Shown: piece by piece, positions 1 to 64,000 of the stretch
Layout: every line of letters starts with the position of its first letter
How positions within the stretch are numbered: position 1 is the stretch's first letter
NCBI RefSeq assembly: GCF_003054025.1
Contig: NZ_QBKG01000001.1
Span: forward strand, 248,001-312,000
DNA length: 64,000 nt
From: Capnocytophaga leadbetteri
Lineage (GTDB): Bacteria > Bacteroidota > Bacteroidia > Flavobacteriales > Flavobacteriaceae
Direction: 5' to 3'
Notes under the pieces: model-generated
Databases searched by the model: none
The model's input: the letters and a program-made list of their open reading frames with translations, nothing else
Told to the model about the DNA's origin: nothing
Position numbers and translations under genes: made by a program

Positions 1-1
1 T

Positions 2-1984
2 ACCGAAATGTGGGAGCGCTTCTCTTTTTACGGGATGCGCGTGCTACTGATTAACTTTTTAACAATGACCCTCATAGGCTATAACCCAGGTTGGGAATGG
101 AGTACTGAAAACGCAGGAGCTCTCTTTGGCACCTATGTGATGTTGCTCTACCTCACCCCTATATTAGGAGGTATAGTAGCAGATAAGTTTACCGGTTATC
201 GCTGGGCAGTTATTATCGGGGCAGTTATCATCACGTTAGGGCACGTGTCAATGGCGTTTGAGACGGAGTGGTCGCTCTATTTAGGGTTAGCATTTCTGGT
301 GATAGGTACTGGTTTTTTCAAACCTAATATGGTGTCGTTTGTTTCGGAAATGTATAAAGACCTACCTCAGAAGAAAGATGCCGCTTACACCATTTTCTAT
401 ATGGGGGTAAATTCAGGGGCTTTCTTTGGTATGATGCTTTGTGGCTATTTGGCAGAGCGCATAGGCTGGAGCTGGGGCTTTGGTTTAGCAGGAATTTTTA
501 TGTTGCTCGGCACTATACAGTTTTGGTTTGCCAAACCACTCTTTGGCAGTATAGGCGATAAACCTACTACACCAGAGAAAAAAGAGGCGGTAGCAACCCC
601 GCAAGATGAGGAAGAAAAACCTAATCCGTTTACGGTGCTCGATAAGGTGTTAATAGCCTTGGCAGCAGTGATAGGAGTAGGCTATGCGCTAAACGACCCG
701 CTTTCTAAAATATGGAATACAGACCTTTTTGCGTGGGCATCATTGCCTACCCTAAAAGGGCAATACGTAGCGGTAATAGTAGGTTTGGTGGCTTTCTTCT
801 TCTTGATAGCCAGTAGGATAATGCGCTATACCCGCATCGTACGCGATAGAATGCTAACGGTGGTTATCTTTGGCTTCTTTGTAGTTTTCTTTTGGCTTTC
901 GTTTGAGCAAGGCGCTTCGTCTCTTATCATTTTTGCCCGTGATAATGTGGAACGTGAGCTACACGGCAATTGGGCAGTGCTATACAATATTTTTAATGCA
1001 CTGCTGACAGTTATTCCGCTGCTACTCATTAGTTATGTGTTGTTTATACTTGTAAAGAAAACCTATAAAAAGATATTCCCCGCAGTAGTAGTGCTCCTGA
1101 CCTGTTTTTCATTGGTATGGGGTATAGCAGCGTGGATGCTCAATCGCGATTTTAAGACTACCGCCTATAGCGTGACTTACGAAGCCTACGAAACGACAGA
1201 TACACAAGGAAGAACCGTGTACTTGCCTATCACTGAAGAAAATAGGGCTGAAGATGTTGCGAAGAAGAGAGTAACACGCAGTACTATCATAGGGGTAGTA
1301 GATGAGCCGCTGCAAGTGGGTAGTACTATAAAATTATTGTCTAAGAACAACAAAAACACCTCATTCGGCTACGTAAATACAGCTAAAGAGCAATGGGCGC
1401 GCGAGCGAGGTGCCACCTTAGGCAAAGACAATGGGCTGATACCAGCTACCGTTACTGAAGTACGCGACAACTGGGTAGAGGCTACTGTATCGTGGTTTTC
1501 GATACTCAATTCATTCTTTATCATTGCTTTAGCGAGTTTGTTCTCGCGCTGGTGGGATAGCCGATACAATCCGCCCGCAGCAGTAAAATACGGTATAGGC
1601 TTGCTGATGTTGTCTGTAGGGTTTGGACTTTTGGCTATAGGCTCCAGCGGCGTTACTCACGGGGTGAAAGTAAGTATGCTGTGGCTGTTCTTTGCCTATA
1701 TGTTCAATACTATGGGTGAGTTATGCTTATCGCCTGTTGGACTTTCGTACGTATCGAAACTCGTTCCTGGGCGGATGATCGCCTTTATGTTTGGCGTGTG
1801 GTACTTAGCAGTAGCTATAGGGCATAAGTTGGCAGCAGTAGTAGGGGGGCAGATAGAAAATATTACTCGACAATATAGTTTGAGTACTTTCTTTTTGATA
1901 TTCACTATTGTGCCCGCTACGGCAGGGGTGCTGATAATACTGCTCACCCCTTTTATAAAGAAGCTGATGCACGGGGTGAAGTAA
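2..1984 (+). CDS. POT/PTR family proton-dependent oligopeptide transporter (5' truncated by window)
   Basis: Inner-membrane proton-coupled di/tripeptide symporter of the major facilitator superfamily. The reading frame is open to the window edge: the codons before the first Met read T-E, giving TEMWERFSFYGMR, the conserved POT helix-1 motif, so the true start lies upstream. At least 660 residues are present, with many hydrophobic segments. A polar stretch at about residues 365-480, rich in K/R/T, interrupts the last helices and is probably a periplasmic insertion, common in Bacteroidota POT proteins and absent from the shorter E. coli ones. Substrate cannot be told from sequence. It is followed by a repeat-rich gap and the bactofilin promoter. 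Confidence 0.93.
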   Translation, partial: TEMWERFSFYGMRVLLINFLTMTLIGYNPGWEWSTENAGALFGTYVMLLYLTPILGGIVADKFTGYRWAVIIGAVIITLGHVSMAFETEWSLYLGLAFLVIGTGFFKPNMVSFVSEMYKDLPQKKDAAYTIFYMGVNSGAFFGMMLCGYLAERIGWSWGFGLAGIFMLLGTIQFWFAKPLFGSIGDKPTTPEKKEAVATPQDEEEKPNPFTVLDKVLIALAAVIGVGYALNDPLSKIWNTDLFAWASLPTLKGQYVAVIVGLVAFFFLIASRIMRYTRIVRDRMLTVVIFGFFVVFFWLSFEQGASSLIIFARDNVERELHGNWAVLYNIFNALLTVIPLLLISYVLFILVKKTYKKIFPAVVVLLTCFSLVWGIAAWMLNRDFKTTAYSVTYEAYETTDTQGRTVYLPITEENRAEDVAKKRVTRSTIIGVVDEPLQVGSTIKLLSKNNKNTSFGYVNTAKEQWARERGATLGKDNGLIPATVTEVRDNWVEATVSWFSILNSFFIIALASLFSRWWDSRYNPPAAVKYGIGLLMLSVGFGLLAIGSSGVTHGVKVSMLWLFFAYMFNTMGELCLSPVGLSYVSKLVPGRMIAFMFGVWYLAVAIGHKLAAVVGGQIENITRQYSLSTFFLIFTIVPATAGVLIILLTPFIKKLMHGVK

Positions 1985-1990
1985 TCTATT

Positions 1991-2035
1991 GATTAGCTAA
2001 TTTGTCAATTTGCTGATTAAAAGATTAATTATCAG
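1991..2035. repeat. TTAGC/TTTGCTAA short-repeat tract
   Basis: Degenerate direct repeats of the kind GATTAGCTAATTTG just after the transporter stop codon. It is one of more than ten similar tracts at gene borders in this window. Confidence 0.6.
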
Positions 2036-2074
2036 TTTATTATAAAGCTGTGAGAAATATAATTAATTAAAAAA

Positions 2075-2106
2075 TTTGCATTTTCAAAAAAAATATTCTA
2101 CCTTTG
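2075..2106 (+). promoter_or_regulatory. Bacteroidota-type promoter of the bactofilin operon
   Basis: TTTG at 2075-2078 and TACCTTTG at 2099-2106 with a 20-bp spacer fit the -33/-7 consensus of the Bacteroidota primary sigma factor. The bactofilin start codon lies 26 bp downstream. Confidence 0.75.
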
Positions 2107-2131
2107 GGGCTGTGTTTTTAATATAAATGTA

Positions 2132-2557
2132 ATGGCTATATTTAATAAAGAAAGAGACAATAAAACTATGGCAGCAGAAAATACATCAGGAAGTAGCAAC
2201 CGTATCGTTGCAGAAACTAAGTTTAAAGGAGAAATCAACTCTAAGTCTGATTTCAGAATAGATGGTGAGGTAGAAGGTACTTTTCAGACTTCTGGCAAAT
2301 TAGTAGTGGGCAGAACCGGTGTGATAAATGGTACTGTGATATGCGAAAATGCCGATATAGAAGGGAAAGTAACAGGCACTATCAAAATTAGTAGTGTGCT
2401 AAGCCTCAAATCGACTGCAGTGGTAGAAGGTGAGGTGTATGTAGACAAACTTTCAATAGAACCAGGAGCGGTATTTAACGTAACTTGTACAATGAAAGGC
2501 GGTAAAAACTTTACCAATGAAAAACAGCAGAATGCCAACGAAAAACCACTTAAATAA
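2132..2557 (+). CDS. Bactofilin (polymer-forming cytoskeletal protein)
   Basis: Small cytoskeletal protein of the bactofilin family (DUF583), which assembles without nucleotide into filaments near the inner membrane. The 141 residues have the family layout: a short polar N-terminus (about 1-25), a central right-handed beta-helix with regularly spaced Gly/Val-Ile steps (about 28-125; INSKSDFRIDGEVEGT is the typical first turn), and a Lys/Asn-rich tail. It overlaps the next gene. In flavobacteria this gene commonly precedes atpZ and the ATP synthase operon, which suggests a conserved transcription unit rather than a shared function. Confidence 0.9.
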   Translation: MAIFNKERDNKTMAAENTSGSSNRIVAETKFKGEINSKSDFRIDGEVEGTFQTSGKLVVGRTGVINGTVICENADIEGKVTGTIKISSVLSLKSTAVVEGEVYVDKLSIEPGAVFNVTCTMKGGKNFTNEKQQNANEKPLK

Positions 2558-2750
2558 GTGGATATACTTCTCACAAGCAGGACTACAAATGGCTATTACT
2601 ATAGCTGTTTGTAGTTTTTTTGGTGTTTGGCTAGATACCAAACTACCTAACGACTACTCGCTCTGTACAGTGGTGTGCAGCCTTATAGGGGTGATAGGGG
2701 CAATGTACAGCATTATCAGAAAAGCCCAACGAATGACCGATGAATCGTAG
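2532..2750 (+). CDS. AtpZ/AtpI-family F0F1 ATP synthase accessory membrane protein
   Basis: Two-helix membrane protein (72 residues from this start) of the AtpZ/AtpI family, which assists assembly of the c-ring or ion uptake for the F-type ATP synthase. Helices lie at about 13-33 and 42-62, and the loop carries the family signature GVWLDTKLP. The ATG at 2532 is preferred; an in-frame ATG at 2517 would add five residues but lies deeper inside the bactofilin gene. It overlaps the following gene by 11 bp. No atpB or other ATP synthase gene follows, although that is the usual flavobacterial arrangement. Confidence 0.8.
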   Translation: MPTKNHLNKWIYFSQAGLQMAITIAVCSFFGVWLDTKLPNDYSLCTVVCSLIGVIGAMYSIIRKAQRMTDES

Positions 2751-3126
2751 CCTTAAATACTTACTTTTATACCTTATAGCCCTATTGCCTATAGCAGCAG
2801 GTCTATACTATATTGCCAATTACTACATCAATGAACAAGGGATAGCCCTTTTTTATAGTGCTGCCCAAATAGCAGGGGTGCATAGCGGGTTGTCATTAGT
2901 GCTCTTTGCTATTATTTTGGCAGTGAATAGTTGGCATCCTACCTATACGGCATTTGCTTTTATGGGGGCATTGGTGGTACGACTGATTTTTGTGGTAATA
3001 GCAGCATTGCCATTGGCTACCGCTGCCAGTCTATATCCTTATCACGAAGCCCTATTTATTATTATCCCCTCATTTGTGATGATTGCTTTAGAGGCTGTCT
3101 TTACGATTAGAAAATTAGCAGATTAG
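2740..3126 (+). CDS. Four-helix membrane protein, DUF6168-like
   Basis: Hydrophobic 128-residue protein with four predicted membrane helices (about 5-27, 42-62, 66-88, 98-120). The position directly after atpZ matches the small membrane protein (DUF6168-like) found between atpZ and atpB in many flavobacteria; the assignment rests mainly on synteny, and function is unknown. Translation overlaps atpZ, so the two are probably coupled. The last residues, KLAD, and the stop codon are encoded by a copy of the TTAGCAGATTAG repeat, so the C-terminus has probably been remodelled by the repeat. Confidence 0.6.
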   Translation: MNRSLKYLLLYLIALLPIAAGLYYIANYYINEQGIALFYSAAQIAGVHSGLSLVLFAIILAVNSWHPTYTAFAFMGALVVRLIFVVIAALPLATAASLYPYHEALFIIIPSFVMIALEAVFTIRKLAD

Positions 3127-3134
3127 CAAATTGA
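3112..3134. repeat. TTAGC repeat tract at a gene junction
   Basis: AAATTAGCAGATTAGCAAATT spans the stop codon of one gene and the presumed TTG start of the next. Confidence 0.6.
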
Positions 3135-3535
3135 CAAAGAATTTTTATATTTTTATAGCACTACTATGCGCTATGGCTTGGGGGTGGCTATTGGGGCAAC
3201 AAGTTATGCAATCGCATAATGTAGGACTTACAGTTTGCACTCTAAAAGCAGTGACAGGCTATCCTTGTCCGTCTTGTGGCACTACTCGTTCGGCTAGTGC
3301 CCTAATAGCAGGTCATTGGAAAGAAGGACTGTATGCCAATCCGCTGGGGGGAGTAGTTTTAGTGTGGCTTATCATTACCACTTTGTGGTTGCTGTACGAC
3401 GCCTTAGTGTGGCGCAACACCCTGCAACAAGCCTATAAGAGAGTAGGACGCATACTACAGAAGAGGTATGTTTGGATACCACTTGCGGTACTAATAGCAC
3501 TTAATTGGGTGTGGAATATTCAGAAAGGATTATGA
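3131..3535 (+). CDS. DUF2752 family membrane protein
   Basis: 134-residue protein of the DUF2752 family, small membrane proteins of unknown function. The family core is plain: CTLKAVTGYPCPSCGTTRS (about residues 36-54), with Cys at the start and a PCPSCG pair, suggesting a redox or metal role. An N-terminal helix (5-22), a central helix (72-92) and a C-terminal helix (115-130) are visible. The start is probably the TTG at 3131, which sits inside the short repeat; no ATG lies closer than codon 15. The stop overlaps the ruvX start (ATGA). Confidence 0.8.
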   Translation: MTKNFYIFIALLCAMAWGWLLGQQVMQSHNVGLTVCTLKAVTGYPCPSCGTTRSASALIAGHWKEGLYANPLGGVVLVWLIITTLWLLYDALVWRNTLQQAYKRVGRILQKRYVWIPLAVLIALNWVWNIQKGL

Positions 3536-3942
3536 GAATTTTATCTATTGATTACGGTACAAAACGGACAGGCTTAGCGGTGACAGACCCTTTGAAGCTG
3601 ATAGCATCGGGGCTTACTACAGTTGATACGCCTCAGTTGCTTCCGTTTTTAGAAAAATATACAGCTGAAGAAGCGGTAGAGGCTTTTGTGATAGGATTGC
3701 CTAAACGACTTAACAATGAAGACTCGGCTGTAGAAGCTGATATTCAGCAACTACTCACTAAGCTGAAAGAACGTTTCCCCACTATTAAAATACATCGGTA
3801 TGATGAGCGTTTTACTTCGAAAATAGCTTTTCAAACGATGATAGATAGCGGGCTTAAGAAAAAACAACGACAAAATAAAGCACTTATTGATGAAATAAGT
3901 GCGACACTGATATTGCAAGATTTTTTAAATTTAGCGAATTAA
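3532..3942 (+). CDS. ruvX: Putative pre-16S rRNA nuclease / Holliday junction resolvase RuvX (YqgF)
   Basis: RNase H-fold nuclease of the YqgF/RuvX family, an essential protein thought to process the 5' end of 16S rRNA, with Holliday-junction resolution also proposed. The 136 residues begin MRILSIDYGTKRTGLAV, the first family motif with its metal-binding Asp; the second acidic motif is near YDERFTS and the last is the DEISATLILQDFL helix. The ATG at 3532 is chosen over an in-frame ATG nine codons earlier, because it overlaps the upstream stop as ATGA and is preceded by AGAAAGGA. Confidence 0.92.
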   Translation: MRILSIDYGTKRTGLAVTDPLKLIASGLTTVDTPQLLPFLEKYTAEEAVEAFVIGLPKRLNNEDSAVEADIQQLLTKLKERFPTIKIHRYDERFTSKIAFQTMIDSGLKKKQRQNKALIDEISATLILQDFLNLAN

Positions 3943-3949
3943 TAATCTG

Positions 3950-5992
3950 ATGAAACCTCCAAAAGCGAAGAAAATACCCCATATATTTAATGAGTTTGGC
4001 AACAAGCGCGTGGATAATTACTATTGGCTGCGAGAGCGTGAAAACCCTGAGGTGATTGCCTATTTAGAGGCGGAAAACGCCTATTACAAAGCGGAGACGG
4101 CACATACCCAAGCGCTGCAAGATACGCTTTTTGCTGAGATGAAAGCCCGCATAAAAGAAGATGACAGTTCGGTGCCTTATTACTATAATGGGTATTGGTA
4201 TCGCACTCGCTATGAGGTAGGCAAAGATTACCCTATCTATCTAAGACAGCGTGAGACCTTAGAAGCACCTGAAGAAGTGCTATTTGATTGCAATGCAATG
4301 GCCAAAGGTAAGGCTTACTTTCAATTGGATAGCTTTGCCGTAAGTGATGACAACCAGTGGGCGGTGTATGGAGTTGATACTGTGTCGCGCCGCCAATACA
4401 CGCTACAAATTAAGAACCTTAGCACAGGCGAAGTACTGCCTTACCAGATAAAAAACACTAATGGGCAAGCGGTATGGGCAGCTGACAACCACACCATTTT
4501 CTACGCAAAAAATCACACAAAAACCCTCCGTACTTATAAGATATACCGACATACATTGGGCACAGACCCTAAAAATGATGTGTTGGTGTTTTGGGAAAAA
4601 GATGATACTTTTGACACCTATGTATATCGCGAAAAGTCTCGTAAATATATAGTAATAGGCAGTGAGAGTACCCTTACTTCAGAATACCAAATCCTTAATG
4701 CATACACCCCACACGAGAGTTTTAAAGTATTTCAGTCGCGCATAAGAGGGCTTGAGTACGACATAGCACATTACGAAGACTTTTTTTATATTCTCACCAA
4801 TAAAGACGGGGCAACTAACTTTAAATTGATCCGCACTCCTGAAGCAGCTACCGAGCAAGAATATTGGCAGGAGGTAATTGCACATCGTCCTGAAGTACGA
4901 CTTAATGATATAGAAATTTTTAAAGAATATTTGGTAATAGAGGAAGTGTATAACGGTTTGGAACGCATACAGATACGCAGTTGGGATGGCTCTGTATGTT
5001 ATTACCTGCCTTTTGAGAGTGAAACTTATACCGCTTATACTACTCAGAATGTAGCTTTTGAGACCGAATGGCTGCGCTATAATTATCAATCACTGGCGAC
5101 CCCAGCCTCGATAATAGAGTACAATATGCGTACAGGAGAGCAGCGCATACTGAAAGAACAAGAGATATTAGGCGGAACTTTCAGTAAAGAGAATTACGTA
5201 GAAGAACGGCTTTGGGCTACCGCCCCTGATGGCACAAAAGTGCCTATCTCGCTTGTATATCGCAAGGGAATTGAGAAAAATGGTGCAAATCCTTTGCTGC
5301 TTTATGGTTATGGGGCTTATGGGGTGACCATTAATCCTTATTTTTCTACTACGCGTTTGAGTTTGTTAGACAGAGGTTTTATTTATGCCATAGCACATAT
5401 ACGCGGAGGGGAGTATTTGGGTAGGAATTGGTATGAAGACGGCAAACTGCTCAAGAAGAAACATACTTTTGATGATTTTATAGCTTGTTCGCGTTACCTT
5501 ATCGACCAGCAATACACTTCGCCATCGCATCTTTATGCCGAAGGAGGTTCAGCAGGAGGCTTGCTGATAGGAGCTGTGATTAATGAAGCACCAGAACTTT
5601 ATAAGGCAGTGATAGCCTCAGTACCTTTTGTAGATGTGGTGACTACTATGCTCGATGAGAGCATCCCCCTAACAACAGGAGAGTATGATGAGTGGGGGAA
5701 TCCTAATGAAAAAGAGTATTACGAATATATGCTTTCTTATTCGCCTTACGACCAAGTGCGTCGGCAAGCCTATCCAGCTATATATGTTTCGGCTGGGCTA
5801 CACGACTCGCAAGTGCAGTACTGGGAGCCAGCTAAGTGGGTAGCCAAACTGCGCGAGCTAAAAACAGATACCCACCCACTTTATTTAGATACTAATATGG
5901 AGGCTGGTCACGGGGGAGCTTCGGGACGCTTTGAAGCCTTGAAAGAAACGGCCAAAGAATACGCGTTTTTAATTAGCCAATTAGCAGATTAG
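3950..5992 (+). CDS. Oligopeptidase B (S9A prolyl oligopeptidase family)
   Basis: Cytosolic serine peptidase that cuts short peptides, typically after Lys/Arg. 680 residues match the usual length. The N-terminal seven-bladed propeller (about 75-400) limits access to the C-terminal alpha/beta hydrolase domain. The catalytic triad is visible: Ser534 in GGSAGG, Asp619 in AGLHDSQV and His654 in EAGHGG. No signal peptide is seen. It starts 7 bp after ruvX, so the two may be cotranscribed. The C-terminal residues ISQLAD and the stop are formed by the TTAGC repeat, unlike the rest of the protein. Confidence 0.92.
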   Translation: MKPPKAKKIPHIFNEFGNKRVDNYYWLRERENPEVIAYLEAENAYYKAETAHTQALQDTLFAEMKARIKEDDSSVPYYYNGYWYRTRYEVGKDYPIYLRQRETLEAPEEVLFDCNAMAKGKAYFQLDSFAVSDDNQWAVYGVDTVSRRQYTLQIKNLSTGEVLPYQIKNTNGQAVWAADNHTIFYAKNHTKTLRTYKIYRHTLGTDPKNDVLVFWEKDDTFDTYVYREKSRKYIVIGSESTLTSEYQILNAYTPHESFKVFQSRIRGLEYDIAHYEDFFYILTNKDGATNFKLIRTPEAATEQEYWQEVIAHRPEVRLNDIEIFKEYLVIEEVYNGLERIQIRSWDGSVCYYLPFESETYTAYTTQNVAFETEWLRYNYQSLATPASIIEYNMRTGEQRILKEQEILGGTFSKENYVEERLWATAPDGTKVPISLVYRKGIEKNGANPLLLYGYGAYGVTINPYFSTTRLSLLDRGFIYAIAHIRGGEYLGRNWYEDGKLLKKKHTFDDFIACSRYLIDQQYTSPSHLYAEGGSAGGLLIGAVINEAPELYKAVIASVPFVDVVTTMLDESIPLTTGEYDEWGNPNEKEYYEYMLSYSPYDQVRRQAYPAIYVSAGLHDSQVQYWEPAKWVAKLRELKTDTHPLYLDTNMEAGHGGASGRFEALKETAKEYAFLISQLAD

Positions 5993-6012
5993 CAAATTTT
6001 TACATTTGCTAA
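5971..6012. repeat. TTAGC repeat tract overlapping the oligopeptidase stop codon
   Basis: Tandem AATTAGCCAATTAGCAGATTAGC-type units encode the last residues of oligopeptidase B and run into an inverted repeat. Confidence 0.65.
5989..6012 (+). terminator. Hairpin after oligopeptidase B
   Basis: TTAGCAAAT (5989-5997) pairs with ATTTGCTAA (6004-6012) across a 6-nt loop. It overlaps the stop codon and could end the operon, though no U-run follows. Confidence 0.45.
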
Positions 6013-6279
6013 AACTCGTGCATTCTAATTTCTGGCTTAGAAAATAGACTTTTGTTTTTTAAATAATTTAAAAATGCGTCTTGTTTTTCAATAAATAGAA
6101 AGCAGAAGTATTTTTCTAATTATAGCGTTCTTGCCGATTAATAGTGTGGATAGAACACTTAAAAATCCTTAAAAAATTTTCTTTTATTGTATATTTTCTT
6201 CTTATAATTTGATATTCAGCGGCTTGCTTATTTCGAAATGTTAAAAAATACACTATTCTTAAATTTTATTGTAAAAAGT
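6013..6279. other. AT-rich intergenic region upstream of the glycan locus
   Basis: Very AT-rich and without a convincing ORF, tRNA or conserved RNA. It separates oligopeptidase B from the SusC promoter and may hold regulator-binding sites; no obvious long inverted repeat was seen. Confidence 0.5.
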
Positions 6280-6310
6280 TTTGTTGGTTGTTAAAATAAT
6301 CTTAACTTTG
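6280..6310 (+). promoter_or_regulatory. Promoter of the SusC/SusD glycan locus
   Basis: TTTG at 6280-6283 and TAACTTTG at 6303-6310 with a 19-bp spacer, 29 bp before the SusC start codon. It probably drives all five genes. Confidence 0.75.
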
Positions 6311-6339
6311 CCCCAAAATTAATTTATTTCAATAAAGTA

Positions 6340-9300
6340 ATGAAGGTAAAAATATCAATGTTGCTATTCGTTTTTGCGCTATTTAGTAGTGCACTATTTG
6401 CGCAAACGAAAGTATCTGTGACAGGTACAGTTACAGGTAACGATGGATTACCCCTTCCTGGGGTAAGTGTTGTCATTAAAGGTACAACACGTGGTGTTTC
6501 AACTGACTTTGACGGGAAGTACGAAATTCAAGCTGCCGGCAATGAGGTACTTGAATTTAGTTCGTTAGGCTACACTTCGCAGTCAAAAAAAGTTGATAAG
6601 TCAAGTGGTAAACTTACTTTAAACGTTGTTTTGAAGGAAGAAGCCCAACAGCTTGGTGAGGTAGTAGTAACTGCCCTTGGTATCAAGCGTGAGCAAAAGG
6701 CGTTGAGCTACAACGTACAACAGGTAAAATCAGAAGAACTTACCAAAGTGAAAGATGTGAACGTAGTGAATAGCCTTAATGGTAAAGTAGCAGGGGTAAA
6801 TATCCAACGCAGCTCAGCTGGGGTTGGTGGTGCTACTAAAGTGGTAATGCGTGGTCTTAAGTCAATTGATGGTAACAACGGTGTGTTATACGTGATTGAT
6901 GGGGTGCCATTGTATAACAAACAAAATGACTCAGCAGGTGCAATGAGCCGTCCTGGTGGAGGTGAAGGTATCGCAGACTTCAACCCAGAGGATATTGAAA
7001 GTATCAACGTACTAACAGGTCCTTCAGCTGCTGCTCTTTATGGTAGTGAGGCTGCTAACGGGGTTATCCTTATCAACACCAAAAAAGGTAAGGAAGGAAA
7101 AACAGAGGTTAGTATCTCAAGTAGTATAGAGGTGATGACCCCTATAATGCTACCTGAGTTTCAAAATACTTATGGAAGTATAGGAGATAAGAGTTGGGGG
7201 GCTAAATTAGCTACACCTTCTACATTTGAGCCTCGCAAGTTCTTCAATACTGGTACTAATATGATGAACTCTGTGACTTTCTCAACCGGTAATGTACAAA
7301 ACCAAACTTTTGTATCGGCTGCTCAAACTGAAGCAGAAGGTCTTATTCCTAATAACGCTTACTATCGTTATAATGTAGGGGTACGCAATACTGCTAAATT
7401 TGCAAAAGAAAAGCTACACTTAGATGTAAGTGGTAACTTTATCCGTCAAGGGAACCGTAATATGATAGCAGGTGGTGGTTACTTTAACCCATTAGTAGGT
7501 TTATACTTGATGCCTCGTAGTTTAGACTACAGAGATGTAGAAGCTTACGAACGTTATAACCCAGCACGTGGCATCTATGAAAAATACCAACCTTATTCAG
7601 AACAAGCAGATAGTTACTTCTCTGAAAACCCTTATTGGGTAGCTAATCGTGAGTTATTCTTAAACAACAAAAAACGTTATATGATGTCAGCTTCATTAAA
7701 ATACGAAATCTTAAGCTGGTTAAACATCTCAGGACGTGTACGTTTGGATAACGACTATGGTACAAAAGAAGAAAAATTATATGCAAGTACTACTAACTTC
7801 TTAGTAGGATGGAAACCAGAGTTTGGTCCTCACGACAAAGGTTATTACAGTGTTGGCAACTCAAAAGATGAGCAAACATATGCAGATATTATGCTCAATA
7901 TGAACAAAAACTTTGGTGAAGATTTCTCACTTACTGCTAACTTAGGTTCAAGCTACAACGATCGTTACAGCACAAGTTTATCAGCAGGAGGTTATCTTTT
8001 CCGTTTGCCTAACCTGTTTTCAGCCGCAAACTTCGATCCACAAATAGGAGGTTCAGGACAAGGTTATTCACGAGCTAAGAATGTAGCTGTTTTCGGTAGT
8101 GCAGAGCTTGGCTACAAAGGAATGCTTTACCTTTCTGTTACAGGCCGTAATGACTGGTCATCACAGCTAGTAAACTCAGCAGAGCCTTCTTTCTTCTATC
8201 CATCAGTAGGACTTTCAGGAGTTATTTCGCAAATGGTAAAACTACCACAATTTATTAACTATTTGAAAGTACGTGGTTCATATACCGAAGTAGGTTCGCC
8301 TATTAGCAAAACAGGTATCACTCCTGGTACTATTACCCATAATCTGACTTCTTCAGGCCTAACCACCAACAAGGTATATCCTTATCCAGAATTTAAAGCA
8401 GAACGTACTGCCTCTTGGGAAGCAGGTCTGAATACAAAACTTTTTGATAATACTTTGTCTGTTGATTTGACTTTGTATAAATCAAATACTTTCAACCAAT
8501 TCTTTGAACAAGAGTTATCTTCTTCATCTATTTACTCATCATTCTATTTGCAAGCAGGTAATGTAGAAAACCGTGGGGTAGAACTATCAGTAAACTATAA
8601 TAAAGAGTTCTTTAACAAAGAATTGAATTGGAATTCTACTCTTACTTATTCTCGTAACGTGAATGAGATAAAAGAACTTGTACGCGGTTATCGCAATCCA
8701 TTTACAGGACAATTATTTGATATTACAGAAGTGCGCAAAGGTAGCACCGTATTGCGCGAAGGTGGTAGTATGTCTGATATAACAGTAAGAGGTGTTTTAT
8801 CTCGCAATAAAAATGGCGAACTTATAGAAGAAGCAGCTCAGTACCAATATGATCAAACACAAGAAATAAAATTAGGACGTTCAACCCCAGATTTCCAAAT
8901 GGGATGGAGAAATACATTGTCTTTCAGAAATATAGACTTTAGTTTCTTGTTCAATGGTAGTTTTGGTGGTATTGTACTTTCTGGTACACAGCCTTACCTT
9001 GATGCTTATGGTGTATCAAAAGCTTCAGCTGAAGCACGCGATGCTGGAGGGGTAATGGTAAATGGCAAGTTATATGATGCTCAAAAGTATTATAACACCA
9101 TTAAAAAACTTCCTGGTTACTACTCTTATGACGCTACTAATGTACGTTTACAAGAAGTATCACTTTCTTATTCATTAGATGGTAAACACTTTTGCGATAA
9201 AGTAAAAAGAGTAACTCTTGGAGTTATCGGTACTAACCTTTGGATGATATATAACAAAGCTCCTTTTGACCCACAACTTACTTTTGGTGTAGGTACTTAT

Positions 9301-9369
9301 GCTGCAACTGAGTTCTTTATGACTCCTAGTGCCGCTACTTATGGAGCAAGTTTGAAAATTCAATTTTAA
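6340..9369 (+). CDS. SusC/RagA family TonB-dependent outer membrane transporter
   Basis: TonB-dependent outer-membrane channel that imports oligosaccharides together with its SusD partner. The 1009 residues show a signal peptide (1-21, ending LFAQ), a carboxypeptidase-regulatory-like domain (about 25-98; VTGTVTGNDGLPLPGVSVV), a plug domain (about 108-235; VVTALGIKREQK and VLYVIDGVPL are the SusC signature) and a long beta-barrel ending in the aromatic residue F. It is intact and of normal family length. The SusD-like gene follows after 17 bp, the standard polysaccharide-utilisation pair. The ligand is not readable from this gene, but neighbours point to glycoprotein glycans. Confidence 0.96.
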   Translation: MKVKISMLLFVFALFSSALFAQTKVSVTGTVTGNDGLPLPGVSVVIKGTTRGVSTDFDGKYEIQAAGNEVLEFSSLGYTSQSKKVDKSSGKLTLNVVLKEEAQQLGEVVVTALGIKREQKALSYNVQQVKSEELTKVKDVNVVNSLNGKVAGVNIQRSSAGVGGATKVVMRGLKSIDGNNGVLYVIDGVPLYNKQNDSAGAMSRPGGGEGIADFNPEDIESINVLTGPSAAALYGSEAANGVILINTKKGKEGKTEVSISSSIEVMTPIMLPEFQNTYGSIGDKSWGAKLATPSTFEPRKFFNTGTNMMNSVTFSTGNVQNQTFVSAAQTEAEGLIPNNAYYRYNVGVRNTAKFAKEKLHLDVSGNFIRQGNRNMIAGGGYFNPLVGLYLMPRSLDYRDVEAYERYNPARGIYEKYQPYSEQADSYFSENPYWVANRELFLNNKKRYMMSASLKYEILSWLNISGRVRLDNDYGTKEEKLYASTTNFLVGWKPEFGPHDKGYYSVGNSKDEQTYADIMLNMNKNFGEDFSLTANLGSSYNDRYSTSLSAGGYLFRLPNLFSAANFDPQIGGSGQGYSRAKNVAVFGSAELGYKGMLYLSVTGRNDWSSQLVNSAEPSFFYPSVGLSGVISQMVKLPQFINYLKVRGSYTEVGSPISKTGITPGTITHNLTSSGLTTNKVYPYPEFKAERTASWEAGLNTKLFDNTLSVDLTLYKSNTFNQFFEQELSSSSIYSSFYLQAGNVENRGVELSVNYNKEFFNKELNWNSTLTYSRNVNEIKELVRGYRNPFTGQLFDITEVRKGSTVLREGGSMSDITVRGVLSRNKNGELIEEAAQYQYDQTQEIKLGRSTPDFQMGWRNTLSFRNIDFSFLFNGSFGGIVLSGTQPYLDAYGVSKASAEARDAGGVMVNGKLYDAQKYYNTIKKLPGYYSYDATNVRLQEVSLSYSLDGKHFCDKVKRVTLGVIGTNLWMIYNKAPFDPQLTFGVGTYAATEFFMTPSAATYGASLKIQF

Positions 9370-9386
9370 TTAAAAAAACAACGACA

Positions 9387-11042
9387 ATGAAAATATTGAA
9401 TAAAAATATAGCCATTATAGCTTTATCGAGTGTGTTTTTTACCTCTTGTACTAAGGATTTCGAAGAGGTAAATACCAATCAGCTACAGCCTACAGATGAG
9501 CAGGCTAGTAGAGACGGTATGTCGTCAGGAGGATATTTTGCAGAGTTAGTAAGTCTTCCTATCCCAACAGGTACTGGTACTGGGCCTGCTAATGACTACC
9601 AAGTAATTCAGAATATGAGTACAGACAACTGGGTGGGGTACTTTTCACCAGGTCGTAACCACTGGGATGGTGGTAATAACCAAACCAGCTATTATCTGTC
9701 AGATTTTCGTTTGAATGGTACATTTTCAACTCTTGTTAAGATAATGAACCCTTATTTTCAGATGAAAACCCAAACCCATAATGTGAAAACTGTTAATGGT
9801 AGATTGGTGTACGAAAGTAAGGATATTAGTAACCAAGCGATTTACTCTGTAGCGCAAATAGTGAAAATAATGGGTATGCACCGTGCTACTGACCTTTTTG
9901 GCCCTATACCTTATAGTGATATGGAGCCTGGTAAGGTAAAAGCTAAATACGATAGCCAAGAACAAGTGTATCGTTCTTTCTTGCGCGAGTTAGATGAAGC
10001 AGTAACTACACTTAATCAGTATGGAGCTAGTAACAAAGTATTGGAAGAGTATGACCCTGTATACGGTGGTGATACTTCTAAATGGATACGTTTGGGTAAC
10101 TCATTAATGCTACGTTTAGCAATGCGTGTACGTTATGCAGATCCTGCATTGGCCAAACAATATATCACTAAAGCAACTACTAGTACAGGAGGGCTTATAG
10201 AAAATGATGACCAAGCAGGTAAATTAGTAACTAGCAGCAAGTATATTTTCCACCACTCATTGGTAACTATGCTTGGATATAAAGAGCTAAAAATGGGTGC
10301 CACTATTTACTCTTATTTAGTAGGATATAACGACCCACGTACTGAAAAGTATTTTACTAAGAATACAGCAGGTACTAATCAGACTGATTTCTACGCTGTG
10401 CGCTCTGGTATCAACCCTATAACCGATGCTACTGTATATGAGAAATACTCAGAACCCACTGTAGTGAATAGTACGCCTACTTATTGGCTACGTGCTTCAG
10501 AAGTACAATTCTTGCTTGCAGAAGCAGCCTTAATAGGTTGGTATACTAATGACACTGCTGAAAACTTGTATAAAAAAGGTATAGAACTTTCATTTACAGA
10601 AAATGGTCTTACTAGTTCAGCTGCACAAGCTTATTACAATACAAGTGCTTCGCCTGCTAATTACATAGACCCTAAGAACTCTTCTTACAATGCGAATGCT
10701 GTTAGTACTATTGACAAAAAATGGATGTCAAGCGGTAGTGAAGAAGAAAAATTAGAGCAAATAATTACTCAGAAGTACTTAGCTAACTATCCTAACGGTT
10801 TTGAGTCTTGGAGTGAATGGAAACGCACTGGCTACCCAAGAATGTTTGGAGTACCTTTTGATTTGAGCAACAAAGGAAGCCAAAATATATCATCATCAGG
10901 AAAAGAATATGGTGTACGTCGCTATCCTTTCCCTCAAAAAGAATTTGAATTGAACAGAGAAAACGTTACAGCTGCACAAGCGTTATTAGGAGGAACTGAT
11001 AATGCTGCAACCAATGTGTGGTGGGATAAAAAGACAAAATAA
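9387..11042 (+). CDS. SusD/RagB-like glycan-binding surface lipoprotein
   Basis: Surface lipoprotein that forms the lid of the SusC channel and binds glycan. 551 residues; lipobox with Cys21 (VFFTSC), followed by TKDFEE, which contains the K-acidic pattern associated with surface export of lipoproteins in Capnocytophaga. Tetratricopeptide-like helices (about 90-260; QIVKIMGMHRATDLFGPIPY) and the C-terminal WLRASEVQFLLAEAAL segment are typical of the SusD-like_2 branch. The TTNGFESWSEWKR-like region near 470 is the usual conserved late motif. Directly follows SusC. Confidence 0.94.
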   Translation: MKILNKNIAIIALSSVFFTSCTKDFEEVNTNQLQPTDEQASRDGMSSGGYFAELVSLPIPTGTGTGPANDYQVIQNMSTDNWVGYFSPGRNHWDGGNNQTSYYLSDFRLNGTFSTLVKIMNPYFQMKTQTHNVKTVNGRLVYESKDISNQAIYSVAQIVKIMGMHRATDLFGPIPYSDMEPGKVKAKYDSQEQVYRSFLRELDEAVTTLNQYGASNKVLEEYDPVYGGDTSKWIRLGNSLMLRLAMRVRYADPALAKQYITKATTSTGGLIENDDQAGKLVTSSKYIFHHSLVTMLGYKELKMGATIYSYLVGYNDPRTEKYFTKNTAGTNQTDFYAVRSGINPITDATVYEKYSEPTVVNSTPTYWLRASEVQFLLAEAALIGWYTNDTAENLYKKGIELSFTENGLTSSAAQAYYNTSASPANYIDPKNSSYNANAVSTIDKKWMSSGSEEEKLEQIITQKYLANYPNGFESWSEWKRTGYPRMFGVPFDLSNKGSQNISSSGKEYGVRRYPFPQKEFELNRENVTAAQALLGGTDNAATNVWWDKKTK

Positions 11043-11051
11043 TTTAATACT

Positions 11052-12434
11052 ATGAAAAAGATAATATACACACTATTAGCACTTTCAGTTACTCTTACTT
11101 CTTGTAGTAAGTGGACAGAAACTGAGACGATGCGTGATGACTTTGAAAAAGCAGCTATAGAAGACCTTATAAACAAGCGTGATGCCGCTAAATGGGTAGC
11201 TGAAGCAGAACGCACTGTAGAAAATAAGAAAGCGCTTGAGGCTTATTGGCAACAACTACGTGAGTATAAACAAAAAGCGTGGCTTAATACTGGTAAAGCA
11301 GGAGGGCAAGTACCTATGGTATACTTCTGGTTTGATGGTCCTACTTGGCAACCAGTAAAAGGAATAGCACGTGGTTGGTTACAAGCTGTGCCAGACTCAG
11401 TAGTAGCTATCTCAATATGGGGAGGTACCAATATGCGTCCTGAAACCCTTACTGACAATCACAAAAAAGATATTGAAATTTTCCATAAAAAAGGAAGCGC
11501 TATCTTGATGTGCTGGCAAACACCAGGTGTAGGTTTAGGATTGCCTGCTACCAAAGAAGGAGTAAGTGGATATCAGAACTTCCACAATAAGTATCCTTAT
11601 CCAGAATGTTATGAGCAATGGCCTGCTATTTATGCACGTGAGCTCGCTCGCTATATTATAGCTATGGATTTTGATGGTTATGATGTAGACTGGGAAACTT
11701 GTGGTGACCACGGCTCTGTGACTAGAGAAGGAACTCCTTTGATGATTTCTGATAATAATTATGAGAATATAGCTAACTTTGTAAAAGAGATGGCTAAATA
11801 CTTTGGCCCAGTAGGAGCTGACCATCTAGTAAAAACACAAGCAGAACGCCAAGCTAACTTAAAAGCTCTTTTCGAGGCCTCTACTGCTGGTTATCACGCT
11901 AAAGAAAAAGAGTATATAGATGAGTTTAAACCTTATCTGCCAGCTAATTACCTTACTAAGCGTTATTATTTCTGTGCAGACGTACCTTGTGGAGTACCGC
12001 CTATATTTGGTAGAAACTCTCAAACCCCATTAGATATTGCTAATAATGCTTTTGCTATCTACTTTGATAAGCACTTTATGCAAGATTATAGTGTGAATGG
12101 AGTGAATATGAATGGCTCTCATCCACCAATGTTAGGAGGCCCTTATTACAACTCAACTTCTGCTAACTATCAAGCTGGTAACTTCCGCGTGATGATACAA
12201 AAAGGTAAAGATGTAAAAGCAGGGAAAGTATGGGGCTTAGGTGCTTACCACGGACAAAGTGACTATGCAGTAACTAATGAGAGTGATAATTTCTTTAAAC
12301 AATATCTAAAAGATAATAATATAAAAAGAAAGTATTTGCACTATGCTTGGACACGCGAGGCTATCCGTTTGGCAAACCCACGTGAGGATTATTCAGGATA
12401 TAAAGAAATGGAACCTACAATTATTCTCCCTTAA
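11052..12434 (+). CDS. GH18 family endoglycosidase-like surface lipoprotein
   Basis: Lipoprotein (Cys18 in TLTSC) with a glycoside hydrolase 18 TIM barrel over about residues 75-400. The diagnostic motif DGYDVDWE is intact at 208-215, with Asp208, Asp211, Asp213 and the catalytic acid Glu215, so the enzyme is probably active. GH18 enzymes are chitinases or endo-beta-N-acetylglucosaminidases; placed in a SusCD locus with DUF1735 lipoproteins, the second activity, cutting the GlcNAc-GlcNAc core of N-glycans, is more likely. The arrangement recalls the Gpd system of C. canimorsus and the high-mannose N-glycan locus of B. thetaiotaomicron. Exact specificity is inference. It starts 9 bp after SusD. 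Confidence 0.85.
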   Translation: MKKIIYTLLALSVTLTSCSKWTETETMRDDFEKAAIEDLINKRDAAKWVAEAERTVENKKALEAYWQQLREYKQKAWLNTGKAGGQVPMVYFWFDGPTWQPVKGIARGWLQAVPDSVVAISIWGGTNMRPETLTDNHKKDIEIFHKKGSAILMCWQTPGVGLGLPATKEGVSGYQNFHNKYPYPECYEQWPAIYARELARYIIAMDFDGYDVDWETCGDHGSVTREGTPLMISDNNYENIANFVKEMAKYFGPVGADHLVKTQAERQANLKALFEASTAGYHAKEKEYIDEFKPYLPANYLTKRYYFCADVPCGVPPIFGRNSQTPLDIANNAFAIYFDKHFMQDYSVNGVNMNGSHPPMLGGPYYNSTSANYQAGNFRVMIQKGKDVKAGKVWGLGAYHGQSDYAVTNESDNFFKQYLKDNNIKRKYLHYAWTREAIRLANPREDYSGYKEMEPTIILP

Positions 12435-12446
12435 AAGATAAGAACG

Positions 12447-13706
12447 ATGAAAAATATAGTTAAAATAACTGGATTAGCCCTACTTATGGGGGTAACCGCT
12501 TGTCAGAAAAAATTAGACGCTGACAATAATAGCAGCACTAGAGGTAATACTTCGGCTGTGTATATGAATAACAATAATGCAAGTATTAGTTTTCCTAAAT
12601 CTACTGAGTCAGGTAGTACTAAGTTTGAGGTTCGTATCTCTAACCTAAGAAGTAAGGAAGAAACTATTACTGTAGCAGCTACTGATTTCTTTGCAGAATA
12701 CAACGAAAAGAACTCAACTTCTTATAAGATGTTGCCTGCTTCAGAATACACTTTATTTGAAGAGGGGAATGTTTCTAACTCTTCTAATAATGGCATTTTG
12801 AAAGTTACAATCAAACCAGGACAAACCTCTGCCCAAATAGGAGTTAAAGTACGTCCGTTGGATGAAGATACTTATCCTATGGGGGTGAAATACGCTATTC
12901 CTTTGCGTATTGTTTCAGCTTCACTACCTATACTTTCTAACAAAGATGTAGTTGTTACTCTTAGCCGTCCGTTCAAAACCTCTGTAGCTAAGATAGCTCA
13001 AGGTTATGCTTTAGGGGTAAAAGTAGCTGATAATGTACCTGCAAGTGATGAGTTTACTGTACAAGGATTATTCTTATTTAAAGAGTTTCACGCATATAAT
13101 GGTGTGAATGTAAATATGTCGCTTTTCCAAGGTGAGATGTTACCTTATACTCGTATTGATGCAGGAAAAATACAAGTGAAAAACGGTGGTGGAGACAGCC
13201 CTGATGACTGGGCACTCACTTCTGAAATAGCTAAGGATAAATGGTGCCAAATTACTTTTACTTATAAGGATTCATATTTAAAACTTTATGTAAATGGTAA
13301 GCTTATTAAAACTTATCAACGTCCTAGCTTAAAAGTATCTCCTGGTATGCGTATCAATATTGAGAATACTCAAACTTCATATTCTGCAGATCGTTATTTC
13401 CGCGAATTTAGAGTATGGAACCGAGTGCTTACAGATGCTGAAATAGTAGATGGTCTCTACTTACCTGCTGACCCTGACACTAAAGGACTAGTAGTGTATT
13501 TGCCTATCAATAAAAAAGATGCTTTTAAAGATATGAGCAAGTATAATAATACTACTATCTATAGAAAAGGAACTTCAAGTTATAATGGAGGGATACAAGA
13601 TGGTGGCAATTATGTGAAAGATATTGAAGCTACTGAATTTGTAAATGGCATAGAATGGACAGAAAATGTGAAATTCCCTGCTGAAGGTTTAGAAACAGAA
13701 CAATAA
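12447..13706 (+). CDS. DUF1735 and LamG-like domain surface lipoprotein
   Basis: Probable surface glycan-binding protein. 419 residues with lipobox Cys19 (GVTAC), a DUF1735 beta-sandwich (about 38-155; the N-terminal domain also found in the endoglycosidase BT_3987), then a laminin-G/concanavalin-like fold (about 190-360) recognised by KWCQITFTYKDSYLKLYVNG and YFREFRVWNRVLTDAEI. No catalytic motif is visible. It lies 12 bp after the GH18 gene and probably presents glycoprotein or freed glycan to the SusCD pair. Confidence 0.85.
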   Translation: MKNIVKITGLALLMGVTACQKKLDADNNSSTRGNTSAVYMNNNNASISFPKSTESGSTKFEVRISNLRSKEETITVAATDFFAEYNEKNSTSYKMLPASEYTLFEEGNVSNSSNNGILKVTIKPGQTSAQIGVKVRPLDEDTYPMGVKYAIPLRIVSASLPILSNKDVVVTLSRPFKTSVAKIAQGYALGVKVADNVPASDEFTVQGLFLFKEFHAYNGVNVNMSLFQGEMLPYTRIDAGKIQVKNGGGDSPDDWALTSEIAKDKWCQITFTYKDSYLKLYVNGKLIKTYQRPSLKVSPGMRINIENTQTSYSADRYFREFRVWNRVLTDAEIVDGLYLPADPDTKGLVVYLPINKKDAFKDMSKYNNTTIYRKGTSSYNGGIQDGGNYVKDIEATEFVNGIEWTENVKFPAEGLETEQ

Positions 13707-13716
13707 TACTAACAAT

Positions 13717-13754
13717 AAAGAGGCTATTCTTTTGAAGAAAAGCGTAGCCTCTTT
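13717..13754 (+). terminator. Intra-operon hairpin between the two DUF1735 genes
   Basis: AAAGAGGCTA (13717-13726) pairs with TAGCCTCTTT (13745-13754). An A-rich, not U-rich, tract follows, so it is more likely a partial terminator or mRNA-stability element that lowers expression of the last gene. Confidence 0.55.
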
Positions 13755-13771
13755 AAAAAAAAATAAATACA

Positions 13772-15196
13772 ATGAAAAGAATTATAACCAATAGTTTTAT
13801 AGTTGCTCTTGGTATGGTAGCTTTGGTAGCTTGTAAAAAGGACGAAATTACCATTCAGAAGAACGATAATGTTAACTGGCAAATCGATAACGATATCGTT
13901 AATGATGATATTCGTACTCGTATTGGCTATGACCCTCGCTTTGAGTATGCTTTGCCTGCTGCAAGTGTAGTAGAGAATGCTATGATTAGTTTGGAAGGTT
14001 TTACGATTACTGAAAAAAGCACACGTAGTATAGAAGTTAAACTTTCTAGACCTTCTGCTAAAGATGTGAAAGTGTCTTTAGCATATGATGCTACTTTATA
14101 TGATAAAGTAAAAGATAAACATATAGGATATGAGTTAGGAGAAGCTTCATTGGCTGAAATTACAACAGCAGAGAAGACTATAGCAGCAGGTACTACCACC
14201 ACTACTTTTGAAATAAAAGTGGCTAATAAATCTGATTTTCGCCAAAAAGTGATTTTACCATTTATAATAAAAGCATCAGATAATGATAATGTGAAAACTA
14301 TGAGCGGGAAAGACCTTTTTGTGGTAAAGATATTTCCTAAAGGTGTTACTTTTGAGGTTGCTAATAGTAATATTCTTAAAGAAGCTGTTGTAAAAGATGA
14401 TGGTAAAACATATATGACTGACAAAGAAGTTGGTGTGGTAGTTACTCCTTCAGATGTTATTCCTGCAGCTATTTCATTAGGGTTAGTGAGAGATAATGGT
14501 CTTGTAACTGATACTACTAATCAAACCTTAGCACCCAATAATATAGTAGCAACTATCAATAAGGTTGATTTTAAAAATATAGCTAAAGGTACTATTTCAT
14601 TCACTTTGCAAAACATAGAAACTTTAACCACTAAAGGAAAATATGTACTACCTTTGAAGTTAATGGCTTATGATGCTTCAGGAACTGCACATCAAGTACT
14701 TGATACACCGATTTTAGTAACTATTGATGTAAGCAGTGATGGCGTACCAAGTGATAATGAAATTAGAAGAATACGCAACTATACTGGCAGCTATATTAGC
14801 CCTTCTAAATATAATTTCTATACAAATTACCAATCAGGTCATATTTATAAAATGCATGATGGTGATGTGATGGGTAATCCTTGGTGGATAGATGCTTCTA
14901 TACAAGATGACGACCAAAAACCTTATGTACAGGTAGTATTTACAGAAAAAACAGTTATCAATGGTATTAAGATATATCAGAGAACGCCATATAAGAGAAT
15001 ACAAGAAATGCAGGTTTTTGCCTCAGCTAGTTCTTCAGAACCTTATATTCTACAAGGAATTTATTCAGAAACATATAACCCAAGTATATTAATTCTTAAG
15101 TTTGATAAACCGATTAAAACAGACGAACTATATATAGGTTACTTTAAAAACTCTCAAAACCAATATATAGATATTCACGAAATGGTATTTTTCTAA
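13772..15196 (+). CDS. DUF1735 and F5/8 type C (discoidin) domain surface lipoprotein
   Basis: 474-residue lipoprotein, Cys21 followed by KKDE, an excellent match to the Capnocytophaga lipoprotein export signal (basic residue then two acidic residues). Two DUF1735-like beta domains (about 60-195 and 200-320; the second begins VTFEVANSN) precede a C-terminal F5/8 type C carbohydrate-binding domain (about 330-474; PWWIDASIQ and VVFTEKTVINGIKIYQR). No enzyme motif is visible. Last gene of the glycan locus, set apart by 65 bp and a hairpin. Likely a glycan- or glycoprotein-binding surface protein. Confidence 0.83.
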   Translation: MKRIITNSFIVALGMVALVACKKDEITIQKNDNVNWQIDNDIVNDDIRTRIGYDPRFEYALPAASVVENAMISLEGFTITEKSTRSIEVKLSRPSAKDVKVSLAYDATLYDKVKDKHIGYELGEASLAEITTAEKTIAAGTTTTTFEIKVANKSDFRQKVILPFIIKASDNDNVKTMSGKDLFVVKIFPKGVTFEVANSNILKEAVVKDDGKTYMTDKEVGVVVTPSDVIPAAISLGLVRDNGLVTDTTNQTLAPNNIVATINKVDFKNIAKGTISFTLQNIETLTTKGKYVLPLKLMAYDASGTAHQVLDTPILVTIDVSSDGVPSDNEIRRIRNYTGSYISPSKYNFYTNYQSGHIYKMHDGDVMGNPWWIDASIQDDDQKPYVQVVFTEKTVINGIKIYQRTPYKRIQEMQVFASASSSEPYILQGIYSETYNPSILILKFDKPIKTDELYIGYFKNSQNQYIDIHEMVFF

Positions 15197-15243
15197 TATC
15201 AAAATAAATTGTTTGTTGAATAGAATTTTCTGATTAATAAAAA

Positions 15244-15286
15244 CAGCCGCTTTTATAAGAGTTTTTCTTGTAAAAGCGGTTGTTTG
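15244..15286 (+). terminator. Terminator of the glycan locus
   Basis: CAGCCGCTTTTA (15244-15255) pairs with TAAAAGCGGTTG (15271-15282), 12 bp with one G-U, followed by TTTG. It lies 48 bp after the last gene. Confidence 0.8.
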
Positions 15287-15287
15287 T

Positions 15288-15317
15288 TAATTGACAAGTT
15301 TGCTAATTAGCTAATTG
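15288..15317. repeat. TTTGCTAATTAGC repeat tract overlapping the terC promoter
   Basis: TTGACAAGTTTGCTAATTAG and a following CTAATTG. The TTTG inside the repeat is the -33 box of the next promoter. Confidence 0.65.
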
Positions 15318-15329
15318 TTTTTATCTTTG
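15299..15329 (+). promoter_or_regulatory. Promoter of the terC-like gene
   Basis: TTTG at 15299-15302 and TATCTTTG at 15322-15329, 19-bp spacer. It decides the gene start: a longer frame opens at a TTG at 15315, inside the promoter, and cannot be translated. Confidence 0.75.
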
Positions 15330-15353
15330 CACTTTCAAAATGCTAATCAATTT

Positions 15354-16130
15354 ATGGATTTTTTATTTTCGGCAGATGCGCTTGTGGCGCTTATTACCCT
15401 TACTTTCTTAGAAATAGTTTTAGGGATTGACAACGTGATATTTATCTCAATAGTTACAGGTAAATTACCTCAAGATCAGCGCAAAAAAGCTACACGTGTG
15501 GGGCTTTTCTTAGCAATGTTTTTGCGTATAGCCCTGCTATTGGGTATTTCAGTATTGATAAAGCTTAAAGATCCTCTTATCTCGGTAGATTGGGGGTGGT
15601 TTAGCGCTCATTTTAACGGACAAGCCCTTATCTTATTGGCAGGTGGCGTCTTCTTGCTCTACAAGTCTACTCGCGAAATTCACGCTAAGGTGAATCATAT
15701 AGAACACGTAACCGAATCGGATAACCCACAACGCAAGCAGCACGCTTCGTTTGGAGGAGTTGTCGCTCAGATATTGCTGATAGACCTTATCTTTTCGCTT
15801 GATAGTATCTTAACTGCCGTAGGTATGACCAATGGTTTGGGAGGGGCTATCTATATAATGATAACTGCTGTGGTGCTTTCCGTAGGTATAATGATGCTTT
15901 TTGCTAATCCTGTGGGGGAATTTGTAAATAGAAATCCGTCTATTCAGATATTAGCGCTTTCGTTTTTGATACTTATTGGTTTTATGTTAATAACTGAAAG
16001 TATGCACCTATCAGAAGCCGTGTTGGCGGGGCAAGAGGTGGGAGCTGTGCCTAAAGGGTATTTGTACTTCGCAATTGCTTTCTCATTAGGTGTAGAGTTT
16101 TTGAATATGCGAATGAGAAGAAAAAGCTAA
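15354..16130 (+). CDS. TerC family integral membrane protein
   Basis: Membrane protein of the TerC/Alx family, implicated in manganese or other metal-ion export. 258 residues beginning MDFLFSADALVALITLTFLEIVLGIDNVIFI, with the conserved GIDN and, in the second half, DLIFSLDSILTAVGM acidic motifs in membrane helices (Asp pairs proposed to handle the metal ion). About seven helices. The ATG at 15354 is chosen because the promoter covers the longer N-terminal extension. A short repeat tract and holB follow. Confidence 0.9.
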   Translation: MDFLFSADALVALITLTFLEIVLGIDNVIFISIVTGKLPQDQRKKATRVGLFLAMFLRIALLLGISVLIKLKDPLISVDWGWFSAHFNGQALILLAGGVFLLYKSTREIHAKVNHIEHVTESDNPQRKQHASFGGVVAQILLIDLIFSLDSILTAVGMTNGLGGAIYIMITAVVLSVGIMMLFANPVGEFVNRNPSIQILALSFLILIGFMLITESMHLSEAVLAGQEVGAVPKGYLYFAIAFSLGVEFLNMRMRRKS

Positions 16131-16153
16131 TCACCTAATTAGTAAATTAGCAG
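16128..16153. repeat. TTAGC repeat tract before holB
   Basis: CTAATTAGTAAATTAGCAG lies between terC and holB, ending at the holB ATG. Confidence 0.55.
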
Positions 16154-17281
16154 ATGGACTTTAAAGATATTTTAGGATACGATACTATCAAAGGCTATTT
16201 GAAAGCGAGCGTGGAAGCAGGGCGCATACCTCACGCTCAACTGTTTGTAGCCAGCGAAGGACAAGGGGCTTTGCCAATGGCAATCGCCTATGCGACCCTC
16301 GTACTTAGCCAAAACAACCCTAAAGCCATAGCCCAATGTGCTCAATTAGCGCACCCTGATTTGCACTTTGCTTTTCCAACCTCGACCAACGATAAGGTGA
16401 AAAAAGACCCCGTCAGTTCACTGTTTATGGACGAATGGCGCACTTTTATTAAAGAACAGCCTTATGGCAGTCTGTTTGATTGGTTGCTCTTTTTGGGTAT
16501 AGAGAAAAAACAAGCTGTTATAGGGGTAAATGAGGCGAAGGAAATTACTAATAAATTAGCCCTCAAATCTTTTGAGGGAGGCTATAAAGTGATGATTATC
16601 TGGATGGCAGAGAAAATGAATGTCGATTCGGCTAATAAATTGCTGAAGTTGTTAGAAGAGCCCGCAGAGAAGACTTTATTCCTGTTGATAGTAGAGGATG
16701 AAAATGCGCTGCTTGACACTATTAAGTCGAGATGCCAGATACTGCGCTTCCCTCCATTGAGCGAGAATGCTATCAGAGAGGGACTTATAGCAAAGGGCGT
16801 CGCAGAGGCTGAGGCTACTAAAATAGCTATACGCTCGCAAGGTAACTATAACAAAGCCTTGCAGCTAATGCAAAACAAAGAGAATGAAGAAGCGGTATTT
16901 GAACGTTGGTTTATAGCGTGGGTGCGGAGTGCCTACAGAGCAAAAGGCAACAAAGCTGCCATACAAGGGCTACTACAATGGAGTGAAGAGGTGAATACCG
17001 TGGGGCGTGAGGTACAAAAGCAATTTTTGCTGTATTGTGTAGAGGTTTTTAGGCAAGCGTTTTTGCTAAACTACACTGCTACTGATTTAGTATATATTCA
17101 ATTTAACGACCCGAGCTTTGATTTGCGAAAGTTCGCACCATTTGTACACGGTAATAATATAGAGCAGATATATCAGTTGATAGAAGAGGCTATTTATCAC
17201 GTAGAGCGCAACGGTAATGGTAAGGTAATCTTTACTGATGTCGCCATTAAACTCACTCGATTGTTACATACCCGTCAGTAA
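16154..17281 (+). CDS. holB: DNA polymerase III subunit delta'
   Basis: Clamp-loader subunit of the replicative polymerase. 375 residues with the AAA+ N-terminal region (about 1-210): GYDTIKGYLKASVEAGRIPHAQLF start, no intact Walker A (expected, as delta' does not bind ATP productively), and the SRCQILRFPPL element near 190. The KLLKLLEEPAEKTLFLLI stretch is characteristic of HolB/DnaX-type loaders. The C-terminal alpha-helical domain (240-375) is divergent as in other Bacteroidota. purB follows after 36 bp. Confidence 0.88.
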   Translation: MDFKDILGYDTIKGYLKASVEAGRIPHAQLFVASEGQGALPMAIAYATLVLSQNNPKAIAQCAQLAHPDLHFAFPTSTNDKVKKDPVSSLFMDEWRTFIKEQPYGSLFDWLLFLGIEKKQAVIGVNEAKEITNKLALKSFEGGYKVMIIWMAEKMNVDSANKLLKLLEEPAEKTLFLLIVEDENALLDTIKSRCQILRFPPLSENAIREGLIAKGVAEAEATKIAIRSQGNYNKALQLMQNKENEEAVFERWFIAWVRSAYRAKGNKAAIQGLLQWSEEVNTVGREVQKQFLLYCVEVFRQAFLLNYTATDLVYIQFNDPSFDLRKFAPFVHGNNIEQIYQLIEEAIYHVERNGNGKVIFTDVAIKLTRLLHTRQ

Positions 17282-17317
17282 TAAGCTATATCATTAACCT
17301 TTAATCATTTAATTATT

Positions 17318-18655
17318 ATGCTACAAGCAATATCACCCATTGATGGCAGATACGCCGATAAAACAAAAACTTTAGTGCCTTATTTTTCAGAAGAGGCTCT
17401 GATTCGTTATCGTGTGCGTGTGGAAGTAGAATACTTTATTGCACTTTGCGAGCTTCCTTTGCCACAGCTTACAGATTTTCCTAAAGAAAAATACGAGGCA
17501 CTTAGGAAACTCTATCAAAATTTTACAACTGCAGAAGCACAGAAAGTGAAGGAGATAGAGCGTACTACTAATCACGATGTGAAAGCAGTAGAGTATTTCA
17601 TAAAAGAAGCGTTTGACTATCTGCAATTAGAAAAATACAAGGAGTTTATCCATTTTGGGCTTACTTCGCAAGATATTAACAACACAGCTATACCACTCAG
17701 CATCAAAGAAGCGATGAGTGTTGTATATTACACTGAAATACAGTCTCTTATAGATAAGTTGCGACAATTAGTAGCCGAGTGGAAAGATATTCCGCTATTG
17801 GCGCGCACTCACGGTCAGCCGGCTTCACCCACTCGCTTAGGTAAAGAGTTTCAGGTGTTTGTTACTCGTATAGAAGCTCAACTACAAAGTTTGAGAGCTG
17901 TGCCTTACGCTGCTAAATTCGGAGGGGCTACAGGTAATTACAACGCTCATAAAGTTGCCTATCCTTCTATTGATTGGAAGGGCTTTGGTACGCACTTTGT
18001 AGAAAAAGTGTTAGGATTGCATCACTCATTTCCCACTACTCAAATTGAGCATTATGACCATTTAGCGGCTCTTTTTGATGCCCTTAAGCGCATTAATACG
18101 ATACTTATCGACCTAAATCGCGATATATGGATATATATTTCGATGGATTACTTCAAACAGAAGATAAAAGCAGGAGAAGTAGGCTCATCGGCTATGCCTC
18201 ATAAGGTAAATCCTATTGATTTTGAAAATTCAGAAGGGAATTTAGGTATAGCGAATGCCCTTTTTGAGCATTTGGCTGCTAAGTTGCCTATTTCGCGCCT
18301 ACAACGCGATTTAACTGATAGCACTGTGCTACGCAATGTAGGAGTACCTTTTGGACATACCCTTATCGCTTTGCAATCTACCTTAAAAGGGCTGAACAAA
18401 CTGTTGCTAAATGAGGCTGCTATACGCAATGACCTACAAGACCACTGGGCAGTAGTTGCTGAGGCTATACAGACCGTGTTGCGCCGTGAGGGCTATCCTA
18501 ATCCGTATGAAGCCTTAAAAGGACTTACGCGCACTAATGAGGCTATCACTGCTGAAACTATCAGCCATTTTATTGATACTTTAGAAGTTAATGAGGCGGT
18601 AAAAGCAGAACTAAAACAGATAACTCCGGAGAACTACACAGGAGTGATTTTATAA
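17318..18655 (+). CDS. purB: Adenylosuccinate lyase
   Basis: Purine-biosynthesis enzyme acting twice: it splits SAICAR to AICAR and adenylosuccinate to AMP, releasing fumarate. 445 residues, typical of the long PurB class. The superfamily signature GSSAMPHKVNPIDFEN (about 289-304) with its catalytic Ser loop is intact; TSQDINNTA (about 119-127) and ARTHGQPASPTRLGKE (about 165-180) supply substrate-binding residues including the catalytic His. Followed by a separate tRNA unit. Confidence 0.96.
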   Translation: MLQAISPIDGRYADKTKTLVPYFSEEALIRYRVRVEVEYFIALCELPLPQLTDFPKEKYEALRKLYQNFTTAEAQKVKEIERTTNHDVKAVEYFIKEAFDYLQLEKYKEFIHFGLTSQDINNTAIPLSIKEAMSVVYYTEIQSLIDKLRQLVAEWKDIPLLARTHGQPASPTRLGKEFQVFVTRIEAQLQSLRAVPYAAKFGGATGNYNAHKVAYPSIDWKGFGTHFVEKVLGLHHSFPTTQIEHYDHLAALFDALKRINTILIDLNRDIWIYISMDYFKQKIKAGEVGSSAMPHKVNPIDFENSEGNLGIANALFEHLAAKLPISRLQRDLTDSTVLRNVGVPFGHTLIALQSTLKGLNKLLLNEAAIRNDLQDHWAVVAEAIQTVLRREGYPNPYEALKGLTRTNEAITAETISHFIDTLEVNEAVKAELKQITPENYTGVIL

Positions 18656-18661
18656 ATAAAA

Positions 18662-18692
18662 TTTGTTACTTATCATTATTTTTGTACTTTTG
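18662..18692 (+). promoter_or_regulatory. Promoter of tRNA-Arg
   Basis: TTTG at 18662-18665 and TACTTTTG at 18685-18692, 19-bp spacer, 19 bp upstream of the mature tRNA. Confidence 0.75.
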
Positions 18693-18711
18693 CAAAAAAT
18701 ATGCTATTGTA

Positions 18712-18783
18712 GGTCTTGTAGTTCAACGGATAGAATAGAAGTTTCCTAAACTTTAGATCCAAGTTCGATTCTTGGCAAGACCA
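18712..18783 (+). tRNA. tRNA-Arg (anticodon CCU)
   Basis: 72-nt cloverleaf. The acceptor stem GGTCTTG pairs with CAAGACC, discriminator A at 18783; anticodon loop TTCCTAA with CCT at 18745-18747; T arm CCAAG-TTCGATT-CTTGG. It reads AGG. The 3' CCA is not encoded (next bases CTT), so it must be added by the CCA enzyme. Confidence 0.93.
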
Positions 18784-18805
18784 CTTAGTTTAAGTTGTTT
18801 GACTT

Positions 18806-20083
18806 ATGAAAGACCTAAACGTTTACATAGAAGAATTGCTCTACAAGCACCAATGTGTGATTATTCCTAAATTTGGCGCCTTTATTTCTAATAGAAAATC
18901 GGCTACGATGGGCGATGATAAAACATTCGACCCACCGAAGCGCGAGCTTACTTTTAACCCTAGCCTCAATTCTAATGACGGTTTGCTTATAAAATACGTG
19001 TCAGAACAATCGGGGATAGATTATAACCTTGTAGAGGATTACGTAAATTTAGCTGTAGAAGGGTGGAAACGCATTCTTCAGCAAGATCAGCCTTTGGTGT
19101 TAGACAAGATAGGCACACTACGCCAGATAGGCGAGGGGCGTATATCATTTACGCCTGTAGATGATGTAAATTATCTAACTGATTCGTTTGGTATGGCTCC
19201 TTTTATACCTCACGAAGTGCCTGCGTCAGATTTGCAGATACCTGAAAATCAGATAAAACCTACACTAAACACTTCGCATACTCTTCCGCCAGAAGAGGAG
19301 TTGCCTACTGCAATAGAGAGTCCGATTAGCCAAGTGACTCCGGTGGTGCCTACTCCGGCAGAAGCCCCTAAGAAAGGCAAAAAAGAAAAAGCCCCTAAAG
19401 CGGCAAAAGACCCGAAAGAGAAGAAACCTTTCAAACTACGCCCTTATATTAAGTATTCGGCAGTAGCAGCAGTGGGTCTTATCATTTTGGCTTATGGTGC
19501 TTATCGACTTTTCAATGAGAAGGTAGTGGCAGATGGTACTACTGATAACCAGTTTGTGGTAACTGATAGTCTTGTGCAAGAACGTTTGAACCAAAAACTG
19601 AGTGAAGCAGGGATTTTTATGCCACCTATCACTATGCCTACCGTGGCATTGCAAGCTGAAAAGGTGAAGAGCAAAGACAATAAACCTGAAAAAGATAAGA
19701 CTGAGACCACTAATGGTAAGCCTGAAAAAGATAAAAAAGCTAATGGTGGAGAAGTAGCTAGTACCCCTACTCAAACGGGAGGTAGCAATGCTTCTGGAGG
19801 TAGTTCAGCAGGAGGCAAGATGAATAATGCTGTCTTGGCGGCTAAGAAATACCAAGTAATAGCAGGGGCTTTCAAAGAAGAGAAGAATGCACAAGTACGT
19901 GCTAGACAGCTACAAAAGTTAGGCTATAAAAATGCTTATGTGTTAGGTCTCAACGCTAAAGGATTGTATCAGGTGAGTTATGGTGGTTTTGACAGTATGG
20001 ATGAGGCTAAACTGATGCAAAAAGAAATAAAAGAAGCTAAAGAAGAGAAAAAACTTGACGGTGGCTGGATACTAACCCAATAA
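18806..20083 (+). CDS. HU-CCDC81 and SPOR domain envelope protein
   Basis: 425-residue protein that links a DNA-binding-type HU-like fold (two HU-CCDC81 domains, about 1-60 and 64-125; ELLYKHQCVIIPKFGAFISN) to the cell wall through a single membrane helix (about 214-232) and a C-terminal SPOR domain (about 347-425) that binds denuded peptidoglycan. A Lys/Pro/Glu-rich linker with a repeated KPEKDK motif joins helix and SPOR. The architecture is typical of Bacteroidota. Role in division or envelope organisation is inferred from the SPOR domain only. Confidence 0.85.
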   Translation: MKDLNVYIEELLYKHQCVIIPKFGAFISNRKSATMGDDKTFDPPKRELTFNPSLNSNDGLLIKYVSEQSGIDYNLVEDYVNLAVEGWKRILQQDQPLVLDKIGTLRQIGEGRISFTPVDDVNYLTDSFGMAPFIPHEVPASDLQIPENQIKPTLNTSHTLPPEEELPTAIESPISQVTPVVPTPAEAPKKGKKEKAPKAAKDPKEKKPFKLRPYIKYSAVAAVGLIILAYGAYRLFNEKVVADGTTDNQFVVTDSLVQERLNQKLSEAGIFMPPITMPTVALQAEKVKSKDNKPEKDKTETTNGKPEKDKKANGGEVASTPTQTGGSNASGGSSAGGKMNNAVLAAKKYQVIAGAFKEEKNAQVRARQLQKLGYKNAYVLGLNAKGLYQVSYGGFDSMDEAKLMQKEIKEAKEEKKLDGGWILTQ

Positions 20084-20084
20084 A

Positions 20085-20624
20085 ATGAATAACAAAATGA
20101 CGCCTAAAAAGACCCCTTCAGACTCACGTACCATAATGACAGATTTGGTACTGCCCGGTGAAACCAATCACCTAAAAGCTATGTTTGGTGGTGAATTATT
20201 AGCTCGTATGGACAGAGCTGCTAGTATTGCCTCGCAAAGGCACTCTAATCGCGCAACTGTAACTGTATCAGTAAACCACGTAGCTTTCACCCATAGTATT
20301 AGGGTAGGAAGTGTAGTGACAGTAGAGGCAGCTATCTCGCGCGCTTTTTCTACCTCAATGGAGGTGTATATAGATGTGTGGATGGAGAATATGTTTGGTG
20401 AGCGCATTAAAGCTACTGAAGCTATCTACTCATTTGTAGCAGTAGATGAGAATGGTAGACCGGTGAAGATACCAGAGCTTGTTCCTGAAACGGCTTTAGA
20501 AAAAGAACGTTATAAAGAGGCCTTGCAGCGCCGACAGCTGAGCTTAGTATTAGCAGGGAAATTAAGTCCGCATGATGCTACTGAGCTAAAAGCTCTTTTT
20601 ACTGAGCTCGAAAACGGAAAATAA
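20085..20624 (+). CDS. Hotdog-fold acyl-CoA thioesterase
   Basis: Cytosolic acyl-CoA thioesterase of the YciA/BACH type, hydrolysing fatty acyl-CoA to free acid and CoA. 179 residues; the hotdog domain (about 15-125) holds NHLKAMFGGELLARMDRAASIAS with the catalytic acidic residue, and VSVNHVAFTHSIRVGSVV. The C-terminal Lys/Glu-rich helix is also seen in related proteins. Begins 1 bp after the SPOR gene stop, so the two are translationally close; an in-frame ATG four codons later is the alternative start. Confidence 0.88.
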   Translation: MNNKMTPKKTPSDSRTIMTDLVLPGETNHLKAMFGGELLARMDRAASIASQRHSNRATVTVSVNHVAFTHSIRVGSVVTVEAAISRAFSTSMEVYIDVWMENMFGERIKATEAIYSFVAVDENGRPVKIPELVPETALEKERYKEALQRRQLSLVLAGKLSPHDATELKALFTELENGK

Positions 20625-20640
20625 AAACAAGATAGAGCGG

Positions 20641-20666
20641 AACCGCCTTCGTGGCGGTTTTTCTTA
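20641..20666 (+). terminator. Intrinsic terminator
   Basis: AACCGCC (20641-20647), loop TTCGT, GGCGGTT (20653-20659), then a T-run. It ends the SPOR-thioesterase unit. Confidence 0.9.
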
Positions 20667-20684
20667 TAAAACCTACTTATAAAT

Positions 20685-21365
20685 ATGACCTTATCTGAAG
20701 AAAATTACTTAAAAACTATTTTTCTCCTTTACGATGAACGCAAAACAGAGGTTACAACCACTGCTATAGCTGATTTGCTCTATACTAAGGCCTCATCGGT
20801 GACTGATATGCTAAAAAAGTTGTCAGATAAAGGGTTAATAAACTATAGGAAGTACCAAGGGGTAACGCTTACTCCAAAAGGAACACAAAAAGCTATACAA
20901 ATAGTGAGGAAACATCGCCTTTGGGAGGTTTTCTTAGTAGAAAAACTCAACTTCTCTTGGGATGAGGTGCACGAAATAGCAGAAGAGCTGGAACATATAC
21001 AATCTGACAAACTTATCTCTCGACTTGATGCCTTTCTCGGCTTTCCTGAAAGAGACCCTCACGGAGACCCTATTCCTAATGAGCAAGGGGTTTTTAGTAC
21101 TACTATTAAAACCCTATTAAGCGAACTAAATGATGGTGATAAAGGGGTATGTATAGCGGTTAAAAACACTTCAAAAGAGTTTTTGGTGTACCTTAACAAG
21201 GTAGGTATTGCTTTAGAAAATGAAATAGAAATCATTAGTAAAGAACCTTTTGACAACTCGATGACTGTGCTGGTAAACGATCAGAAAGTGAACCTTTCGG
21301 CTATAGTGTGTAGGAATATATATGTAGCAGGCATAGGAGGAAGAAATAAAGAAATAAAATCATAA
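20685..21365 (+). CDS. DtxR/MntR family metal-dependent transcriptional regulator
   Basis: Iron- or manganese-responsive repressor. 226 residues: winged helix (about 1-65; ADLLYTKASSVTDMLKKLSDKGL is the recognition region), dimerisation and metal-binding domain (about 70-140; RKHRLWEVFLVEKL, then HEIAEELEHIQSD, with His/Glu ligands), and a C-terminal SH3-like FeoA domain (about 150-226). The FeoA domain makes it longer than MntR. The target is not evident here: no metal transporter is adjacent, although TerC lies 5 kb upstream. Confidence 0.88.
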   Translation: MTLSEENYLKTIFLLYDERKTEVTTTAIADLLYTKASSVTDMLKKLSDKGLINYRKYQGVTLTPKGTQKAIQIVRKHRLWEVFLVEKLNFSWDEVHEIAEELEHIQSDKLISRLDAFLGFPERDPHGDPIPNEQGVFSTTIKTLLSELNDGDKGVCIAVKNTSKEFLVYLNKVGIALENEIEIISKEPFDNSMTVLVNDQKVNLSAIVCRNIYVAGIGGRNKEIKS

Positions 21366-21386
21366 AATAAATATTGGAAAAGATTT

Positions 21387-22169
21387 ATGAAAAAGAGTAG
21401 TGTAAAAAAACTCGGTATATTATGTGCTGTTTTATTCTTGCTGATAAGCGGGTATTTCTTGTACCGATATTTTAGCAAACTGCGTTTTGAAGAGGTAACT
21501 ATTGAGCGCAGTACAGACGACTGCGAGGACGACTGTCTATCAGTCAGTTTGAACTATCTGCACTGCAAAGGTAATAGTGAGTTTGCCCGAAACTTCAACA
21601 AAGAGATTGAAACTCAAGTGGCTAACTTTTTGTTAAGCAATGACGACGATACGCTACAAGTTGATATCAGTATAGAAAAAGCTTTGGAGAATTTTATGAG
21701 TGACTATAACAATATACACGAACATTTTCCTGAAATTCCGGCGTATGAGCTTATCCTCAGCGATAGTATTATGTGGCAGAACTCTAAAATGTTAACCTTA
21801 GTATCTAATCGTTATTCTTTCACAGGAGGGGCTAATGCTGTACAAAGTAAGGTGTTCACTCATTTTGCTTTGGATAATGGAGAGGTTATCACCAATGAAA
21901 ATCTTTTTACTGATGAGGCTAAAGTAACTGCTATAGCTGAGAAATATTTCAAGCAAACACAAGAAGCCTCAGTGATTGAAGTTCTTGATGACAAAGGATT
22001 TGGCTTTGACGGTAATGGTTTTCATCTTCCGAAGAGTATGGGTATATCGGCAGATTACTTGATACTATTTTATGAGCCTTTTGAGATAGCCTCATATATG
22101 GATGCGGCTTTTGAGGTAAAAGTACCTATGAAAGAGATTATGCCATATTTGACATTTAAAGAAGATTAG
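21387..22169 (+). CDS. DUF3298 domain (RsiV-like) membrane-anchored protein
   Basis: 260 residues with an N-terminal helix (about 9-28, uncleaved anchor or signal) and a periplasmic region with a DUF4163/PdaC-like part (about 35-140) followed by DUF3298 (about 150-260; RYSFTGGANAVQSKVFTHFALDNGEVI). Such proteins include the lysozyme-binding anti-sigma factor RsiV, but no sigma factor is next to it, so that role is not supported. cysH follows after 8 bp. Confidence 0.75.
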   Translation: MKKSSVKKLGILCAVLFLLISGYFLYRYFSKLRFEEVTIERSTDDCEDDCLSVSLNYLHCKGNSEFARNFNKEIETQVANFLLSNDDDTLQVDISIEKALENFMSDYNNIHEHFPEIPAYELILSDSIMWQNSKMLTLVSNRYSFTGGANAVQSKVFTHFALDNGEVITNENLFTDEAKVTAIAEKYFKQTQEASVIEVLDDKGFGFDGNGFHLPKSMGISADYLILFYEPFEIASYMDAAFEVKVPMKEIMPYLTFKED

Positions 22170-22177
22170 TAAATAAG

Positions 22178-22888
22178 ATGAACATAAAAGACGAATTAAC
22201 ATCACTATACAACAGTTTATTAGAGAAAAATGAGGTAGAGGGATTGGCTTTCTTGGCTGAACGCTTTGCTGGTGAGATAGTATTCTCTACCAGTTTTGGA
22301 CTGGAAGACCAAGTTATTACCCATTTAATTCTTGATAACCACATTCCGATTAGTATTTTCACCCTTGATACAGGGCGACTTTTCAATGAGACCTATTCGG
22401 TATGGGAAAGTACTGATGAACGCTATAATACACATATCACCCCATACTATCCTAATACCCAAGCTATTGAGAAGTATGTAAATGACAATGGTCCTCTATC
22501 TTTTTACAAATCCGTAGACTTACGCAAAGAGTGTTGCCACATACGCAAAGTAGAACCTCTTAGTAGGGCTCTTGCGGGCAAGAAAGTATGGGTAACAGGC
22601 TTACGTGCAGAGCAATCGAATGCACGCAAAGATTTGCCTATATTAGAGTGGGATGATACCTATCACTTGTATAAATACAATCCTTTGTTGCATTGGACTT
22701 TTGAAGAGACTCAGGCCTTTATCAAGCAGCACAATATACCTTATAATGTACTACACGACAAAGGTTTTGTGAGTATAGGTTGCGCCCCTTGTACTCGTGC
22801 AATAAAAGAAGGTGAAGACTTTAGAGCAGGGCGCTGGTGGTGGGAAAGCAACAGCAAGAAAGAATGCGGTTTGCACGAGCACAAATAA
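22178..22888 (+). CDS. cysH: Adenylyl-sulfate (APS) reductase, CysH family
   Basis: Reduces activated sulfate (APS or PAPS) to sulfite in assimilatory sulfur metabolism. 236 residues with the PP-loop fold (TSFGLEDQVI, about 47-56) and the C-terminal redox motif ECGLHEHK. Cys119-Cys120 and Cys202-x-x-Cys205 form the CC/CxxC set that holds a [4Fe-4S] cluster and marks the APS-using type rather than the E. coli PAPS type. No other cys genes are adjacent; it may be cotranscribed with the DUF3298 gene. Confidence 0.9.
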   Translation: MNIKDELTSLYNSLLEKNEVEGLAFLAERFAGEIVFSTSFGLEDQVITHLILDNHIPISIFTLDTGRLFNETYSVWESTDERYNTHITPYYPNTQAIEKYVNDNGPLSFYKSVDLRKECCHIRKVEPLSRALAGKKVWVTGLRAEQSNARKDLPILEWDDTYHLYKYNPLLHWTFEETQAFIKQHNIPYNVLHDKGFVSIGCAPCTRAIKEGEDFRAGRWWWESNSKKECGLHEHK

Positions 22889-22936
22889 CCGCTATCATAA
22901 GAAACAGAAAAACAACATTTTAAAATACTTTAGCTT

Positions 22937-24703
22937 ATGAACTTTTTTAAAATATTATTAGCTACGATTTTAGGTTTCTTTATCTCTTTAGGAGTATTCT
23001 TTATCTTATTCCTTATTGCTATTTCAGTGATGATGAGTTCAGTAGGAGCTTCAAAAGGAGAGGAAATAACTGTAGAAGATAATACAGTGTTAGAATTAGA
23101 CTTTCAGGAGCCACTAACAGATTTTTCGGAGCAGGTGTATTTTGAGGACTTTAACTATACGTCGGAATCGTTTAATGGACTTAATTCTATTCTACAAGCT
23201 ATAGAAATAGCTAAAACAGACCCTCATATTAAAGGGATTAGCCTAAAGAGTACAGGCAACCTTAGCGGAATAGCATTTGCCCAAGAGTTACGCCGTGCTT
23301 TAGAGGATTTTAAGACCTCTGGTAAGTTCGTTTTGGCGTATAATGATGAAATATCACAGCTAGACTACTATTTACAAAGCGTAGCTGACAAAGTATATAT
23401 CAGTCAGTTAGGGAATGTAAACTTGCGAGGGCTCTCTTCTGAAATCTTCTTCTATAAAGATTTACAAGAAAAAACGGGACTTCGGATGGAGGTAATACGA
23501 CATGGCAAGTACAAGAGTGCTGTTGAACCTTTCCTAGAAAACAAAATGAGTGATAACAACCGACTACAAACTACAGAGTTACTCAATGCTATGTGGAATG
23601 TGTTAGTAACTGATATTGCTAAGAGCAGAAATTTATCTGTAGAGAAGCTTAATGAAATAGCTACGAATGTAGATGGGCGTACGGCAGAGCTTGCTCAACA
23701 AAACGGATTGATAGACGGGGTGCTTTTCAGAGATGAGTTTGAGAAAATACTTTGCGAAAAGGTAGAGAAGAAAGAGATAGATGATGTGAACTTCATTGGT
23801 ATAGAAGACTATGCTGAAAGCGTGCTAAAAGGTAAGATGAGCAAGGAGAAAGATAAGATAGCCGTGATTTATGCTAATGGTGAGATAATGCAGGGAGAAG
23901 GCAACCAAGGTATTGTAGGACACGAAACTATCATAGCTGCGCTTCGCAAGGCTGTAAAGGATAAAGAGATAAAAGCTATCGTATTGCGCATCAACTCACC
24001 TGGGGGTGATGCTTTGGCTTCAGAGTTAATGCACCGCGAGATAGCCCTTGCCAGAAAACAAAAGAAAGTATATGTGTCAATGGGTAACTATGCAGCCTCA
24101 GGTGGTTACTATATAGCTTGCAATGCAGAGCGTATTTTTGCTGAGGCAGGAAGTATTACAGGCTCTATAGGTGTGTTTGGTGCTCTTCCTAATGCTAGTG
24201 TATTAGCCAAAAACTGGGGAGTGAATGCTGAAACGGTTAGCACTCACCCTAACGCAATGCAGTATAGTTATTTCCAGAAGCCTTCAGAACATTTTATGAA
24301 AGAGATGACTGAATCGGTAGAGCAGATATACAAAGTATTTTTAAGCAGAGTAGCTGAGGGACGCGGCAAGACAGTAGCCGAAATAGACTCTATAGCCCAA
24401 GGAAGGGTATGGAGTGGAAAAGAAGCTCTGGCCAAAGGCTTAGTAGATGAACTCGGTTCGCTAAATGATGCCATAGCTTATGCTGCTAAAGAGAACGGGT
24501 TGGAGAATTACCGCGTTGTGTCATATCCACATTACAAAATGGATATGAAAAAATTACTACTCCGCTACGGACTAAGATTGAAAAATGAAAATCTACAACA
24601 AGAGTTGGGTAGAGAGGCTTATCAAGTGTACCAACAAATTAAACACATTAGTAATCAACGAGGTATACAAGCGCGCTTAGAGTATGATTTGATTGTGAAA
24701 TAG
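22937..24703 (+). CDS. sppA: Signal peptide peptidase SppA, 67K type
   Basis: Membrane-anchored serine protease that degrades leftover signal peptides. 588 residues, the long two-domain form. N-terminal anchor helix (about 4-32); the catalytic dyad is Lys193 in GKYKSAVEPF (first domain) and Ser388 in NYAASGGYYIA (second domain), separated much as in E. coli SppA. Family motifs KAIVLRINSPGG (about 350) and GSITGSIGV (about 410) are intact. Confidence 0.93.
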   Translation: MNFFKILLATILGFFISLGVFFILFLIAISVMMSSVGASKGEEITVEDNTVLELDFQEPLTDFSEQVYFEDFNYTSESFNGLNSILQAIEIAKTDPHIKGISLKSTGNLSGIAFAQELRRALEDFKTSGKFVLAYNDEISQLDYYLQSVADKVYISQLGNVNLRGLSSEIFFYKDLQEKTGLRMEVIRHGKYKSAVEPFLENKMSDNNRLQTTELLNAMWNVLVTDIAKSRNLSVEKLNEIATNVDGRTAELAQQNGLIDGVLFRDEFEKILCEKVEKKEIDDVNFIGIEDYAESVLKGKMSKEKDKIAVIYANGEIMQGEGNQGIVGHETIIAALRKAVKDKEIKAIVLRINSPGGDALASELMHREIALARKQKKVYVSMGNYAASGGYYIACNAERIFAEAGSITGSIGVFGALPNASVLAKNWGVNAETVSTHPNAMQYSYFQKPSEHFMKEMTESVEQIYKVFLSRVAEGRGKTVAEIDSIAQGRVWSGKEALAKGLVDELGSLNDAIAYAAKENGLENYRVVSYPHYKMDMKKLLLRYGLRLKNENLQQELGREAYQVYQQIKHISNQRGIQARLEYDLIVK

Positions 24704-24738
24704 TTACGACTTTTAACAGAAGATTAACAGTGTAATAC

Positions 24739-24769
24739 TTGCGTAATATATTTAGAATGACTACATTTG
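24739..24769 (+). promoter_or_regulatory. Promoter of the 65-aa gene
   Basis: TTG at 24739-24741 and TACATTTG at 24762-24769, 20-bp spacer, 28 bp before the start codon. Confidence 0.7.
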
Positions 24770-24797
24770 TACAGTGAAATTCTAAAAAGATAAAGTT

Positions 24798-24995
24798 ATG
24801 AAACGCGCAATGTTTGAGTATACGAAGATGATTTTATCAAAAGTGAGCTTTAACCCTAACCTATTTTACAAAGAGCTACAAAAAGGAATTGACAGATTGC
24901 TCCCATATGAAGTAGAGGAGTTGAAAGTTTGGCTTGAAGCCTACACTAAAAATAAGCCAGAGCTACTAAAGAGCCGAGTGCTTATGGATAAATGA
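24798..24995 (+). CDS. Small hypothetical protein (65 aa)
   Basis: Unrecognised 65-residue soluble, largely helical protein (LPYEVEELKVWLEAYTKNKP), without signal peptide or membrane helix. It is well supported as a gene: it has its own promoter 28 bp upstream, an intrinsic terminator 7 bp after the stop, and a normal composition. The single-gene transcript is unusual and suggests independent, probably high or regulated expression. Confidence 0.75.
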   Translation: MKRAMFEYTKMILSKVSFNPNLFYKELQKGIDRLLPYEVEELKVWLEAYTKNKPELLKSRVLMDK

Positions 24996-25002
24996 TACAA
25001 AC

Positions 25003-25036
25003 TGAGGCTATCCACTAATAGATAGCCTCATTTTTT
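25003..25036 (+). terminator. Intrinsic terminator after the 65-aa gene
   Basis: TGAGGCTATC (25003-25012) pairs with GATAGCCTCA (25021-25030), followed by six T. Confidence 0.93.
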
Positions 25037-25057
25037 ATTTTCAAAACAATAGTAATA

Positions 25058-25867
25058 ATGAAAGAAATTAGTAGCACCCAAAATCCCCTTATAAAGAAAA
25101 TATTTACGTTAAGTGAAAAAGCTCGTATGCGCAAGAAAGAAGGTTTATGTGTAATAGAGGGCGCACGAGAGGTACGATTAGCTATACAAGGTGGTTATGA
25201 TATAGAAACATTGCTATTTCAGCCTGAAATTTTTAATGAAGAAGCCTTACAACAGTTATTAGCTCTCTATATAAAACCTATAGAGGTAATACGTCTGAGC
25301 AAAGAGGTATATGAAAAGCTTAGTTACCGCAGTTCTACAGAAGGGCTTATTGCAGTAGCTAAGACGCACCCTCATACTTTAGAAGCCTTAGCTCTTAGAG
25401 AACGCTCTATATTATTAGTAGCTGAAGCTCCTGAGAAACCTGGCAATATAGGAGCTATGTTGCGCACTGCTGATGCAGCTAATATAGAAGGAGTTATTAT
25501 AGCTAATCCAAAAACGGATTTATACAATCCTAATATCATACGCGCCAGTGTGGGGTGTGTATTTACGGTACCGATAGCTGTGGGTAGTACTACTGAGGTG
25601 ATAGACTATCTAAAAAAGAAAGATTTTAATATCTATTGTGCGGCACTTTCTGCTTCTAAACCCTACTACGAAGTGCCTTTTGCCGAAAAGAACACTGCTA
25701 TAGTGGTAGGTACCGAAGATGAGGGACTTACCCAAGAATGGCTTGAAAACAGCACACAGAATATCATTATTCCGATGGAAGGCGTAATAGACTCTATGAA
25801 TGTGTCAGTAGCAGCTGCAGTGCTTATCTTCGAGGCAAAGAAAATGAGGCTAACTGCTAAAAAATAA
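25058..25867 (+). CDS. TrmH/SpoU family RNA 2'-O-methyltransferase
   Basis: SAM-dependent methyltransferase of the SPOUT superfamily that 2'-O-methylates a tRNA or rRNA nucleotide. 269 residues: an N-terminal substrate-binding domain (about 5-95) and the knotted catalytic domain with motif 1 KPGNIGAMLRTADA, motif 2 VVGTEDEGLTQEW and motif 3 IPMEGVIDSMNVSVAAAVLIFE. The target nucleotide cannot be told. Convergent with the next gene, with a 12-bp gap. Confidence 0.9.
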   Translation: MKEISSTQNPLIKKIFTLSEKARMRKKEGLCVIEGAREVRLAIQGGYDIETLLFQPEIFNEEALQQLLALYIKPIEVIRLSKEVYEKLSYRSSTEGLIAVAKTHPHTLEALALRERSILLVAEAPEKPGNIGAMLRTADAANIEGVIIANPKTDLYNPNIIRASVGCVFTVPIAVGSTTEVIDYLKKKDFNIYCAALSASKPYYEVPFAEKNTAIVVGTEDEGLTQEWLENSTQNIIIPMEGVIDSMNVSVAAAVLIFEAKKMRLTAKK

Positions 25868-25879
25868 AACCTTATTTTT

Positions 25880-26362
25880 TCACAGCCATCTGCGTACTTT
25901 TAGGCAATAGTTTTGGTATTCATCACCAAATTTTTGTCTTAGTACACGTTCTTCTGGAATAATTTGAAAACGAGTCATATAAGCTATAAATAATAAGACT
26001 CCTAACCAAGGTAGAAGATAAGATAACCATATTGCCCAAGATACAAGGCAACAAGCTAATCCTACATACATAGGATTACGGCTTAATTTGTATATTCCTC
26101 CTGAAACAAAATGCGTAGCTTCCGATGGCTCAAGAGGATTGATAGTAGTCCTTGCTTTATAGAAACTCCAAATGCCTGCAATCCCTGCTCCTATGCCTAT
26201 CAAAGCTATTACTATGGCTGCTATCGGTAGGCGTGGCAATGCTACAAAAGGTAATACATAAGCAATACTCTTCATTATCAGTGCACAAATAAGCCATACT
26301 ACGGCAGGTGGAATTTTAAGTTCTAAATTCTTCATTTGTAAATCTCCTATACTGATTTTCAT
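25880..26362 (-). CDS. Isoprenylcysteine carboxyl methyltransferase / PEMT-type membrane methyltransferase
   Basis: Integral membrane methyltransferase-like protein, 160 residues with about four helices. The C-terminal half has the ICMT/PEMT pattern: GGIYKLSRNPMYVGL (about 100-114; RNPMY is the hallmark), then EERVLRQKFGDEYQNYCLKVRRWL with the EE..L...FG..Y motif. Bacterial members methylate unknown lipid or small-molecule substrates. The start could be 26362 or the Met nine codons later (26335). Confidence 0.82.
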   Translation of the reverse strand: MKISIGDLQMKNLELKIPPAVVWLICALIMKSIAYVLPFVALPRLPIAAIVIALIGIGAGIAGIWSFYKARTTINPLEPSEATHFVSGGIYKLSRNPMYVGLACCLVSWAIWLSYLLPWLGVLLFIAYMTRFQIIPEERVLRQKFGDEYQNYCLKVRRWL

Positions 26363-26420
26363 TGCAAAAATAGTAATATTTCACAAATTATTAGTAGCTT
26401 TGCAGTATAATTTGAATTGA

Positions 26421-26945
26421 ATGAATACACTAAGAAAAGAACTACGCCCCGATTTTGCAACAGCAGAAAAGCTGTACCCACTTGTACTAAAACGCTTGGA
26501 AGACTACGAAGCCTTTTGGGATGCCCAAAGTGAAGATACTCCCGAAGAAGTATTTGACAAAGAATACAAGGCAATGGAGCAATACCTCAGTAAACTCACG
26601 GGCAAAGACCTTTCCGATACTTGGCTATGGGAATGGTGGGAAGGCAATGGTATTGAGGTTTTTGCCTTTGATTTGGCAATGCCCGACCCTGTAAAGCATA
26701 ACAACCTCACTCGTGAAGATATCGCTGCTTTTGTTCGTATCATCATAGACAATGAATTTGAGTGCGAAAACGATTTTCAGGAGAAGTTTATGCCTTATAT
26801 GTTCTACGCACATCAGTACTTTTATAAGTTTTTAGCACTCAACTGTCCGCATTTTGACCCTACTGTGTTCAATACCACCAAGGATAAAAAAGGCAAGTAT
26901 CACGAGCCTACTGTGGAGGAGGTAATGGAGAAAATATGGAAATAA
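26421..26945 (+). CDS. Hypothetical protein in immunity-like cluster
   Basis: Unrecognised soluble 174-residue protein, acidic and Trp-rich in the middle (DTWLWEWWEGNGIEVF), with no signal peptide. It opens a run of accessory genes containing two SUKH-type proteins, and its size and acidity resemble polymorphic-toxin immunity proteins; that role is inferred from context only. TAGCTTTG at 26395-26402 is a possible -7 box, but no good -33 box is seen. Confidence 0.65.
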   Translation: MNTLRKELRPDFATAEKLYPLVLKRLEDYEAFWDAQSEDTPEEVFDKEYKAMEQYLSKLTGKDLSDTWLWEWWEGNGIEVFAFDLAMPDPVKHNNLTREDIAAFVRIIIDNEFECENDFQEKFMPYMFYAHQYFYKFLALNCPHFDPTVFNTTKDKKGKYHEPTVEEVMEKIWK

Positions 26946-26969
26946 CCTAACACTTAAATAGCTAAACAA

Positions 26970-27755
26970 ATGGAAACAAATCGTATTAAAGGAAAAATAG
27001 CTTTTATCTCGGGCGCCAGTAGCGGGATAGGTAAAGCAGTAGCCGAAAAATTGGCGCAAATGGGCGTAAACCTCATTCTTTGTGCGCGCCGTGCTGAGGT
27101 GTTGCCTGAATTGAAAAACCAACTTGAAAAAGAACACGCTATAGAGGTCATTACCTTAGCTTTCGACGTGAGAAACTACCAAGAGGTGGCGAAAAATATC
27201 CAATCCTTACCCGAAAAATGGCAACAAATAGATATCCTCATCAACAATGCAGGCTTAGCAATAGGATTGCAACACCTCCATACCTACGCGATAGAAGATA
27301 TAGACCAGATGATCGACACCAATATCAAAGGGTTTACCTATATCGCCAACAGTGTGATTCCGCTAATGATTGCCACTGGCAAGGTGGGAACGATAGTGAA
27401 TGTAGGGTCGGTAGCGGGAGAAATAGCCTACCCTAATGGCAGTATTTATTGCGCGACCAAGTTTGCCGTAAGAGCCCTCAGCGATGCAATGCGCATAGAG
27501 CTAATGGATAAAAATATAAAGGTAACCAACGTAAAACCAGGGTTGGTAGAGACCAATTTCAGCAAGGTGCGTTTCAAGGGCGACCAGCAGAAAGCAGATA
27601 ATGTATACAAAGGCATCACGCCCCTATATGCCGAAGATATTGCCGATACTATCGCCTATATCGTCAATCTGCCCGACAAAATTCAAATCACCGATATTAC
27701 CGTCACCCCCCTCCACCAAGCTGATGCTATTCACGTTCACAAATTAGCAGATTAG
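26970..27755 (+). CDS. Short-chain dehydrogenase/reductase, YdfG-like
   Basis: Classical NAD(P)-dependent SDR, 261 residues. Cofactor motif GASSGIGKAVAEKL (about 12-25; the RR following LILCAR suggests NADP), NNAGLA at about 91, catalytic Ser near 143 and the Y-C-A-T-K element (SIYCATKFAVRALSDAMR) around 157-161. E. coli YdfG-type enzymes oxidise L-allo-threonine and reduce malonic semialdehyde. Its last residues VHKLAD and stop codon come from the TTAGC repeat. Confidence 0.9.
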   Translation: METNRIKGKIAFISGASSGIGKAVAEKLAQMGVNLILCARRAEVLPELKNQLEKEHAIEVITLAFDVRNYQEVAKNIQSLPEKWQQIDILINNAGLAIGLQHLHTYAIEDIDQMIDTNIKGFTYIANSVIPLMIATGKVGTIVNVGSVAGEIAYPNGSIYCATKFAVRALSDAMRIELMDKNIKVTNVKPGLVETNFSKVRFKGDQQKADNVYKGITPLYAEDIADTIAYIVNLPDKIQITDITVTPLHQADAIHVHKLAD

Positions 27756-27770
27756 CTAATTTACTAATTT
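27741..27770. repeat. TTAGC repeat tract at the SDR 3' end
   Basis: AAATTAGCAGATTAGCTAAT and a following TTACTAATTT encode the end of the SDR protein and the spacer to the next gene. Confidence 0.6.
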
Positions 27771-27777
27771 CCTCCTT

Positions 27778-28155
27778 ATGTTAAAAGCCTTAGACTTTGA
27801 TAATGAATTAATAAATCTTATTGAAAAGGAAATGGACTCAATGCGAAAGAAATTCAAAAATAAAATTGAAAAGATTCCTTTTTGGCAGTTAGAAAGTATT
27901 TTTCCTAAAAACAAAAAATATTCTTCGCAAGAGGAATATATTAATGATATATTAGCTAACTATGAAAAAGAAGACTTTATATATCAAATTCTTGACAAGG
28001 ACATATCTATTCTAAAGAACAATGAAAAACGAGATTTGAATATTTTTTCTATTTGTCCTAGAGCTTTAGAAGGAAAAGGCTTTTCAGAAAATCAAATTGA
28101 AGAGTTTTATAATTTTGTTGATAAGGCAAGATTATTGATGAATTTTAAAGGTTAA
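27778..28155 (+). CDS. Small AT-rich hypothetical protein (125 aa)
   Basis: Unrecognised 125-residue, Lys/Glu/Ile/Asn-rich soluble protein, mostly helical by pattern (MRKKFKNKIEKIPFWQLESIF). The gene is clearly more AT-rich than the SDR before it and the SUKH genes after it, consistent with separate acquisition. Placed among immunity-like genes; function unknown. Confidence 0.6.
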   Translation: MLKALDFDNELINLIEKEMDSMRKKFKNKIEKIPFWQLESIFPKNKKYSSQEEYINDILANYEKEDFIYQILDKDISILKNNEKRDLNIFSICPRALEGKGFSENQIEEFYNFVDKARLLMNFKG

Positions 28156-28222
28156 AAAGTAACATATATAATTTAAAAACCTTAGAAAATAAGAAGAATA
28201 AAAGTATAAAGCTTAAGAAACA

Positions 28223-29221
28223 ATGAACATCTTAAAAACCTTAGAACAACAATACCAATTTCAATATCCTGAACTATATCATCGGCTTTATGCTGAGCAA
28301 ATGCTCGATATAGGCGAATATGCTTCACTTTGGAGTAAAGAAGTATATCCCCGCTTGAAAAATCACCCTCCACTCTTTTTGTACAGCGGTGATTTTGAGT
28401 TGATTCCACTTGCTAATATTGCCGAAACTATCGAAGAACTCAACGGCGAGGACAGTTGGTTCAACATCAATCCCGATTACCTTTTTATCCCTTTTGGAGA
28501 AACAGGGGGTGGTGATTATTATTGCTTTTTGTACGACCAAAACGCTCCTAAACCCACTCCTCCTATAGTCTTGCTACAACACGATTCTGACGAGGCTGAA
28601 CTATTAGCAAACACCCTCGAAGACTTCTTTTTCTATGAGATGCTCAACTCGGTGAACGATATATACGAGGGGTCACTCGTACGCAGTGAAGGTGATTTCT
28701 ACGAGAATATCACCCGCCTACTACAAAGTCACCTGCCTTATATAAGCAACGAGGCGCAACGGCAAGTAATACAAGATGTTTACAGCCGGAAACTCACCGA
28801 TTTCACACGTGTGTTGCCACGTTCTACCCAAACCTATCAAGGATTATTATCCGATGAAGAATTGGAGCAACTTCTTCAGCAATATATTCCCATAACAAGC
28901 GAAAAGACCTTTGTATATACAACTGAAAATGAAGTAGAAAGTACCCTTCCGCGATATATAGACGGAACGCTCTATGTAAGGGTAAGTCCTATCCCTGCCA
29001 AAAACGACAAAGTGTATGATGCCCTCAAAGCCCTCAATTGGCGACAAAACAAAGCCGTTACCGATCGCTTAGAGTACAGCAAGAAAATGCAATTGTACTA
29101 CAACGACCAGTATGGCGTTCCGTGGGAAGAGTATATTTTAGGCGCTTTCAAAGAGCGTATTGAGGCGCTTAAGAAATTCCCCAATGTAACCGTAACTTTT
29201 GAAGAAACAAACAATGACTAA
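28223..29221 (+). CDS. SMI1/KNR4 (SUKH) family protein
   Basis: 332 residues. The N-terminal half (about 1-150) follows the SUKH pattern: YLFIPFGETGGGDYYCF, then PIVLLQHDSDEAELLANTLEDFFFYEML, where SUKH proteins have the GGGD turn, a hydrophobic strand and the final helix. SUKH proteins act mainly as immunity proteins against contact-dependent or polymorphic toxin nucleases. The C-terminal half (170-332) is unrecognised. It overlaps the next gene by 8 bp, so the pair is translationally coupled. No toxin gene is beside it. Confidence 0.75.
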   Translation: MNILKTLEQQYQFQYPELYHRLYAEQMLDIGEYASLWSKEVYPRLKNHPPLFLYSGDFELIPLANIAETIEELNGEDSWFNINPDYLFIPFGETGGGDYYCFLYDQNAPKPTPPIVLLQHDSDEAELLANTLEDFFFYEMLNSVNDIYEGSLVRSEGDFYENITRLLQSHLPYISNEAQRQVIQDVYSRKLTDFTRVLPRSTQTYQGLLSDEELEQLLQQYIPITSEKTFVYTTENEVESTLPRYIDGTLYVRVSPIPAKNDKVYDALKALNWRQNKAVTDRLEYSKKMQLYYNDQYGVPWEEYILGAFKERIEALKKFPNVTVTFEETNND

Positions 29222-30230
29222 ACAAGAAAAAGATTTCAGCGACCTCTCTCAAAAACTCCTCACCACTACCGATGGCAGTGAGTATCACGAATTGGTAAGA
29301 AAAATAGTAAAGAAGTACGGCGAGAAAATGCGTCAAGAAACCTTACAAACCTTAGTACGAGCAGTAAAAGAAAGCAAAATGAGCCACGCTCGCGACTTTG
29401 TAATCGCACGTATCTCGAAACTTGTGACCGAAAACGACACGGAGCTCGCGCCTTTCTTCTACGAAATGATAACCAAAGGTTTACCCTATTGGGCTTTTAG
29501 CGGACTGCTGAAAGTAGAGGGCGACAAGTGCTATCCTTTTTTGGTAGACTACTTGCAAAAGGAGGATAGCAAAGAAAATAAAGGCTGTGCTATCATCGCC
29601 TTAGCCGAGCATAGCGGACAGCCTTTTAATAACGACCTCCCCTCCGACCCTGCTTATTGGCAAGCCTTGCCTATGGAAAAAGTACTTGAATGGCAGGCGC
29701 AAGGTTACCCAAGAAAACAAGCACACAGCGAGTTTCCTTTTTTGCTACAAAATCCACAAACCGACTTAGAAAAGGCAATGGCTAAAATAGAACAGGTTTT
29801 AGCAAAAGAGAGAGCGTTTTGGCACGTAAAATCATATCAATACAACCGCGCTATTTTGGAAGTCCCCGAAAAGCAAGTTATCAACAATATTAAAGCGCGT
29901 TGGCAGCTACCTATAGTTTACCTCACTTTCTTAGAGCGCTTTTCGCCTGCCGATGATGCTTTCCTCAAGGGCATCAATCTGTATGGCGCTAATACTTTAA
30001 TAGCACATCAATGCGGTTATGCTTTCAGTAGCCCCGATGATGAACTCTTCCCCGATTGGAAAGCCTATTGGCTCGTAATCGCCGATAAAGATGCCGACCC
30101 TTATATACTCGACCTTTCCAAAAGTGACGGCAACGATGCGCCTATCTACAAAGCTCCCCACGGTGCAGGTCAGTGGAAATGGCGCAAAGTCGCGGGAAGT
30201 TTCTTAGAATTTTTAGAGAAATTAAGCTAA
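29214..30230 (+). CDS. SMI1/KNR4-like protein with HEAT-like N-terminus
   Basis: 338 residues from the ATG at 29214, preferred over an in-frame ATG five codons earlier because it gives the short overlap with the upstream gene. Residues 1-150 look like paired helices (DFVIARISKLVTENDTELAPFFYEMI), HEAT-repeat-like. The C-terminal 170 residues match a SUKH fold: LTFLERFSPADDAFLKGINLYG, YWLVIADKDADPYILDLS and the closing VAGSFLEFLEKL helix. Probably a second immunity protein; partner unknown. Confidence 0.7.
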   Translation: MTKQEKDFSDLSQKLLTTTDGSEYHELVRKIVKKYGEKMRQETLQTLVRAVKESKMSHARDFVIARISKLVTENDTELAPFFYEMITKGLPYWAFSGLLKVEGDKCYPFLVDYLQKEDSKENKGCAIIALAEHSGQPFNNDLPSDPAYWQALPMEKVLEWQAQGYPRKQAHSEFPFLLQNPQTDLEKAMAKIEQVLAKERAFWHVKSYQYNRAILEVPEKQVINNIKARWQLPIVYLTFLERFSPADDAFLKGINLYGANTLIAHQCGYAFSSPDDELFPDWKAYWLVIADKDADPYILDLSKSDGNDAPIYKAPHGAGQWKWRKVAGSFLEFLEKLS

Positions 30231-30245
30231 TGAATTATATATATT

Positions 30246-30929
30246 ATGGAAGAAATAATACTTTTAGAACTTTCTAAACAGATAAGAGATCAAGGGTACG
30301 ACGCCACTCCAGATTTGCCTAATCTTATGATACGAATAGGCGACAAAATGCGTATAGAGCTTGATCCTATCACTATCACCCCCGATATTCATAAAAGTGT
30401 GTTGCCAATGCATATAGGCACTTATTTAGAGGATGGATTTTTCCCACAAGGAATTTTGGATAATATAGCAGGTTTTGGTGATACCGATGAAGAAAAGATA
30501 GATTCATTCATAGAAAATTACCTTTCTACTACATTCCAAACCATCATCAATAGTTTGGGTTGCCTTTTTGATAAAGGTTGTGATATTTATCGGGACAATT
30601 ATCATTGGCATACCTCTATAGGTAACCTATATTTGTTAGGAAAATGGCAAACGCCTCCCAATGAAAGAGATTTCTACAACCTTTTGATAGACATTCTGCC
30701 TCAAAAATTCACTACCGAATACCGTATCCAGTCGCTAAAATGTTTTGTAGCACGTACAAAAAGCGGATATGTAACCGAATGTTTGTTAAACAATGAAGAT
30801 TGGGACGAAGGAGCAGAACGCCTGCGTCAATACGCCCAAAGTTGGCAAGACGAAGCCTCATTCCTATCTATAAAACAAATACTGATATTCCGCCTTTGCG
30901 ACGAAATACACAATGAACCTATATCATAA
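30246..30929 (+). CDS. Hypothetical protein, possibly DUF6348-like
   Basis: 227-residue soluble acidic protein. The layout, a two-strand N-terminus (LMIRIGDKMRIELDPITITP), a turn with GFFPQGILDNIAGFG and following helices, resembles DUF6348 proteins, which often occur with immunity genes; I am not certain of the match. It ends the immunity-like cluster and converges on sufD with a 7-bp gap. Confidence 0.55.
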   Translation: MEEIILLELSKQIRDQGYDATPDLPNLMIRIGDKMRIELDPITITPDIHKSVLPMHIGTYLEDGFFPQGILDNIAGFGDTDEEKIDSFIENYLSTTFQTIINSLGCLFDKGCDIYRDNYHWHTSIGNLYLLGKWQTPPNERDFYNLLIDILPQKFTTEYRIQSLKCFVARTKSGYVTECLLNNEDWDEGAERLRQYAQSWQDEASFLSIKQILIFRLCDEIHNEPIS

Positions 30930-30936
30930 TAACCTT

Positions 30937-32238
30937 TTAAAAATCAACTGTTACACCTAATTTTTCAGCAATAATACGATTGATATAGGCTGAAAGAGCA
31001 GGTATTTTTACACTTTCTAATACTGTGTTAGCAAAAGCATAGGTAAGTAGGGCAGAGGCTTCTTTTTTGCCTATTCCGCGCGTTTGCAGATAGAACAAAG
31101 AATCTGCACTAAGCGAACCTACCGTACAGCCGTGCGAGCACTTTACATCATCAGCAAAGATTTCTAACTGAGGCTTGGTGTATACTGTTGCCTTGTCAGA
31201 AAGGAGGATATTGTCGTTTTGCTGATAAGCATTCGTTTTCTGGGCAATTTGCTCTACCATTATCTTGCCGTTGAACACATTGGTAGCTTCATCACTTACA
31301 ATACTCTTGTAATCCTGATGACTCTCACAATTAGGATAAGCGTGGTTTACTAATGTATAGTGGTCAGTATGCTGACTTCCTTGCAAAATGCTTAACCCTT
31401 TAAGGGTAGATTCTAAATGTTCCCCTTGGTGATAGAAGTTCAAGTTATTACGAGTAAGTTCACCACCAAACGAGAAAGTATGCACACTAGCGTGACTGTT
31501 TGCCTCTTGCGAAATATAGGTATTATCAATCAGAGAAGCTGTTAAGCGGTCGTTTTGCAATTTGTAATAGTCGAGGAAAGCCTCTTTGGCTACAAATATT
31601 TCAGTAACAGCATTGGTAAGAATAGCCGTAGCGGTATTTGATATGTTTTGATGTATCTCAATTACTTTTAGCTGAGCATTTTCGCCTACGGCAATAATAT
31701 TGCGTGGCTGATAGCAAGTGGTTTCGCCTCTATCATTAAAATACAGCAATTGTATAGGCTTATCTACCACTTTCCCCTTAGGAACTTCTATATATATCCC
31801 CTCAGAGGCAAAAGCGGTGTTAAGAGCTGTAAATACATCACCTTTCTCGGTAGTTGTATTGAAATATTTGCTGATAAACGCCTCTCTGCCTTTGTGCAAA
31901 GCCTCTAATAGGGGCGTAATGGTAATGCCTGCTATCTCTTTGCTCGACATTTCAGCACAATAAAAACCATTTACAAATACCACAGAGTAACAATCTTTGA
32001 TACTGTATTTGTGTAGCACTTCTGCTGAAAGGGTTGCTTTTTCATTTACGGGCTGCCACAAGCTGTAGTCTGTAGCTTGCAATTTGCTCAGCGAGGTGTA
32101 TTTCCACGCTTCTATCTTCTTATGAGGGAAGCCTTTTTCGGCAAAGAAACTAAGGGCTTCCTTGCGAATGTCTTTTAGTATATCGTCTTTATGTGGGAAT
32201 GCTTCGAAGGCAGTAACCCATTTTTCTTTTAAATTCAT
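30937..32238 (-). CDS. sufD: Fe-S cluster assembly scaffold subunit SufD
   Basis: Component of the SufBCD scaffold, which builds iron-sulfur clusters using SufC ATPase activity. 433 residues. The conserved beta-helix core includes HTDHYTLVNHAYPNCESHQDYKSI (about 282-305) and, at the C-terminus, the KCSHGCTVGSLSADSLFYLQTRGI stretch with Cys and His residues implicated in cluster assembly at the SufB-SufD interface. sufC lies upstream in the same direction but is separated by an unrelated gene; sufB and sufS are not in the window. Confidence 0.93.
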   Translation of the reverse strand: MNLKEKWVTAFEAFPHKDDILKDIRKEALSFFAEKGFPHKKIEAWKYTSLSKLQATDYSLWQPVNEKATLSAEVLHKYSIKDCYSVVFVNGFYCAEMSSKEIAGITITPLLEALHKGREAFISKYFNTTTEKGDVFTALNTAFASEGIYIEVPKGKVVDKPIQLLYFNDRGETTCYQPRNIIAVGENAQLKVIEIHQNISNTATAILTNAVTEIFVAKEAFLDYYKLQNDRLTASLIDNTYISQEANSHASVHTFSFGGELTRNNLNFYHQGEHLESTLKGLSILQGSQHTDHYTLVNHAYPNCESHQDYKSIVSDEATNVFNGKIMVEQIAQKTNAYQQNDNILLSDKATVYTKPQLEIFADDVKCSHGCTVGSLSADSLFYLQTRGIGKKEASALLTYAFANTVLESVKIPALSAYINRIIAEKLGVTVDF

Positions 32239-32252
32239 CTTCTTAATCTTTT

Positions 32253-32272
32253 AGTGCGAGCCACACAGGCTG
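32253..32272. repeat. AGTGCGAGCC-type dispersed element, copy 1
   Basis: AGTGCGAGCCACACAGGCTG, matching the element at 59862 with two or three substitutions. Confidence 0.5.
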
Positions 32273-32327
32273 TCAATTTGCTAATGAGCCATTGGCTAAT
32301 ATTCTAATTTACTAATGAGCCAATGGT
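32272..32327. repeat. TTTGCTAATGAGCC repeat tract between propeller-like gene and sufD
   Basis: Variant units (AATTTGCTAATGAGCC, ATTGGCTAAT, AATTTACTAATGAGCC) cover the intergenic gap and the last codons of the upstream minus-strand gene, giving its C-terminus WLISKLEY. Confidence 0.6.
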
Positions 32328-33156
32328 ATATGGCATTGCGTTCACTATCTACTTCCATATAGGAGGCTATCAGCTGACCGTTGTGGTAGTGGAGTTCGTC
32401 GATATCACTTACTAAAAACTCTTCTACCTCATCTTTATAAGGTTCAAAACCTTTGAAAATGATTTCGTCTTCCACTGTGAGGGTACTGACATCAAAAATG
32501 TAATGCCGATTGCAATACATATCAGTAATCAGTATTTTGTCACCTTTGAAAGGTTGTGCTACGGCTCCCCAATCCTCGGAGAAATGGTGCTTTTTGAGTG
32601 TTTTTAGCGATGGATAACTCATTACATAAAGCTCTGCCTCGTAGAAATTGGTGAATACAGCTTCTTTTTCATTGAGCATACAGCAGAAATCTACATCATT
32701 AGGCAATTGTTTGGCTACTTTTAGTTTTTCGTTTTCAAAAGATAGCAGATAGCTCATACAACCATCTTGTCCGCCATAGAAAGTGATAACCACCTTATTA
32801 TTAGGCAATGCTTTCAGCTCTATATTAGCATCGTAGATTTCGTCGTCCATAGGCATAGACGCCAAAGCCTTCCCTTGCAGGTCATACACCCATATGGTGA
32901 TGTGTTCAGCATCGTGGCGCTGGGCAAGCCAAATTTGCTGGCGTTCTATCGCTAATAAAGCTCCCACAATAGGTTTATTGATTTCCCAAAGCAGTTCTTT
33001 TTCAAAAGTGTAGAGAGAAAATCCTTCTGACTTATTGCATACGCCTATTTGCTGATGTTTATAGTTGATAGCAAAGATGTCTTTTCTTTTTAAGAACTGA
33101 AATGCCTCAGGCAACAAAGGGTTTGTTGAGCTTTTTATGTAATCAGTAATTACCAT
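32296..33156 (-). CDS. Hypothetical propeller-like protein between sufC and sufD
   Basis: 286 residues with no signal peptide. Repeated strand patterns with about 40-residue periodicity (IGVCNKSEGFSLYTFEKELLW, IWVYDLQGKALASMP, YLLSFENEKLKVAKQLP) suggest a beta-propeller. No family recognised. It sits in the suf cluster with the same orientation and 13 bp after sufC, so it is probably cotranscribed, but nothing in it (no Cys motif) shows a link to Fe-S assembly. Confidence 0.7.
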   Translation of the reverse strand: MVITDYIKSSTNPLLPEAFQFLKRKDIFAINYKHQQIGVCNKSEGFSLYTFEKELLWEINKPIVGALLAIERQQIWLAQRHDAEHITIWVYDLQGKALASMPMDDEIYDANIELKALPNNKVVITFYGGQDGCMSYLLSFENEKLKVAKQLPNDVDFCCMLNEKEAVFTNFYEAELYVMSYPSLKTLKKHHFSEDWGAVAQPFKGDKILITDMYCNRHYIFDVSTLTVEDEIIFKGFEPYKDEVEEFLVSDIDELHYHNGQLIASYMEVDSERNAIYHWLISKLEY

Positions 33157-33169
33157 ACTAATTTGCTAA

Positions 33170-33907
33170 TTATTTCAGCCAATCATAGCCTTTTGCTTCC
33201 AATTCTAAGGCGAGGCTTTTATCGCCTGTTTTTACGATTTTACCGTCAGAAAGCACGTGTACATAATCAGGGACGATATAGTCTAAAAGGCGCTGGTAGT
33301 GGGTAATCACAAGCACAGCGTTGTTTTCATTTTTGAGTTTGTTTACCCCATTGGCCACAATGCGGAGGGCATCGATGTCGAGTCCTGAGTCGGTTTCGTC
33401 AAGAATAGCTACTTTAGGCTCGAGCATTGCCATTTGGAAGATTTCGTTGCGTTTCTTCTCACCGCCTGAAAACCCTTGATTGAGAGAGCGCGAAAGAAAA
33501 TCAGGATTGATTTCTAAAAGGGCTGCTTTCTCGCGTATTTTTTTGAGGAGCTCGGCAGCAGGCATATCGGGCAGTCCTTGTGCTTTGCGACTCTCATTGA
33601 TAGCTGTTTTGATAAAGTTAGTTACCGATATACCAGGGATTTCTACAGGATATTGAAAAGACATAAAGATACCTTTATGAGCGCGCTCTTCAGGGGCATC
33701 TTCTAACAGACTCTCACCATTGAGCAGTATATCACCCTCTGTTACCTCGAAGTTTTCGTTGCCTGAAATTACCGAAGAGAGCGTTGATTTGCCCGCCCCA
33801 TTCGGTCCCATAATGGCGTGCACTTCACCAGCTTTTATTTCTAAGTCAATCCCCTTAAGGATTTCTTTGCCATCCACACCAGCGTGGAGATTTTTTATTA
33901 TTAACAT
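33170..33907 (-). CDS. sufC: Fe-S cluster assembly ATPase SufC
   Basis: ABC-type ATPase of the SufBCD complex. 245 residues with every ABC motif: Walker A GPNGAGKST (about 35-43), Q-loop FMSFQYPVEIPG, the SufC-style signature SGGEKKRNE (about 149-157), Walker B AILDETDSGLD and switch His in VITHYQRLLDY. Upstream, 78 bp away in the same direction, is the DUF262-HEPN cassette where sufB would be expected. Confidence 0.96.
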   Translation of the reverse strand: MLIIKNLHAGVDGKEILKGIDLEIKAGEVHAIMGPNGAGKSTLSSVISGNENFEVTEGDILLNGESLLEDAPEERAHKGIFMSFQYPVEIPGISVTNFIKTAINESRKAQGLPDMPAAELLKKIREKAALLEINPDFLSRSLNQGFSGGEKKRNEIFQMAMLEPKVAILDETDSGLDIDALRIVANGVNKLKNENNAVLVITHYQRLLDYIVPDYVHVLSDGKIVKTGDKSLALELEAKGYDWLK

Positions 33908-33985
33908 TTTAATTGAGTTTATAATTTATTGAATTTTTTAAAGTATTCATCTATTTTATCGTGAAACCAAAAGATAATTTCTTTG

Positions 33986-34570
33986 TTAATTATTAGCTGA
34001 AGAGTTAGTAACTTCATTTGTGTTTAATAATTCTTCAATTTTAGGTATGAATCCTTTTGCTGCTATATATAGGTTATATATTTCTTCTGGAGTTTTATTA
34101 TCATAAGAATATGAAGCAAAATCACTATGAGCTAATATGTTCCTAATATGTCCTATCTCTAAAAAAGCATTTTTACTTGTGTCAAAATTAGTATTTTCAT
34201 TTATAATAGAAGTTACTTTTGTTTTAAAGCCTTCACCAAATAGACTCAAAAAAGAATTGATGCTTTTTCCAGGTTTATTAGGATCATCCTTTTCGCCCCA
34301 ACTAAATAATGTGTGGTATCTTAAGTTAATAGCTTGTTTTTCTAAGAAACTAACTAATTCTTTATTATTATTAGTGACATTTATTACATATCTTTTAAGC
34401 ATTTCAGTCATCTCTTTTTCAAAAAAACTTGCACAAGATAATAACAACACTTTTCGGATAGTTTTGTTGTAATCACTTAAAGAAGAAATTTCCTGCCTAC
34501 TCATCAATATATCTCGAATAGCAGAAATTTCATCCCATAATATATCAACTGAGGTCTTGTTCTCTTCCAT
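33986..34570 (-). CDS. HEPN domain protein (RiboL-PSP/MAE_28990-like), putative RNase
   Basis: 194-residue all-helical protein with the HEPN motif R-N-x-x-x-H intact at Arg143-Asn144 to His148 (HIRNILAHSDF), the catalytic pattern of HEPN RNases. The N-terminal SFFEKEMTEML helix is usual for RiboL-PSP-HEPN proteins, many of which occur beside DUF262 genes. It starts 26 bp inside the DUF262 gene, implying coupled translation and a joint complex. AT-rich, unlike sufC downstream. Likely the RNA-cutting effector of a defence or abortive-infection module; not proven. Confidence 0.85.
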   Translation of the reverse strand: MEENKTSVDILWDEISAIRDILMSRQEISSLSDYNKTIRKVLLLSCASFFEKEMTEMLKRYVINVTNNNKELVSFLEKQAINLRYHTLFSWGEKDDPNKPGKSINSFLSLFGEGFKTKVTSIINENTNFDTSKNAFLEIGHIRNILAHSDFASYSYDNKTPEEIYNLYIAAKGFIPKIEELLNTNEVTNSSANN

Positions 34571-35756
34571 TACCTAATAATATTCTTTTAGCAATTTCAC
34601 TTCTTTTTTGTGTGTTATCTACACTTGTAGTTCTTTGAGAATATGCCTTTATAAACTCTTCATCTTTTTTTAAAGAGTCTATTTTTGCTTTCTCTGTATG
34701 TGAAATTTTAGAAGCATCCTTTTCTTTATAGGCGTTTTCACATAAAGTAGTAAAAACAGCTTCATAGACAGAAATATTAAATCTGTTGTTGCTTGTCCAA
34801 AAGATTTTACTATCTCCCAAAGAATTTATATGTGAAATAAAATGGTTAAAAATACTTTCTAACAATTCATTTTCTTCGTCACTATTTCCTTTTGCTTTAA
34901 AAGAAAAAACATTTAAGAATTTTGTCATACTTGGTTTATAGTTTTCTCTATCTATAAGCATTGCAAAACCACGTAAAAGTATTTCAACCTCCTTCATATT
35001 AATATCTAGAGTTTTTGTTGATAACAAATTCCTCCACTCATCTTTCATATTCAACTTATACAATGATTCATAGAAGTTAGAATGATACAGACTTGTTCTT
35101 ATTTCTTGAGGCTTTAAATTAACGCCTCCTGTATTAAGTCTATTGAAAATTTCAAAAACTACATTCTTACCCTCTTCGCCAGAAGCTGATGATTTAATTA
35201 TCATGAGTCGAATTGTTTTTAGATTAAAAGAGGTTTTATCTAAATCTTCTAATGTTGAATAATTTTTCTCATTAAATTTATTAGATTTATTAGGAATCTG
35301 TTCGGGTAAATCTAGTTTGAAATCTGTAAAATAGTCATTGTTCGATAGTATATTGTCAGGAATACTTCCTTTCTCATCAAATATTTTTCTCAACTCAATG
35401 CGTTTTTTCATTATAGGAAATCTTTTTTTAATAAAATAGTAAATAGTCATTAATCTTTGTTGTCCATCGATAACTAAAAAACTATTTTTCTCTTCCTCAA
35501 AAAGAAATATTTGAGGTATAGGAATTCCTATCAAAAGAGATTCAATTAATTTAGAAGCTCTTTTAATATCCCAAACATAGTTTCTTTGAAAGCCAGGGAT
35601 TTTAATAACTCCTGACTCCATAAAATCAAAGATAGTTTTTACATTAAAATCATTAGGTGAGGCAGAAATATTATACTCTGCTATTGAAGATGAATTATTT
35701 TCTAATTCATCTTGCTCATAATCTCCATCGAAAATGGGTTCATTATATTCACTCAT
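34545..35756 (-). CDS. DUF262 (GmrSD N-terminal-type) protein
   Basis: 403 residues from the ATG at 35756; a Met nine codons upstream overlaps the preceding gene and is less likely. DUF262 core: IPGFQRNYVWD (about 53-63), the ParB/Srx-like nucleotide-binding motif IDGQQRLMTIYYF (D97-R101) and FEIFNRLNTGGVNLKPQEIR (about 202-220). DUF262 proteins supply the NTP-sensing half of GmrSD-type restriction enzymes and related phage defence. The DUF1524 HNH nuclease domain is absent; here the partner is the HEPN protein. High AT content suggests transfer. Confidence 0.9.
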   Translation of the reverse strand: MSEYNEPIFDGDYEQDELENNSSSIAEYNISASPNDFNVKTIFDFMESGVIKIPGFQRNYVWDIKRASKLIESLLIGIPIPQIFLFEEEKNSFLVIDGQQRLMTIYYFIKKRFPIMKKRIELRKIFDEKGSIPDNILSNNDYFTDFKLDLPEQIPNKSNKFNEKNYSTLEDLDKTSFNLKTIRLMIIKSSASGEEGKNVVFEIFNRLNTGGVNLKPQEIRTSLYHSNFYESLYKLNMKDEWRNLLSTKTLDINMKEVEILLRGFAMLIDRENYKPSMTKFLNVFSFKAKGNSDEENELLESIFNHFISHINSLGDSKIFWTSNNRFNISVYEAVFTTLCENAYKEKDASKISHTEKAKIDSLKKDEEFIKAYSQRTTSVDNTQKRSEIAKRILLGNGREQDLS

Positions 35757-35763
35757 TATTCTT

Positions 35764-35961
35764 TTATTTTTGTAGTTCACCAAAGTTTATTTCCTCAAAA
35801 ATAGTATTATACACCATATCTATCCCTTCACATAATCCCCATTCTAACCTGTCTTTTACTAACTGAAGCTCTTCATCAGTAAGTCTTCTGCCTAATTTCT
35901 CTTCAGCCCAATATTGAGTGTCTCCTATAGTTATGAGAAATAATGGTTTATCTTCTTCCAT
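35764..35961 (-). CDS. Small acidic protein (65 aa) heading the DUF262-HEPN cassette
   Basis: Unrecognised small protein with an amphipathic C-terminal half (LTDEELQLVKDRLEWGLCEGIDMVYNTIF begins near residue 27). The ATG at 35961 is used; the next Met upstream lies in the presumed promoter. It ends 7 bp before the DUF262 start, so it is probably in the same transcript and may be a regulator or antitoxin-like partner. That role is inference: it might instead be an ordinary gene next to which the cassette landed. Confidence 0.6.
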   Translation of the reverse strand: MEEDKPLFLITIGDTQYWAEEKLGRRLTDEELQLVKDRLEWGLCEGIDMVYNTIFEEINFGELQK

Positions 35962-35979
35962 AACTTTAATTTTAGGGTG

Positions 35980-36010
35980 CAAAGGTCGGATATTATTTTG
36001 AATTATACAA
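35980..36010 (-). promoter_or_regulatory. Possible promoter of the DUF262-HEPN cassette
   Basis: On the minus strand TTTG lies 20 bp upstream of GACCTTTG (complement at 35980-35987), one mismatch from TAnnTTTG. It is 19 bp before the 65-aa start. Confidence 0.5.
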
Positions 36011-36028
36011 ATTTAGGTGTTAGTCGTT

Positions 36029-36072
36029 AGTCTTTAGTCGTTAGAAGGGGTACTAACTAACTACTAAAGACT
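36029..36072. terminator. Long hairpin at the M1 peptidase 3' end
   Basis: AGTCTTTAGT-C-GTTAG (36029-36044) pairs with CTAAC-T-ACTAAAGACT (36057-36072), 15 bp with one mismatch. It separates the peptidase from the DUF262 cassette and is built of GTTAG-type repeats. Confidence 0.65.
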
Positions 36073-36095
36073 GATAACTAACTACTAATAATTAA

Positions 36096-37955
36096 TTACT
36101 TACTAAAACTATTGTTTTCTTTGTCTGTATCTACGCTTTTGTTTTCGGGGTCGAGGGCGATGCTCTTTATGTCTTCTAAAGGCATATCAAGTGTAAAGGT
36201 GTAAGTAGGATTGCCCCAGCCCCAAGCGGGTAATACGGTACGCGGATACGCTGGATAGGTGTTTGGCTTCTCGGCATAAGTCATTCGCAAAGGTACGTAT
36301 ACATAGCGTATGTTGTCTGCCTTGTCAGTTACCCAAAGGTCGATAGAAAGTGGCAGTCTGCCTACGCGTTTAAGGGTTACTTCTGTTTTATTGCCTTTGC
36401 CCTCTACCTTGCTGATAGCATAGTCGGCAGTATGGTCAGTCTCCATAAATTCGTTGAGGAACCACTGTAGCTGCATACCCGATACTTTTTCGGCTATACG
36501 TATAAAATCATTAGGCGTTGGGTTCTTGAAAGCGTACTCGTTGTAATAACGTTTCAGTGTTTTCTGTAGCGCCTCATTGCCCATTAGGTAATCTAACTGA
36601 GTAAGGAATAACAGCCCCTTGTAGTAAGCCGTTACTGAGTAAGCGTAGTTAGTTGCAAAACGGTCAGAGTGAGTGATAGTAGGCTCTTGAAAACCTGATT
36701 TTACTAACCCGAAATATCCCTTATAAGCACTTTCGAATGGGTTAGCCGTCTTTTTGGTTTTTAGGATTTGATGCTCGGCAAGGTATTCTATATACGAGGT
36801 AAAACCTTCGTCCATCCAAGGATAAGCAGCCTCATCGGTGGCGAGTAGGTGCTGAAACCACGCGTGCGCGAGTTCATGTGCTGCGGTGCCTACTAAGCGT
36901 TCGTACTTTTCGCCTCCTACCATAAGGGTACACATAGCGTATTCCATACCGCCATCACCCCCTTGAATAAATGAATACTGAGGCCAAGGGTATTTGCCTA
37001 CCAGTTGGTTGTAATAGTCGAAAACCTTAAGCATTGGCTCTTGTATCTGTTTCCAAGTGTCTTTGTACTTTTTGTAGATAAAGTGAATGGTCTTGCCGTC
37101 AGCCAGTTGGTGCTTATCGTGTATGTACTGAGGGTCAGCTGCCCAAGTGAAATCGTGCACGCGCTCTGCGATAAAGTGCCACGTTTTGGTAGCCGACTTG
37201 GTAGTAGGTACTTTCACGCCCTTATCTTCATAGCCAAAACCTATTTCGTTAGGATTTTGCAGTACCCCTGAAGCGCCTACAAGGTAAGTCTTATCGAGGG
37301 TGATTTTCACATCGAAGTTACCCCATACGCCGTAAAACTCACGACCTAAGTACTCGGTGGTATGCCAACCTTTGTGGTCGTAAGCTACCATTTTAGGGTA
37401 CCATTGCGCCATAGAGAGGGCTACTCCATCAGGACTGTTGCGCCCTGCACGGCGAATCATTACCGGCACTTGTCCTTCAAAATCTAAACCTAATACCGTA
37501 CGGCTATGCGGTAGTATCGGGTTAGGCAGGGTAACTTTTAGTATAGTACTTTCGTGCGATATAGTAGCGGGGACACCGTCTTGGGTGAGCTTTTTCACGC
37601 GTAGGTAGCCAATTTCATCGGGGGTGAGTTTAGCAATTCTGCTTTCGTATATAGGGCGTTGGGGGGTACCTACGTTAGTCGCCATACGTCCGTCGGGGTC
37701 GGGTAGGGTTTGCAGGTTAGCGTCCATTTCGCTGTTGGGTTGGAAAGCGTTGAAGTAAAGGTGAAAAAACACCGTAGTAAGGGTGTCGGGTGAGTTGTTG
37801 ATATAGGTAACTTTCTGTACGCCTTTGTACTGAAAGTTTTTGACGTTCATCGTTACGTTCATCTGGTAGTCAGCCTGTTGCTGCCAATGATTATCTTGCG
37901 CTTGAGCCGAAAGAGCGAGCGCTAAGCCGCAAATAGCGAGGATACTTTTCTTCAT
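36096..37955 (-). CDS. M1 family metallopeptidase (aminopeptidase)
   Basis: Secreted zinc aminopeptidase of the gluzincin M1 family, 619 residues. Signal peptide (1-19, LALSAQAQ). Zinc site HELAH at His360, Glu361, His364 with the third ligand Glu383 in PWMDEGF, exact HExxHx18E spacing. The exopeptidase motif usually written GAMEN is represented by GGDGGMEYAM (about 333), as in the Bacteroidota branch of the family. The N-terminal beta domain (25-240) and C-terminal helices are present. Own promoter, own 3' hairpin. Confidence 0.93.
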   Translation of the reverse strand: MKKSILAICGLALALSAQAQDNHWQQQADYQMNVTMNVKNFQYKGVQKVTYINNSPDTLTTVFFHLYFNAFQPNSEMDANLQTLPDPDGRMATNVGTPQRPIYESRIAKLTPDEIGYLRVKKLTQDGVPATISHESTILKVTLPNPILPHSRTVLGLDFEGQVPVMIRRAGRNSPDGVALSMAQWYPKMVAYDHKGWHTTEYLGREFYGVWGNFDVKITLDKTYLVGASGVLQNPNEIGFGYEDKGVKVPTTKSATKTWHFIAERVHDFTWAADPQYIHDKHQLADGKTIHFIYKKYKDTWKQIQEPMLKVFDYYNQLVGKYPWPQYSFIQGGDGGMEYAMCTLMVGGEKYERLVGTAAHELAHAWFQHLLATDEAAYPWMDEGFTSYIEYLAEHQILKTKKTANPFESAYKGYFGLVKSGFQEPTITHSDRFATNYAYSVTAYYKGLLFLTQLDYLMGNEALQKTLKRYYNEYAFKNPTPNDFIRIAEKVSGMQLQWFLNEFMETDHTADYAISKVEGKGNKTEVTLKRVGRLPLSIDLWVTDKADNIRYVYVPLRMTYAEKPNTYPAYPRTVLPAWGWGNPTYTFTLDMPLEDIKSIALDPENKSVDTDKENNSFSK

Positions 37956-37984
37956 TGTTCTTTATATTGAATTCGTTTTGAGGG

Positions 37985-38016
37985 CAAAGATACTAAAGAA
38001 TTAGCAAATTAGCAAA
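37985..38016 (-). promoter_or_regulatory. Promoter of the M1 peptidase, -33 box inside the TTAGCAAA repeat
   Basis: On the minus strand TTTG (complement 38013-38016), 20 bp, TATCTTTG (complement 37985-37992). Confidence 0.75.
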
Positions 38017-38020
38017 TTAG
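38000..38020. repeat. TTAGCAAA tandem repeat
   Basis: ATTAGCAAATTAGCAAATTAG: two and a half 9-bp units covering the -33 box of the peptidase promoter. Confidence 0.75.
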
Positions 38021-38039
38021 AGGGGAGTAGTAAAAAAAA

Positions 38040-38085
38040 CTTTGCCAAAAGTATATAGTGCGTTGAGCTATAACCTTTGGCAAAG
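38040..38085 (-). terminator. Terminator of the UspA gene
   Basis: CTTTGCCAAA (38040-38049) pairs with TTTGGCAAAG (38076-38085); on the minus strand a run of T follows the stem. Confidence 0.82.
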
Positions 38086-38118
38086 ATAATGTAAAAACCT
38101 ATTAAAAAGTAAAGATGT

Positions 38119-38946
38119 TTACTTTTCTAACTTGATGGTAAGTACAGGGGTATCGGAGTGGTTAACGAGGTCGCTACTGATACTGCCGTTGAAGAAGTGA
38201 GCGATACCTTTGCGCCCGTTAGGGAACATACAGATAAGGTCTATCTTGTTTTCTTTCACGTAGTTGAGTATACCTGTTTCTACCCTAATATCATTATACA
38301 CGTGGGTTTCGAAATGCTGATGAGCGTGTTCGGCTTCATTGAGGAACTCTTTCATACGATGATTGATTTCGTGAGTGGTGAGGAACTGGTATGGAGTATT
38401 GACATACACCAAATCAATCTTGGCGTTGAAGAGCTTAGCAAATTTTACAGCTTTCTCGAAAGGTTTTAAGAAGCGTTTAGAGAAGTCGCAACCGAACATA
38501 ATGTGCTTAATCTTTAGTTTTTCGTGCGGATTTTTGATAACCAATACCGGAACAGTGGCAGAGCGGATTACCTTTTCGGCATTAGAGCCTATAAATAGTT
38601 CCTTAGCCCCAGAGGCACCATTAGAGCCCATAAACACAAGGTCGATATTGAATTTTTTCACTATCTCGCCTACTGCTTCAGGGAGTGGCGATGTTTCTAC
38701 CAAGTCGATGATTTCTACTCCTATTTCTAACTCTTTATGCAGGTCGGCAAAACGCTGCTTGGTGAGGTTGAGGAAGTACATCGCTTCGGGCACAGATACT
38801 TGGCTTTCGGTCATCAAACGCAAAGGTAACTCGATGGCGTGTAGCAAGTATATTTTAGATTTGTGTTGCTTAGCTAAGCCTATGGCTACGTGTAAAGAGG
38901 CAATAGACTTTTCAGAAAAATCGGTGGTTACTAAGATGTTTTTCAT
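38119..38946 (-). CDS. Universal stress protein (tandem UspA domains)
   Basis: 275-residue cytosolic protein with two UspA domains (about 1-143 and 147-275). Each begins with the usual strand (MKNILVTTDFSEKS; KIKHIMFGCDFSKR). The first domain has the ATP-binding GSNGASGAKELFIGSNAEKVIRSATVPVLVIK motif (near 110-140); in the second the corresponding MFPNGRKGIAHFFNGSISSDLVNHSDTPVLTIK is degenerate. Own promoter and terminator. Confidence 0.92.
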   Translation of the reverse strand: MKNILVTTDFSEKSIASLHVAIGLAKQHKSKIYLLHAIELPLRLMTESQVSVPEAMYFLNLTKQRFADLHKELEIGVEIIDLVETSPLPEAVGEIVKKFNIDLVFMGSNGASGAKELFIGSNAEKVIRSATVPVLVIKNPHEKLKIKHIMFGCDFSKRFLKPFEKAVKFAKLFNAKIDLVYVNTPYQFLTTHEINHRMKEFLNEAEHAHQHFETHVYNDIRVETGILNYVKENKIDLICMFPNGRKGIAHFFNGSISSDLVNHSDTPVLTIKLEK

Positions 38947-38978
38947 AAGACTCTATTTTTTAGTTATTAATTTCGTGG

Positions 38979-39009
38979 TAAAGGTACGACTTATTTTTAT
39001 AACTTCCAA
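38979..39009 (-). promoter_or_regulatory. Promoter of the UspA gene
   Basis: Minus strand: TTG (complement 39007-39009), 20 bp, TACCTTTA (complement 38979-38986), one mismatch in the last base of the -7 box. Confidence 0.6.
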
Positions 39010-39084
39010 ATTTTTTCTAATTTATTTTTTTCTATTCTTTTGGTAATTGATAGATATTTGTACTTCGGCTGTTTTTTTGTTTAT

Positions 39085-39147
39085 CCTATATCGTTCCTAT
39101 ATCGTTCCTGTATCGTTTGTATATAGGAGGTAAAGGGGAGGGGGCTA
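39085..39147. repeat. Three 11-bp direct repeats plus purine-rich tail, copy 1
   Basis: CCTATATCGTT at 39085-39095 and 39096-39106, CCTGTATCGTT at 39107-39117, then a TATAGGAGGTAAAGGGGAG-type tail. A second copy lies at 59906-59964. The rest of the 413-bp gap holds the two divergent promoters and a 14-codon ORF (39243-39287) that I do not call a gene. Confidence 0.85.
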
Positions 39148-39180
39148 TAGTATGTTTTTCTGCTTTTTGTGGGAAAGAGA

Positions 39181-39193
39181 AAATAAAAAGTTT
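39181..39193. repeat. 13-bp direct repeat flanking the SH3 gene, left copy
   Basis: AAATAAAAAGTTT, identical to 40298-40310. It is directly followed by TTGAGGTGTCAA (39192-39203), also repeated at 40260-40271. Confidence 0.7.
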
Positions 39194-39221
39194 GAGGTGT
39201 CAAAGTATTTTCATATATTTG
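39191..39221 (+). promoter_or_regulatory. Promoter upstream of the SH3-domain gene
   Basis: TTTG at 39191-39194 and TATATTTG at 39214-39221, 19-bp spacer. The start codon is 138 bp further on, so the leader is long. Confidence 0.7.
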
Positions 39222-39359
39222 CACTCTGAAAATTAATGTATTATGGAATTATTTAAGGGACAAAGCCTCTTAAAAATACTGGGATAATGTGAAAATAATT
39301 CTTGAAGAAAGAGAAGTAGAAGAATCTAATTGGAATAACAAAAATATAGGAGAAACAAA

Positions 39360-40259
39360 ATGGACTGGAAAATTATAATACTTTTTTTAATAGTAACTTT
39401 TAATAGCTATAGTCAAAAGATAGAAGATTATACAATTTTTAAAGACGGCGAAGTTTATATTAACTTCCGTAGATACATACAAAAAATGATGCCTCAGATA
39501 GATGCTGAATTAGAAAAATACAGCTATAAAAAACCTACTGAGGAGCACTATAAGAAAGTAATACACTCTTTTATCAATAAAGATCTACTACCGCAAAATA
39601 TAGTGGTGTTGAATGATGATCTCAATCCATACATTGCTATCCAAGATAAGAGAATCATATATACAGAAGGAGATGAAGTAGATGTAGATGGACTTATATT
39701 ATTTCACCTTAATCAGTATCTCTTCTATAAAGACCTAAAGTCCTTAGAATGGCTAAAAGATAATCATGCAGATATGTTATCAAATTTTGTAGTTACTTTT
39801 GGTGTTTATAGAGATAAAACACTACTAAAATGGTATCTTGATGAAAATATTAATAATGAAACTGGCATACAGGTGTTATTTTATTATCGGAAGAATACGC
39901 GCGAATTTATAAGAAAAGAGATGGTGTTAGCGGTCGATAAAATGTTACGAGGGACTCCTAACGAACACGATTTTGCTATTAATGCAGCGAAATACTATGT
40001 TCAAAGATATTCTCACGACTTCGATAACCCCAAGGAAATAATTGATTTCTTATTTAATTCTTCAAGAGGTTATTATATAGAAGATCCTGATGGATACTCT
40101 AATATAAGGGCGGATAAGAGTACTTCTTCTAAAATTTTAGGTAAAGTAAAATCAGGCGAAAAAATAGATGTATTAGATGATACAAGCAATTGGTATCTGA
40201 TAAAAACTAAAGAAGGATTAAAAGGATATGTACACAAAAGTAGAATAAAAATTAAATAA
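39360..40259 (+). CDS. Secreted SH3-domain protein
   Basis: 299 residues with a signal peptide (about 1-19, LIVTFNSYSQ). Residues 20-235 are an unrecognised, largely helical region (KWYLDENINNETGIQVLFYYRKNTREF). The C-terminus (about 240-299) is a bacterial SH3 domain: GYSNIRADKSTSSKILGKVKSG, then WYLIKTKEGLKGYVHKSRI, usually a peptidoglycan-binding module. The gene is AT-rich and flanked by short direct repeats, which may mark an insertion. Confidence 0.8.
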   Translation: MDWKIIILFLIVTFNSYSQKIEDYTIFKDGEVYINFRRYIQKMMPQIDAELEKYSYKKPTEEHYKKVIHSFINKDLLPQNIVVLNDDLNPYIAIQDKRIIYTEGDEVDVDGLILFHLNQYLFYKDLKSLEWLKDNHADMLSNFVVTFGVYRDKTLLKWYLDENINNETGIQVLFYYRKNTREFIRKEMVLAVDKMLRGTPNEHDFAINAAKYYVQRYSHDFDNPKEIIDFLFNSSRGYYIEDPDGYSNIRADKSTSSKILGKVKSGEKIDVLDDTSNWYLIKTKEGLKGYVHKSRIKIK

Positions 40260-40299
40260 TTGAGGTGTCAATTAGTATGTAGCTAAATAGACACCTCAA
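40260..40299 (+). terminator. Hairpin after the SH3 gene
   Basis: TTGAGGTGTC (40260-40269) pairs with GACACCTCAA (40290-40299). An A-rich tract follows on the plus strand. Confidence 0.6.
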
Positions 40300-40310
40300 A
40301 TAAAAAGTTT
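40298..40310. repeat. 13-bp direct repeat flanking the SH3 gene, right copy
   Basis: AAATAAAAAGTTT, as at 39181-39193. It forms the upstream edge of the next promoter, as the left copy does for the SH3 promoter. Confidence 0.7.
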
Positions 40311-40340
40311 TGTGTGTTTCAAAAAAAAGTAGTACTTTTG
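40309..40340 (+). promoter_or_regulatory. Plus-strand promoter of the non-coding locus
   Basis: TTTG at 40309-40312 and TACTTTTG at 40333-40340, 20-bp spacer. No protein gene follows for 390 bp. Confidence 0.7.
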
Positions 40341-40360
40341 CAGCGATATAAAAAAGAGAA

Positions 40361-40392
40361 AGGCAGCAAGAAGTTGGGAGCTCCTGCTGCCT
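40361..40392 (-). terminator. Possible minus-strand terminator of the small-ORF transcript
   Basis: AGGCAGCA/TGCTGCCT hairpin; on the minus strand it is followed by a T-rich tract (complement of 40350-40360). It would end a transcript begun at 40558. Confidence 0.45.
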
Positions 40393-40397
40393 GCCCG

Positions 40398-40487
40398 TTA
40401 ATATCTGATTTTAAATAAGAATTTCTTTTTAGAAATCTGTATTAAGATAAAAACGGGTTTGAATCTAAATCGTATCTTTAAATTCAT
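40398..40487 (-). CDS. Candidate small ORF (29 aa), basic and hydrophobic
   Basis: ATG at 40487 preceded by GAGGAAAG, a good ribosome-binding site for this AT-rich context; stop at 40398. The peptide has a basic N-terminus (MNLKIRFRFK), a hydrophobic centre (PVFILIQI) and a basic/aromatic end (KKKFLFKIRY), resembling small membrane-active type I toxins. It lies between a minus-strand promoter (40558-40589) and a hairpin with T-rich tail, and wholly within the opposite-strand RNA. Too short to be sure it is translated. Confidence 0.35.
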   Translation of the reverse strand: MNLKIRFRFKPVFILIQISKKKFLFKIRY

Positions 40488-40557
40488 ACTTTCCTCTTTA
40501 TTTATCACAAAACACCTGCCCGTTTTGCATAGGCACCTTTGACTTTCAAAGGTGTTG

Positions 40558-40589
40558 CAAAAGTAAGGGATGCTAATGATTTTAGCAAA
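40558..40589 (-). promoter_or_regulatory. Minus-strand promoter facing the non-coding locus
   Basis: On the minus strand TTTG (complement 40586-40589), 20 bp, TACTTTTG (complement 40558-40565). It points into the plus-strand RNA, creating overlapping convergent transcripts. Confidence 0.6.
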
Positions 40590-40609
40590 ATTTTAACATT
40601 AGAAATTAG

Positions 40610-40639
40610 GGTTGCTTACTGTTGTGAGCAACCTTTTTT
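40610..40639 (+). terminator. Strong intrinsic terminator upstream of rimP
   Basis: GGTTGCTTAC (40610-40619), loop TGTT, GTGAGCAACC (40624-40633), then six T. It ends the non-coding transcript and insulates the rimP promoter. Confidence 0.9.
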
Positions 40640-40649
40640 CTGTTTTTTC

Positions 40650-40679
40650 TTGTTATTTCAAAAAAACTTCGTATCTTTG
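40650..40679 (+). promoter_or_regulatory. Promoter of rimP-nusA-infB
   Basis: TTG at 40650-40652 and TATCTTTG at 40672-40679, 19-bp spacer. Predicted start of transcription near 40686. Confidence 0.75.
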
Positions 40680-40698
40680 CACCGAATTTTAACTGTTG

Positions 40699-40725
40699 GA
40701 GGGGACGTTTGAGTCCCCTCTTTTT
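40699..40725 (+). promoter_or_regulatory. Leader terminator hairpin (attenuator) of rimP-nusA-infB
   Basis: GAGGGGAC (40699-40706), loop GTTTGA, GTCCCCTC (40713-40720), then TTTTT. It fills most of the 46-nt leader and ends 8 bp before the rimP start codon, so it would end most transcripts or mask the start region. NusA, encoded by this operon, stimulates such terminators, so autoregulation is likely. Confidence 0.75.
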
Positions 40726-40732
40726 ATAGAAA

Positions 40733-41200
40733 ATGAATTTTAAAGACCAAGTTAAAGCCTTAGTAGACAAAGCCTTAGAAGCTACTCCGACGCTGTTTCT
40801 CACTGATCTGAAAGTGTCGGCTGACAACGCTATCACCGTGGTAATTGACGGCGATAACGGGGTGGGAATTGACGATTGTATCGCCTTAAGTAGGGCTGTA
40901 GAAGCGCCTTTGGATGCTGAAGGGGCTGATTTTTCGTTAGAAGTAACTTCGTTTGGGGCTACTGAACCTTTTGTGCTACCTCGTCAGTACGCTAAAAATG
41001 TGGGTAGAACTGTGCAGATAACCATTACCGATGGCAAAGTGCAAGAAGGGGTGCTAAAAGGTGAAACAGACGGAGTGGTAATCCTTGAAACTGAAACACG
41101 CGAGCCTAAACCTGTAGGCAAAGGCAAAATAACAGTGAAAAAAGAACATTCTTTTGCCTTATCAGATATAAAAGAAGCTAAAGTAATCATTAAATTTTAA
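40733..41200 (+). CDS. rimP: Ribosome maturation factor RimP
   Basis: Needed for 30S subunit maturation. 155 residues with the N-terminal alpha/beta domain (about 1-78; NAITVVIDGDNGVGIDDCIALSRAVEAPLD) and the C-terminal SH3-like domain (about 85-155; LEVTSFGATEPFVLPRQYAKNVGR, the RimP signature region). First gene of the conserved rimP-nusA-infB operon, directly after a terminator-like leader hairpin. Confidence 0.95.
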   Translation: MNFKDQVKALVDKALEATPTLFLTDLKVSADNAITVVIDGDNGVGIDDCIALSRAVEAPLDAEGADFSLEVTSFGATEPFVLPRQYAKNVGRTVQITITDGKVQEGVLKGETDGVVILETETREPKPVGKGKITVKKEHSFALSDIKEAKVIIKF

Positions 41201-41210
41201 TTGAACGTAT

Positions 41211-42443
41211 ATGAATAGTCTTGAATTAATCGAATCTTTCTCGGAGTTTAAAGATGACAAACTGATTAACCGCGAAACCCTTATGGCTATTTTGGAAGAG
41301 GTTTTTCGCAATACCCTAAAAAAGAAATACGGCTCTGACGATAATTTCGACATCATTATTAACCCCGATAAAGGCGACCTACAAATATTCAGAAACCGCA
41401 TAGTGGTAGAAGATGGTGCTGTGACCAATGACAACCAAGAAATTGCGCTATCGGTAGCTAGAAAAATAGAACCTGACTTTGAAGTAGGTGAAGATGTTTC
41501 AGAAGAAATTAAAATTAATGACCTTGGTAGACGTGCTATCTTGGCACTACGCCAAAACTTGATTTCTAAAATTCACGAATACGACAGCACCACTATTTAC
41601 CGTAGGTTTAAAGACCTTATCGGACAGATAGTAGTAGCTGAAATTCACCATATTAGACACAAAGCTATCATCTTATTAGACGATGAGGGCAATGAGATTA
41701 TTCTTCCTAAGGAAAAGCAAATCCCTTCGGATTTCTTTAAGAAAGGGGAACACGTGCGCGGTATTATAGAATCGGTAGAACTTAAGAGTACGAAGCCTAC
41801 TATTATTATGTCGCGTACCTCGCCTATTTTCTTGCAACGCCTTTTTGAGCAAGAAATTCCTGAGATTGCCGATGGTATCATCACGGTGAATAAGGTGGTG
41901 CGTATACCTGGTGAAAAGGCTAAAGTGACGGTTGATTCGTTTGACGAGCGCATCGATGCTGTAGGGGCTTGCGTAGGGGTACGCGGGGCTCGTATACACG
42001 GTATCGTACGCGAGTTGGGCAATGAGAATATAGATGTGATTCCGTTTACGAACAACGTTTCGCTGCTTATTACTCGTGCTTTGGCTCCTGCGCACGTAAC
42101 TTCGGTTACCCTTAATGAAGAAGAGAAACGCGCTGATGTGTTCCTGCCTAATGAAGAGGTATCGAAAGCGATTGGTAAGTCGGGGTACAATATACGCTTG
42201 GCAAGTCAGCTAACTGGCTATGAGATAGATGTGTATCGCGAAGGAATTACCGATGAGGATATAGAACTCACTGAGTTTGACGATGAAATAGAGGGGTGGA
42301 TAATAGAGCAATTGCACAATGCAGGGCTTGATACTGCTAAGAGTGTATTGGAGCTTACCCCTGAAGAGCTAATGACGCGTACTGACCTTGAAGAGGAAAC
42401 TGTAAAGGAAATACAACGTGTATTGGCTGAAGAATTTGAATAA
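41211..42443 (+). CDS. nusA: Transcription termination/antitermination factor NusA
   Basis: RNA-polymerase-associated factor controlling pausing, intrinsic termination and antitermination. 410 residues: N-terminal polymerase-binding domain (1-125), S1 domain (about 128-195), KH1 and KH2 (about 205-340; GVRGARIHGIVRELGNENIDVI and the second GKSGYNIRLASQLTGYEIDV). The C-terminal part (345-410) holds only one short helix-hairpin-like acidic unit, so the E. coli AR repeats are missing, as in other Bacteroidota. Confidence 0.96.
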   Translation: MNSLELIESFSEFKDDKLINRETLMAILEEVFRNTLKKKYGSDDNFDIIINPDKGDLQIFRNRIVVEDGAVTNDNQEIALSVARKIEPDFEVGEDVSEEIKINDLGRRAILALRQNLISKIHEYDSTTIYRRFKDLIGQIVVAEIHHIRHKAIILLDDEGNEIILPKEKQIPSDFFKKGEHVRGIIESVELKSTKPTIIMSRTSPIFLQRLFEQEIPEIADGIITVNKVVRIPGEKAKVTVDSFDERIDAVGACVGVRGARIHGIVRELGNENIDVIPFTNNVSLLITRALAPAHVTSVTLNEEEKRADVFLPNEEVSKAIGKSGYNIRLASQLTGYEIDVYREGITDEDIELTEFDDEIEGWIIEQLHNAGLDTAKSVLELTPEELMTRTDLEEETVKEIQRVLAEEFE

Positions 42444-42498
42444 TATTGCGAGATGGGCAGTGCCTATTTTGAAGTCTCACACAAGGGGGCGAAAACAA

Positions 42499-42533
42499 TT
42501 GACGATTAGCAATTGATCATTGATAATTATTAA
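42499..42533. repeat. ATTAGCAATTG-type repeat tract between nusA and infB
   Basis: AATTGACGATTAGCAATTGA and a following ATCATTGATAATTATT, a degenerate copy of the dispersed short repeat within an operon. Confidence 0.45.
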
Positions 42534-42542
42534 AAAAAATAT

Positions 42543-45404
42543 ATGAGCGAGGGAAAAACAATAAGAATAAGCAAGGTTTTGAAGGATGTGAACATCTCTT
42601 TGAGTACGGCAGCAGAAGAACTCAAGAAGCATAAGAATATTGAGATTGATGCCAGTCCTAACACTAAGATTTCAGAAGAGGCGTATCAATTCCTTTTAAA
42701 CAAATTTAGTGCAGATAAGAGTAAGCGCGCCGTTTCTAAAGAAATAGTAGAAGACAAACGGAAAGAGCGTGAGGCAATACGTATAGAGCAAGAGAAGGAG
42801 AACCAAGAGAAACGCCGTCAGCAAGAACAAGAGGTTATTAAAGCCAAAGGTCACTTAGCGGGTCTGAAGCCTGTGGGCAAAATAGACTTAGACGGTGGTA
42901 AAAGTGCTGCTGAGAAACCAGCGGTGGCTGCACCGGCACCTACTCCTGCTGAAACAGTAACCCCTACGGCTACTGATGCCCCTACGGCTGCTGCTCCTGC
43001 TAAAAAAGAAGAAGCGCCAACCTCTGATTCGTCCGCTAAAAAAGACCACAAAGAGGGTAAAGAAAAGGACAAGAAAAAAGATAAGGAAAAAGACCGCAAT
43101 CAGGCTGCTCAGAAAAATAAAACTGTGTATCAGAACCCGCTCATTCAGTCAGTTGCCCCTCCTAAGAAAAAGGAAAACGCTCTTAAGCACAAAGAAGAAT
43201 ACACCCCCGAAGCTCCTATAGGAATCATTGAAACTCAGTACCAAAAACTTACAGGTCCGAAGGTAGTGGGTGAGAAGATTGACCTCAGTCAGTTTGAGAA
43301 AAAGAAGAAAAAGAAGAAGAGAAGTAGAGGTAAGGATAAGGAGAAAGACGCTCAGACAACAGCGGTTGCTAATGCCGCTAACGACAGCGAAAAACGCAAA
43401 CGCAAACGCATACGCAAAGATGAGCCTAATGCAGCTGCAGCGGGCAAAGGCGAGAGCGCTAAGAAAGAGAAAAAAGCTAAAATATTCGCTAAAATAGAGC
43501 CTACCGAAGAAGAGGTACAAAAGCAAGTACGCGAAACCCTCGAACGCCTACAAGGCAAGACTACCAAATCGAAAGGGGCTAAATACCGCAAAGAAAAACG
43601 AGAAACTCACCGCCAAAAGGTAGAACAAGAACTCGCAGAACAAGAACAACAAGAGAAAATCTTGAAGCTAACGGAGTTCGTGACCGTTAATGAGTTGGCT
43701 ACGATGATGGATGTGCCTATCAATAGGGTTATAGGGGCTTGTATGACGCTTGGTATTATGGTGACGATGAACCAACGCCTTGATGCTGAGACGCTTAGCA
43801 TAGTGGCTGACGAGTTTGGTTTTGAAGTAGAATTTGCTACTGCCAATATTGAAGAGGCTATACATATAGAAGAAGATAAGCCAGAGGATTTAGTACCTCG
43901 TGCACCTATCGTAACGGTAATGGGACACGTAGACCACGGTAAGACCTCGCTATTAGACTATATACGAAAAGAAAATGTGATAGCTGGCGAAAGTGGAGGT
44001 ATCACTCAGCACATAGGTGCTTATGGGGTGAGACTTGAGAGCGGAGAGCGTATCACTTTCCTCGATACCCCAGGACACGAAGCCTTTACGGCGATGCGTG
44101 CGCGCGGTACTAAGGTTACCGACATCGCTATTATAGTGGTAGCTGCCGATGACGATGTGATGCCGCAAACTAAAGAGGCTATCAGCCACGCACAGGCAGC
44201 GGGTGTGCCTATCATCTTTGCTATCAACAAAATTGATAAACCTAACGCTAACCCTGACAAGATAAAAGAACGCTTGGCGGGTATGAACCTTTTAGTAGAA
44301 GAGTGGGGCGGTAAGATACAGTCGCAAGACATTTCGGCTAAGAAAGGTATTGGCGTACAAGAATTGTTAGAAAAAGTGCTTTTAGAAGCTGAGGTACTTG
44401 AGCTGAAAGCTAACCCTAATAAGGCGGCTATCGGTACCGTAGTGGAAGCGGCTCTTGATAAAGGACGCGGGTATGTATCGACCGTACTGGTAGAAAACGG
44501 TACGCTGCACGTAGGGGATTATGTGTTGGCGGGTACTAACTCGGGCAAAATACGCGCTATGCACGATGAGCGCGGCAAGAAAGTGAAAGAAGCAGGGCCT
44601 TCTACCCCTATCACTATTTTGGGCTTAGACGGCGCTCCGCAAGCGGGTGATAAATTCTATGTGTTTGAAGACGAAAAAGAAGCTAAACAGATAGTAGCTA
44701 AACGCGCTCAACTACAACGCGAACAGTCAGTACGCACTCAGCGACACATCACCTTAGATGAGATAGGTAGACGTATAGCTCTTGGCGACTTTAAACAGCT
44801 GAATATCATTTTGAAAGGGGACGTAGATGGTTCGGTAGAAGCTCTTACCGATTCATTCCAAAAACTCTCTACCGAAGAGATACAAATCTCGATTATACAC
44901 AAGGGAGTGGGTGCTATTACCGAATCGGATGTGCTCTTGGCTTCGGCTTCGGATGCTATCATCATAGGCTTTAACGTACGTCCGATGACAAACGCTCGTG
45001 CTTTGGCAGAGAAAGAATCGATAGATATACGTACTTACTCAATTATCTATGATGCTATCAATGACCTTAAAGACGCTATGGAGGGTATGTTATCGCCTGT
45101 ATTTAAGGAAGAAGTAACCGGTACAGTAGAAATACGCGAGCTCTTCAAGATATCGAAAGTGGGTACGATAGCCGGCTGTATGGTGACTGACGGTAAGATA
45201 TATCGCAATTCTAAAATTCGACTTATACGCGATAATGTAGTGATTTACACCGGAGAGTTGTCTTCGCTTAAACGCTTCAAAGACGATGTGAAGGAAGTGA
45301 GCAAAGGTTACGACTGCGGATTGCAAATTAAGAACTACAACGATATTCACGAAGGTGATGTGATAGAAGCCTACCAAGAGGTGGCAGTGAAGAAAAAACT
45401 GTAG
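42543..45404 (+). CDS. infB: Translation initiation factor IF-2
   Basis: GTPase that brings initiator tRNA to the 30S subunit and promotes subunit joining. 953 residues. N-terminal IF2_N motif (1-55), then a long Lys/Glu/Ala-rich, low-complexity linker (about 60-370), a second IF2_N motif (about 378-430) and the G domain: G1 GHVDHGKTS beginning near 461, G3 DTPGHEAF, G4 NKID at 562-565. Domains II-IV follow (about 625-953). The linker is long even for Bacteroidota and uses K-rich codon runs. Confidence 0.97.
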
Positions 45405-45424
45405 TATAAAAATACCTAAATAAT

Positions 45425-45463
45425 AAAGGCTGTACAAGTATTCGCTGTACAGCCTTTGTGTTT
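45425..45463 (+). terminator. Terminator of the rimP-nusA-infB operon
   Basis: AAAGGCTGTACA (45425-45436) pairs perfectly with TGTACAGCCTTT (45446-45457), then GTGTTTTT. Confidence 0.92.
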
Positions 45464-45477
45464 TTAACAAAAAAAAC

Positions 45478-45508
45478 TTGCACTCTTGTCTTTCTTTTTT
45501 TAATTTTG
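45478..45508 (+). promoter_or_regulatory. Promoter of the zinc-ribbon membrane protein gene
   Basis: TTG at 45478-45480 and TAATTTTG at 45501-45508, 20-bp spacer. Confidence 0.65.
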
Positions 45509-45534
45509 CATTAGAAATTATAAAAGATTGAACT

Positions 45535-46257
45535 GTGAAACGTTTTGTTTTAATACTGCTTTTTTGGGGCTTGCTTCCCTTTCGGGCTATAGGGCAAAAC
45601 GTTCCTATTGCTGAAGTTACCCGAGCGCCTGAAAAATACTATACCATAGAGCAGGAGCCTAAAGTACAGTTAGAGAAAGGAAAAGAGAAATCAGACCTTG
45701 CAAATGATTATATCCGAGAACAGGAGAAAGAAAATAGTTTTATAACAAAAGTGATGCTACTTTTATTCTCAATAATAAGTTTTATCACTTACTTATTAGG
45801 GTATAGACCCCTTAAAAAGATAGTAGATGACCCTAACCTTTCTGTTTATCAAAAATATGTACAGCTAAAAGAAAGCAACTCAATGTGGGGCTGTGTAGGC
45901 TGTTTATTTTCTATTTTATTTCCTCCTTTCCCGTTAGGTATAATCTATTTTCTAATGGTGAGAAGGCTCAGAAAGCAACAACTCTCTGCTATGGTATGCG
46001 AGAAGTGCGGAGAGAAAAACTCTCAGCAGGTTAGCAGACAAAATGAAGAAAGTGTTATAAACTACTTTTTCATCTGTCGTAAGTGTGGGCATATACATCA
46101 GGAGAGCATAAAAAAGGCTGTGCGGTCAAGTTCGCAAACAAGTAGCAAATCGAGCAGAATGGACGACTCGTATGACAGTAGTAGTTCGTACAACAGAAGT
46201 AGTAGTTCATATAATAAATCATACAGGAGTGGAGGAGGAGCTTCTACTAAATTTTGA
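45535..46257 (+). CDS. Membrane protein with zinc ribbon and Ser-rich GGGAS tail
   Basis: 240 residues from a GTG start. Signal or first helix (about 1-22), further helices at about 70-90 and 115-142, then a zinc ribbon with two C-x-x-C pairs (VCEKCGEKN and FICRKCGHIH, about 157-184), and a Ser/Tyr/Asn-rich tail repeating SSSYN and ending GGGASTKF. Such Gly/Ser tails occur in TPM/YgcG-type envelope proteins, but no TPM domain is present. Family not recognised. Confidence 0.7.
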   Translation: MKRFVLILLFWGLLPFRAIGQNVPIAEVTRAPEKYYTIEQEPKVQLEKGKEKSDLANDYIREQEKENSFITKVMLLLFSIISFITYLLGYRPLKKIVDDPNLSVYQKYVQLKESNSMWGCVGCLFSILFPPFPLGIIYFLMVRRLRKQQLSAMVCEKCGEKNSQQVSRQNEESVINYFFICRKCGHIHQESIKKAVRSSSQTSSKSSRMDDSYDSSSSYNRSSSSYNKSYRSGGGASTKF

Positions 46258-46278
46258 TCTTAAAAACACGCATAACCG

Positions 46279-46989
46279 ATGGCAATCAGTTGTATCATAG
46301 TAGATGATGAACCAATGGCACTGCAGCTATTAGAAAGCTATGTGCTAAAAACTCCTTTTTTAGAGTTGGTGGGTAAATATACTAACGCAATAGATGTATT
46401 GCAATACTTTTATGAAGGTGGCGACGCAGAACTGATATATATGGACATACAGATGCCCGAACTAACAGGGCTGGAGCTCTCTAAAAAACTGCCCCCACAC
46501 ACGCGTATTATCTTTACCACTGCCTTTGACCAATATGCTATAGAGGGGTATAAAGTGAATGCCATAGGCTATTTGTTGAAGCCTTTTAATTACTTAGAGT
46601 TTTTAGAAACGGCAGAAAAGGCAATGTTATTGGCTTCTGCACCTACGGAAAAGACGGCTGCGCAGGATTATATGTTTGTAAAAGCCGATTATAAGCAAAT
46701 AAAAGTGCCTTATAGCGATATTCTTTATATAGAAGGTCTTAAAGATTATGTAAAGATATACCTTACTACCCAACCACAGCCCTTGGTGACCCTACTGAGT
46801 TTGAAGAAATTAGAAGAGCAGCTGCCCGCAGAGCGGTTTATGCGCGTGCATCGCTCATTTATAGTCGCCTTAGACAAGGTGCAAGTGGTAGAACGTAGCC
46901 AGATAGTATTTGGCAACCAACGCATAACGATAGCCGATGCTAACAAAGAGGCTTTTTTGCAACGAGTGAGAATTAATTCAGAAAATTGA
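46279..46989 (+). CDS. LytTR family response regulator
   Basis: Two-component regulator, 236 residues. Receiver domain (1-120) with DDEP acidic pocket, phosphorylation site Asp56 in YMDIQMPELTG, Thr/Lys switch residues (IIFTTAF; LLKPF). LytTR DNA-binding domain (about 140-236; FVKADYKQIKVPYSDILYIEGLKDYVKI, then FMRVHRSFIVALDKV). Such regulators normally pair with a 7TM/5TM-Lyt or LytS-type kinase, which is absent from both sides here. Confidence 0.93.
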   Translation: MAISCIIVDDEPMALQLLESYVLKTPFLELVGKYTNAIDVLQYFYEGGDAELIYMDIQMPELTGLELSKKLPPHTRIIFTTAFDQYAIEGYKVNAIGYLLKPFNYLEFLETAEKAMLLASAPTEKTAAQDYMFVKADYKQIKVPYSDILYIEGLKDYVKIYLTTQPQPLVTLLSLKKLEEQLPAERFMRVHRSFIVALDKVQVVERSQIVFGNQRITIADANKEAFLQRVRINSEN

Positions 46990-47026
46990 TTTTGTATAAC
47001 CAACAGAATAAAAGAAAGAAATAACT

Positions 47027-47203
47027 ATGAACAAAAATACAGTATTAGGCTGGGCTGCCCTGTTAATGGTAGTCGTTGGCTTTATTCTTATAGGACTTGC
47101 TGCTTTCAAATACAACGAAATAGCAGGTTGGGGCTTTGGCACGGTAGGTATTGGCTTTTTTGCCATTGCGTGGGTGTTTAACGCTCTGAAAGGAAGAGTA
47201 TAA
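47027..47203 (+). CDS. Small CAL67264-like membrane protein (58 aa)
   Basis: 58-residue protein with two membrane helices (about 6-27 and 34-52), Gly-rich between them, ending FNALKGRV. It looks like the CAL67264 family of small flavobacterial membrane proteins, function unknown. It begins 37 bp after the response regulator and lies on the same strand; the frame is short and easily overlooked, but start, composition and family resemblance support it. Confidence 0.75.
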   Translation: MNKNTVLGWAALLMVVVGFILIGLAAFKYNEIAGWGFGTVGIGFFAIAWVFNALKGRV

Positions 47204-47207
47204 CAAT

Positions 47208-47234
47208 TAACTGATTTGCCAATTAGCCAATTGG
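47208..47234. repeat. TTTGCCAATTAGCC repeat tract before gapN
   Basis: ACTGATTTGCCAATTAGCC and a following AATTGG. A TTG inside it opens the gapN frame 14 codons upstream of the likely ATG. Confidence 0.6.
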
Positions 47235-47257
47235 TAAAATCAAATAAATTAATAAAA

Positions 47258-48832
47258 ATGAATATTCCAGAACAATTTCAAGTAAAGCCTTATAGGCAAG
47301 AAACGTATTTAATAAATGGCGAATTGAGGAAGTGGGAAGGAGAGTATGCTAACATTTACTCCACTATTTCGTCGACTGAAGCCTATGCGCCTACGCTCTT
47401 GGGTAGTGTGCCTGCTTTAGGTGAACAAGAGGCATTAGAAGCGCTTCATTCAGCTACCGATGCCTATAACAAAGGCAAGGGACTTTGGCCTACGATGAAA
47501 GTAAAAGATCGTATTGCGGTTATGCTTAAATTCGTAAAGCAAATGGAAAAACAACGCGATGAGGTGGTAAAACTAATGATGTGGGAGATAGGCAAAAGCC
47601 TTGACGACTCGCGCAAGGAGTTTGACCGTACAGTAGAGTATATCTATGATACTATCAATGCTTATAAGGAGCTTGACAACCAGTCCTCTAAATTCGTGCA
47701 GCGCGATGGAGTGTATGCCCTTATTAGGCGAGGCCCTTTAGGGGTGGTACTTTGCTTAGGTCCTTATAACTATCCGCTTAATGAAACCTTTGCGCTTATC
47801 ATTCCTGCCCTTATTATGGGGAATGCGGTTATCTTTAAGCCAGCTAAGCACGGAGTACTGCTATTTACACCGCTTTTGGAAGCTTTCCAAAACTCTTTTC
47901 CTCGTGGCGTGATAAACATTCTCTACGGTCGTGGACGCGCAGTAGCGCCCCCTATTATGCAGAGTGGCAAGGTAGATGTATTGGCGCTAATAGGCAACAG
48001 CAAAACCGCTATTGCCCTACAAGACCAACACCCTAACAAAAACCGTCTGCGCCTTGTATTCGGGTTAGAAGCTAAGAACCCTGGGGTTATACTACCTGAT
48101 GCTAACTTAGATTTAGCAGTAGACGAATGCGTAAAAGGAGCTCTCTCTTTCAACGGACAGCGTTGTACAGCCTTGAAAATACTCTACGTACACGCTAAGA
48201 TAAAAGATGAGTTTATTAAGCGCTTTGCTGAAAAGGTAGATGCTCTTAAGTTTGGCAATCCTTGGGATGAAAAGGTGGCGCTTACGCCTCTACCTGAGGT
48301 AGAAAAACCAGCCTTTATACAGGAGCTTATAGACGATGCTCTTACCAAAGGAGCTACTATACAAAACAAGAAAGGTGGTGAGCGCACTGATAACTTTATA
48401 TTCCCTGCGGTACTCTATCCTGTATCGAAAGAGATGCGAGTGTACAACGAAGAGCAGTTTGGCCCGTTAGTGCCTGTTAAACCTTTTTCTAACATCAATG
48501 AGATTATTGATGAAATATCAGAGTCTAAGTACGGACAGCAGATAAGTTTGTTTGGAGAAGACCCTCAAGAACTCTCGCCTCTTATTGATATGTTAGTGAA
48601 TATGCTCTGTAGGGTAAACCTTAATAGTCTATGCCAAAGAGGGCCTGATGTATTCCCTTTCACAGGACGTAAAGACTCAGCGGTAGGTACCCTAAGCGTA
48701 CACGATGCCTTGCGCTCTTTCTCTATTCGTACCTTTGTGTCATTCCAAAACAATGAGTATAACGACCGTATAGTAGAGAATCTGCTGCGCACAGGGGCTT
48801 CTAACTTCATCAATACAGATTTCATACTATAA
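47258..48832 (+). CDS. gapN: NADP-dependent non-phosphorylating glyceraldehyde-3-phosphate dehydrogenase
   Basis: Aldehyde dehydrogenase superfamily enzyme oxidising glyceraldehyde-3-phosphate directly to 3-phosphoglycerate with NADPH gain, bypassing ATP formation. 524 residues; catalytic Cys303 in [10 protein letters not shown], catalytic Glu near 266 ([14 protein letters not shown]), cofactor segment [30 protein letters not shown]. The ATG at 47258 is used; the longer frame starts at a TTG in the repeat. The GapN label follows from overall similarity; other ALDH substrates cannot be fully excluded. Confidence 0.85.
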
Positions 48833-48834
48833 AC

Positions 48835-48867
48835 AAAAAAAGAGCGTTTTTACACGCTCTTTTTTTT
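48835..48867. terminator. Bidirectional terminator between convergent genes
   Basis: AGAGCGT (48841-48847) pairs with ACGCTCT (48854-48860), A-run before and T-run after, serving gapN and the calcium ATPase. Confidence 0.92.
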
Positions 48868-48887
48868 ATTATATGATGTTATTTTGT

Positions 48888-51593
48888 CTATCTCTTTATT
48901 AACCTAAGTAATTCGCCTATCCATAGCACTAAGCTAGTGGCTGCGATAATTAAGCACCAATCAGTTAGAAGTAAGGGGGTAACACTAAACATAGCTCCAC
49001 CAAAGGTAGTAATCACTACCTGACCAATGATAATAGCCGCTGCTATCATTATAAAACCTTGACACTTTCTTATTTCGGCAAAGGCACTACTACCGGTGCG
49101 ATAGGCTTTGGCGTTGAACATATTCCAGAATTGAAGCATTACAAAGATAGAAAAGAAAAGAGAGAGCTCATAAGCTGATAATCCGTTTTCAAAACTTCCA
49201 AAGTGGAAGAAATTAACGAAATAATCAGTGATACTAAACTGAGTGAGGCTTGTAATGTCTTCATTCTTAAAGTACTGTATAAATCCGAAGAGCAGTAATA
49301 CAAATAGTCCGCCTACTCCAAAAATGCCACGCGCCATTTCTTTAGTGATAATGTTAGCTTTACGCTCACGCGGAGGGTCGTTCATCACACGCTGGCTTGG
49401 AGGTAGAGAGGCGAGGGCTAAGGCAGCAAAGGTATCCATTATGAGGTTTACCCATAGCATCTGAGTAACCGTTAGAGGCGATTGTACCCCTAAAAACGCT
49501 CCGAAGAGCACAATGATACAAGCCGCCACATTTATAGTCATTTGGAAAAGGATAAACCGCTGAATATTTAGGTATAATGAGCGCCCCCACATAACAGCCT
49601 TACCTATACTGCTAAAAGAGTTATCTAAGATAGTGATATCACTGGCTTCTTTGGCTACAGAGGTGCCATCGCCCATAGAAAGTCCTACTTGAGCGGCTTT
49701 TAGGGCAGGGGCATCATTAGTGCCATCACCAGTTACGGCTACTACCTCGCCGCGCTGCTGTAGGAGGTTCACTAAACGGGCTTTATCAAGAGGTCGGGCG
49801 CGCGAAATAACACGTAGGTGAGGGATACGCTCTAATAGCTCAGCATCATTCATCGCAGCGAATTCTGCTCCTGTGATGTGGTTGATATTGCTACAACTTT
49901 CGTCCCACAGTCTTATTTGGCGCGCTATTTCTTTAGCTGTACCAGGGGTATCGCCGGTTACTATCTTCACCTGTATGCCTGCGTGCATACACTCTTCTAT
50001 AGCAGCAGGTACATCAGCTCGTACAGGGTCGGCAATAGCTGTGATACCGATAAACTGCAGTCCGTTGATTACTAACTTTCCGTTTTCTGAAATAACGGTT
50101 TTAGGGTCGTCAATCACCTTGTAGACAAAGCCTATGGTGCGCATAGCTTGCTGTTGGTATTGCAATAGTTTGTCTTCGAAGTCAGTTTGTGAGATGGTTG
50201 AGCAGAACTCCCCACCCTCGTGGCAGAAAGTCATTACTATTTCGGGAGCACCTTTTACATACAATATATTTTTACCCAAAGCTGCTGAGCGTACCAATGT
50301 TGCCATATATTTGCGCTCGGTAGAAAAAGTGAGTTGCTGTATTACTTCGCACTCTTCGCGTATGGGTAGGTAATTTATGCCTTTGCTATAGAGCCAAAGC
50401 AATAAGGCACCTTCGGTAGGATTGCCCAATACGGTAGGCTTTTCTTGTGCTGAGAAATCTAAATAAGCAGTAGAGTTTACTGCCATTGATTCGGCAATGA
50501 GCTTTTCATCGGCAGAAGGGTTGAAATACGTTTCGTAGATGGTCATTTGGTTTTGGGTGAGGGTACCTGTTTTGTCAGTGCAAATAACAGTAGCAGCCCC
50601 CATTGTTTCGCAAGCATGCATCTTGCGCACAAGATTGTTAGTAGCCATCATTCGGCGCATACTGTAGGCTAAGCTTAGGGTTACACTCATTGGCAGTCCC
50701 TCAGGAACGGCTACTACTACCACAGTGATAGCAATCATTAGGGTATTAAGCAGATAACCACCAAAATCGACCCAATCAATAGCACTTAAGCTGTGCGATG
50801 GGTTATGAAAATAGAGGAACAAACGCCCTACTAATACTAAGGCAGCAATTGCGTAGCTAATACGGCTGATAAGGCTTGCTAGCTTGTGTAGCTGTTCGTC
50901 TAGAGGCGTTTTTACTGAACTGTCTATCTGCACGCCCTCGAACACTTTGCCGTATTCGGTGGCATCGCCTACTTTCTTTACTTCTATCACTCCGTGCCCA
51001 TCGGCTACTGAGGTGCCCCTGCACACATAGTTAGAGGGGTAAGTGGCTTCTGGCTCAAAGTCAGCGGGGTTAGTAGTTTTATGTACGAGAGGCTCTCCCG
51101 TAAGAGTTGATTCGTTGATATGCAGTGAGATAGCCTCTAAAAGCTCTCCGTCGGCAGGCACTTCTTCACCTGTTTCTAAAAGAACAATATCGCCTACAAC
51201 AATGTCTTTTTTGAGCACCTGTGTTACGCGTTCTTCGCGGATAACTTTATAGTATATATCATCATTTACTTGGTTGAGGATTTCAAACTGCTTATTGGCT
51301 TTTACTTCAAAGTAGAATGCTACTCCTGTAGCCAAGAAGATAGCGAAAAAGATGCCTACTGGCTCTAAGAAAGCATCAAAACCTTCGCCTAAGGCAAAAA
51401 AATCATAAGCCGAGACACCGAAAGAGCAGGCTAATGCTACTAAGAGAATGAGGATAATAGGGTCAGACAGTTTTTCTAAAAACTGTTTCCAGAGGGGTAC
51501 ACCTGCTACTGATGAGAAGGAATTAGCCCCGTGTTGGGCACGACTTTCGAGTACTTGAGCCTCGGTAAGTCCTTTGTAATGATGTTTTGCCAT
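48888..51593 (-). CDS. PMCA-type calcium-translocating P-type ATPase
   Basis: Inner-membrane ATPase exporting Ca2+, P-type class IIB. 901 residues: N-terminal cation-ATPase domain (1-70; HYKGLTEAQVLESRAQHGANS), actuator with TGE (STLTGEP), PEGLP ion-site helix, phosphorylation site Asp340 in CTDKTGTLTQNQM, TGD, and hinge GDGTNDAPALKAAQVG. About ten membrane helices. The helix-6 region reads NLIMDTFAALALA, typical of calcium pumps. No regulator or partner gene is adjacent. Confidence 0.94.
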   Translation of the reverse strand: MAKHHYKGLTEAQVLESRAQHGANSFSSVAGVPLWKQFLEKLSDPIILILLVALACSFGVSAYDFFALGEGFDAFLEPVGIFFAIFLATGVAFYFEVKANKQFEILNQVNDDIYYKVIREERVTQVLKKDIVVGDIVLLETGEEVPADGELLEAISLHINESTLTGEPLVHKTTNPADFEPEATYPSNYVCRGTSVADGHGVIEVKKVGDATEYGKVFEGVQIDSSVKTPLDEQLHKLASLISRISYAIAALVLVGRLFLYFHNPSHSLSAIDWVDFGGYLLNTLMIAITVVVVAVPEGLPMSVTLSLAYSMRRMMATNNLVRKMHACETMGAATVICTDKTGTLTQNQMTIYETYFNPSADEKLIAESMAVNSTAYLDFSAQEKPTVLGNPTEGALLLWLYSKGINYLPIREECEVIQQLTFSTERKYMATLVRSAALGKNILYVKGAPEIVMTFCHEGGEFCSTISQTDFEDKLLQYQQQAMRTIGFVYKVIDDPKTVISENGKLVINGLQFIGITAIADPVRADVPAAIEECMHAGIQVKIVTGDTPGTAKEIARQIRLWDESCSNINHITGAEFAAMNDAELLERIPHLRVISRARPLDKARLVNLLQQRGEVVAVTGDGTNDAPALKAAQVGLSMGDGTSVAKEASDITILDNSFSSIGKAVMWGRSLYLNIQRFILFQMTINVAACIIVLFGAFLGVQSPLTVTQMLWVNLIMDTFAALALASLPPSQRVMNDPPRERKANIITKEMARGIFGVGGLFVLLLFGFIQYFKNEDITSLTQFSITDYFVNFFHFGSFENGLSAYELSLFFSIFVMLQFWNMFNAKAYRTGSSAFAEIRKCQGFIMIAAAIIIGQVVITTFGGAMFSVTPLLLTDWCLIIAATSLVLWIGELLRLIKR

Positions 51594-51616
51594 AAATAAT
51601 ATTAGCTTTAATAGTA

Positions 51617-51646
51617 AGAGGACTAAAACCTAAATTTTAGTCCTCT
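51617..51646. terminator. Hairpin between tmRNA and the calcium ATPase
   Basis: AGAGGACTAAAA (51617-51628) pairs with TTTTAGTCCTCT (51635-51646), a perfect 12-bp stem. The clear T-run is on the plus-strand side; on the minus strand it is only T-rich, so termination of tmRNA here is likely but leaky. Confidence 0.7.
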
Positions 51647-51686
51647 CTTTTTTGTATAACATTTAAAATACAATATAACAATGAAG

Positions 51687-52087
51687 TGGAGTCGGAGAGA
51701 ATCGAACTCTCGTCCAAATAAGTCATCAAAAGGCTTTCTACATACTTAGTTTTTGTTTGATTTTCGTCGCAAAGCTGACCAAAAACCGCCCACTTTGCGC
51801 TTAGCTTCTTAATAGTTAAGAACCGTTGGCAGAAGCGAACCGCAGGTTCAATGTTGACTTTTATGGTGCCTCTATACGAACCGCCGTCAACAAGGGCTTT
51901 TCAGAGACATCTCGCTTCCTTACCTTGTAAGGACTTAGCCAGCAGTCTTACTAAACTTCAGACTAGGCAGCAAGAGCGTAGTTATTCTCGCCATTTAAAA
52001 GTTTGAAATAGATATTATCGAGCATTCATTTCACAGCTCGGTATGCTTACCATTCAATGTCACCTACTGTCAAAACCGGTCGACCCC
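51687..52087 (-). ncRNA. ssrA: tmRNA (SsrA)
   Basis: 401-nt transfer-messenger RNA that rescues stalled ribosomes and tags the unfinished proteins. On the minus strand the 5' end GGGGTCG (complement 52087-52081) pairs with 3' CGACTCC, discriminator A at 51687; CGGTTTTGACAG and GAGAGTTCGATTCTCTC (T arm) are typical. The tag frame lies at 51992-51963: GENNYALAA then TAG, the Bacteroidota form. CCA is not encoded. Product of a monocistronic unit with its own promoter and a 5' leader to be removed by RNase P. Confidence 0.97.
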
Positions 52088-52125
52088 AAATGATTATTGG
52101 TTGTGTTTCACATAAAAACACGCTG

Positions 52126-52155
52126 CAAAGGTACGAAATATTTTTTAACTACCAA
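52126..52155 (-). promoter_or_regulatory. tmRNA promoter
   Basis: Minus strand: TTG (complement 52153-52155), 19 bp, TACCTTTG (complement 52126-52133). Confidence 0.78.
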
Positions 52156-52180
52156 ATTTTAGATTGTTAGTTTTTGGTCG

Positions 52181-52786
52181 TTAGAGGTTAGTTGTCTTTT
52201 GAGCTTCGTCTTTGGCTCTTGCTTTTATAAAAGCGGCTCGACTTAGTGGTTCGTAGCTCTCGGCTTCGCCTAACATACGCTGACTATCGTTAGGTACTTT
52301 CCTAAAACTGTAATTAGCCAAATGCCCTGTGCGAGTGCAGACTGCGTGTACCTTAGTGACGTATTCGGCTGTCGCCATTAGGTAGGGCATAGGCCCAAAA
52401 GGTTTCCCTTTGTAGTCCATATCTAGTCCGGCGACTATTACTCGTACTCCTCTGTTAGCCAAATCATTGCATACATTTACTATCTCATCATCAAAAAACT
52501 GAGCTTCGTCTATGCCTACTACATCGCAGCCGTCAGCAAGGAGCAAAATACTCGCCGCAGCCTCTACAGGTGTAGAAGGAATTTCAGTAGCATTGTGCGA
52601 TACGATGTTAGTATCATCATAACGCGTATCAAAAGAGGGTTTGAATATTTCTACTTTTTGCTTAGCAAACTGAGCGCGGCGCAATCGGCGTATGAGTTCT
52701 TCAGTTTTGCCTGAGAACATCGAGCCGCAGATAACCTCTATCCAGCCTACTTCTTCGTGATTATGTATGTTGTTTTCTAAGAACAT
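52181..52786 (-). CDS. tdk: Thymidine kinase (type II)
   Basis: Phosphorylates thymidine in the salvage pathway. 201 residues. P-loop GSMFSGKTEE (about 20-29), DEAQFF with the catalytic Glu near 109, and the lasso region around VTKVHAVCTRTGHLANYSFRK. The Zn-binding Cys pairs of E. coli Tdk (CxxC and CxxC/H) are reduced here to a single Cys, with SRAAF where C-x-x-C is expected. The ATG at 52786 is chosen: a longer frame overlaps the upstream gene. Confidence 0.92.
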   Translation of the reverse strand: MFLENNIHNHEEVGWIEVICGSMFSGKTEELIRRLRRAQFAKQKVEIFKPSFDTRYDDTNIVSHNATEIPSTPVEAAASILLLADGCDVVGIDEAQFFDDEIVNVCNDLANRGVRVIVAGLDMDYKGKPFGPMPYLMATAEYVTKVHAVCTRTGHLANYSFRKVPNDSQRMLGEAESYEPLSRAAFIKARAKDEAQKTTNL

Positions 52787-52790
52787 TTTT

Positions 52791-53774
52791 TTAGAAAGTA
52801 TAAAGTACACCTACCCCTAACAGCTGTTTGAACTGAGTGCGAGCACCATAGCGATGCGTCTGTCCTTGAGGGTCTTTGTACGAATAAAATTTTACGTCAT
52901 CGTCATATTTGAGGTGAATGCCCAAGCGCGCTTGCACATAGTTGTTCACCTTTAGACTTAGCCCTGTTTCCCAATCTATATCAATATTACCAAATTTTTC
53001 TAAGTAATCGCCATAGATAGTGAAGTTAGTGTTTAGGGTGATGTTATCCATTACTTTCTTCTCCCAACGACCTGAGGCAGAGAAACCTAACTCAGATACG
53101 GTCTTCTTGCCTTTCTCTACCCCGAAAGCACCTTCGTCAGACAGGCGTTTGTCTAACACCATAGTGGTTTTGAGGGTCATCGGTGATAAGAAAAGGTTGA
53201 AATTGATATGAGTAGGGGCGTATTCGGCACCCAAACCGAGTGTAAAATAAGCAGGGGCAAAGGGTTTAGAGATAGCATCATCTACATTAGGGTATTTATA
53301 CCCATTGCTGATTTGGGTAAGGAATTGTGCTCGTGCTGTGTAGTACCAAAACGAATGCGAACTACCGCGATAGCCAAATGAGGAGGTTAGCGATACCTTG
53401 TCGTCTGTTTTGCGCACTTCGCGTCCTTTTTGGGCGTTGATACCATAGTTGATTTCTAAATCGTTGTCCCAAAAGAAAGTTTTTTCGTTATAGCGGCGGC
53501 GGAATTTGCCGTTCATAAGTCCTGAAATAGAGTTTTCGCCCCCTGCACTCCAGTTAGAGAAGGTTACTTCGCTCATATTCAGTGTTACTTGGTTGAACTT
53601 GAACCACTTTTCTTGTTCGCGTTTCACACGGTTGAAAGTGAATTTTAACGCGTTAGGGTCTTGTAGCACTTGTATAGGAGTTGTTTTTACCGGAGCGGTA
53701 CGCGTTTTGGCTTTGCGTACTTGCCCAAAAGCGGTAACAGTAGTAAGTAGGAGAACGATAATGATTTTTTTCAT
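52791..53774 (-). CDS. DUF3078 family outer-membrane-type protein
   Basis: 327 residues with a signal peptide (1-18, TVTAFGQ). The DUF3078 core (LNMSEVTFSNWSAGGENSISGLMNG, about 65-89, then WDNDLEINYGINAQKG) and alternating aromatic strands ending in VLYTF suggest an outer-membrane beta-barrel. Function unknown. It starts its own unit with a promoter in the repeat tract upstream; tdk follows after 4 bp, so the two are cotranscribed. Confidence 0.85.
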   Translation of the reverse strand: MKKIIIVLLLTTVTAFGQVRKAKTRTAPVKTTPIQVLQDPNALKFTFNRVKREQEKWFKFNQVTLNMSEVTFSNWSAGGENSISGLMNGKFRRRYNEKTFFWDNDLEINYGINAQKGREVRKTDDKVSLTSSFGYRGSSHSFWYYTARAQFLTQISNGYKYPNVDDAISKPFAPAYFTLGLGAEYAPTHINFNLFLSPMTLKTTMVLDKRLSDEGAFGVEKGKKTVSELGFSASGRWEKKVMDNITLNTNFTIYGDYLEKFGNIDIDWETGLSLKVNNYVQARLGIHLKYDDDVKFYSYKDPQGQTHRYGARTQFKQLLGVGVLYTF

Positions 53775-53807
53775 TGCTGCATCTGATTGCTGTTAGTTTT
53801 ACCGCTG

Positions 53808-53838
53808 CAAAGGTATAAATAATTTGCCAATTAGCCAA
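53808..53838 (-). promoter_or_regulatory. Promoter of DUF3078-tdk, -33 box inside the repeat
   Basis: Minus strand: TTG (complement 53836-53838), 20 bp, TACCTTTG (complement 53808-53815). The TTG belongs to the TTAGCCAA repeat and to the end of dxs. Confidence 0.75.
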
Positions 53839-53856
53839 TTAGTCAATCAGCAAATG
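53822..53856. repeat. TTAGCCAA tandem repeat tract at the dxs 3' end
   Basis: ATTTGCCAATTAGCCAATTA and following GTCAATCAGCAAAT. It encodes the last residues of DXS (KLAHLLID) and the -33 box of the next promoter. Confidence 0.72.
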
Positions 53857-55533
53857 TGCCAATTTTCTTAAGGCAGCAACAGAGCCGTGAGGCATAAAAA
53901 CATCGGGTAAAGTGATGATTTTTAGAGGAGTAGTGTAGTTATTAGCCGCAGCAAATTCGCTTACCGCACTGCCTAAGCCTCCGGTGCTGCCTTCTTCGAT
54001 AGTAACGACTTTTTGGTAGTGGGTGAATACGTGGTGCAGCAAAGCCTCGTCTATCGGTTTTAAGAAACGCATATCGTAGTGAGCGTACTGCTCTGGGGCT
54101 TCGCTTTGGCGTATTTGTTCGGCTACAAGGTCGGCTATAGTGCCAATGCTGAGTACGGCTACTTTAGTACCTTCTTTTAGTTGGCACCCTTTGCCAATAC
54201 GCAGTGCCTCAAAAGGTTGTGTCCAATCGGTTTGTGAGCAACGCCCACGTGGGTAGCGAATGGCGATAGGGTGGGGTAGGGACAGCTGAGCGGTGTAGAG
54301 CAGCTGACGCAATTCGGTAGCATTGCGCGGTGACGCAATAATAAGATTAGGAATAGGACGCAAAAAAGCCATATCAAACACTCCGTGATGGGTAGCTCCG
54401 TCTTCGCCTACCAGTCCAGCGCGGTCGATGCAAAATACTACTGGTAGGTTTTGTAAGGCCACATCGTGTATGAGTTGGTCGTAAGCGCGCTGTAGAAAAG
54501 TAGAATAGACGATGCAGTAAGGTACAAACCCACGTGCAGCCCAGCCTGCTGCAAAGGTAACAGCGTGCTGTTCGGCTATGCCTACATCAAATACTCTATC
54601 GGGGAAAGCCTGCTGTAGAGGAAGCAAGCCGCTACTGCTACTCATTGCAGGGGTAATGCTTATGATTTTAGAGTTTGAACGAGCTAATTCGGTAAGAGTT
54701 TGCCCTACTACCTCTTGATATTTGGCGGGTAGGGTAGGGGCTTCGGGAAGCGGTTCGCCTGTGGTCTTATCGAATAGGGCAGGTGAGTGGTAACGCACTT
54801 GTTCGGCTTCGGCTTTAGCAAACCCCTTGCCTTTGGTGGTTACTACGTGCAGCAGTCGTACACCGCGCTCTTTTTTTTCAGTCTTTAAGGCCTCAATAAG
54901 AGCAGGTAAATTGTGTCCGTCAATAGTGCCTTTGTACTTGATATGCAGGTCGCTGAAGAACGTTTCGCGCGCCCCTTGTCGTAGGGTGCTGAAGTAGTCT
55001 TTGAGAGCCCCTACAGTGGGGTCGATGGCCATAGCATTGTCGTTGAGGATAATGAGCATATTGGCATCGGTAGTGCCTGCGTGGTTGAGGGCTTCGAACG
55101 CCATACCGCTTGCTATGGCTGCATCGCCAATTACAGCTATGTGTTGGCGCTGGGTGTTACCCTCTAAAGCAGAGGCAAGAGCTATCGCCAATACAGCAGA
55201 GAGCGAAGTAGAAGAGTGCCCTGTGCCGAAAGCATCGTACTGGCTTTCTTCGCGCTTAGGGAAGCCGCTGATGCCGCCCTGTTGGCGTATGTGCGCAAAG
55301 GCTTCGCTTCTGCCTGTCAGCAGTTTATGGGCATAGCATTGGTGACCTACATCCCAGACAAGTATATCATCAGGAGTATCGAACACATAGTGCAGGGCGA
55401 TAGTGAGTTCGACCACGCCCAAACTTGCCCCCAGATGACCGCCGTGCGCTGCGATAACCTCTATGATGCGGGTGCGCAACTGCTCGGCCAACGCTGGCAA
55501 CTCTTCTACAGGTATGTGTTTTAAATTCTCCAA
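53839..55533 (-). CDS. dxs: 1-deoxy-D-xylulose-5-phosphate synthase
   Basis: Thiamine-diphosphate enzyme that condenses pyruvate and glyceraldehyde-3-phosphate, first step of the MEP isoprenoid pathway. 564 residues, a little short of the usual 600-640. HGGHLGASLGVVELTIALHYVF start, ThDP motif GDAAIASGMAFEALNHAG ... NDNAMAID, and second-half motifs VVFCIDRAGLVGEDGATHHGVFD intact. C-terminal transketolase domain to 540. Starts 1 bp after hemJ in a three-gene operon with heme enzymes. Confidence 0.95.
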   Translation of the reverse strand: MENLKHIPVEELPALAEQLRTRIIEVIAAHGGHLGASLGVVELTIALHYVFDTPDDILVWDVGHQCYAHKLLTGRSEAFAHIRQQGGISGFPKREESQYDAFGTGHSSTSLSAVLAIALASALEGNTQRQHIAVIGDAAIASGMAFEALNHAGTTDANMLIILNDNAMAIDPTVGALKDYFSTLRQGARETFFSDLHIKYKGTIDGHNLPALIEALKTEKKERGVRLLHVVTTKGKGFAKAEAEQVRYHSPALFDKTTGEPLPEAPTLPAKYQEVVGQTLTELARSNSKIISITPAMSSSSGLLPLQQAFPDRVFDVGIAEQHAVTFAAGWAARGFVPYCIVYSTFLQRAYDQLIHDVALQNLPVVFCIDRAGLVGEDGATHHGVFDMAFLRPIPNLIIASPRNATELRQLLYTAQLSLPHPIAIRYPRGRCSQTDWTQPFEALRIGKGCQLKEGTKVAVLSIGTIADLVAEQIRQSEAPEQYAHYDMRFLKPIDEALLHHVFTHYQKVVTIEEGSTGGLGSAVSEFAAANNYTTPLKIITLPDVFMPHGSVAALRKLAHLLID

Positions 55534-55534
55534 A

Positions 55535-56071
55535 TTATTTTCTATTTACCAACTTCACTATCAGCATAATAAGCGCTCCCATAGCTACAAAAGCCAGTAG
55601 AGCAAAATACCAATAGGTAGTAAATAAGGCTTTGAGCACTACTGCAAAGACAACCACGAAGAGGATAAGAGTGGCTACCTCATTGAGCATACGCAATTGC
55701 AGCGAGGTTAGGGTAGCCTGTCCTGCTTGTAGTCGCTTCATTATGCGCCACGAGTAGTAGTGATACCACAGCAGTATGCCTATGAATAGCAATTTGACGT
55801 GCATCCAGCCAAACAAAAAGTACGCCCAATCCATTAGGTAGAACATATAAATGCCTGTAAACGACATAATTATAAGGGCAGGTACAGTGATGATGTTCCA
55901 CAGGCGTTCCTCCATAAAGCTAAACTGTCGGTGCAATATAGAGCGTTCGGGTTCGTCTTTTTGTAAGGCTTCGGTATGGTAGATGAACAATCGCACCATA
56001 TAGAAAATACCAGCGAAGTAACTCACCACAAAGATGATGTGTATCGCTTTTGTAATTGAAAATAAATCCAT
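55535..56071 (-). CDS. hemJ: HemJ-type protoporphyrinogen IX oxidase (CopD-like membrane protein)
   Basis: Four-helix membrane enzyme oxidising protoporphyrinogen IX to protoporphyrin IX, the step before ferrochelatase. 178 residues; conserved His in KAIHIIFVVSYFAGIFYMVRLFIYH (about 8-32), the Lys/His-bearing helix near WMHVKLLFIG and MLNEVATLILF. The family name overlaps CopD/UPF0093, but placement 2 bp after hemH strongly favours HemJ. Confidence 0.9.
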   Translation of the reverse strand: MDLFSITKAIHIIFVVSYFAGIFYMVRLFIYHTEALQKDEPERSILHRQFSFMEERLWNIITVPALIIMSFTGIYMFYLMDWAYFLFGWMHVKLLFIGILLWYHYYSWRIMKRLQAGQATLTSLQLRMLNEVATLILFVVVFAVVLKALFTTYWYFALLAFVAMGALIMLIVKLVNRK

Positions 56072-56073
56072 TA

Positions 56074-57090
56074 TTAGTCGTTATTAATCCATTGAGCAAG
56101 AGCTTTTGCCCATAGCTCACTATCATTTAGACAAGGTATGAGTTTGAAGCTCTCGCCTCCGTTTTCGACAAAGGTTTTGCCGCCTACCATCTCTATCTCT
56201 TCTAAAGTCTCTACACAGTCAGCAACAAAGGCAGGGGTGATGACAGCTAAGCGTTTCACTCCGCTCTGCGCAAGGGCTTTGATACGGTCGGATGTGAAAG
56301 GGGTAAGCCATTTATCGGCACCTAAGCGCGACTGAAAAGAAATAGAATACTTATCCTCAGGCAATTGCAAGGCTTCTGCCAATAGGCGAGTAGTCTCGAA
56401 ACAATGACTTCGGTAGCAATGCGCTCCCTCCTCGCTATAAGCATCGCAACAGCTTTTGCCATCGACTATGTGCTTATGGGCAGGAGTAGGTGAGGTTTTG
56501 TACAGATGTCGCTCAGGCACTCCGTGATAAGAAAAAAGCAGATGGTCGTAGTGGTAATCGGCTAAGATAGGGGCTGTTACGCCAGCAAGTGCCTCGATGT
56601 ATTCTTTGCGGTGAAAGAAAGGGGCGAACTTATGCAGCGCCATTTGTGGGTAGTGCTCGCGTATGAGTTTTTCAGCTAAAACTTCTATAGTTTCGCTGGT
56701 CGCCATAGCGTATTGAGGGTATAGCGGTATGAGGAGTACTTCAGTAACCCCTTGCTGGTGTAAGGCAGCCAAGCCCTCGCTGATGCTGGGGTTGCCATAG
56801 CGCATTGCCATTACCACTGGTACTGACACTTGCGCTTGCACTTTGGCGGTTAGTCGCTTGCTGATGACAATCAGCGGTGAGCCTTCATCCCACCATATTT
56901 TTTTATAGGCTTCGCTAGTTTTTGGTGGACGTACGTTGAGGATAATACCACGAACGATAAGATAGCGCAACCAGTATGGATAGTCGATAACGCGCTCATC
57001 CATCAAAAACTCTTTTAAATATCGTTTGATGTCTTTGACCTCGAACGAATCGGGAGAGCCTAAATTTACAAGTAAAACTCCTTTTGGCAT
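56074..57090 (-). CDS. hemH: Ferrochelatase
   Basis: Inserts Fe2+ into protoporphyrin IX, the last step of protoheme synthesis. 338 residues. Start KGVLLVNLGSPDSFEVKDIKRYLKEFLMDERVID is typical; catalytic His in LLFSYHGVPERHLYKT (about 175-190), Glu in TLEEIEMVGGKTF (about 295). A CRSHC-like cluster (CDAY..HCYRSHCFET) may bind a metal but does not look like an intact [2Fe-2S] motif. First gene of hemH-hemJ-dxs. Confidence 0.95.
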   Translation of the reverse strand: MPKGVLLVNLGSPDSFEVKDIKRYLKEFLMDERVIDYPYWLRYLIVRGIILNVRPPKTSEAYKKIWWDEGSPLIVISKRLTAKVQAQVSVPVVMAMRYGNPSISEGLAALHQQGVTEVLLIPLYPQYAMATSETIEVLAEKLIREHYPQMALHKFAPFFHRKEYIEALAGVTAPILADYHYDHLLFSYHGVPERHLYKTSPTPAHKHIVDGKSCCDAYSEEGAHCYRSHCFETTRLLAEALQLPEDKYSISFQSRLGADKWLTPFTSDRIKALAQSGVKRLAVITPAFVADCVETLEEIEMVGGKTFVENGGESFKLIPCLNDSELWAKALAQWINND

Positions 57091-57110
57091 TTTAGTATAT
57101 TAATAGCGGG

Positions 57111-57141
57111 CAAAGGTACGAATAATTTGTCAATTAGTCAA
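57111..57141 (-). promoter_or_regulatory. Promoter of hemH-hemJ-dxs, -33 box inside the repeat
   Basis: Minus strand: TTG (complement 57139-57141), 20 bp, TACCTTTG (complement 57111-57118). Confidence 0.75.
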
Positions 57142-57183
57142 TTTGCCAATTTACATAGTCAATTTACAAATCAGCAAATTGTC
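57124..57183. repeat. Long TTTGTCAATTAGTCAA repeat tract between ftsW and hemH
   Basis: Six or so degenerate 8-9-bp units (TTTGTCAATT, AGTCAATT, TGCCAATT, AGTCAATT, AGCAAATT). It overlaps the hemH promoter. Confidence 0.7.
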
Positions 57184-58428
57184 TCATTTAGTCTTTTGTT
57201 TCTCGTCTTTTGTGATTTTAATAATATTTTCGGCTAATTCTTCCTCGACATCGGCTTCAGGCTTGTCTTTTTCCATTTTGCCATCTTTGCGTTTGCGAGC
57301 ACTGACTGAAAGAATACAGCCTAAAGCTAAGCAGGTCATCCAAATGGAAGTACCCCCACTACTGATGAGCGGTAAGTTCTGTCCGGTGACAGGCATTAAC
57401 TCTACCGCTACCGCCATATTGATAATGGCTTGTAGCATTATCGGGATGCCTAATCCTAAAGCTAATAGCTGCCCAAAGAGGGTGGCTGCCTGCTGGGAAA
57501 TCACTACTAACCGAAATAGCAAAATAAAATAGAGTGCCATAATGAAAAGGGCGCCCATTGACCCGTATTCTTCGGTGATGATAGCATAAATAAAGTCAGA
57601 TGAACTCTGAGGGAGGAAGTTTTTCATAGTGCTCTTGCCAGGCCCTTGCCCCACAATGCCTCCTTTGGCAATTGCCATTTTGGAGAGTTCGACTTGGTAT
57701 ATCTCTTTTTTGTTTTCGTCTTGGGCAAAATAGGAATCTATTCGGCTTTCCCAAGTGGAAAAACGGCTAGGAGCAAGGTCGGGGAAGGCTTTTGCAAACA
57801 AGAATAGAAGTCCGCCTAACGCTATGCCAATACCCGCAATATAGAGCAGATACTTAAACGGATATCCCCCCAAGAAAGCCAATAGCACCACCGAAAAGAC
57901 GATAATAAGGGCTGTGGAGAGGTTGGCAAAGACCACTAAGGCGGTGATAGCAACCACTGGCGTCCAGAGAGGGAGCAGGCTGTCTTTGAAGGAGATTTTC
58001 TTGTCGTGATTTTTAGCCAAATAGGAGGCTACATAGACCATAAGCACTATGAGTGCGAAGGCAGAAGGCTGAAAAGAGAAGCCTAACACGTTAATCCACC
58101 GACTGGCGTTCGCCTCTTTGATAGTAGTGCCGGTAAAAATAGCCATAATCAGTAGTCCCACAGATAGGAGAAGCCCTAACCTAGAGGCAGGGCGGAAAAA
58201 GCGATAGGGAATCTTATGTACAACAAAAGCAGTGGAGATACCCAAGCCTACAAAGAAAAAGTGCTTGAAGAAATAGCCTGCTGTGGTAGTGCCTGTGCGC
58301 ACTACGTACTCGAGGTTGCTACTGGTGCTATACACCGCTAATGACGAGATGAAAGCAAAGATAACAATCAGCGCCCATAACGTCTTATCGCCTTTGATAT
58401 TTTTGGCTATCCAATCAATCACAAACAT
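57184..58428 (-). CDS. ftsW: Lipid II polymerase FtsW (SEDS family)
   Basis: Integral membrane glycosyltransferase of the SEDS family that polymerises lipid II at the division site. 414 residues with about ten helices; SEDS motifs FQPSAFALIVLMVY (helix near 125), GQGPGKSTMKNFLPQSSSDFIYAIITEEYG (about 245-275, with the catalytic Asp) and PVTGQNLPLISSGGTS (about 345-360). The C-terminal tail is Lys/Glu-rich. Placed 12 bp after murD; the usual neighbours mraY and murG are not in the window. Confidence 0.9.
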   Translation of the reverse strand: MFVIDWIAKNIKGDKTLWALIVIFAFISSLAVYSTSSNLEYVVRTGTTTAGYFFKHFFFVGLGISTAFVVHKIPYRFFRPASRLGLLLSVGLLIMAIFTGTTIKEANASRWINVLGFSFQPSAFALIVLMVYVASYLAKNHDKKISFKDSLLPLWTPVVAITALVVFANLSTALIIVFSVVLLAFLGGYPFKYLLYIAGIGIALGGLLFLFAKAFPDLAPSRFSTWESRIDSYFAQDENKKEIYQVELSKMAIAKGGIVGQGPGKSTMKNFLPQSSSDFIYAIITEEYGSMGALFIMALYFILLFRLVVISQQAATLFGQLLALGLGIPIMLQAIINMAVAVELMPVTGQNLPLISSGGTSIWMTCLALGCILSVSARKRKDGKMEKDKPEADVEEELAENIIKITKDEKQKTK

Positions 58429-58440
58429 TGGCTGCGGGTA

Positions 58441-59775
58441 TTAGAGTTTAGCTACGGCAGCTTTGAACTGGTCGCCACGGTCTTCATAACTTTTGAAAAG
58501 GTCGAAGCTCGCACAAGCAGGTGATAACAATACGGTGTCGCCAGCGCTAGCAAAGCGTTGCGCCATCTTTACAGCCTCTTCCATAGAACGGGTTTCTACC
58601 ATATTGTCGATGACATTGTAAAACGACTGTAATATAGGGGTATTATCTACGCCTAAGCATACTATGGCTTTTACTTTTTGATGTACGTAAGGTAGCAGAG
58701 AGTTGTAGTCATTGCCTTTGTCTTGTCCGCCCACTATCCACACGATAGGGGTTTTGATAGTGTCTAAGGCAAAATACACTGAATTGACGTTGGTAGCCTT
58801 AGAATCGTTTATATAGGTTACGCCCTCAACGACTTTCACCTCTTCTAAGCGGTGAGCTGCCCCTTGGAACCCTTTGAGGCTTTCGCGTAGTGATGCGTTG
58901 CGGATGTTTACTAAGCGCGCTGCTACTGCTGCCGCCATAGTGTTTTTGATATTGTGTTTTCCTTTTAGGCTTATTTCTTCTACGTCTATTACAGTGGTTT
59001 GATTCTCTAACATAATATGTATTTTGTTGTCTTTTAAGAAAGCTCCTTCGCTCAGTTCTTTTTCGATTGAAAAACCTATACACTTAGGTTTTAGGGGGTG
59101 GGTAGCGAGCCAGTCGTTTATCACAGGGTCATCGGCATCGTAAATAAAGTAATCGTTGGCAGTTTGGTTCATAGCAATGCGAAACTTGGAAGCTATGTAA
59201 TTCTCAAACTTATAATCGTACCTGTCTAAATGGTCGGGGGTGATGTTGAGCAACACGGCTATATGGGGTGCGAAATGCTCAATGCCGTCTAACTGAAAGC
59301 TGCTGATTTCGAGCACATAATAAGGCGGATTGCTATGGGCTACCAGCTCGGCAAAGCTATAGCCTATATTGCCCCCCAAGCCTACTTCTAATCCTGCTTC
59401 CTTGAAAATGTGGTGGGTGAGTAGGGTGGTGGTGGTCTTGCCATTGCTGCCGGTTATGGCTACAATGGTGCTTTGGGTATATTGGCTGGCGAACTCTATT
59501 TCGGAAATAATAGGTATGTGTTTTTCGCGTGCTTTTTTGATAATGTCGGCCTTATCGGGGATACCGGGGCTTTTCATTATGCAGTCGGCAGCGAGTATGC
59601 GCGCTTCGTCGTGTGAGCCTTCTTCGTAGTCGATGTTTTGGCGGGATAGGATGTCGCGGTACTGAGGTTTTAGGGCGCCTCTATCGGATAAGAAGACGCT
59701 CCAGCCTTTTTGTTTGGCTAAAATAGCAGTACCAACGCCGCTTTCGCCACCGCCTAATATTACTAAACGTTTCAT
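58441..59775 (-). CDS. murD: UDP-N-acetylmuramoyl-L-alanine--D-glutamate ligase
   Basis: Peptidoglycan precursor ligase adding D-Glu to UDP-MurNAc-L-Ala with ATP. 444 residues; N-terminal Rossmann domain (VILGGGESGVGTAILA, about 4-19), central ATP-binding domain with TGSNGKTTTT (about 110-119) and ISSFQLDGI, NITPDHLDRY, and C-terminal ligase domain (HRLEEVKVVEGVTYINDSKATN, about 310). Upstream mraY is absent; a promoter lies directly before it. Confidence 0.96.
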   Translation of the reverse strand: MKRLVILGGGESGVGTAILAKQKGWSVFLSDRGALKPQYRDILSRQNIDYEEGSHDEARILAADCIMKSPGIPDKADIIKKAREKHIPIISEIEFASQYTQSTIVAITGSNGKTTTTLLTHHIFKEAGLEVGLGGNIGYSFAELVAHSNPPYYVLEISSFQLDGIEHFAPHIAVLLNITPDHLDRYDYKFENYIASKFRIAMNQTANDYFIYDADDPVINDWLATHPLKPKCIGFSIEKELSEGAFLKDNKIHIMLENQTTVIDVEEISLKGKHNIKNTMAAAVAARLVNIRNASLRESLKGFQGAAHRLEEVKVVEGVTYINDSKATNVNSVYFALDTIKTPIVWIVGGQDKGNDYNSLLPYVHQKVKAIVCLGVDNTPILQSFYNVIDNMVETRSMEEAVKMAQRFASAGDTVLLSPACASFDLFKSYEDRGDQFKAAVAKL

Positions 59776-59811
59776 TTTAATGTGTGTTTAGAGAACTTTT
59801 TGTTTGGGTTG

Positions 59812-59842
59812 CAAAATTATAAAATAAATAGGAATGCACAAA
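59812..59842 (-). promoter_or_regulatory. Promoter of murD-ftsW
   Basis: Minus strand: TTTG (complement 59839-59842), 19 bp, TAATTTTG (complement 59812-59819). Confidence 0.72.
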
Positions 59843-59861
59843 TTTTTTATTTGGATTTAAC

Positions 59862-59882
59862 AGTGCGAGCCGCACGGGCAGA
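59862..59882. repeat. AGTGCGAGCC-type dispersed element, copy 2
   Basis: AGTGCGAGCCGCACGGGCAG. The core GTGCG-AGC-CGCAC can form a small hairpin. Related to 32253-32272. Confidence 0.5.
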
Positions 59883-59905
59883 GAAGTGGGACAAGTGAGG
59901 GGCTT

Positions 59906-59964
59906 CTTGTATTGTTCCTATAGTGTTCCTATAGTGTTTCTGTATTGGAGGTAAGGCGGAGGGG
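59906..59964. repeat. Three 11-bp direct repeats plus purine-rich tail, copy 2
   Basis: CTTGTATTGTT (59906-59916), CCTATAGTGTT (59917-59927) and CCTATAGTGTT (59928-59938), then TTGGAGGTAAGGCGGAGGGG. The layout matches copy 1 at 39085. The surrounding 59843-60245 is otherwise AT-rich with no ORF. Confidence 0.85.
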
Positions 59965-60245
59965 TGAGTGGGTAACTGTTCTAATTTTGGATTTTGCAGA
60001 TTGATAAATTAGTGAAATGTGTAAAAAATCTATAGTCTTAATAAAACTGTTATGAATTGTTAAAGTTTTGTATAGAAAAAGTTAAAATATAGGGTGCTTA
60101 ATAGTGGATTTTGTAACCTAAAATGTGCTGTAAATAGGTTGTATAATATTGATAATAAAAAAGTTGTGCTGGTGTAGTGCACTATAGTAATAGGGAGGGG
60201 GAGGTGAAATGAGAGCATTTGATTTTAACATTTGGCAAAAAGGTG

Positions 60246-60277
60246 TTTGGCTATGTCGGTAATTATGTGTACTTTTG
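60246..60277 (+). promoter_or_regulatory. Promoter of the large secreted protein
   Basis: TTTG at 60246-60249 and TACTTTTG at 60270-60277, 20-bp spacer, 52 bp before the start codon. Confidence 0.72.
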
Positions 60278-60329
60278 TGCATTAAAGTATACTGAATATA
60301 GTAGTTTCAGGAATATAGCATATAGCATT

Positions 60330-63300
60330 ATGAAAAATTTTTTTCTAACAATTCTTTTAGTACTAACAACTACCTTTGGGCTTTCGGCACAGACGCTCAA
60401 CCTTAATGCCTTTAACCATTCGGTTACACCAGGGCAATGTCGTGCTGATGGCAAAATAAAGGTAACTTTGCCGCCTACTATGGGTCCGGCAAACACTAAG
60501 CTACAAGTGAAATTGGATAAACCTAATGGGGCGAGCCTTACAGAGCCGCTTGAAATAGGTGTGAAAAACTCGTATGAGTTTGATACCTTAGGAGCAGGGG
60601 TTTATACAATTACAGTTATAGAGGTGGCTACTAATAAAAGTTCGGTGCCACGTGCTGTTACACTTACTTCTACTTATATAGCTCCGACTTTTACAGTTAC
60701 CACTAAGGGGCCTAATTGCGCCGGTACGGGCAATGACGGTAGTATCACCTTTGTAGTAGCAGCAGGGGTAAGGGGACCTTTAGCAGTAAAAGTTACAGGA
60801 CCTGATGGCGAGGTGTATAGCCAAACACACAACGCGCCTACAGCCCCTACTCAATTTACCCTGACGGTGCAAGGTACTGATGCTAAACCATTGAAAGCAG
60901 GGCAAACCTATCAGCTAAGTGTACAAGACTTGGCAGGAGGTACGCCCGACTGTGGCGATACCAGTAGAAGTACTTTCACTATTCCAGCCTCAGAGCTTTC
61001 GCTTAGCTGTTTAAATGTGAGAATAAACTACCAAAACAGTGGGGTGAGAATGAATGCTAATTGTAAATTTAGTTTTTCATTTCAAATAGAACGTACGGAT
61101 GGAGGTTCGTTAGGGAAGTATGATACAGCAATTAGTACGACTCCTAATATAGCGATAGTAAAGCGCTATAATAGTGCGGGTGTACTACAGGGGACTTATG
61201 ATGTAAGCAGTACGTATAAGAATGTTTGGGATGGCAATTTGGCACCTCGTTCGTTTTCATCACCTTATGTATTTGAGGAAGGTGATATAGCTGAAATGGA
61301 AATTAATATAGGAGGCACTCCTATTAAGCACAAGTTCAAATTAGATAAGAATGTACTTGATTTAACGCTAAATACGACTAATGCAACCCAAGCTCAGGGG
61401 TCGTTTATATTTAGAGGGAGAGATGGAGAAAGGGCGTTGGAGGCTCTTAACCGCTCAGATATAAGTCCGGACTTAGTGAATCCTTGTCCAGGGACGAATG
61501 ATTTGTATTTGTATATAGAGAACAATTATCGCAGTATATATTTGCCCGATGTAGATAATCCTACTAATAAGGTGCTAATGGGCACTTATTATTGGTATAA
61601 TGATTTTTACAAATCGGCTCATTTTTCAGCAACGCCATCGGCTGTAGGGCCTGTATACTACTATGATATATATAAATATGTAGGTTCAGGCTCACCGGGG
61701 TGGGATGCGGGCTATACTACAGCTACAGATATGGACGAAACGGACACAACTAAGTGGCTGCCTTTGACCTCAGGGACTGACTATAATTGGATAAACGCTA
61801 ACTATGCTAAGCTTACGGGGTTAGGAGATGGCTACTATATGGTGAAGTTTGTAGCGAGGAAAGCCGACGGTACGCTTTCTTGCTATCAGCCAAAGCGTAT
61901 AGTCTATATGAAGCCTAAGAGTAGTGAGATAGAAAAACAATTTGAAGGTATAGAAACTGGTAAAGGGGTATTTAAGGGAACGGTTTCTATCTATAAATGG
62001 CTTTCGAGTTCGCAGTTTTCATATCCACTAACGGTAAAGATAGATTACCTTGATGATGGAGGAACAGGAACGCGTACATATGATTATCTTACCTCGATGC
62101 CTTTTGAGACATCACAGAGGACAGTTACGTACACATTTCCGATAGAGAGACAGGTGTTAAACCCAGAGAGTCCTAATGCTAATGGTACAGGTTTATTTCA
62201 GTTTGGAGATTTGCCAGCGGGTAATTATCGTATTACTTTTACTGATTTTTGTGGTAACACGGCTTATAAAGATATTAACTTTGATAAGCCAATGGTGTAT
62301 GACAAAGAGGAGGTGAAAGTAGTGAGAGGTTGTACAAATACTTCTAAGATAACCTATAATATAGCGACTACACCTAAAGGGACTATACAATATGTAACTT
62401 ACCGATTGTTTAGGAAAAATCCAGCAACGGGGGAATATGATATTTTAGTACAAAGGAGTACAGAATCTTCGTATACATTTAATAATTTGCCGGCAGGGGA
62501 CTACTTATTTCAATCGGATGGTTACCATTATGAGCGTATGACGCGTTGGTACTTGAAGAATAATGGGGATATGACAGCTACGGATCTCTCACATCAGAAT
62601 TTAGTAGTAAATGGGTATAGTATGATAGACTCACCTGATTTGCGAGATCTTGTCTACCCTAACCGTGATGGTATTGTAAGTAAGCATACGAGTAGAACTT
62701 ATCTGACTATCAGTCCTACAGGTGAATTGGATTTAGAAGTAATGGGTAGTTCTTGTGGGGCTACGCCTAACTCGGGCTTCGTAGCTATTAATGTTAAAAA
62801 TCCGGAGTATATAGTGTATCCGCTTCAGTTTACTCTTAAAACTACAGGTGGTGCAGTAGCGAAAACTTCGCCTGTTTTCCAAGAAGGGTCTAATATTTCA
62901 AGCTATGTATTTAGGAATGTGCCTAATGGTCGTTATGTGGTAGAGATTTCGCACGCTTGCCGTGTGTATAACGAAGCTGCGAAGGTAGATACGGGTAATT
63001 ATACCGCTCCTCCTATTACTTATACTATAAATAGTACCAGCCCTTGTAACGGTGATGAGGTGAAACTTACTTTTGGAGGTTCTACTCAGTTATTTGATAT
63101 AGAGTGGTTTAGAATAGAAAAAGACAATAGCCGTACTTCGCTAGGCATCTCGCAAACCGTTACCGATACTGTAAAACGCAATACCACCTATATAGTAGAG
63201 TATAAACTAATAGACTCTTCTCTTTGTGTTACTAATAACTCAGGGGTGTCGTCTGTTACTGTAAACTTTGCAGCCGATAATGTGCCGCCAGTGATTACAG

Positions 63301-64000
63301 GTTGTCCTACAGGGACTATCACTGTCAATACACAAGCAGGTAAATGTTATGGTGTAGCTACTTGGGGTACCGTTACTGCTACTGATGACTGCCGTATAGA
63401 TACGTGGAGCCAGACACACCAAAGCGGAGATCATTTTGCTGTAGGCTTACACACTGTTACCTACGTGTTTGTAGATACGGCTGGTAATGCGGCTACTTGT
63501 ACCTTTAATGTAGAAGTGAAGTCGAAAGCTATTAATATGGAGATGAGTGATGACTTCGTAGATGGTACTAATGGTGTGATAAACCGTCAGTTAGCAAATA
63601 GCGAAAGCTTTAACTATCGCATTACTTATCAGAATAAAGGTCAAGAGAATGTCACCTCGGCTACTATGCAGATTACCCTACCGAGCCACCCAGCGCTTAT
63701 TGTGGGTACACCTGACTTTTCAGGGGCTGCTTGGAATATCTCTACTAAACCTACTGTTTTAGGACAAACTAGTACAACCCTTACCCTTTCGATACCTATA
63801 CAAACGCTTAATGCGGGAGGACAAAAGAATACTATTCTTATACCGATGACTCTCAACGGTGATTGCAATGAGATAGGTAAGCCTTGTATGAACTTGCTAC
63901 ACGCTTCTTATTCGTTTACTTATGAAGGAGGGCGCGCGGGTTGTATTATACCTGCACAAACTAGCACAGGCTCTAAAACTATTGAGATTTCTACTCAAGG
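60330..64000 (+). CDS. Very large secreted adhesin-like protein with HYR domain (3' truncated by window)
   Basis: The frame stays open from the ATG at 60330 to the window end, at least 1223 residues. Signal peptide (1-20, TTFGLSAQ). The N-terminal 970 residues are a series of beta-rich, SprB-like modules with paired Cys and the closing phrase L-P-A-G-x-Y (DLPAGNYRITFTD, NLPAGDYLF, NVPNGRYVVEI). A HYR domain spans about 983-1065 (DNVPPVITGCP ... AVGLHTVTYVFVDTAGNAATC), followed by a DUF11-like repeat (NYRITYQNKGQENVTSATMQITLP). Architecture is typical of gliding/attachment proteins exported by the type IX system; the expected C-terminal sorting domain is outside the window. Confidence 0.85.
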   Translation, partial: MKNFFLTILLVLTTTFGLSAQTLNLNAFNHSVTPGQCRADGKIKVTLPPTMGPANTKLQVKLDKPNGASLTEPLEIGVKNSYEFDTLGAGVYTITVIEVATNKSSVPRAVTLTSTYIAPTFTVTTKGPNCAGTGNDGSITFVVAAGVRGPLAVKVTGPDGEVYSQTHNAPTAPTQFTLTVQGTDAKPLKAGQTYQLSVQDLAGGTPDCGDTSRSTFTIPASELSLSCLNVRINYQNSGVRMNANCKFSFSFQIERTDGGSLGKYDTAISTTPNIAIVKRYNSAGVLQGTYDVSSTYKNVWDGNLAPRSFSSPYVFEEGDIAEMEINIGGTPIKHKFKLDKNVLDLTLNTTNATQAQGSFIFRGRDGERALEALNRSDISPDLVNPCPGTNDLYLYIENNYRSIYLPDVDNPTNKVLMGTYYWYNDFYKSAHFSATPSAVGPVYYYDIYKYVGSGSPGWDAGYTTATDMDETDTTKWLPLTSGTDYNWINANYAKLTGLGDGYYMVKFVARKADGTLSCYQPKRIVYMKPKSSEIEKQFEGIETGKGVFKGTVSIYKWLSSSQFSYPLTVKIDYLDDGGTGTRTYDYLTSMPFETSQRTVTYTFPIERQVLNPESPNANGTGLFQFGDLPAGNYRITFTDFCGNTAYKDINFDKPMVYDKEEVKVVRGCTNTSKITYNIATTPKGTIQYVTYRLFRKNPATGEYDILVQRSTESSYTFNNLPAGDYLFQSDGYHYERMTRWYLKNNGDMTATDLSHQNLVVNGYSMIDSPDLRDLVYPNRDGIVSKHTSRTYLTISPTGELDLEVMGSSCGATPNSGFVAINVKNPEYIVYPLQFTLKTTGGAVAKTSPVFQEGSNISSYVFRNVPNGRYVVEISHACRVYNEAAKVDTGNYTAPPITYTINSTSPCNGDEVKLTFGGSTQLFDIEWFRIEKDNSRTSLGISQTVTDTVKRNTTYIVEYKLIDSSLCVTNNSGVSSVTVNFAADNVPPVITGCPTGTITVNTQAGKCYGVATWGTVTATDDCRIDTWSQTHQSGDHFAVGLHTVTYVFVDTAGNAATCTFNVEVKSKAINMEMSDDFVDGTNGVINRQLANSESFNYRITYQNKGQENVTSATMQITLPSHPALIVGTPDFSGAAWNISTKPTVLGQTSTTLTLSIPIQTLNAGGQKNTILIPMTLNGDCNEIGKPCMNLLHASYSFTYEGGRAGCIIPAQTSTGSKTIEISTQ

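Follow-up and report, generated by a model that had tools for sequence, protein, structure and literature searches.

Two genes with overlapping reading frames, the first encoding a DUF262 protein and the second a HEPN protein, lie immediately before sufC in Capnocytophaga leadbetteri. They raise the question of whether the two proteins form a defence system against phages, by what means such a system would act, and whether a small open reading frame (ORF) of 65 residues directly before them belongs to it. The DNA analysed here, referred to as the window, is a stretch of 64,000 nucleotides from contig NZ_QBKG01000001.1 (assembly GCF_003054025.1), and the features discussed are collected in Table 1. 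The stop codon of the 65-residue ORF and the ATG of the DUF262 gene are separated by 7 nt on the same strand, and the DUF262 gene may alternatively start at a TTG at 35783, earlier than the start at 35756. An initial interpretation made from the DNA alone (the sequence-only reading) had described the 26-bp overlap of the DUF262 and HEPN genes correctly, but overstated it as implying a joint product. DUF262 and HEPN occupy two separate ORFs in the loci read, such that a fusion or joint product is rejected, and the overlap suits, and likely reflects, translational coupling of the two genes. The block was also rightly described as AT-rich: its GC content is 27.3%, vs 40.2% for the whole window. 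Equally low GC was found in only 3 of 1,244 overlapping 1,830-bp segments, and these three may be the cassette itself, as segments overlapping the cassette were kept in the comparison. A second AT-rich block (approximately 28-32% GC) is found at 39000-40700 and contains a plus-strand ORF of 299 residues (39360-40259) that has, by eye, the look of an SH3-type secreted protein.

Table 1. Coordinates of the features discussed, given in the window unless another locus is named.
Feature	Position	Strand	Remarks
HEPN_RiboL-PSP gene (P0001, 194 aa)	33986-34570	minus	R143-N144-x3-H148; ORF list, Pfam
DUF262 gene (P0002, 403 aa; GmrSD_N, ParB/Srx fold)	34545-35756	minus	ORF list, Pfam
DUF262/HEPN gene overlap, 26 bp	34545-34570	minus	likely translational coupling
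65-aa ORF (P0003)	35764-35961	minus	most likely independent flanking gene
sufC, left flank of cassette	33170-33907	minus	
Cassette, approximate extent	33955-35785	none	homology break vs G155; edges +/- ~10-15 bp
TAAATTTG, TAnnTTTG match	36008-36015	minus	consensus match only
Methylase/TdeIII stretch, G149	L173 3599-7806		
Methylase/TdeIII stretch, G158	L178 7767-11977		
Methylase/TdeIII stretch, G159	L180 7227-10475		
Methylase/TdeIII stretch, G162	L181 3359-5898		
60-90-aa protein family of the genus	window 35764-35961; L176 4787-4963; L198 1483-1701; L181 4113-4301; L229 5932-6195		

The DUF262 protein, encoded by the single DUF262 gene copy in this genome, matches PF03235 (GmrSD_N) in Pfam at 4.2e-34. 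Its IDGQQR motif forms residues 96-101, and D97, G98, Q100 and R101 are invariant across 74 aligned DUF262 sequences. This alignment (A4) comprises P0002 and the proteins of 73 of the 80 genome loci described below; L046, L053, L070, L085, L090, L097 and L114 were left out owing to broken, merged or over-extended frames. The C-terminal half of the protein is helical, and DUF1524 was not found in P0002, the HEPN protein or the 65-residue protein (Pfam, E ≤ 1). The intact motif and the lack of DUF1524 proposed by the sequence-only reading are thereby both upheld, as is an intact RN-x3-H motif in the HEPN protein. The latter matches PF18735 (HEPN_RiboL-PSP) at 3.8e-20, with R143, N144 and H148 conforming to the R-x4-6-H motif of HEPN proteins. 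When P0001 was aligned with 76 downstream ORFs (A3; L053, L085, L090 and L097 left out), PF18735 was detected in 73 of the 77 proteins and the arginine and histidine were both kept in 70, P0001 being counted in each case. The seven exceptions are three divergent proteins with lysine for the arginine, three fragments or wrong frames and one wrongly picked ORF. Additionally, all of R, N and H are kept in 44/44 of a chosen set (A5) made up of P0001 and 43 HEPN proteins picked as full-length and close. H148, on which the sequence-only reading had staked its RNase proposal, is thus a conserved residue. Retention of R and H to this extent is as expected of an active RNase, and P0001 is likely an RNA-cutting enzyme. 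A profile search of the PDB found no solved structure related to the HEPN protein.

The recurrence of the gene pair in other genomes, proposed earlier as a check on the locus, is clear. A genome scan using a six-sequence DUF262 alignment matched at least 590 stretches, of which 542 were confirmed as relatives and the best 80 kept. These loci span the Bacteroidota, Cyanobacteria, Chloroflexi, Proteobacteria, Actinomycetota, Bacillota, Planctomycetes, one archaeon and others. By profile, a HEPN gene or fragment lies beside DUF262 in 75 of the 80 kept loci (73 on the first pass and two on closer reading; the matches in L040, L044, L053 and L070 are fragments), and 59 of 73 loci have a spacing of -8 to +15 nt between the two genes. 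The five loci lacking a HEPN profile match are L090, where HEPN is seen by eye beyond an interrupted DUF262 gene, L105, where a 159-residue ORF with R-LSQA-H is seen by eye, and L058, L085 and L097, in which HEPN was not found and DUF262 is truncated (L085) or frameshifted (L097). In L090, from Novosphingobium, the interruption measures approximately 1.3 kb (6597-7895); a 268-residue ORF starts there, with the HEPN frame after it.

A scan of viral contigs with the alignment confirmed 213 DUF262 relatives, of which 79 loci were kept; P0002 as a single sequence found nothing in the viral collection. HEPN is present in 21 of the 22 viral relatives at 40% identity or above, and in the one exception the sequence runs out after a further 6 nt. 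Many of the 22 are near-identical (approximately 13 distinct sequences by score), and viral locus L235 and genome locus L062 apparently represent one contig. Below 40% identity, a HEPN profile match was obtained for just 17 of 57. From 11 plasmid and phage regions that were opened, six of six DUF262 partners scanned are HEPN proteins (Pfam). In five further regions of phages or prophages, DUF262 has another gene after it on the same strand. This gene is close in three of them, whereas the distance is approximately 200 nt in L194 and 180 nt in L195, where it is annotated as RiboL-PSP-HEPN. None of these five partners has a PADLOC match at 1e-5. In the Akkermansia phage Chambord (L034 4878-7688), an annotated DNA methyltransferase gene overlaps the start of DUF262-HEPN, possibly as a three-gene version. 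The pairwise identities of the DUF262 and HEPN proteins are correlated across 70 loci, namely those shared by A4 and A3 without L040, L044 and L058 (r = 0.90; shuffle maximum 0.19). The correlation is 0.67 (shuffle maximum 0.34) within the closer 47 loci, a clade delimited by an identity of 37% or more to L039 and not to P0002. DUF262 and HEPN form a genuine two-gene unit of many phyla, phages and plasmids. Among 148 other genomes of the window's family, 25 have distant DUF262 matches only (best 34% identity), and no P0001-like HEPN was found (E ≤ 0.001). These distant matches, like the viral relatives below 40% identity, weigh against a tight link between the two genes.

A HEPN search of 20 genomes of the genus found one other carrier, G166, whose pair is 65% (DUF262) and 46-48% (HEPN) identical to that of the window and occupies a different genomic place. 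DUF262-HEPN was seen before sufC in none of 19 relatives, G161 being readable for just ~0.8 kb upstream. Homology to the site of one such relative, G155, ends near 33955 and restarts near 35786, and the extra DNA of the window amounts to ~1.83 kb, little beyond the two genes. Direct and inverted repeats were sought at the cassette edges, with nothing readable as element ends. From this comparison of sequences, we infer that the pair was inserted at the 3' end of the 65-residue gene, and that it was gained here rather than lost in G155. The extra DNA and the AT-richness agree with the inserted cassette envisaged by the sequence-only reading, which had also pointed to the position next to sufC, where sufB would be expected. 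The pair does adjoin sufC, and sufB is not there but on contig C3; what fails is the use of its absence as a sign of insertion. In 11 of the 19 relatives sufB is present in the fetched stretch, 0.6 to ~9 kb from sufC, and it was not seen in the fetched stretch of the other eight (G149, G165, G157, G155, G023, G160, G161 and G163). The first six of these have no sufB in 7.8-15 kb upstream of sufC, and the first five are the closest relatives by sufC identity. Since sufB is absent beside sufC in relatives too, its absence is not a footprint of the cassette, and displacement of sufB by the cassette is rejected because the two suf genes are distant in close relatives without it. On the far side of the suf genes, DUF262 is found as well: a different DUF262-like stretch (30% over 111 aa) lies just past sufD in G165 (L174 19234-19566) and G158 (L178 14231-14563).

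The 65-residue protein matches no Pfam, NCBIfam or PADLOC family. Its orthologue in G155 (68% over 59 aa) is encoded 35 nt before sufC in the absence of the cassette, G155 being the only one of the 19 relatives to have the gene next to sufC while lacking the pair, and no 65-residue gene was found upstream of the G166 pair. Because it stands alone before sufC in the one genome and is absent from the pair in the other, the gene most likely flanks the cassette as an independent unit, with its last codons at the insertion point; the two genomes bear on its independence from opposite directions. The sequence-only reading had inferred a partnership of the small protein with the pair, which is not supported, and had proposed checking whether its gene travels with the pair, which was not observed. 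Searches of 283 small plus-strand ORFs lying immediately upstream at the 80 loci, of the 148 other family genomes (E ≤ 0.01), of the plasmid and phage collections (E ≤ 0.1) and, with the single sequence, of viral contigs found no relative, nor did an alignment scan. Weak relatives, at 28-34% identity and with T11, D14, Q16, L23, R25, L27, T28, E31 and W41 as common residues, are encoded between the methylase and TdeIII genes in G152 and G162. Another, in G023, lies just before a block of methylase, AIPR-like and TdeIII genes (named by similarity or by eye). The weak matches examined further were those of G155, G152 and G162, and the gene looks like that of a small protein of the genus that recurs near unrelated defence genes.

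The -7 box of Bacteroidota promoters has the consensus TAnnTTTG. It is fitted by TAAATTTG, 54 nt before the ATG of the 65-residue gene, and by four further matches on the coding strand within 33908-36200. A promoter at TAAATTTG could drive the 65-residue, DUF262 and HEPN genes together, and the pair may thus be transcribed from the promoter of its neighbour. Between the peptidase gene and the 65-residue gene, positions 36013-36088 hold an imperfect 32-nt inverted repeat (12-nt loop, 81% complementary) built of TTAGT-like repeats.

DUF262-HEPN has already been described as a kind (PMC3710099, PMC9519451, PMC10952713). The entry “operon with ParB” for Ribo L-PSP-HEPN in a table of 2013 is a single line that gives no functional test (Anantharaman et al. 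2013, PMC3710099), and it describes the same HEPN family beside a ParB-fold (DUF262) gene. This is the arrangement found here, where a PF18735 protein with catalytic R and H adjoins such a gene. PD-T4-2, the domains of which are listed as DUF262 and PF18735 HEPN (PMC10952713), gives protection against T4, and ECOR65 from which it has been deleted shows increased plaquing by this phage (Vassallo et al. 2022, PMC9519451). The window has the same gene order, with HEPN_RiboL-PSP directly after DUF262. P0002 matches the PADLOC model PD-T4-2_A (1.3e-38, residues 42-393), and its best match is to the higher-scoring NsnA model (PDLC03877; 3.6e-59, residues 20-393), as is also the case for 10 of 10 other DUF262 relatives scanned; no explanation of the name NsnA was found in the open literature, among the matches listed. 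No match of P0001 to the PD-T4-2_B models was obtained at E ≤ 1, and PDLC04028 is matched weakly by 10 of the 77 aligned HEPN relatives (best 7.4e-07). A strong PD-T4-2_B match occurs in G238 (L206 384-1998) together with a DUF262 gene bearing an IDGLQR motif, the pair being situated between apparent type I restriction genes (HsdS and HsdR by eye). This B protein has no significant BLASTP match to P0001 and, against the P0001 family profile, an hhalign probability of 1.3 (E 0.041) with the R-N...H motifs in register; the A protein is 25% identical to P0002. Assignment to PD-T4-2 proper is rejected given the lack of a PD-T4-2_B match, and by these sequence comparisons the window's pair is related to PD-T4-2 but lies in a widespread branch of its own and is not a confirmed member.

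GmrSD has a DUF262 domain with DGQQR in common with P0002. However, GmrSD, BrxU, SspE and DndI carry DUF262-DUF1524, whereas the pair here has a separate HEPN protein instead, and no DUF1524 HNH nuclease, fused or adjacent, was found (Pfam, E ≤ 1). The alignment of BrxU with P0002 has a large rmsd, with the N-terminal domain alone firmly comparable. Menshen and Dazbog are listed as defence DUF262 proteins also without DUF1524, and are absent from the HEPN row of the same review (PMC10952713). No characterisation of the window's branch was found in the open-access literature consulted. We know of no member of this branch that has been tested.

In 4 of the 19 relatives (G149, G158, G159 and G162), DNA methylase and TdeIII restriction genes occupy the stretch before sufC; G149 and G158 also have an AIPR abortive-infection gene, located between the other two. 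Judged by these gene contents, the site is a small, swapping defence hotspot. The sequence-only reading had proposed testing whether the pair co-occurs with known defence genes. In such a comparison, 80 ORFs near 20 loci (four each, from 20 of 28 handled genomes) matched 107 PADLOC models at 1e-15, against 8 models for 79 control ORFs of the same contigs, a tally of models and not of genes that gives a direction and not a rate. Of the 107 models, the 25 listed are all for methylases, and the two members of each seem to be one recurring pair of proteins. The proposed defence role itself is supported indirectly and agrees with PD-T4-2, a validated relative.

Taken with these observations, the pair is probably a mobile two-gene anti-phage cassette in which a DUF262 NTP-binding sensor controls a HEPN RNase effector in trans. 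The DUF262 protein, composed of DUF262 and helical parts without the DNA-cutting DUF1524, would serve as a sensor of the GmrSD/BrxU type, and the HEPN protein made from the overlapping frame as its effector. Some signal from the phage, possibly its modified DNA, would shift the nucleotide state of DUF262, which would in turn free the HEPN RNase; the resulting RNA cutting would stop the phage and probably the cell too, through growth arrest and an abortive outcome. We infer this course from signal to abortive outcome by analogy, the sensing and switching because of DUF262 biochemistry in GmrSD, BrxU and SspE (PMC10952713), and the RNA cutting because of the RNase role attributed to the HEPN family (PMC3710099). 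A bolder proposal, which we regard as possible but doubtful, is that the branch is a class apart from PD-T4-2, equivalent to type IV restriction but cutting RNA. A sensor of the GmrSD type that recognises modified phage DNA, minus the DNA nuclease, would then turn on a HEPN RNase in trans, and in this genus the cassette would dock beside a family of 60-90-residue proteins that possibly mark or regulate the defence site.

The gene order and overlap are also like those of toxin-antitoxin operons, and the pair is found on plasmids, one of only 3.9 kb (L036), and near other toxin-antitoxin genes in L035. Such a pair could be kept for its own maintenance, with a HEPN toxin, a DUF262 antitoxin made first and no phage role, but we consider this unlikely. 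Antitoxins are usually small, whereas the DUF262 partner is a conserved protein of 403 residues with a motif invariant in 74 sequences, and restriction-modification and AIPR genes occupy the same site in relatives. Protection against T4 by the related PD-T4-2 (PMC9519451) likewise argues for a role against phages. Less probable again is modification-dependent DNA restriction, in which DUF262 would act on phage DNA with HEPN as an accessory regulator, providing direct immunity instead of RNA-based abortive infection. GmrSD, BrxU and GrwAB are reported to act on modified DNA and SspE to sense phosphorothioated DNA (PMC10952713, PMC12137116), DNA nicking is described for ParB/Srx proteins (PMC12839542), and PADLOC gives weak matches to SspE and REase_II. 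Nonetheless, no DUF1524 or other DNase domain was found by Pfam, and HEPN proteins have largely kept R and H, as expected of an active RNase.

Very improbable, finally, is that the 65-residue protein is a true third component regulating the pair, with G155 having then lost the latter. The small gap and common strand would suit this explanation, as would the weak relatives that neighbour restriction-modification genes in three further genomes of this genus, and the flank reading draws on G155, one of 19 relatives, plus G166. A three-component system is not favoured, however, in view of the G155 orthologue alone beside sufC, the G166 pair without the gene, and the lack of relatives upstream in the 80 loci and in the plasmid and phage collections.

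For the two-gene sensor-effector cassette that we favour, the cassette-free site, together with the sharing of this site with TdeIII and AIPR genes, provides a natural comparison for the defence role. DUF262 is a common sensor module, the signal of which has been worked out mainly for DNA-cutting versions. Its tight and widespread pairing with HEPN lets one ask whether a DUF262 sensor can trigger RNA cutting.
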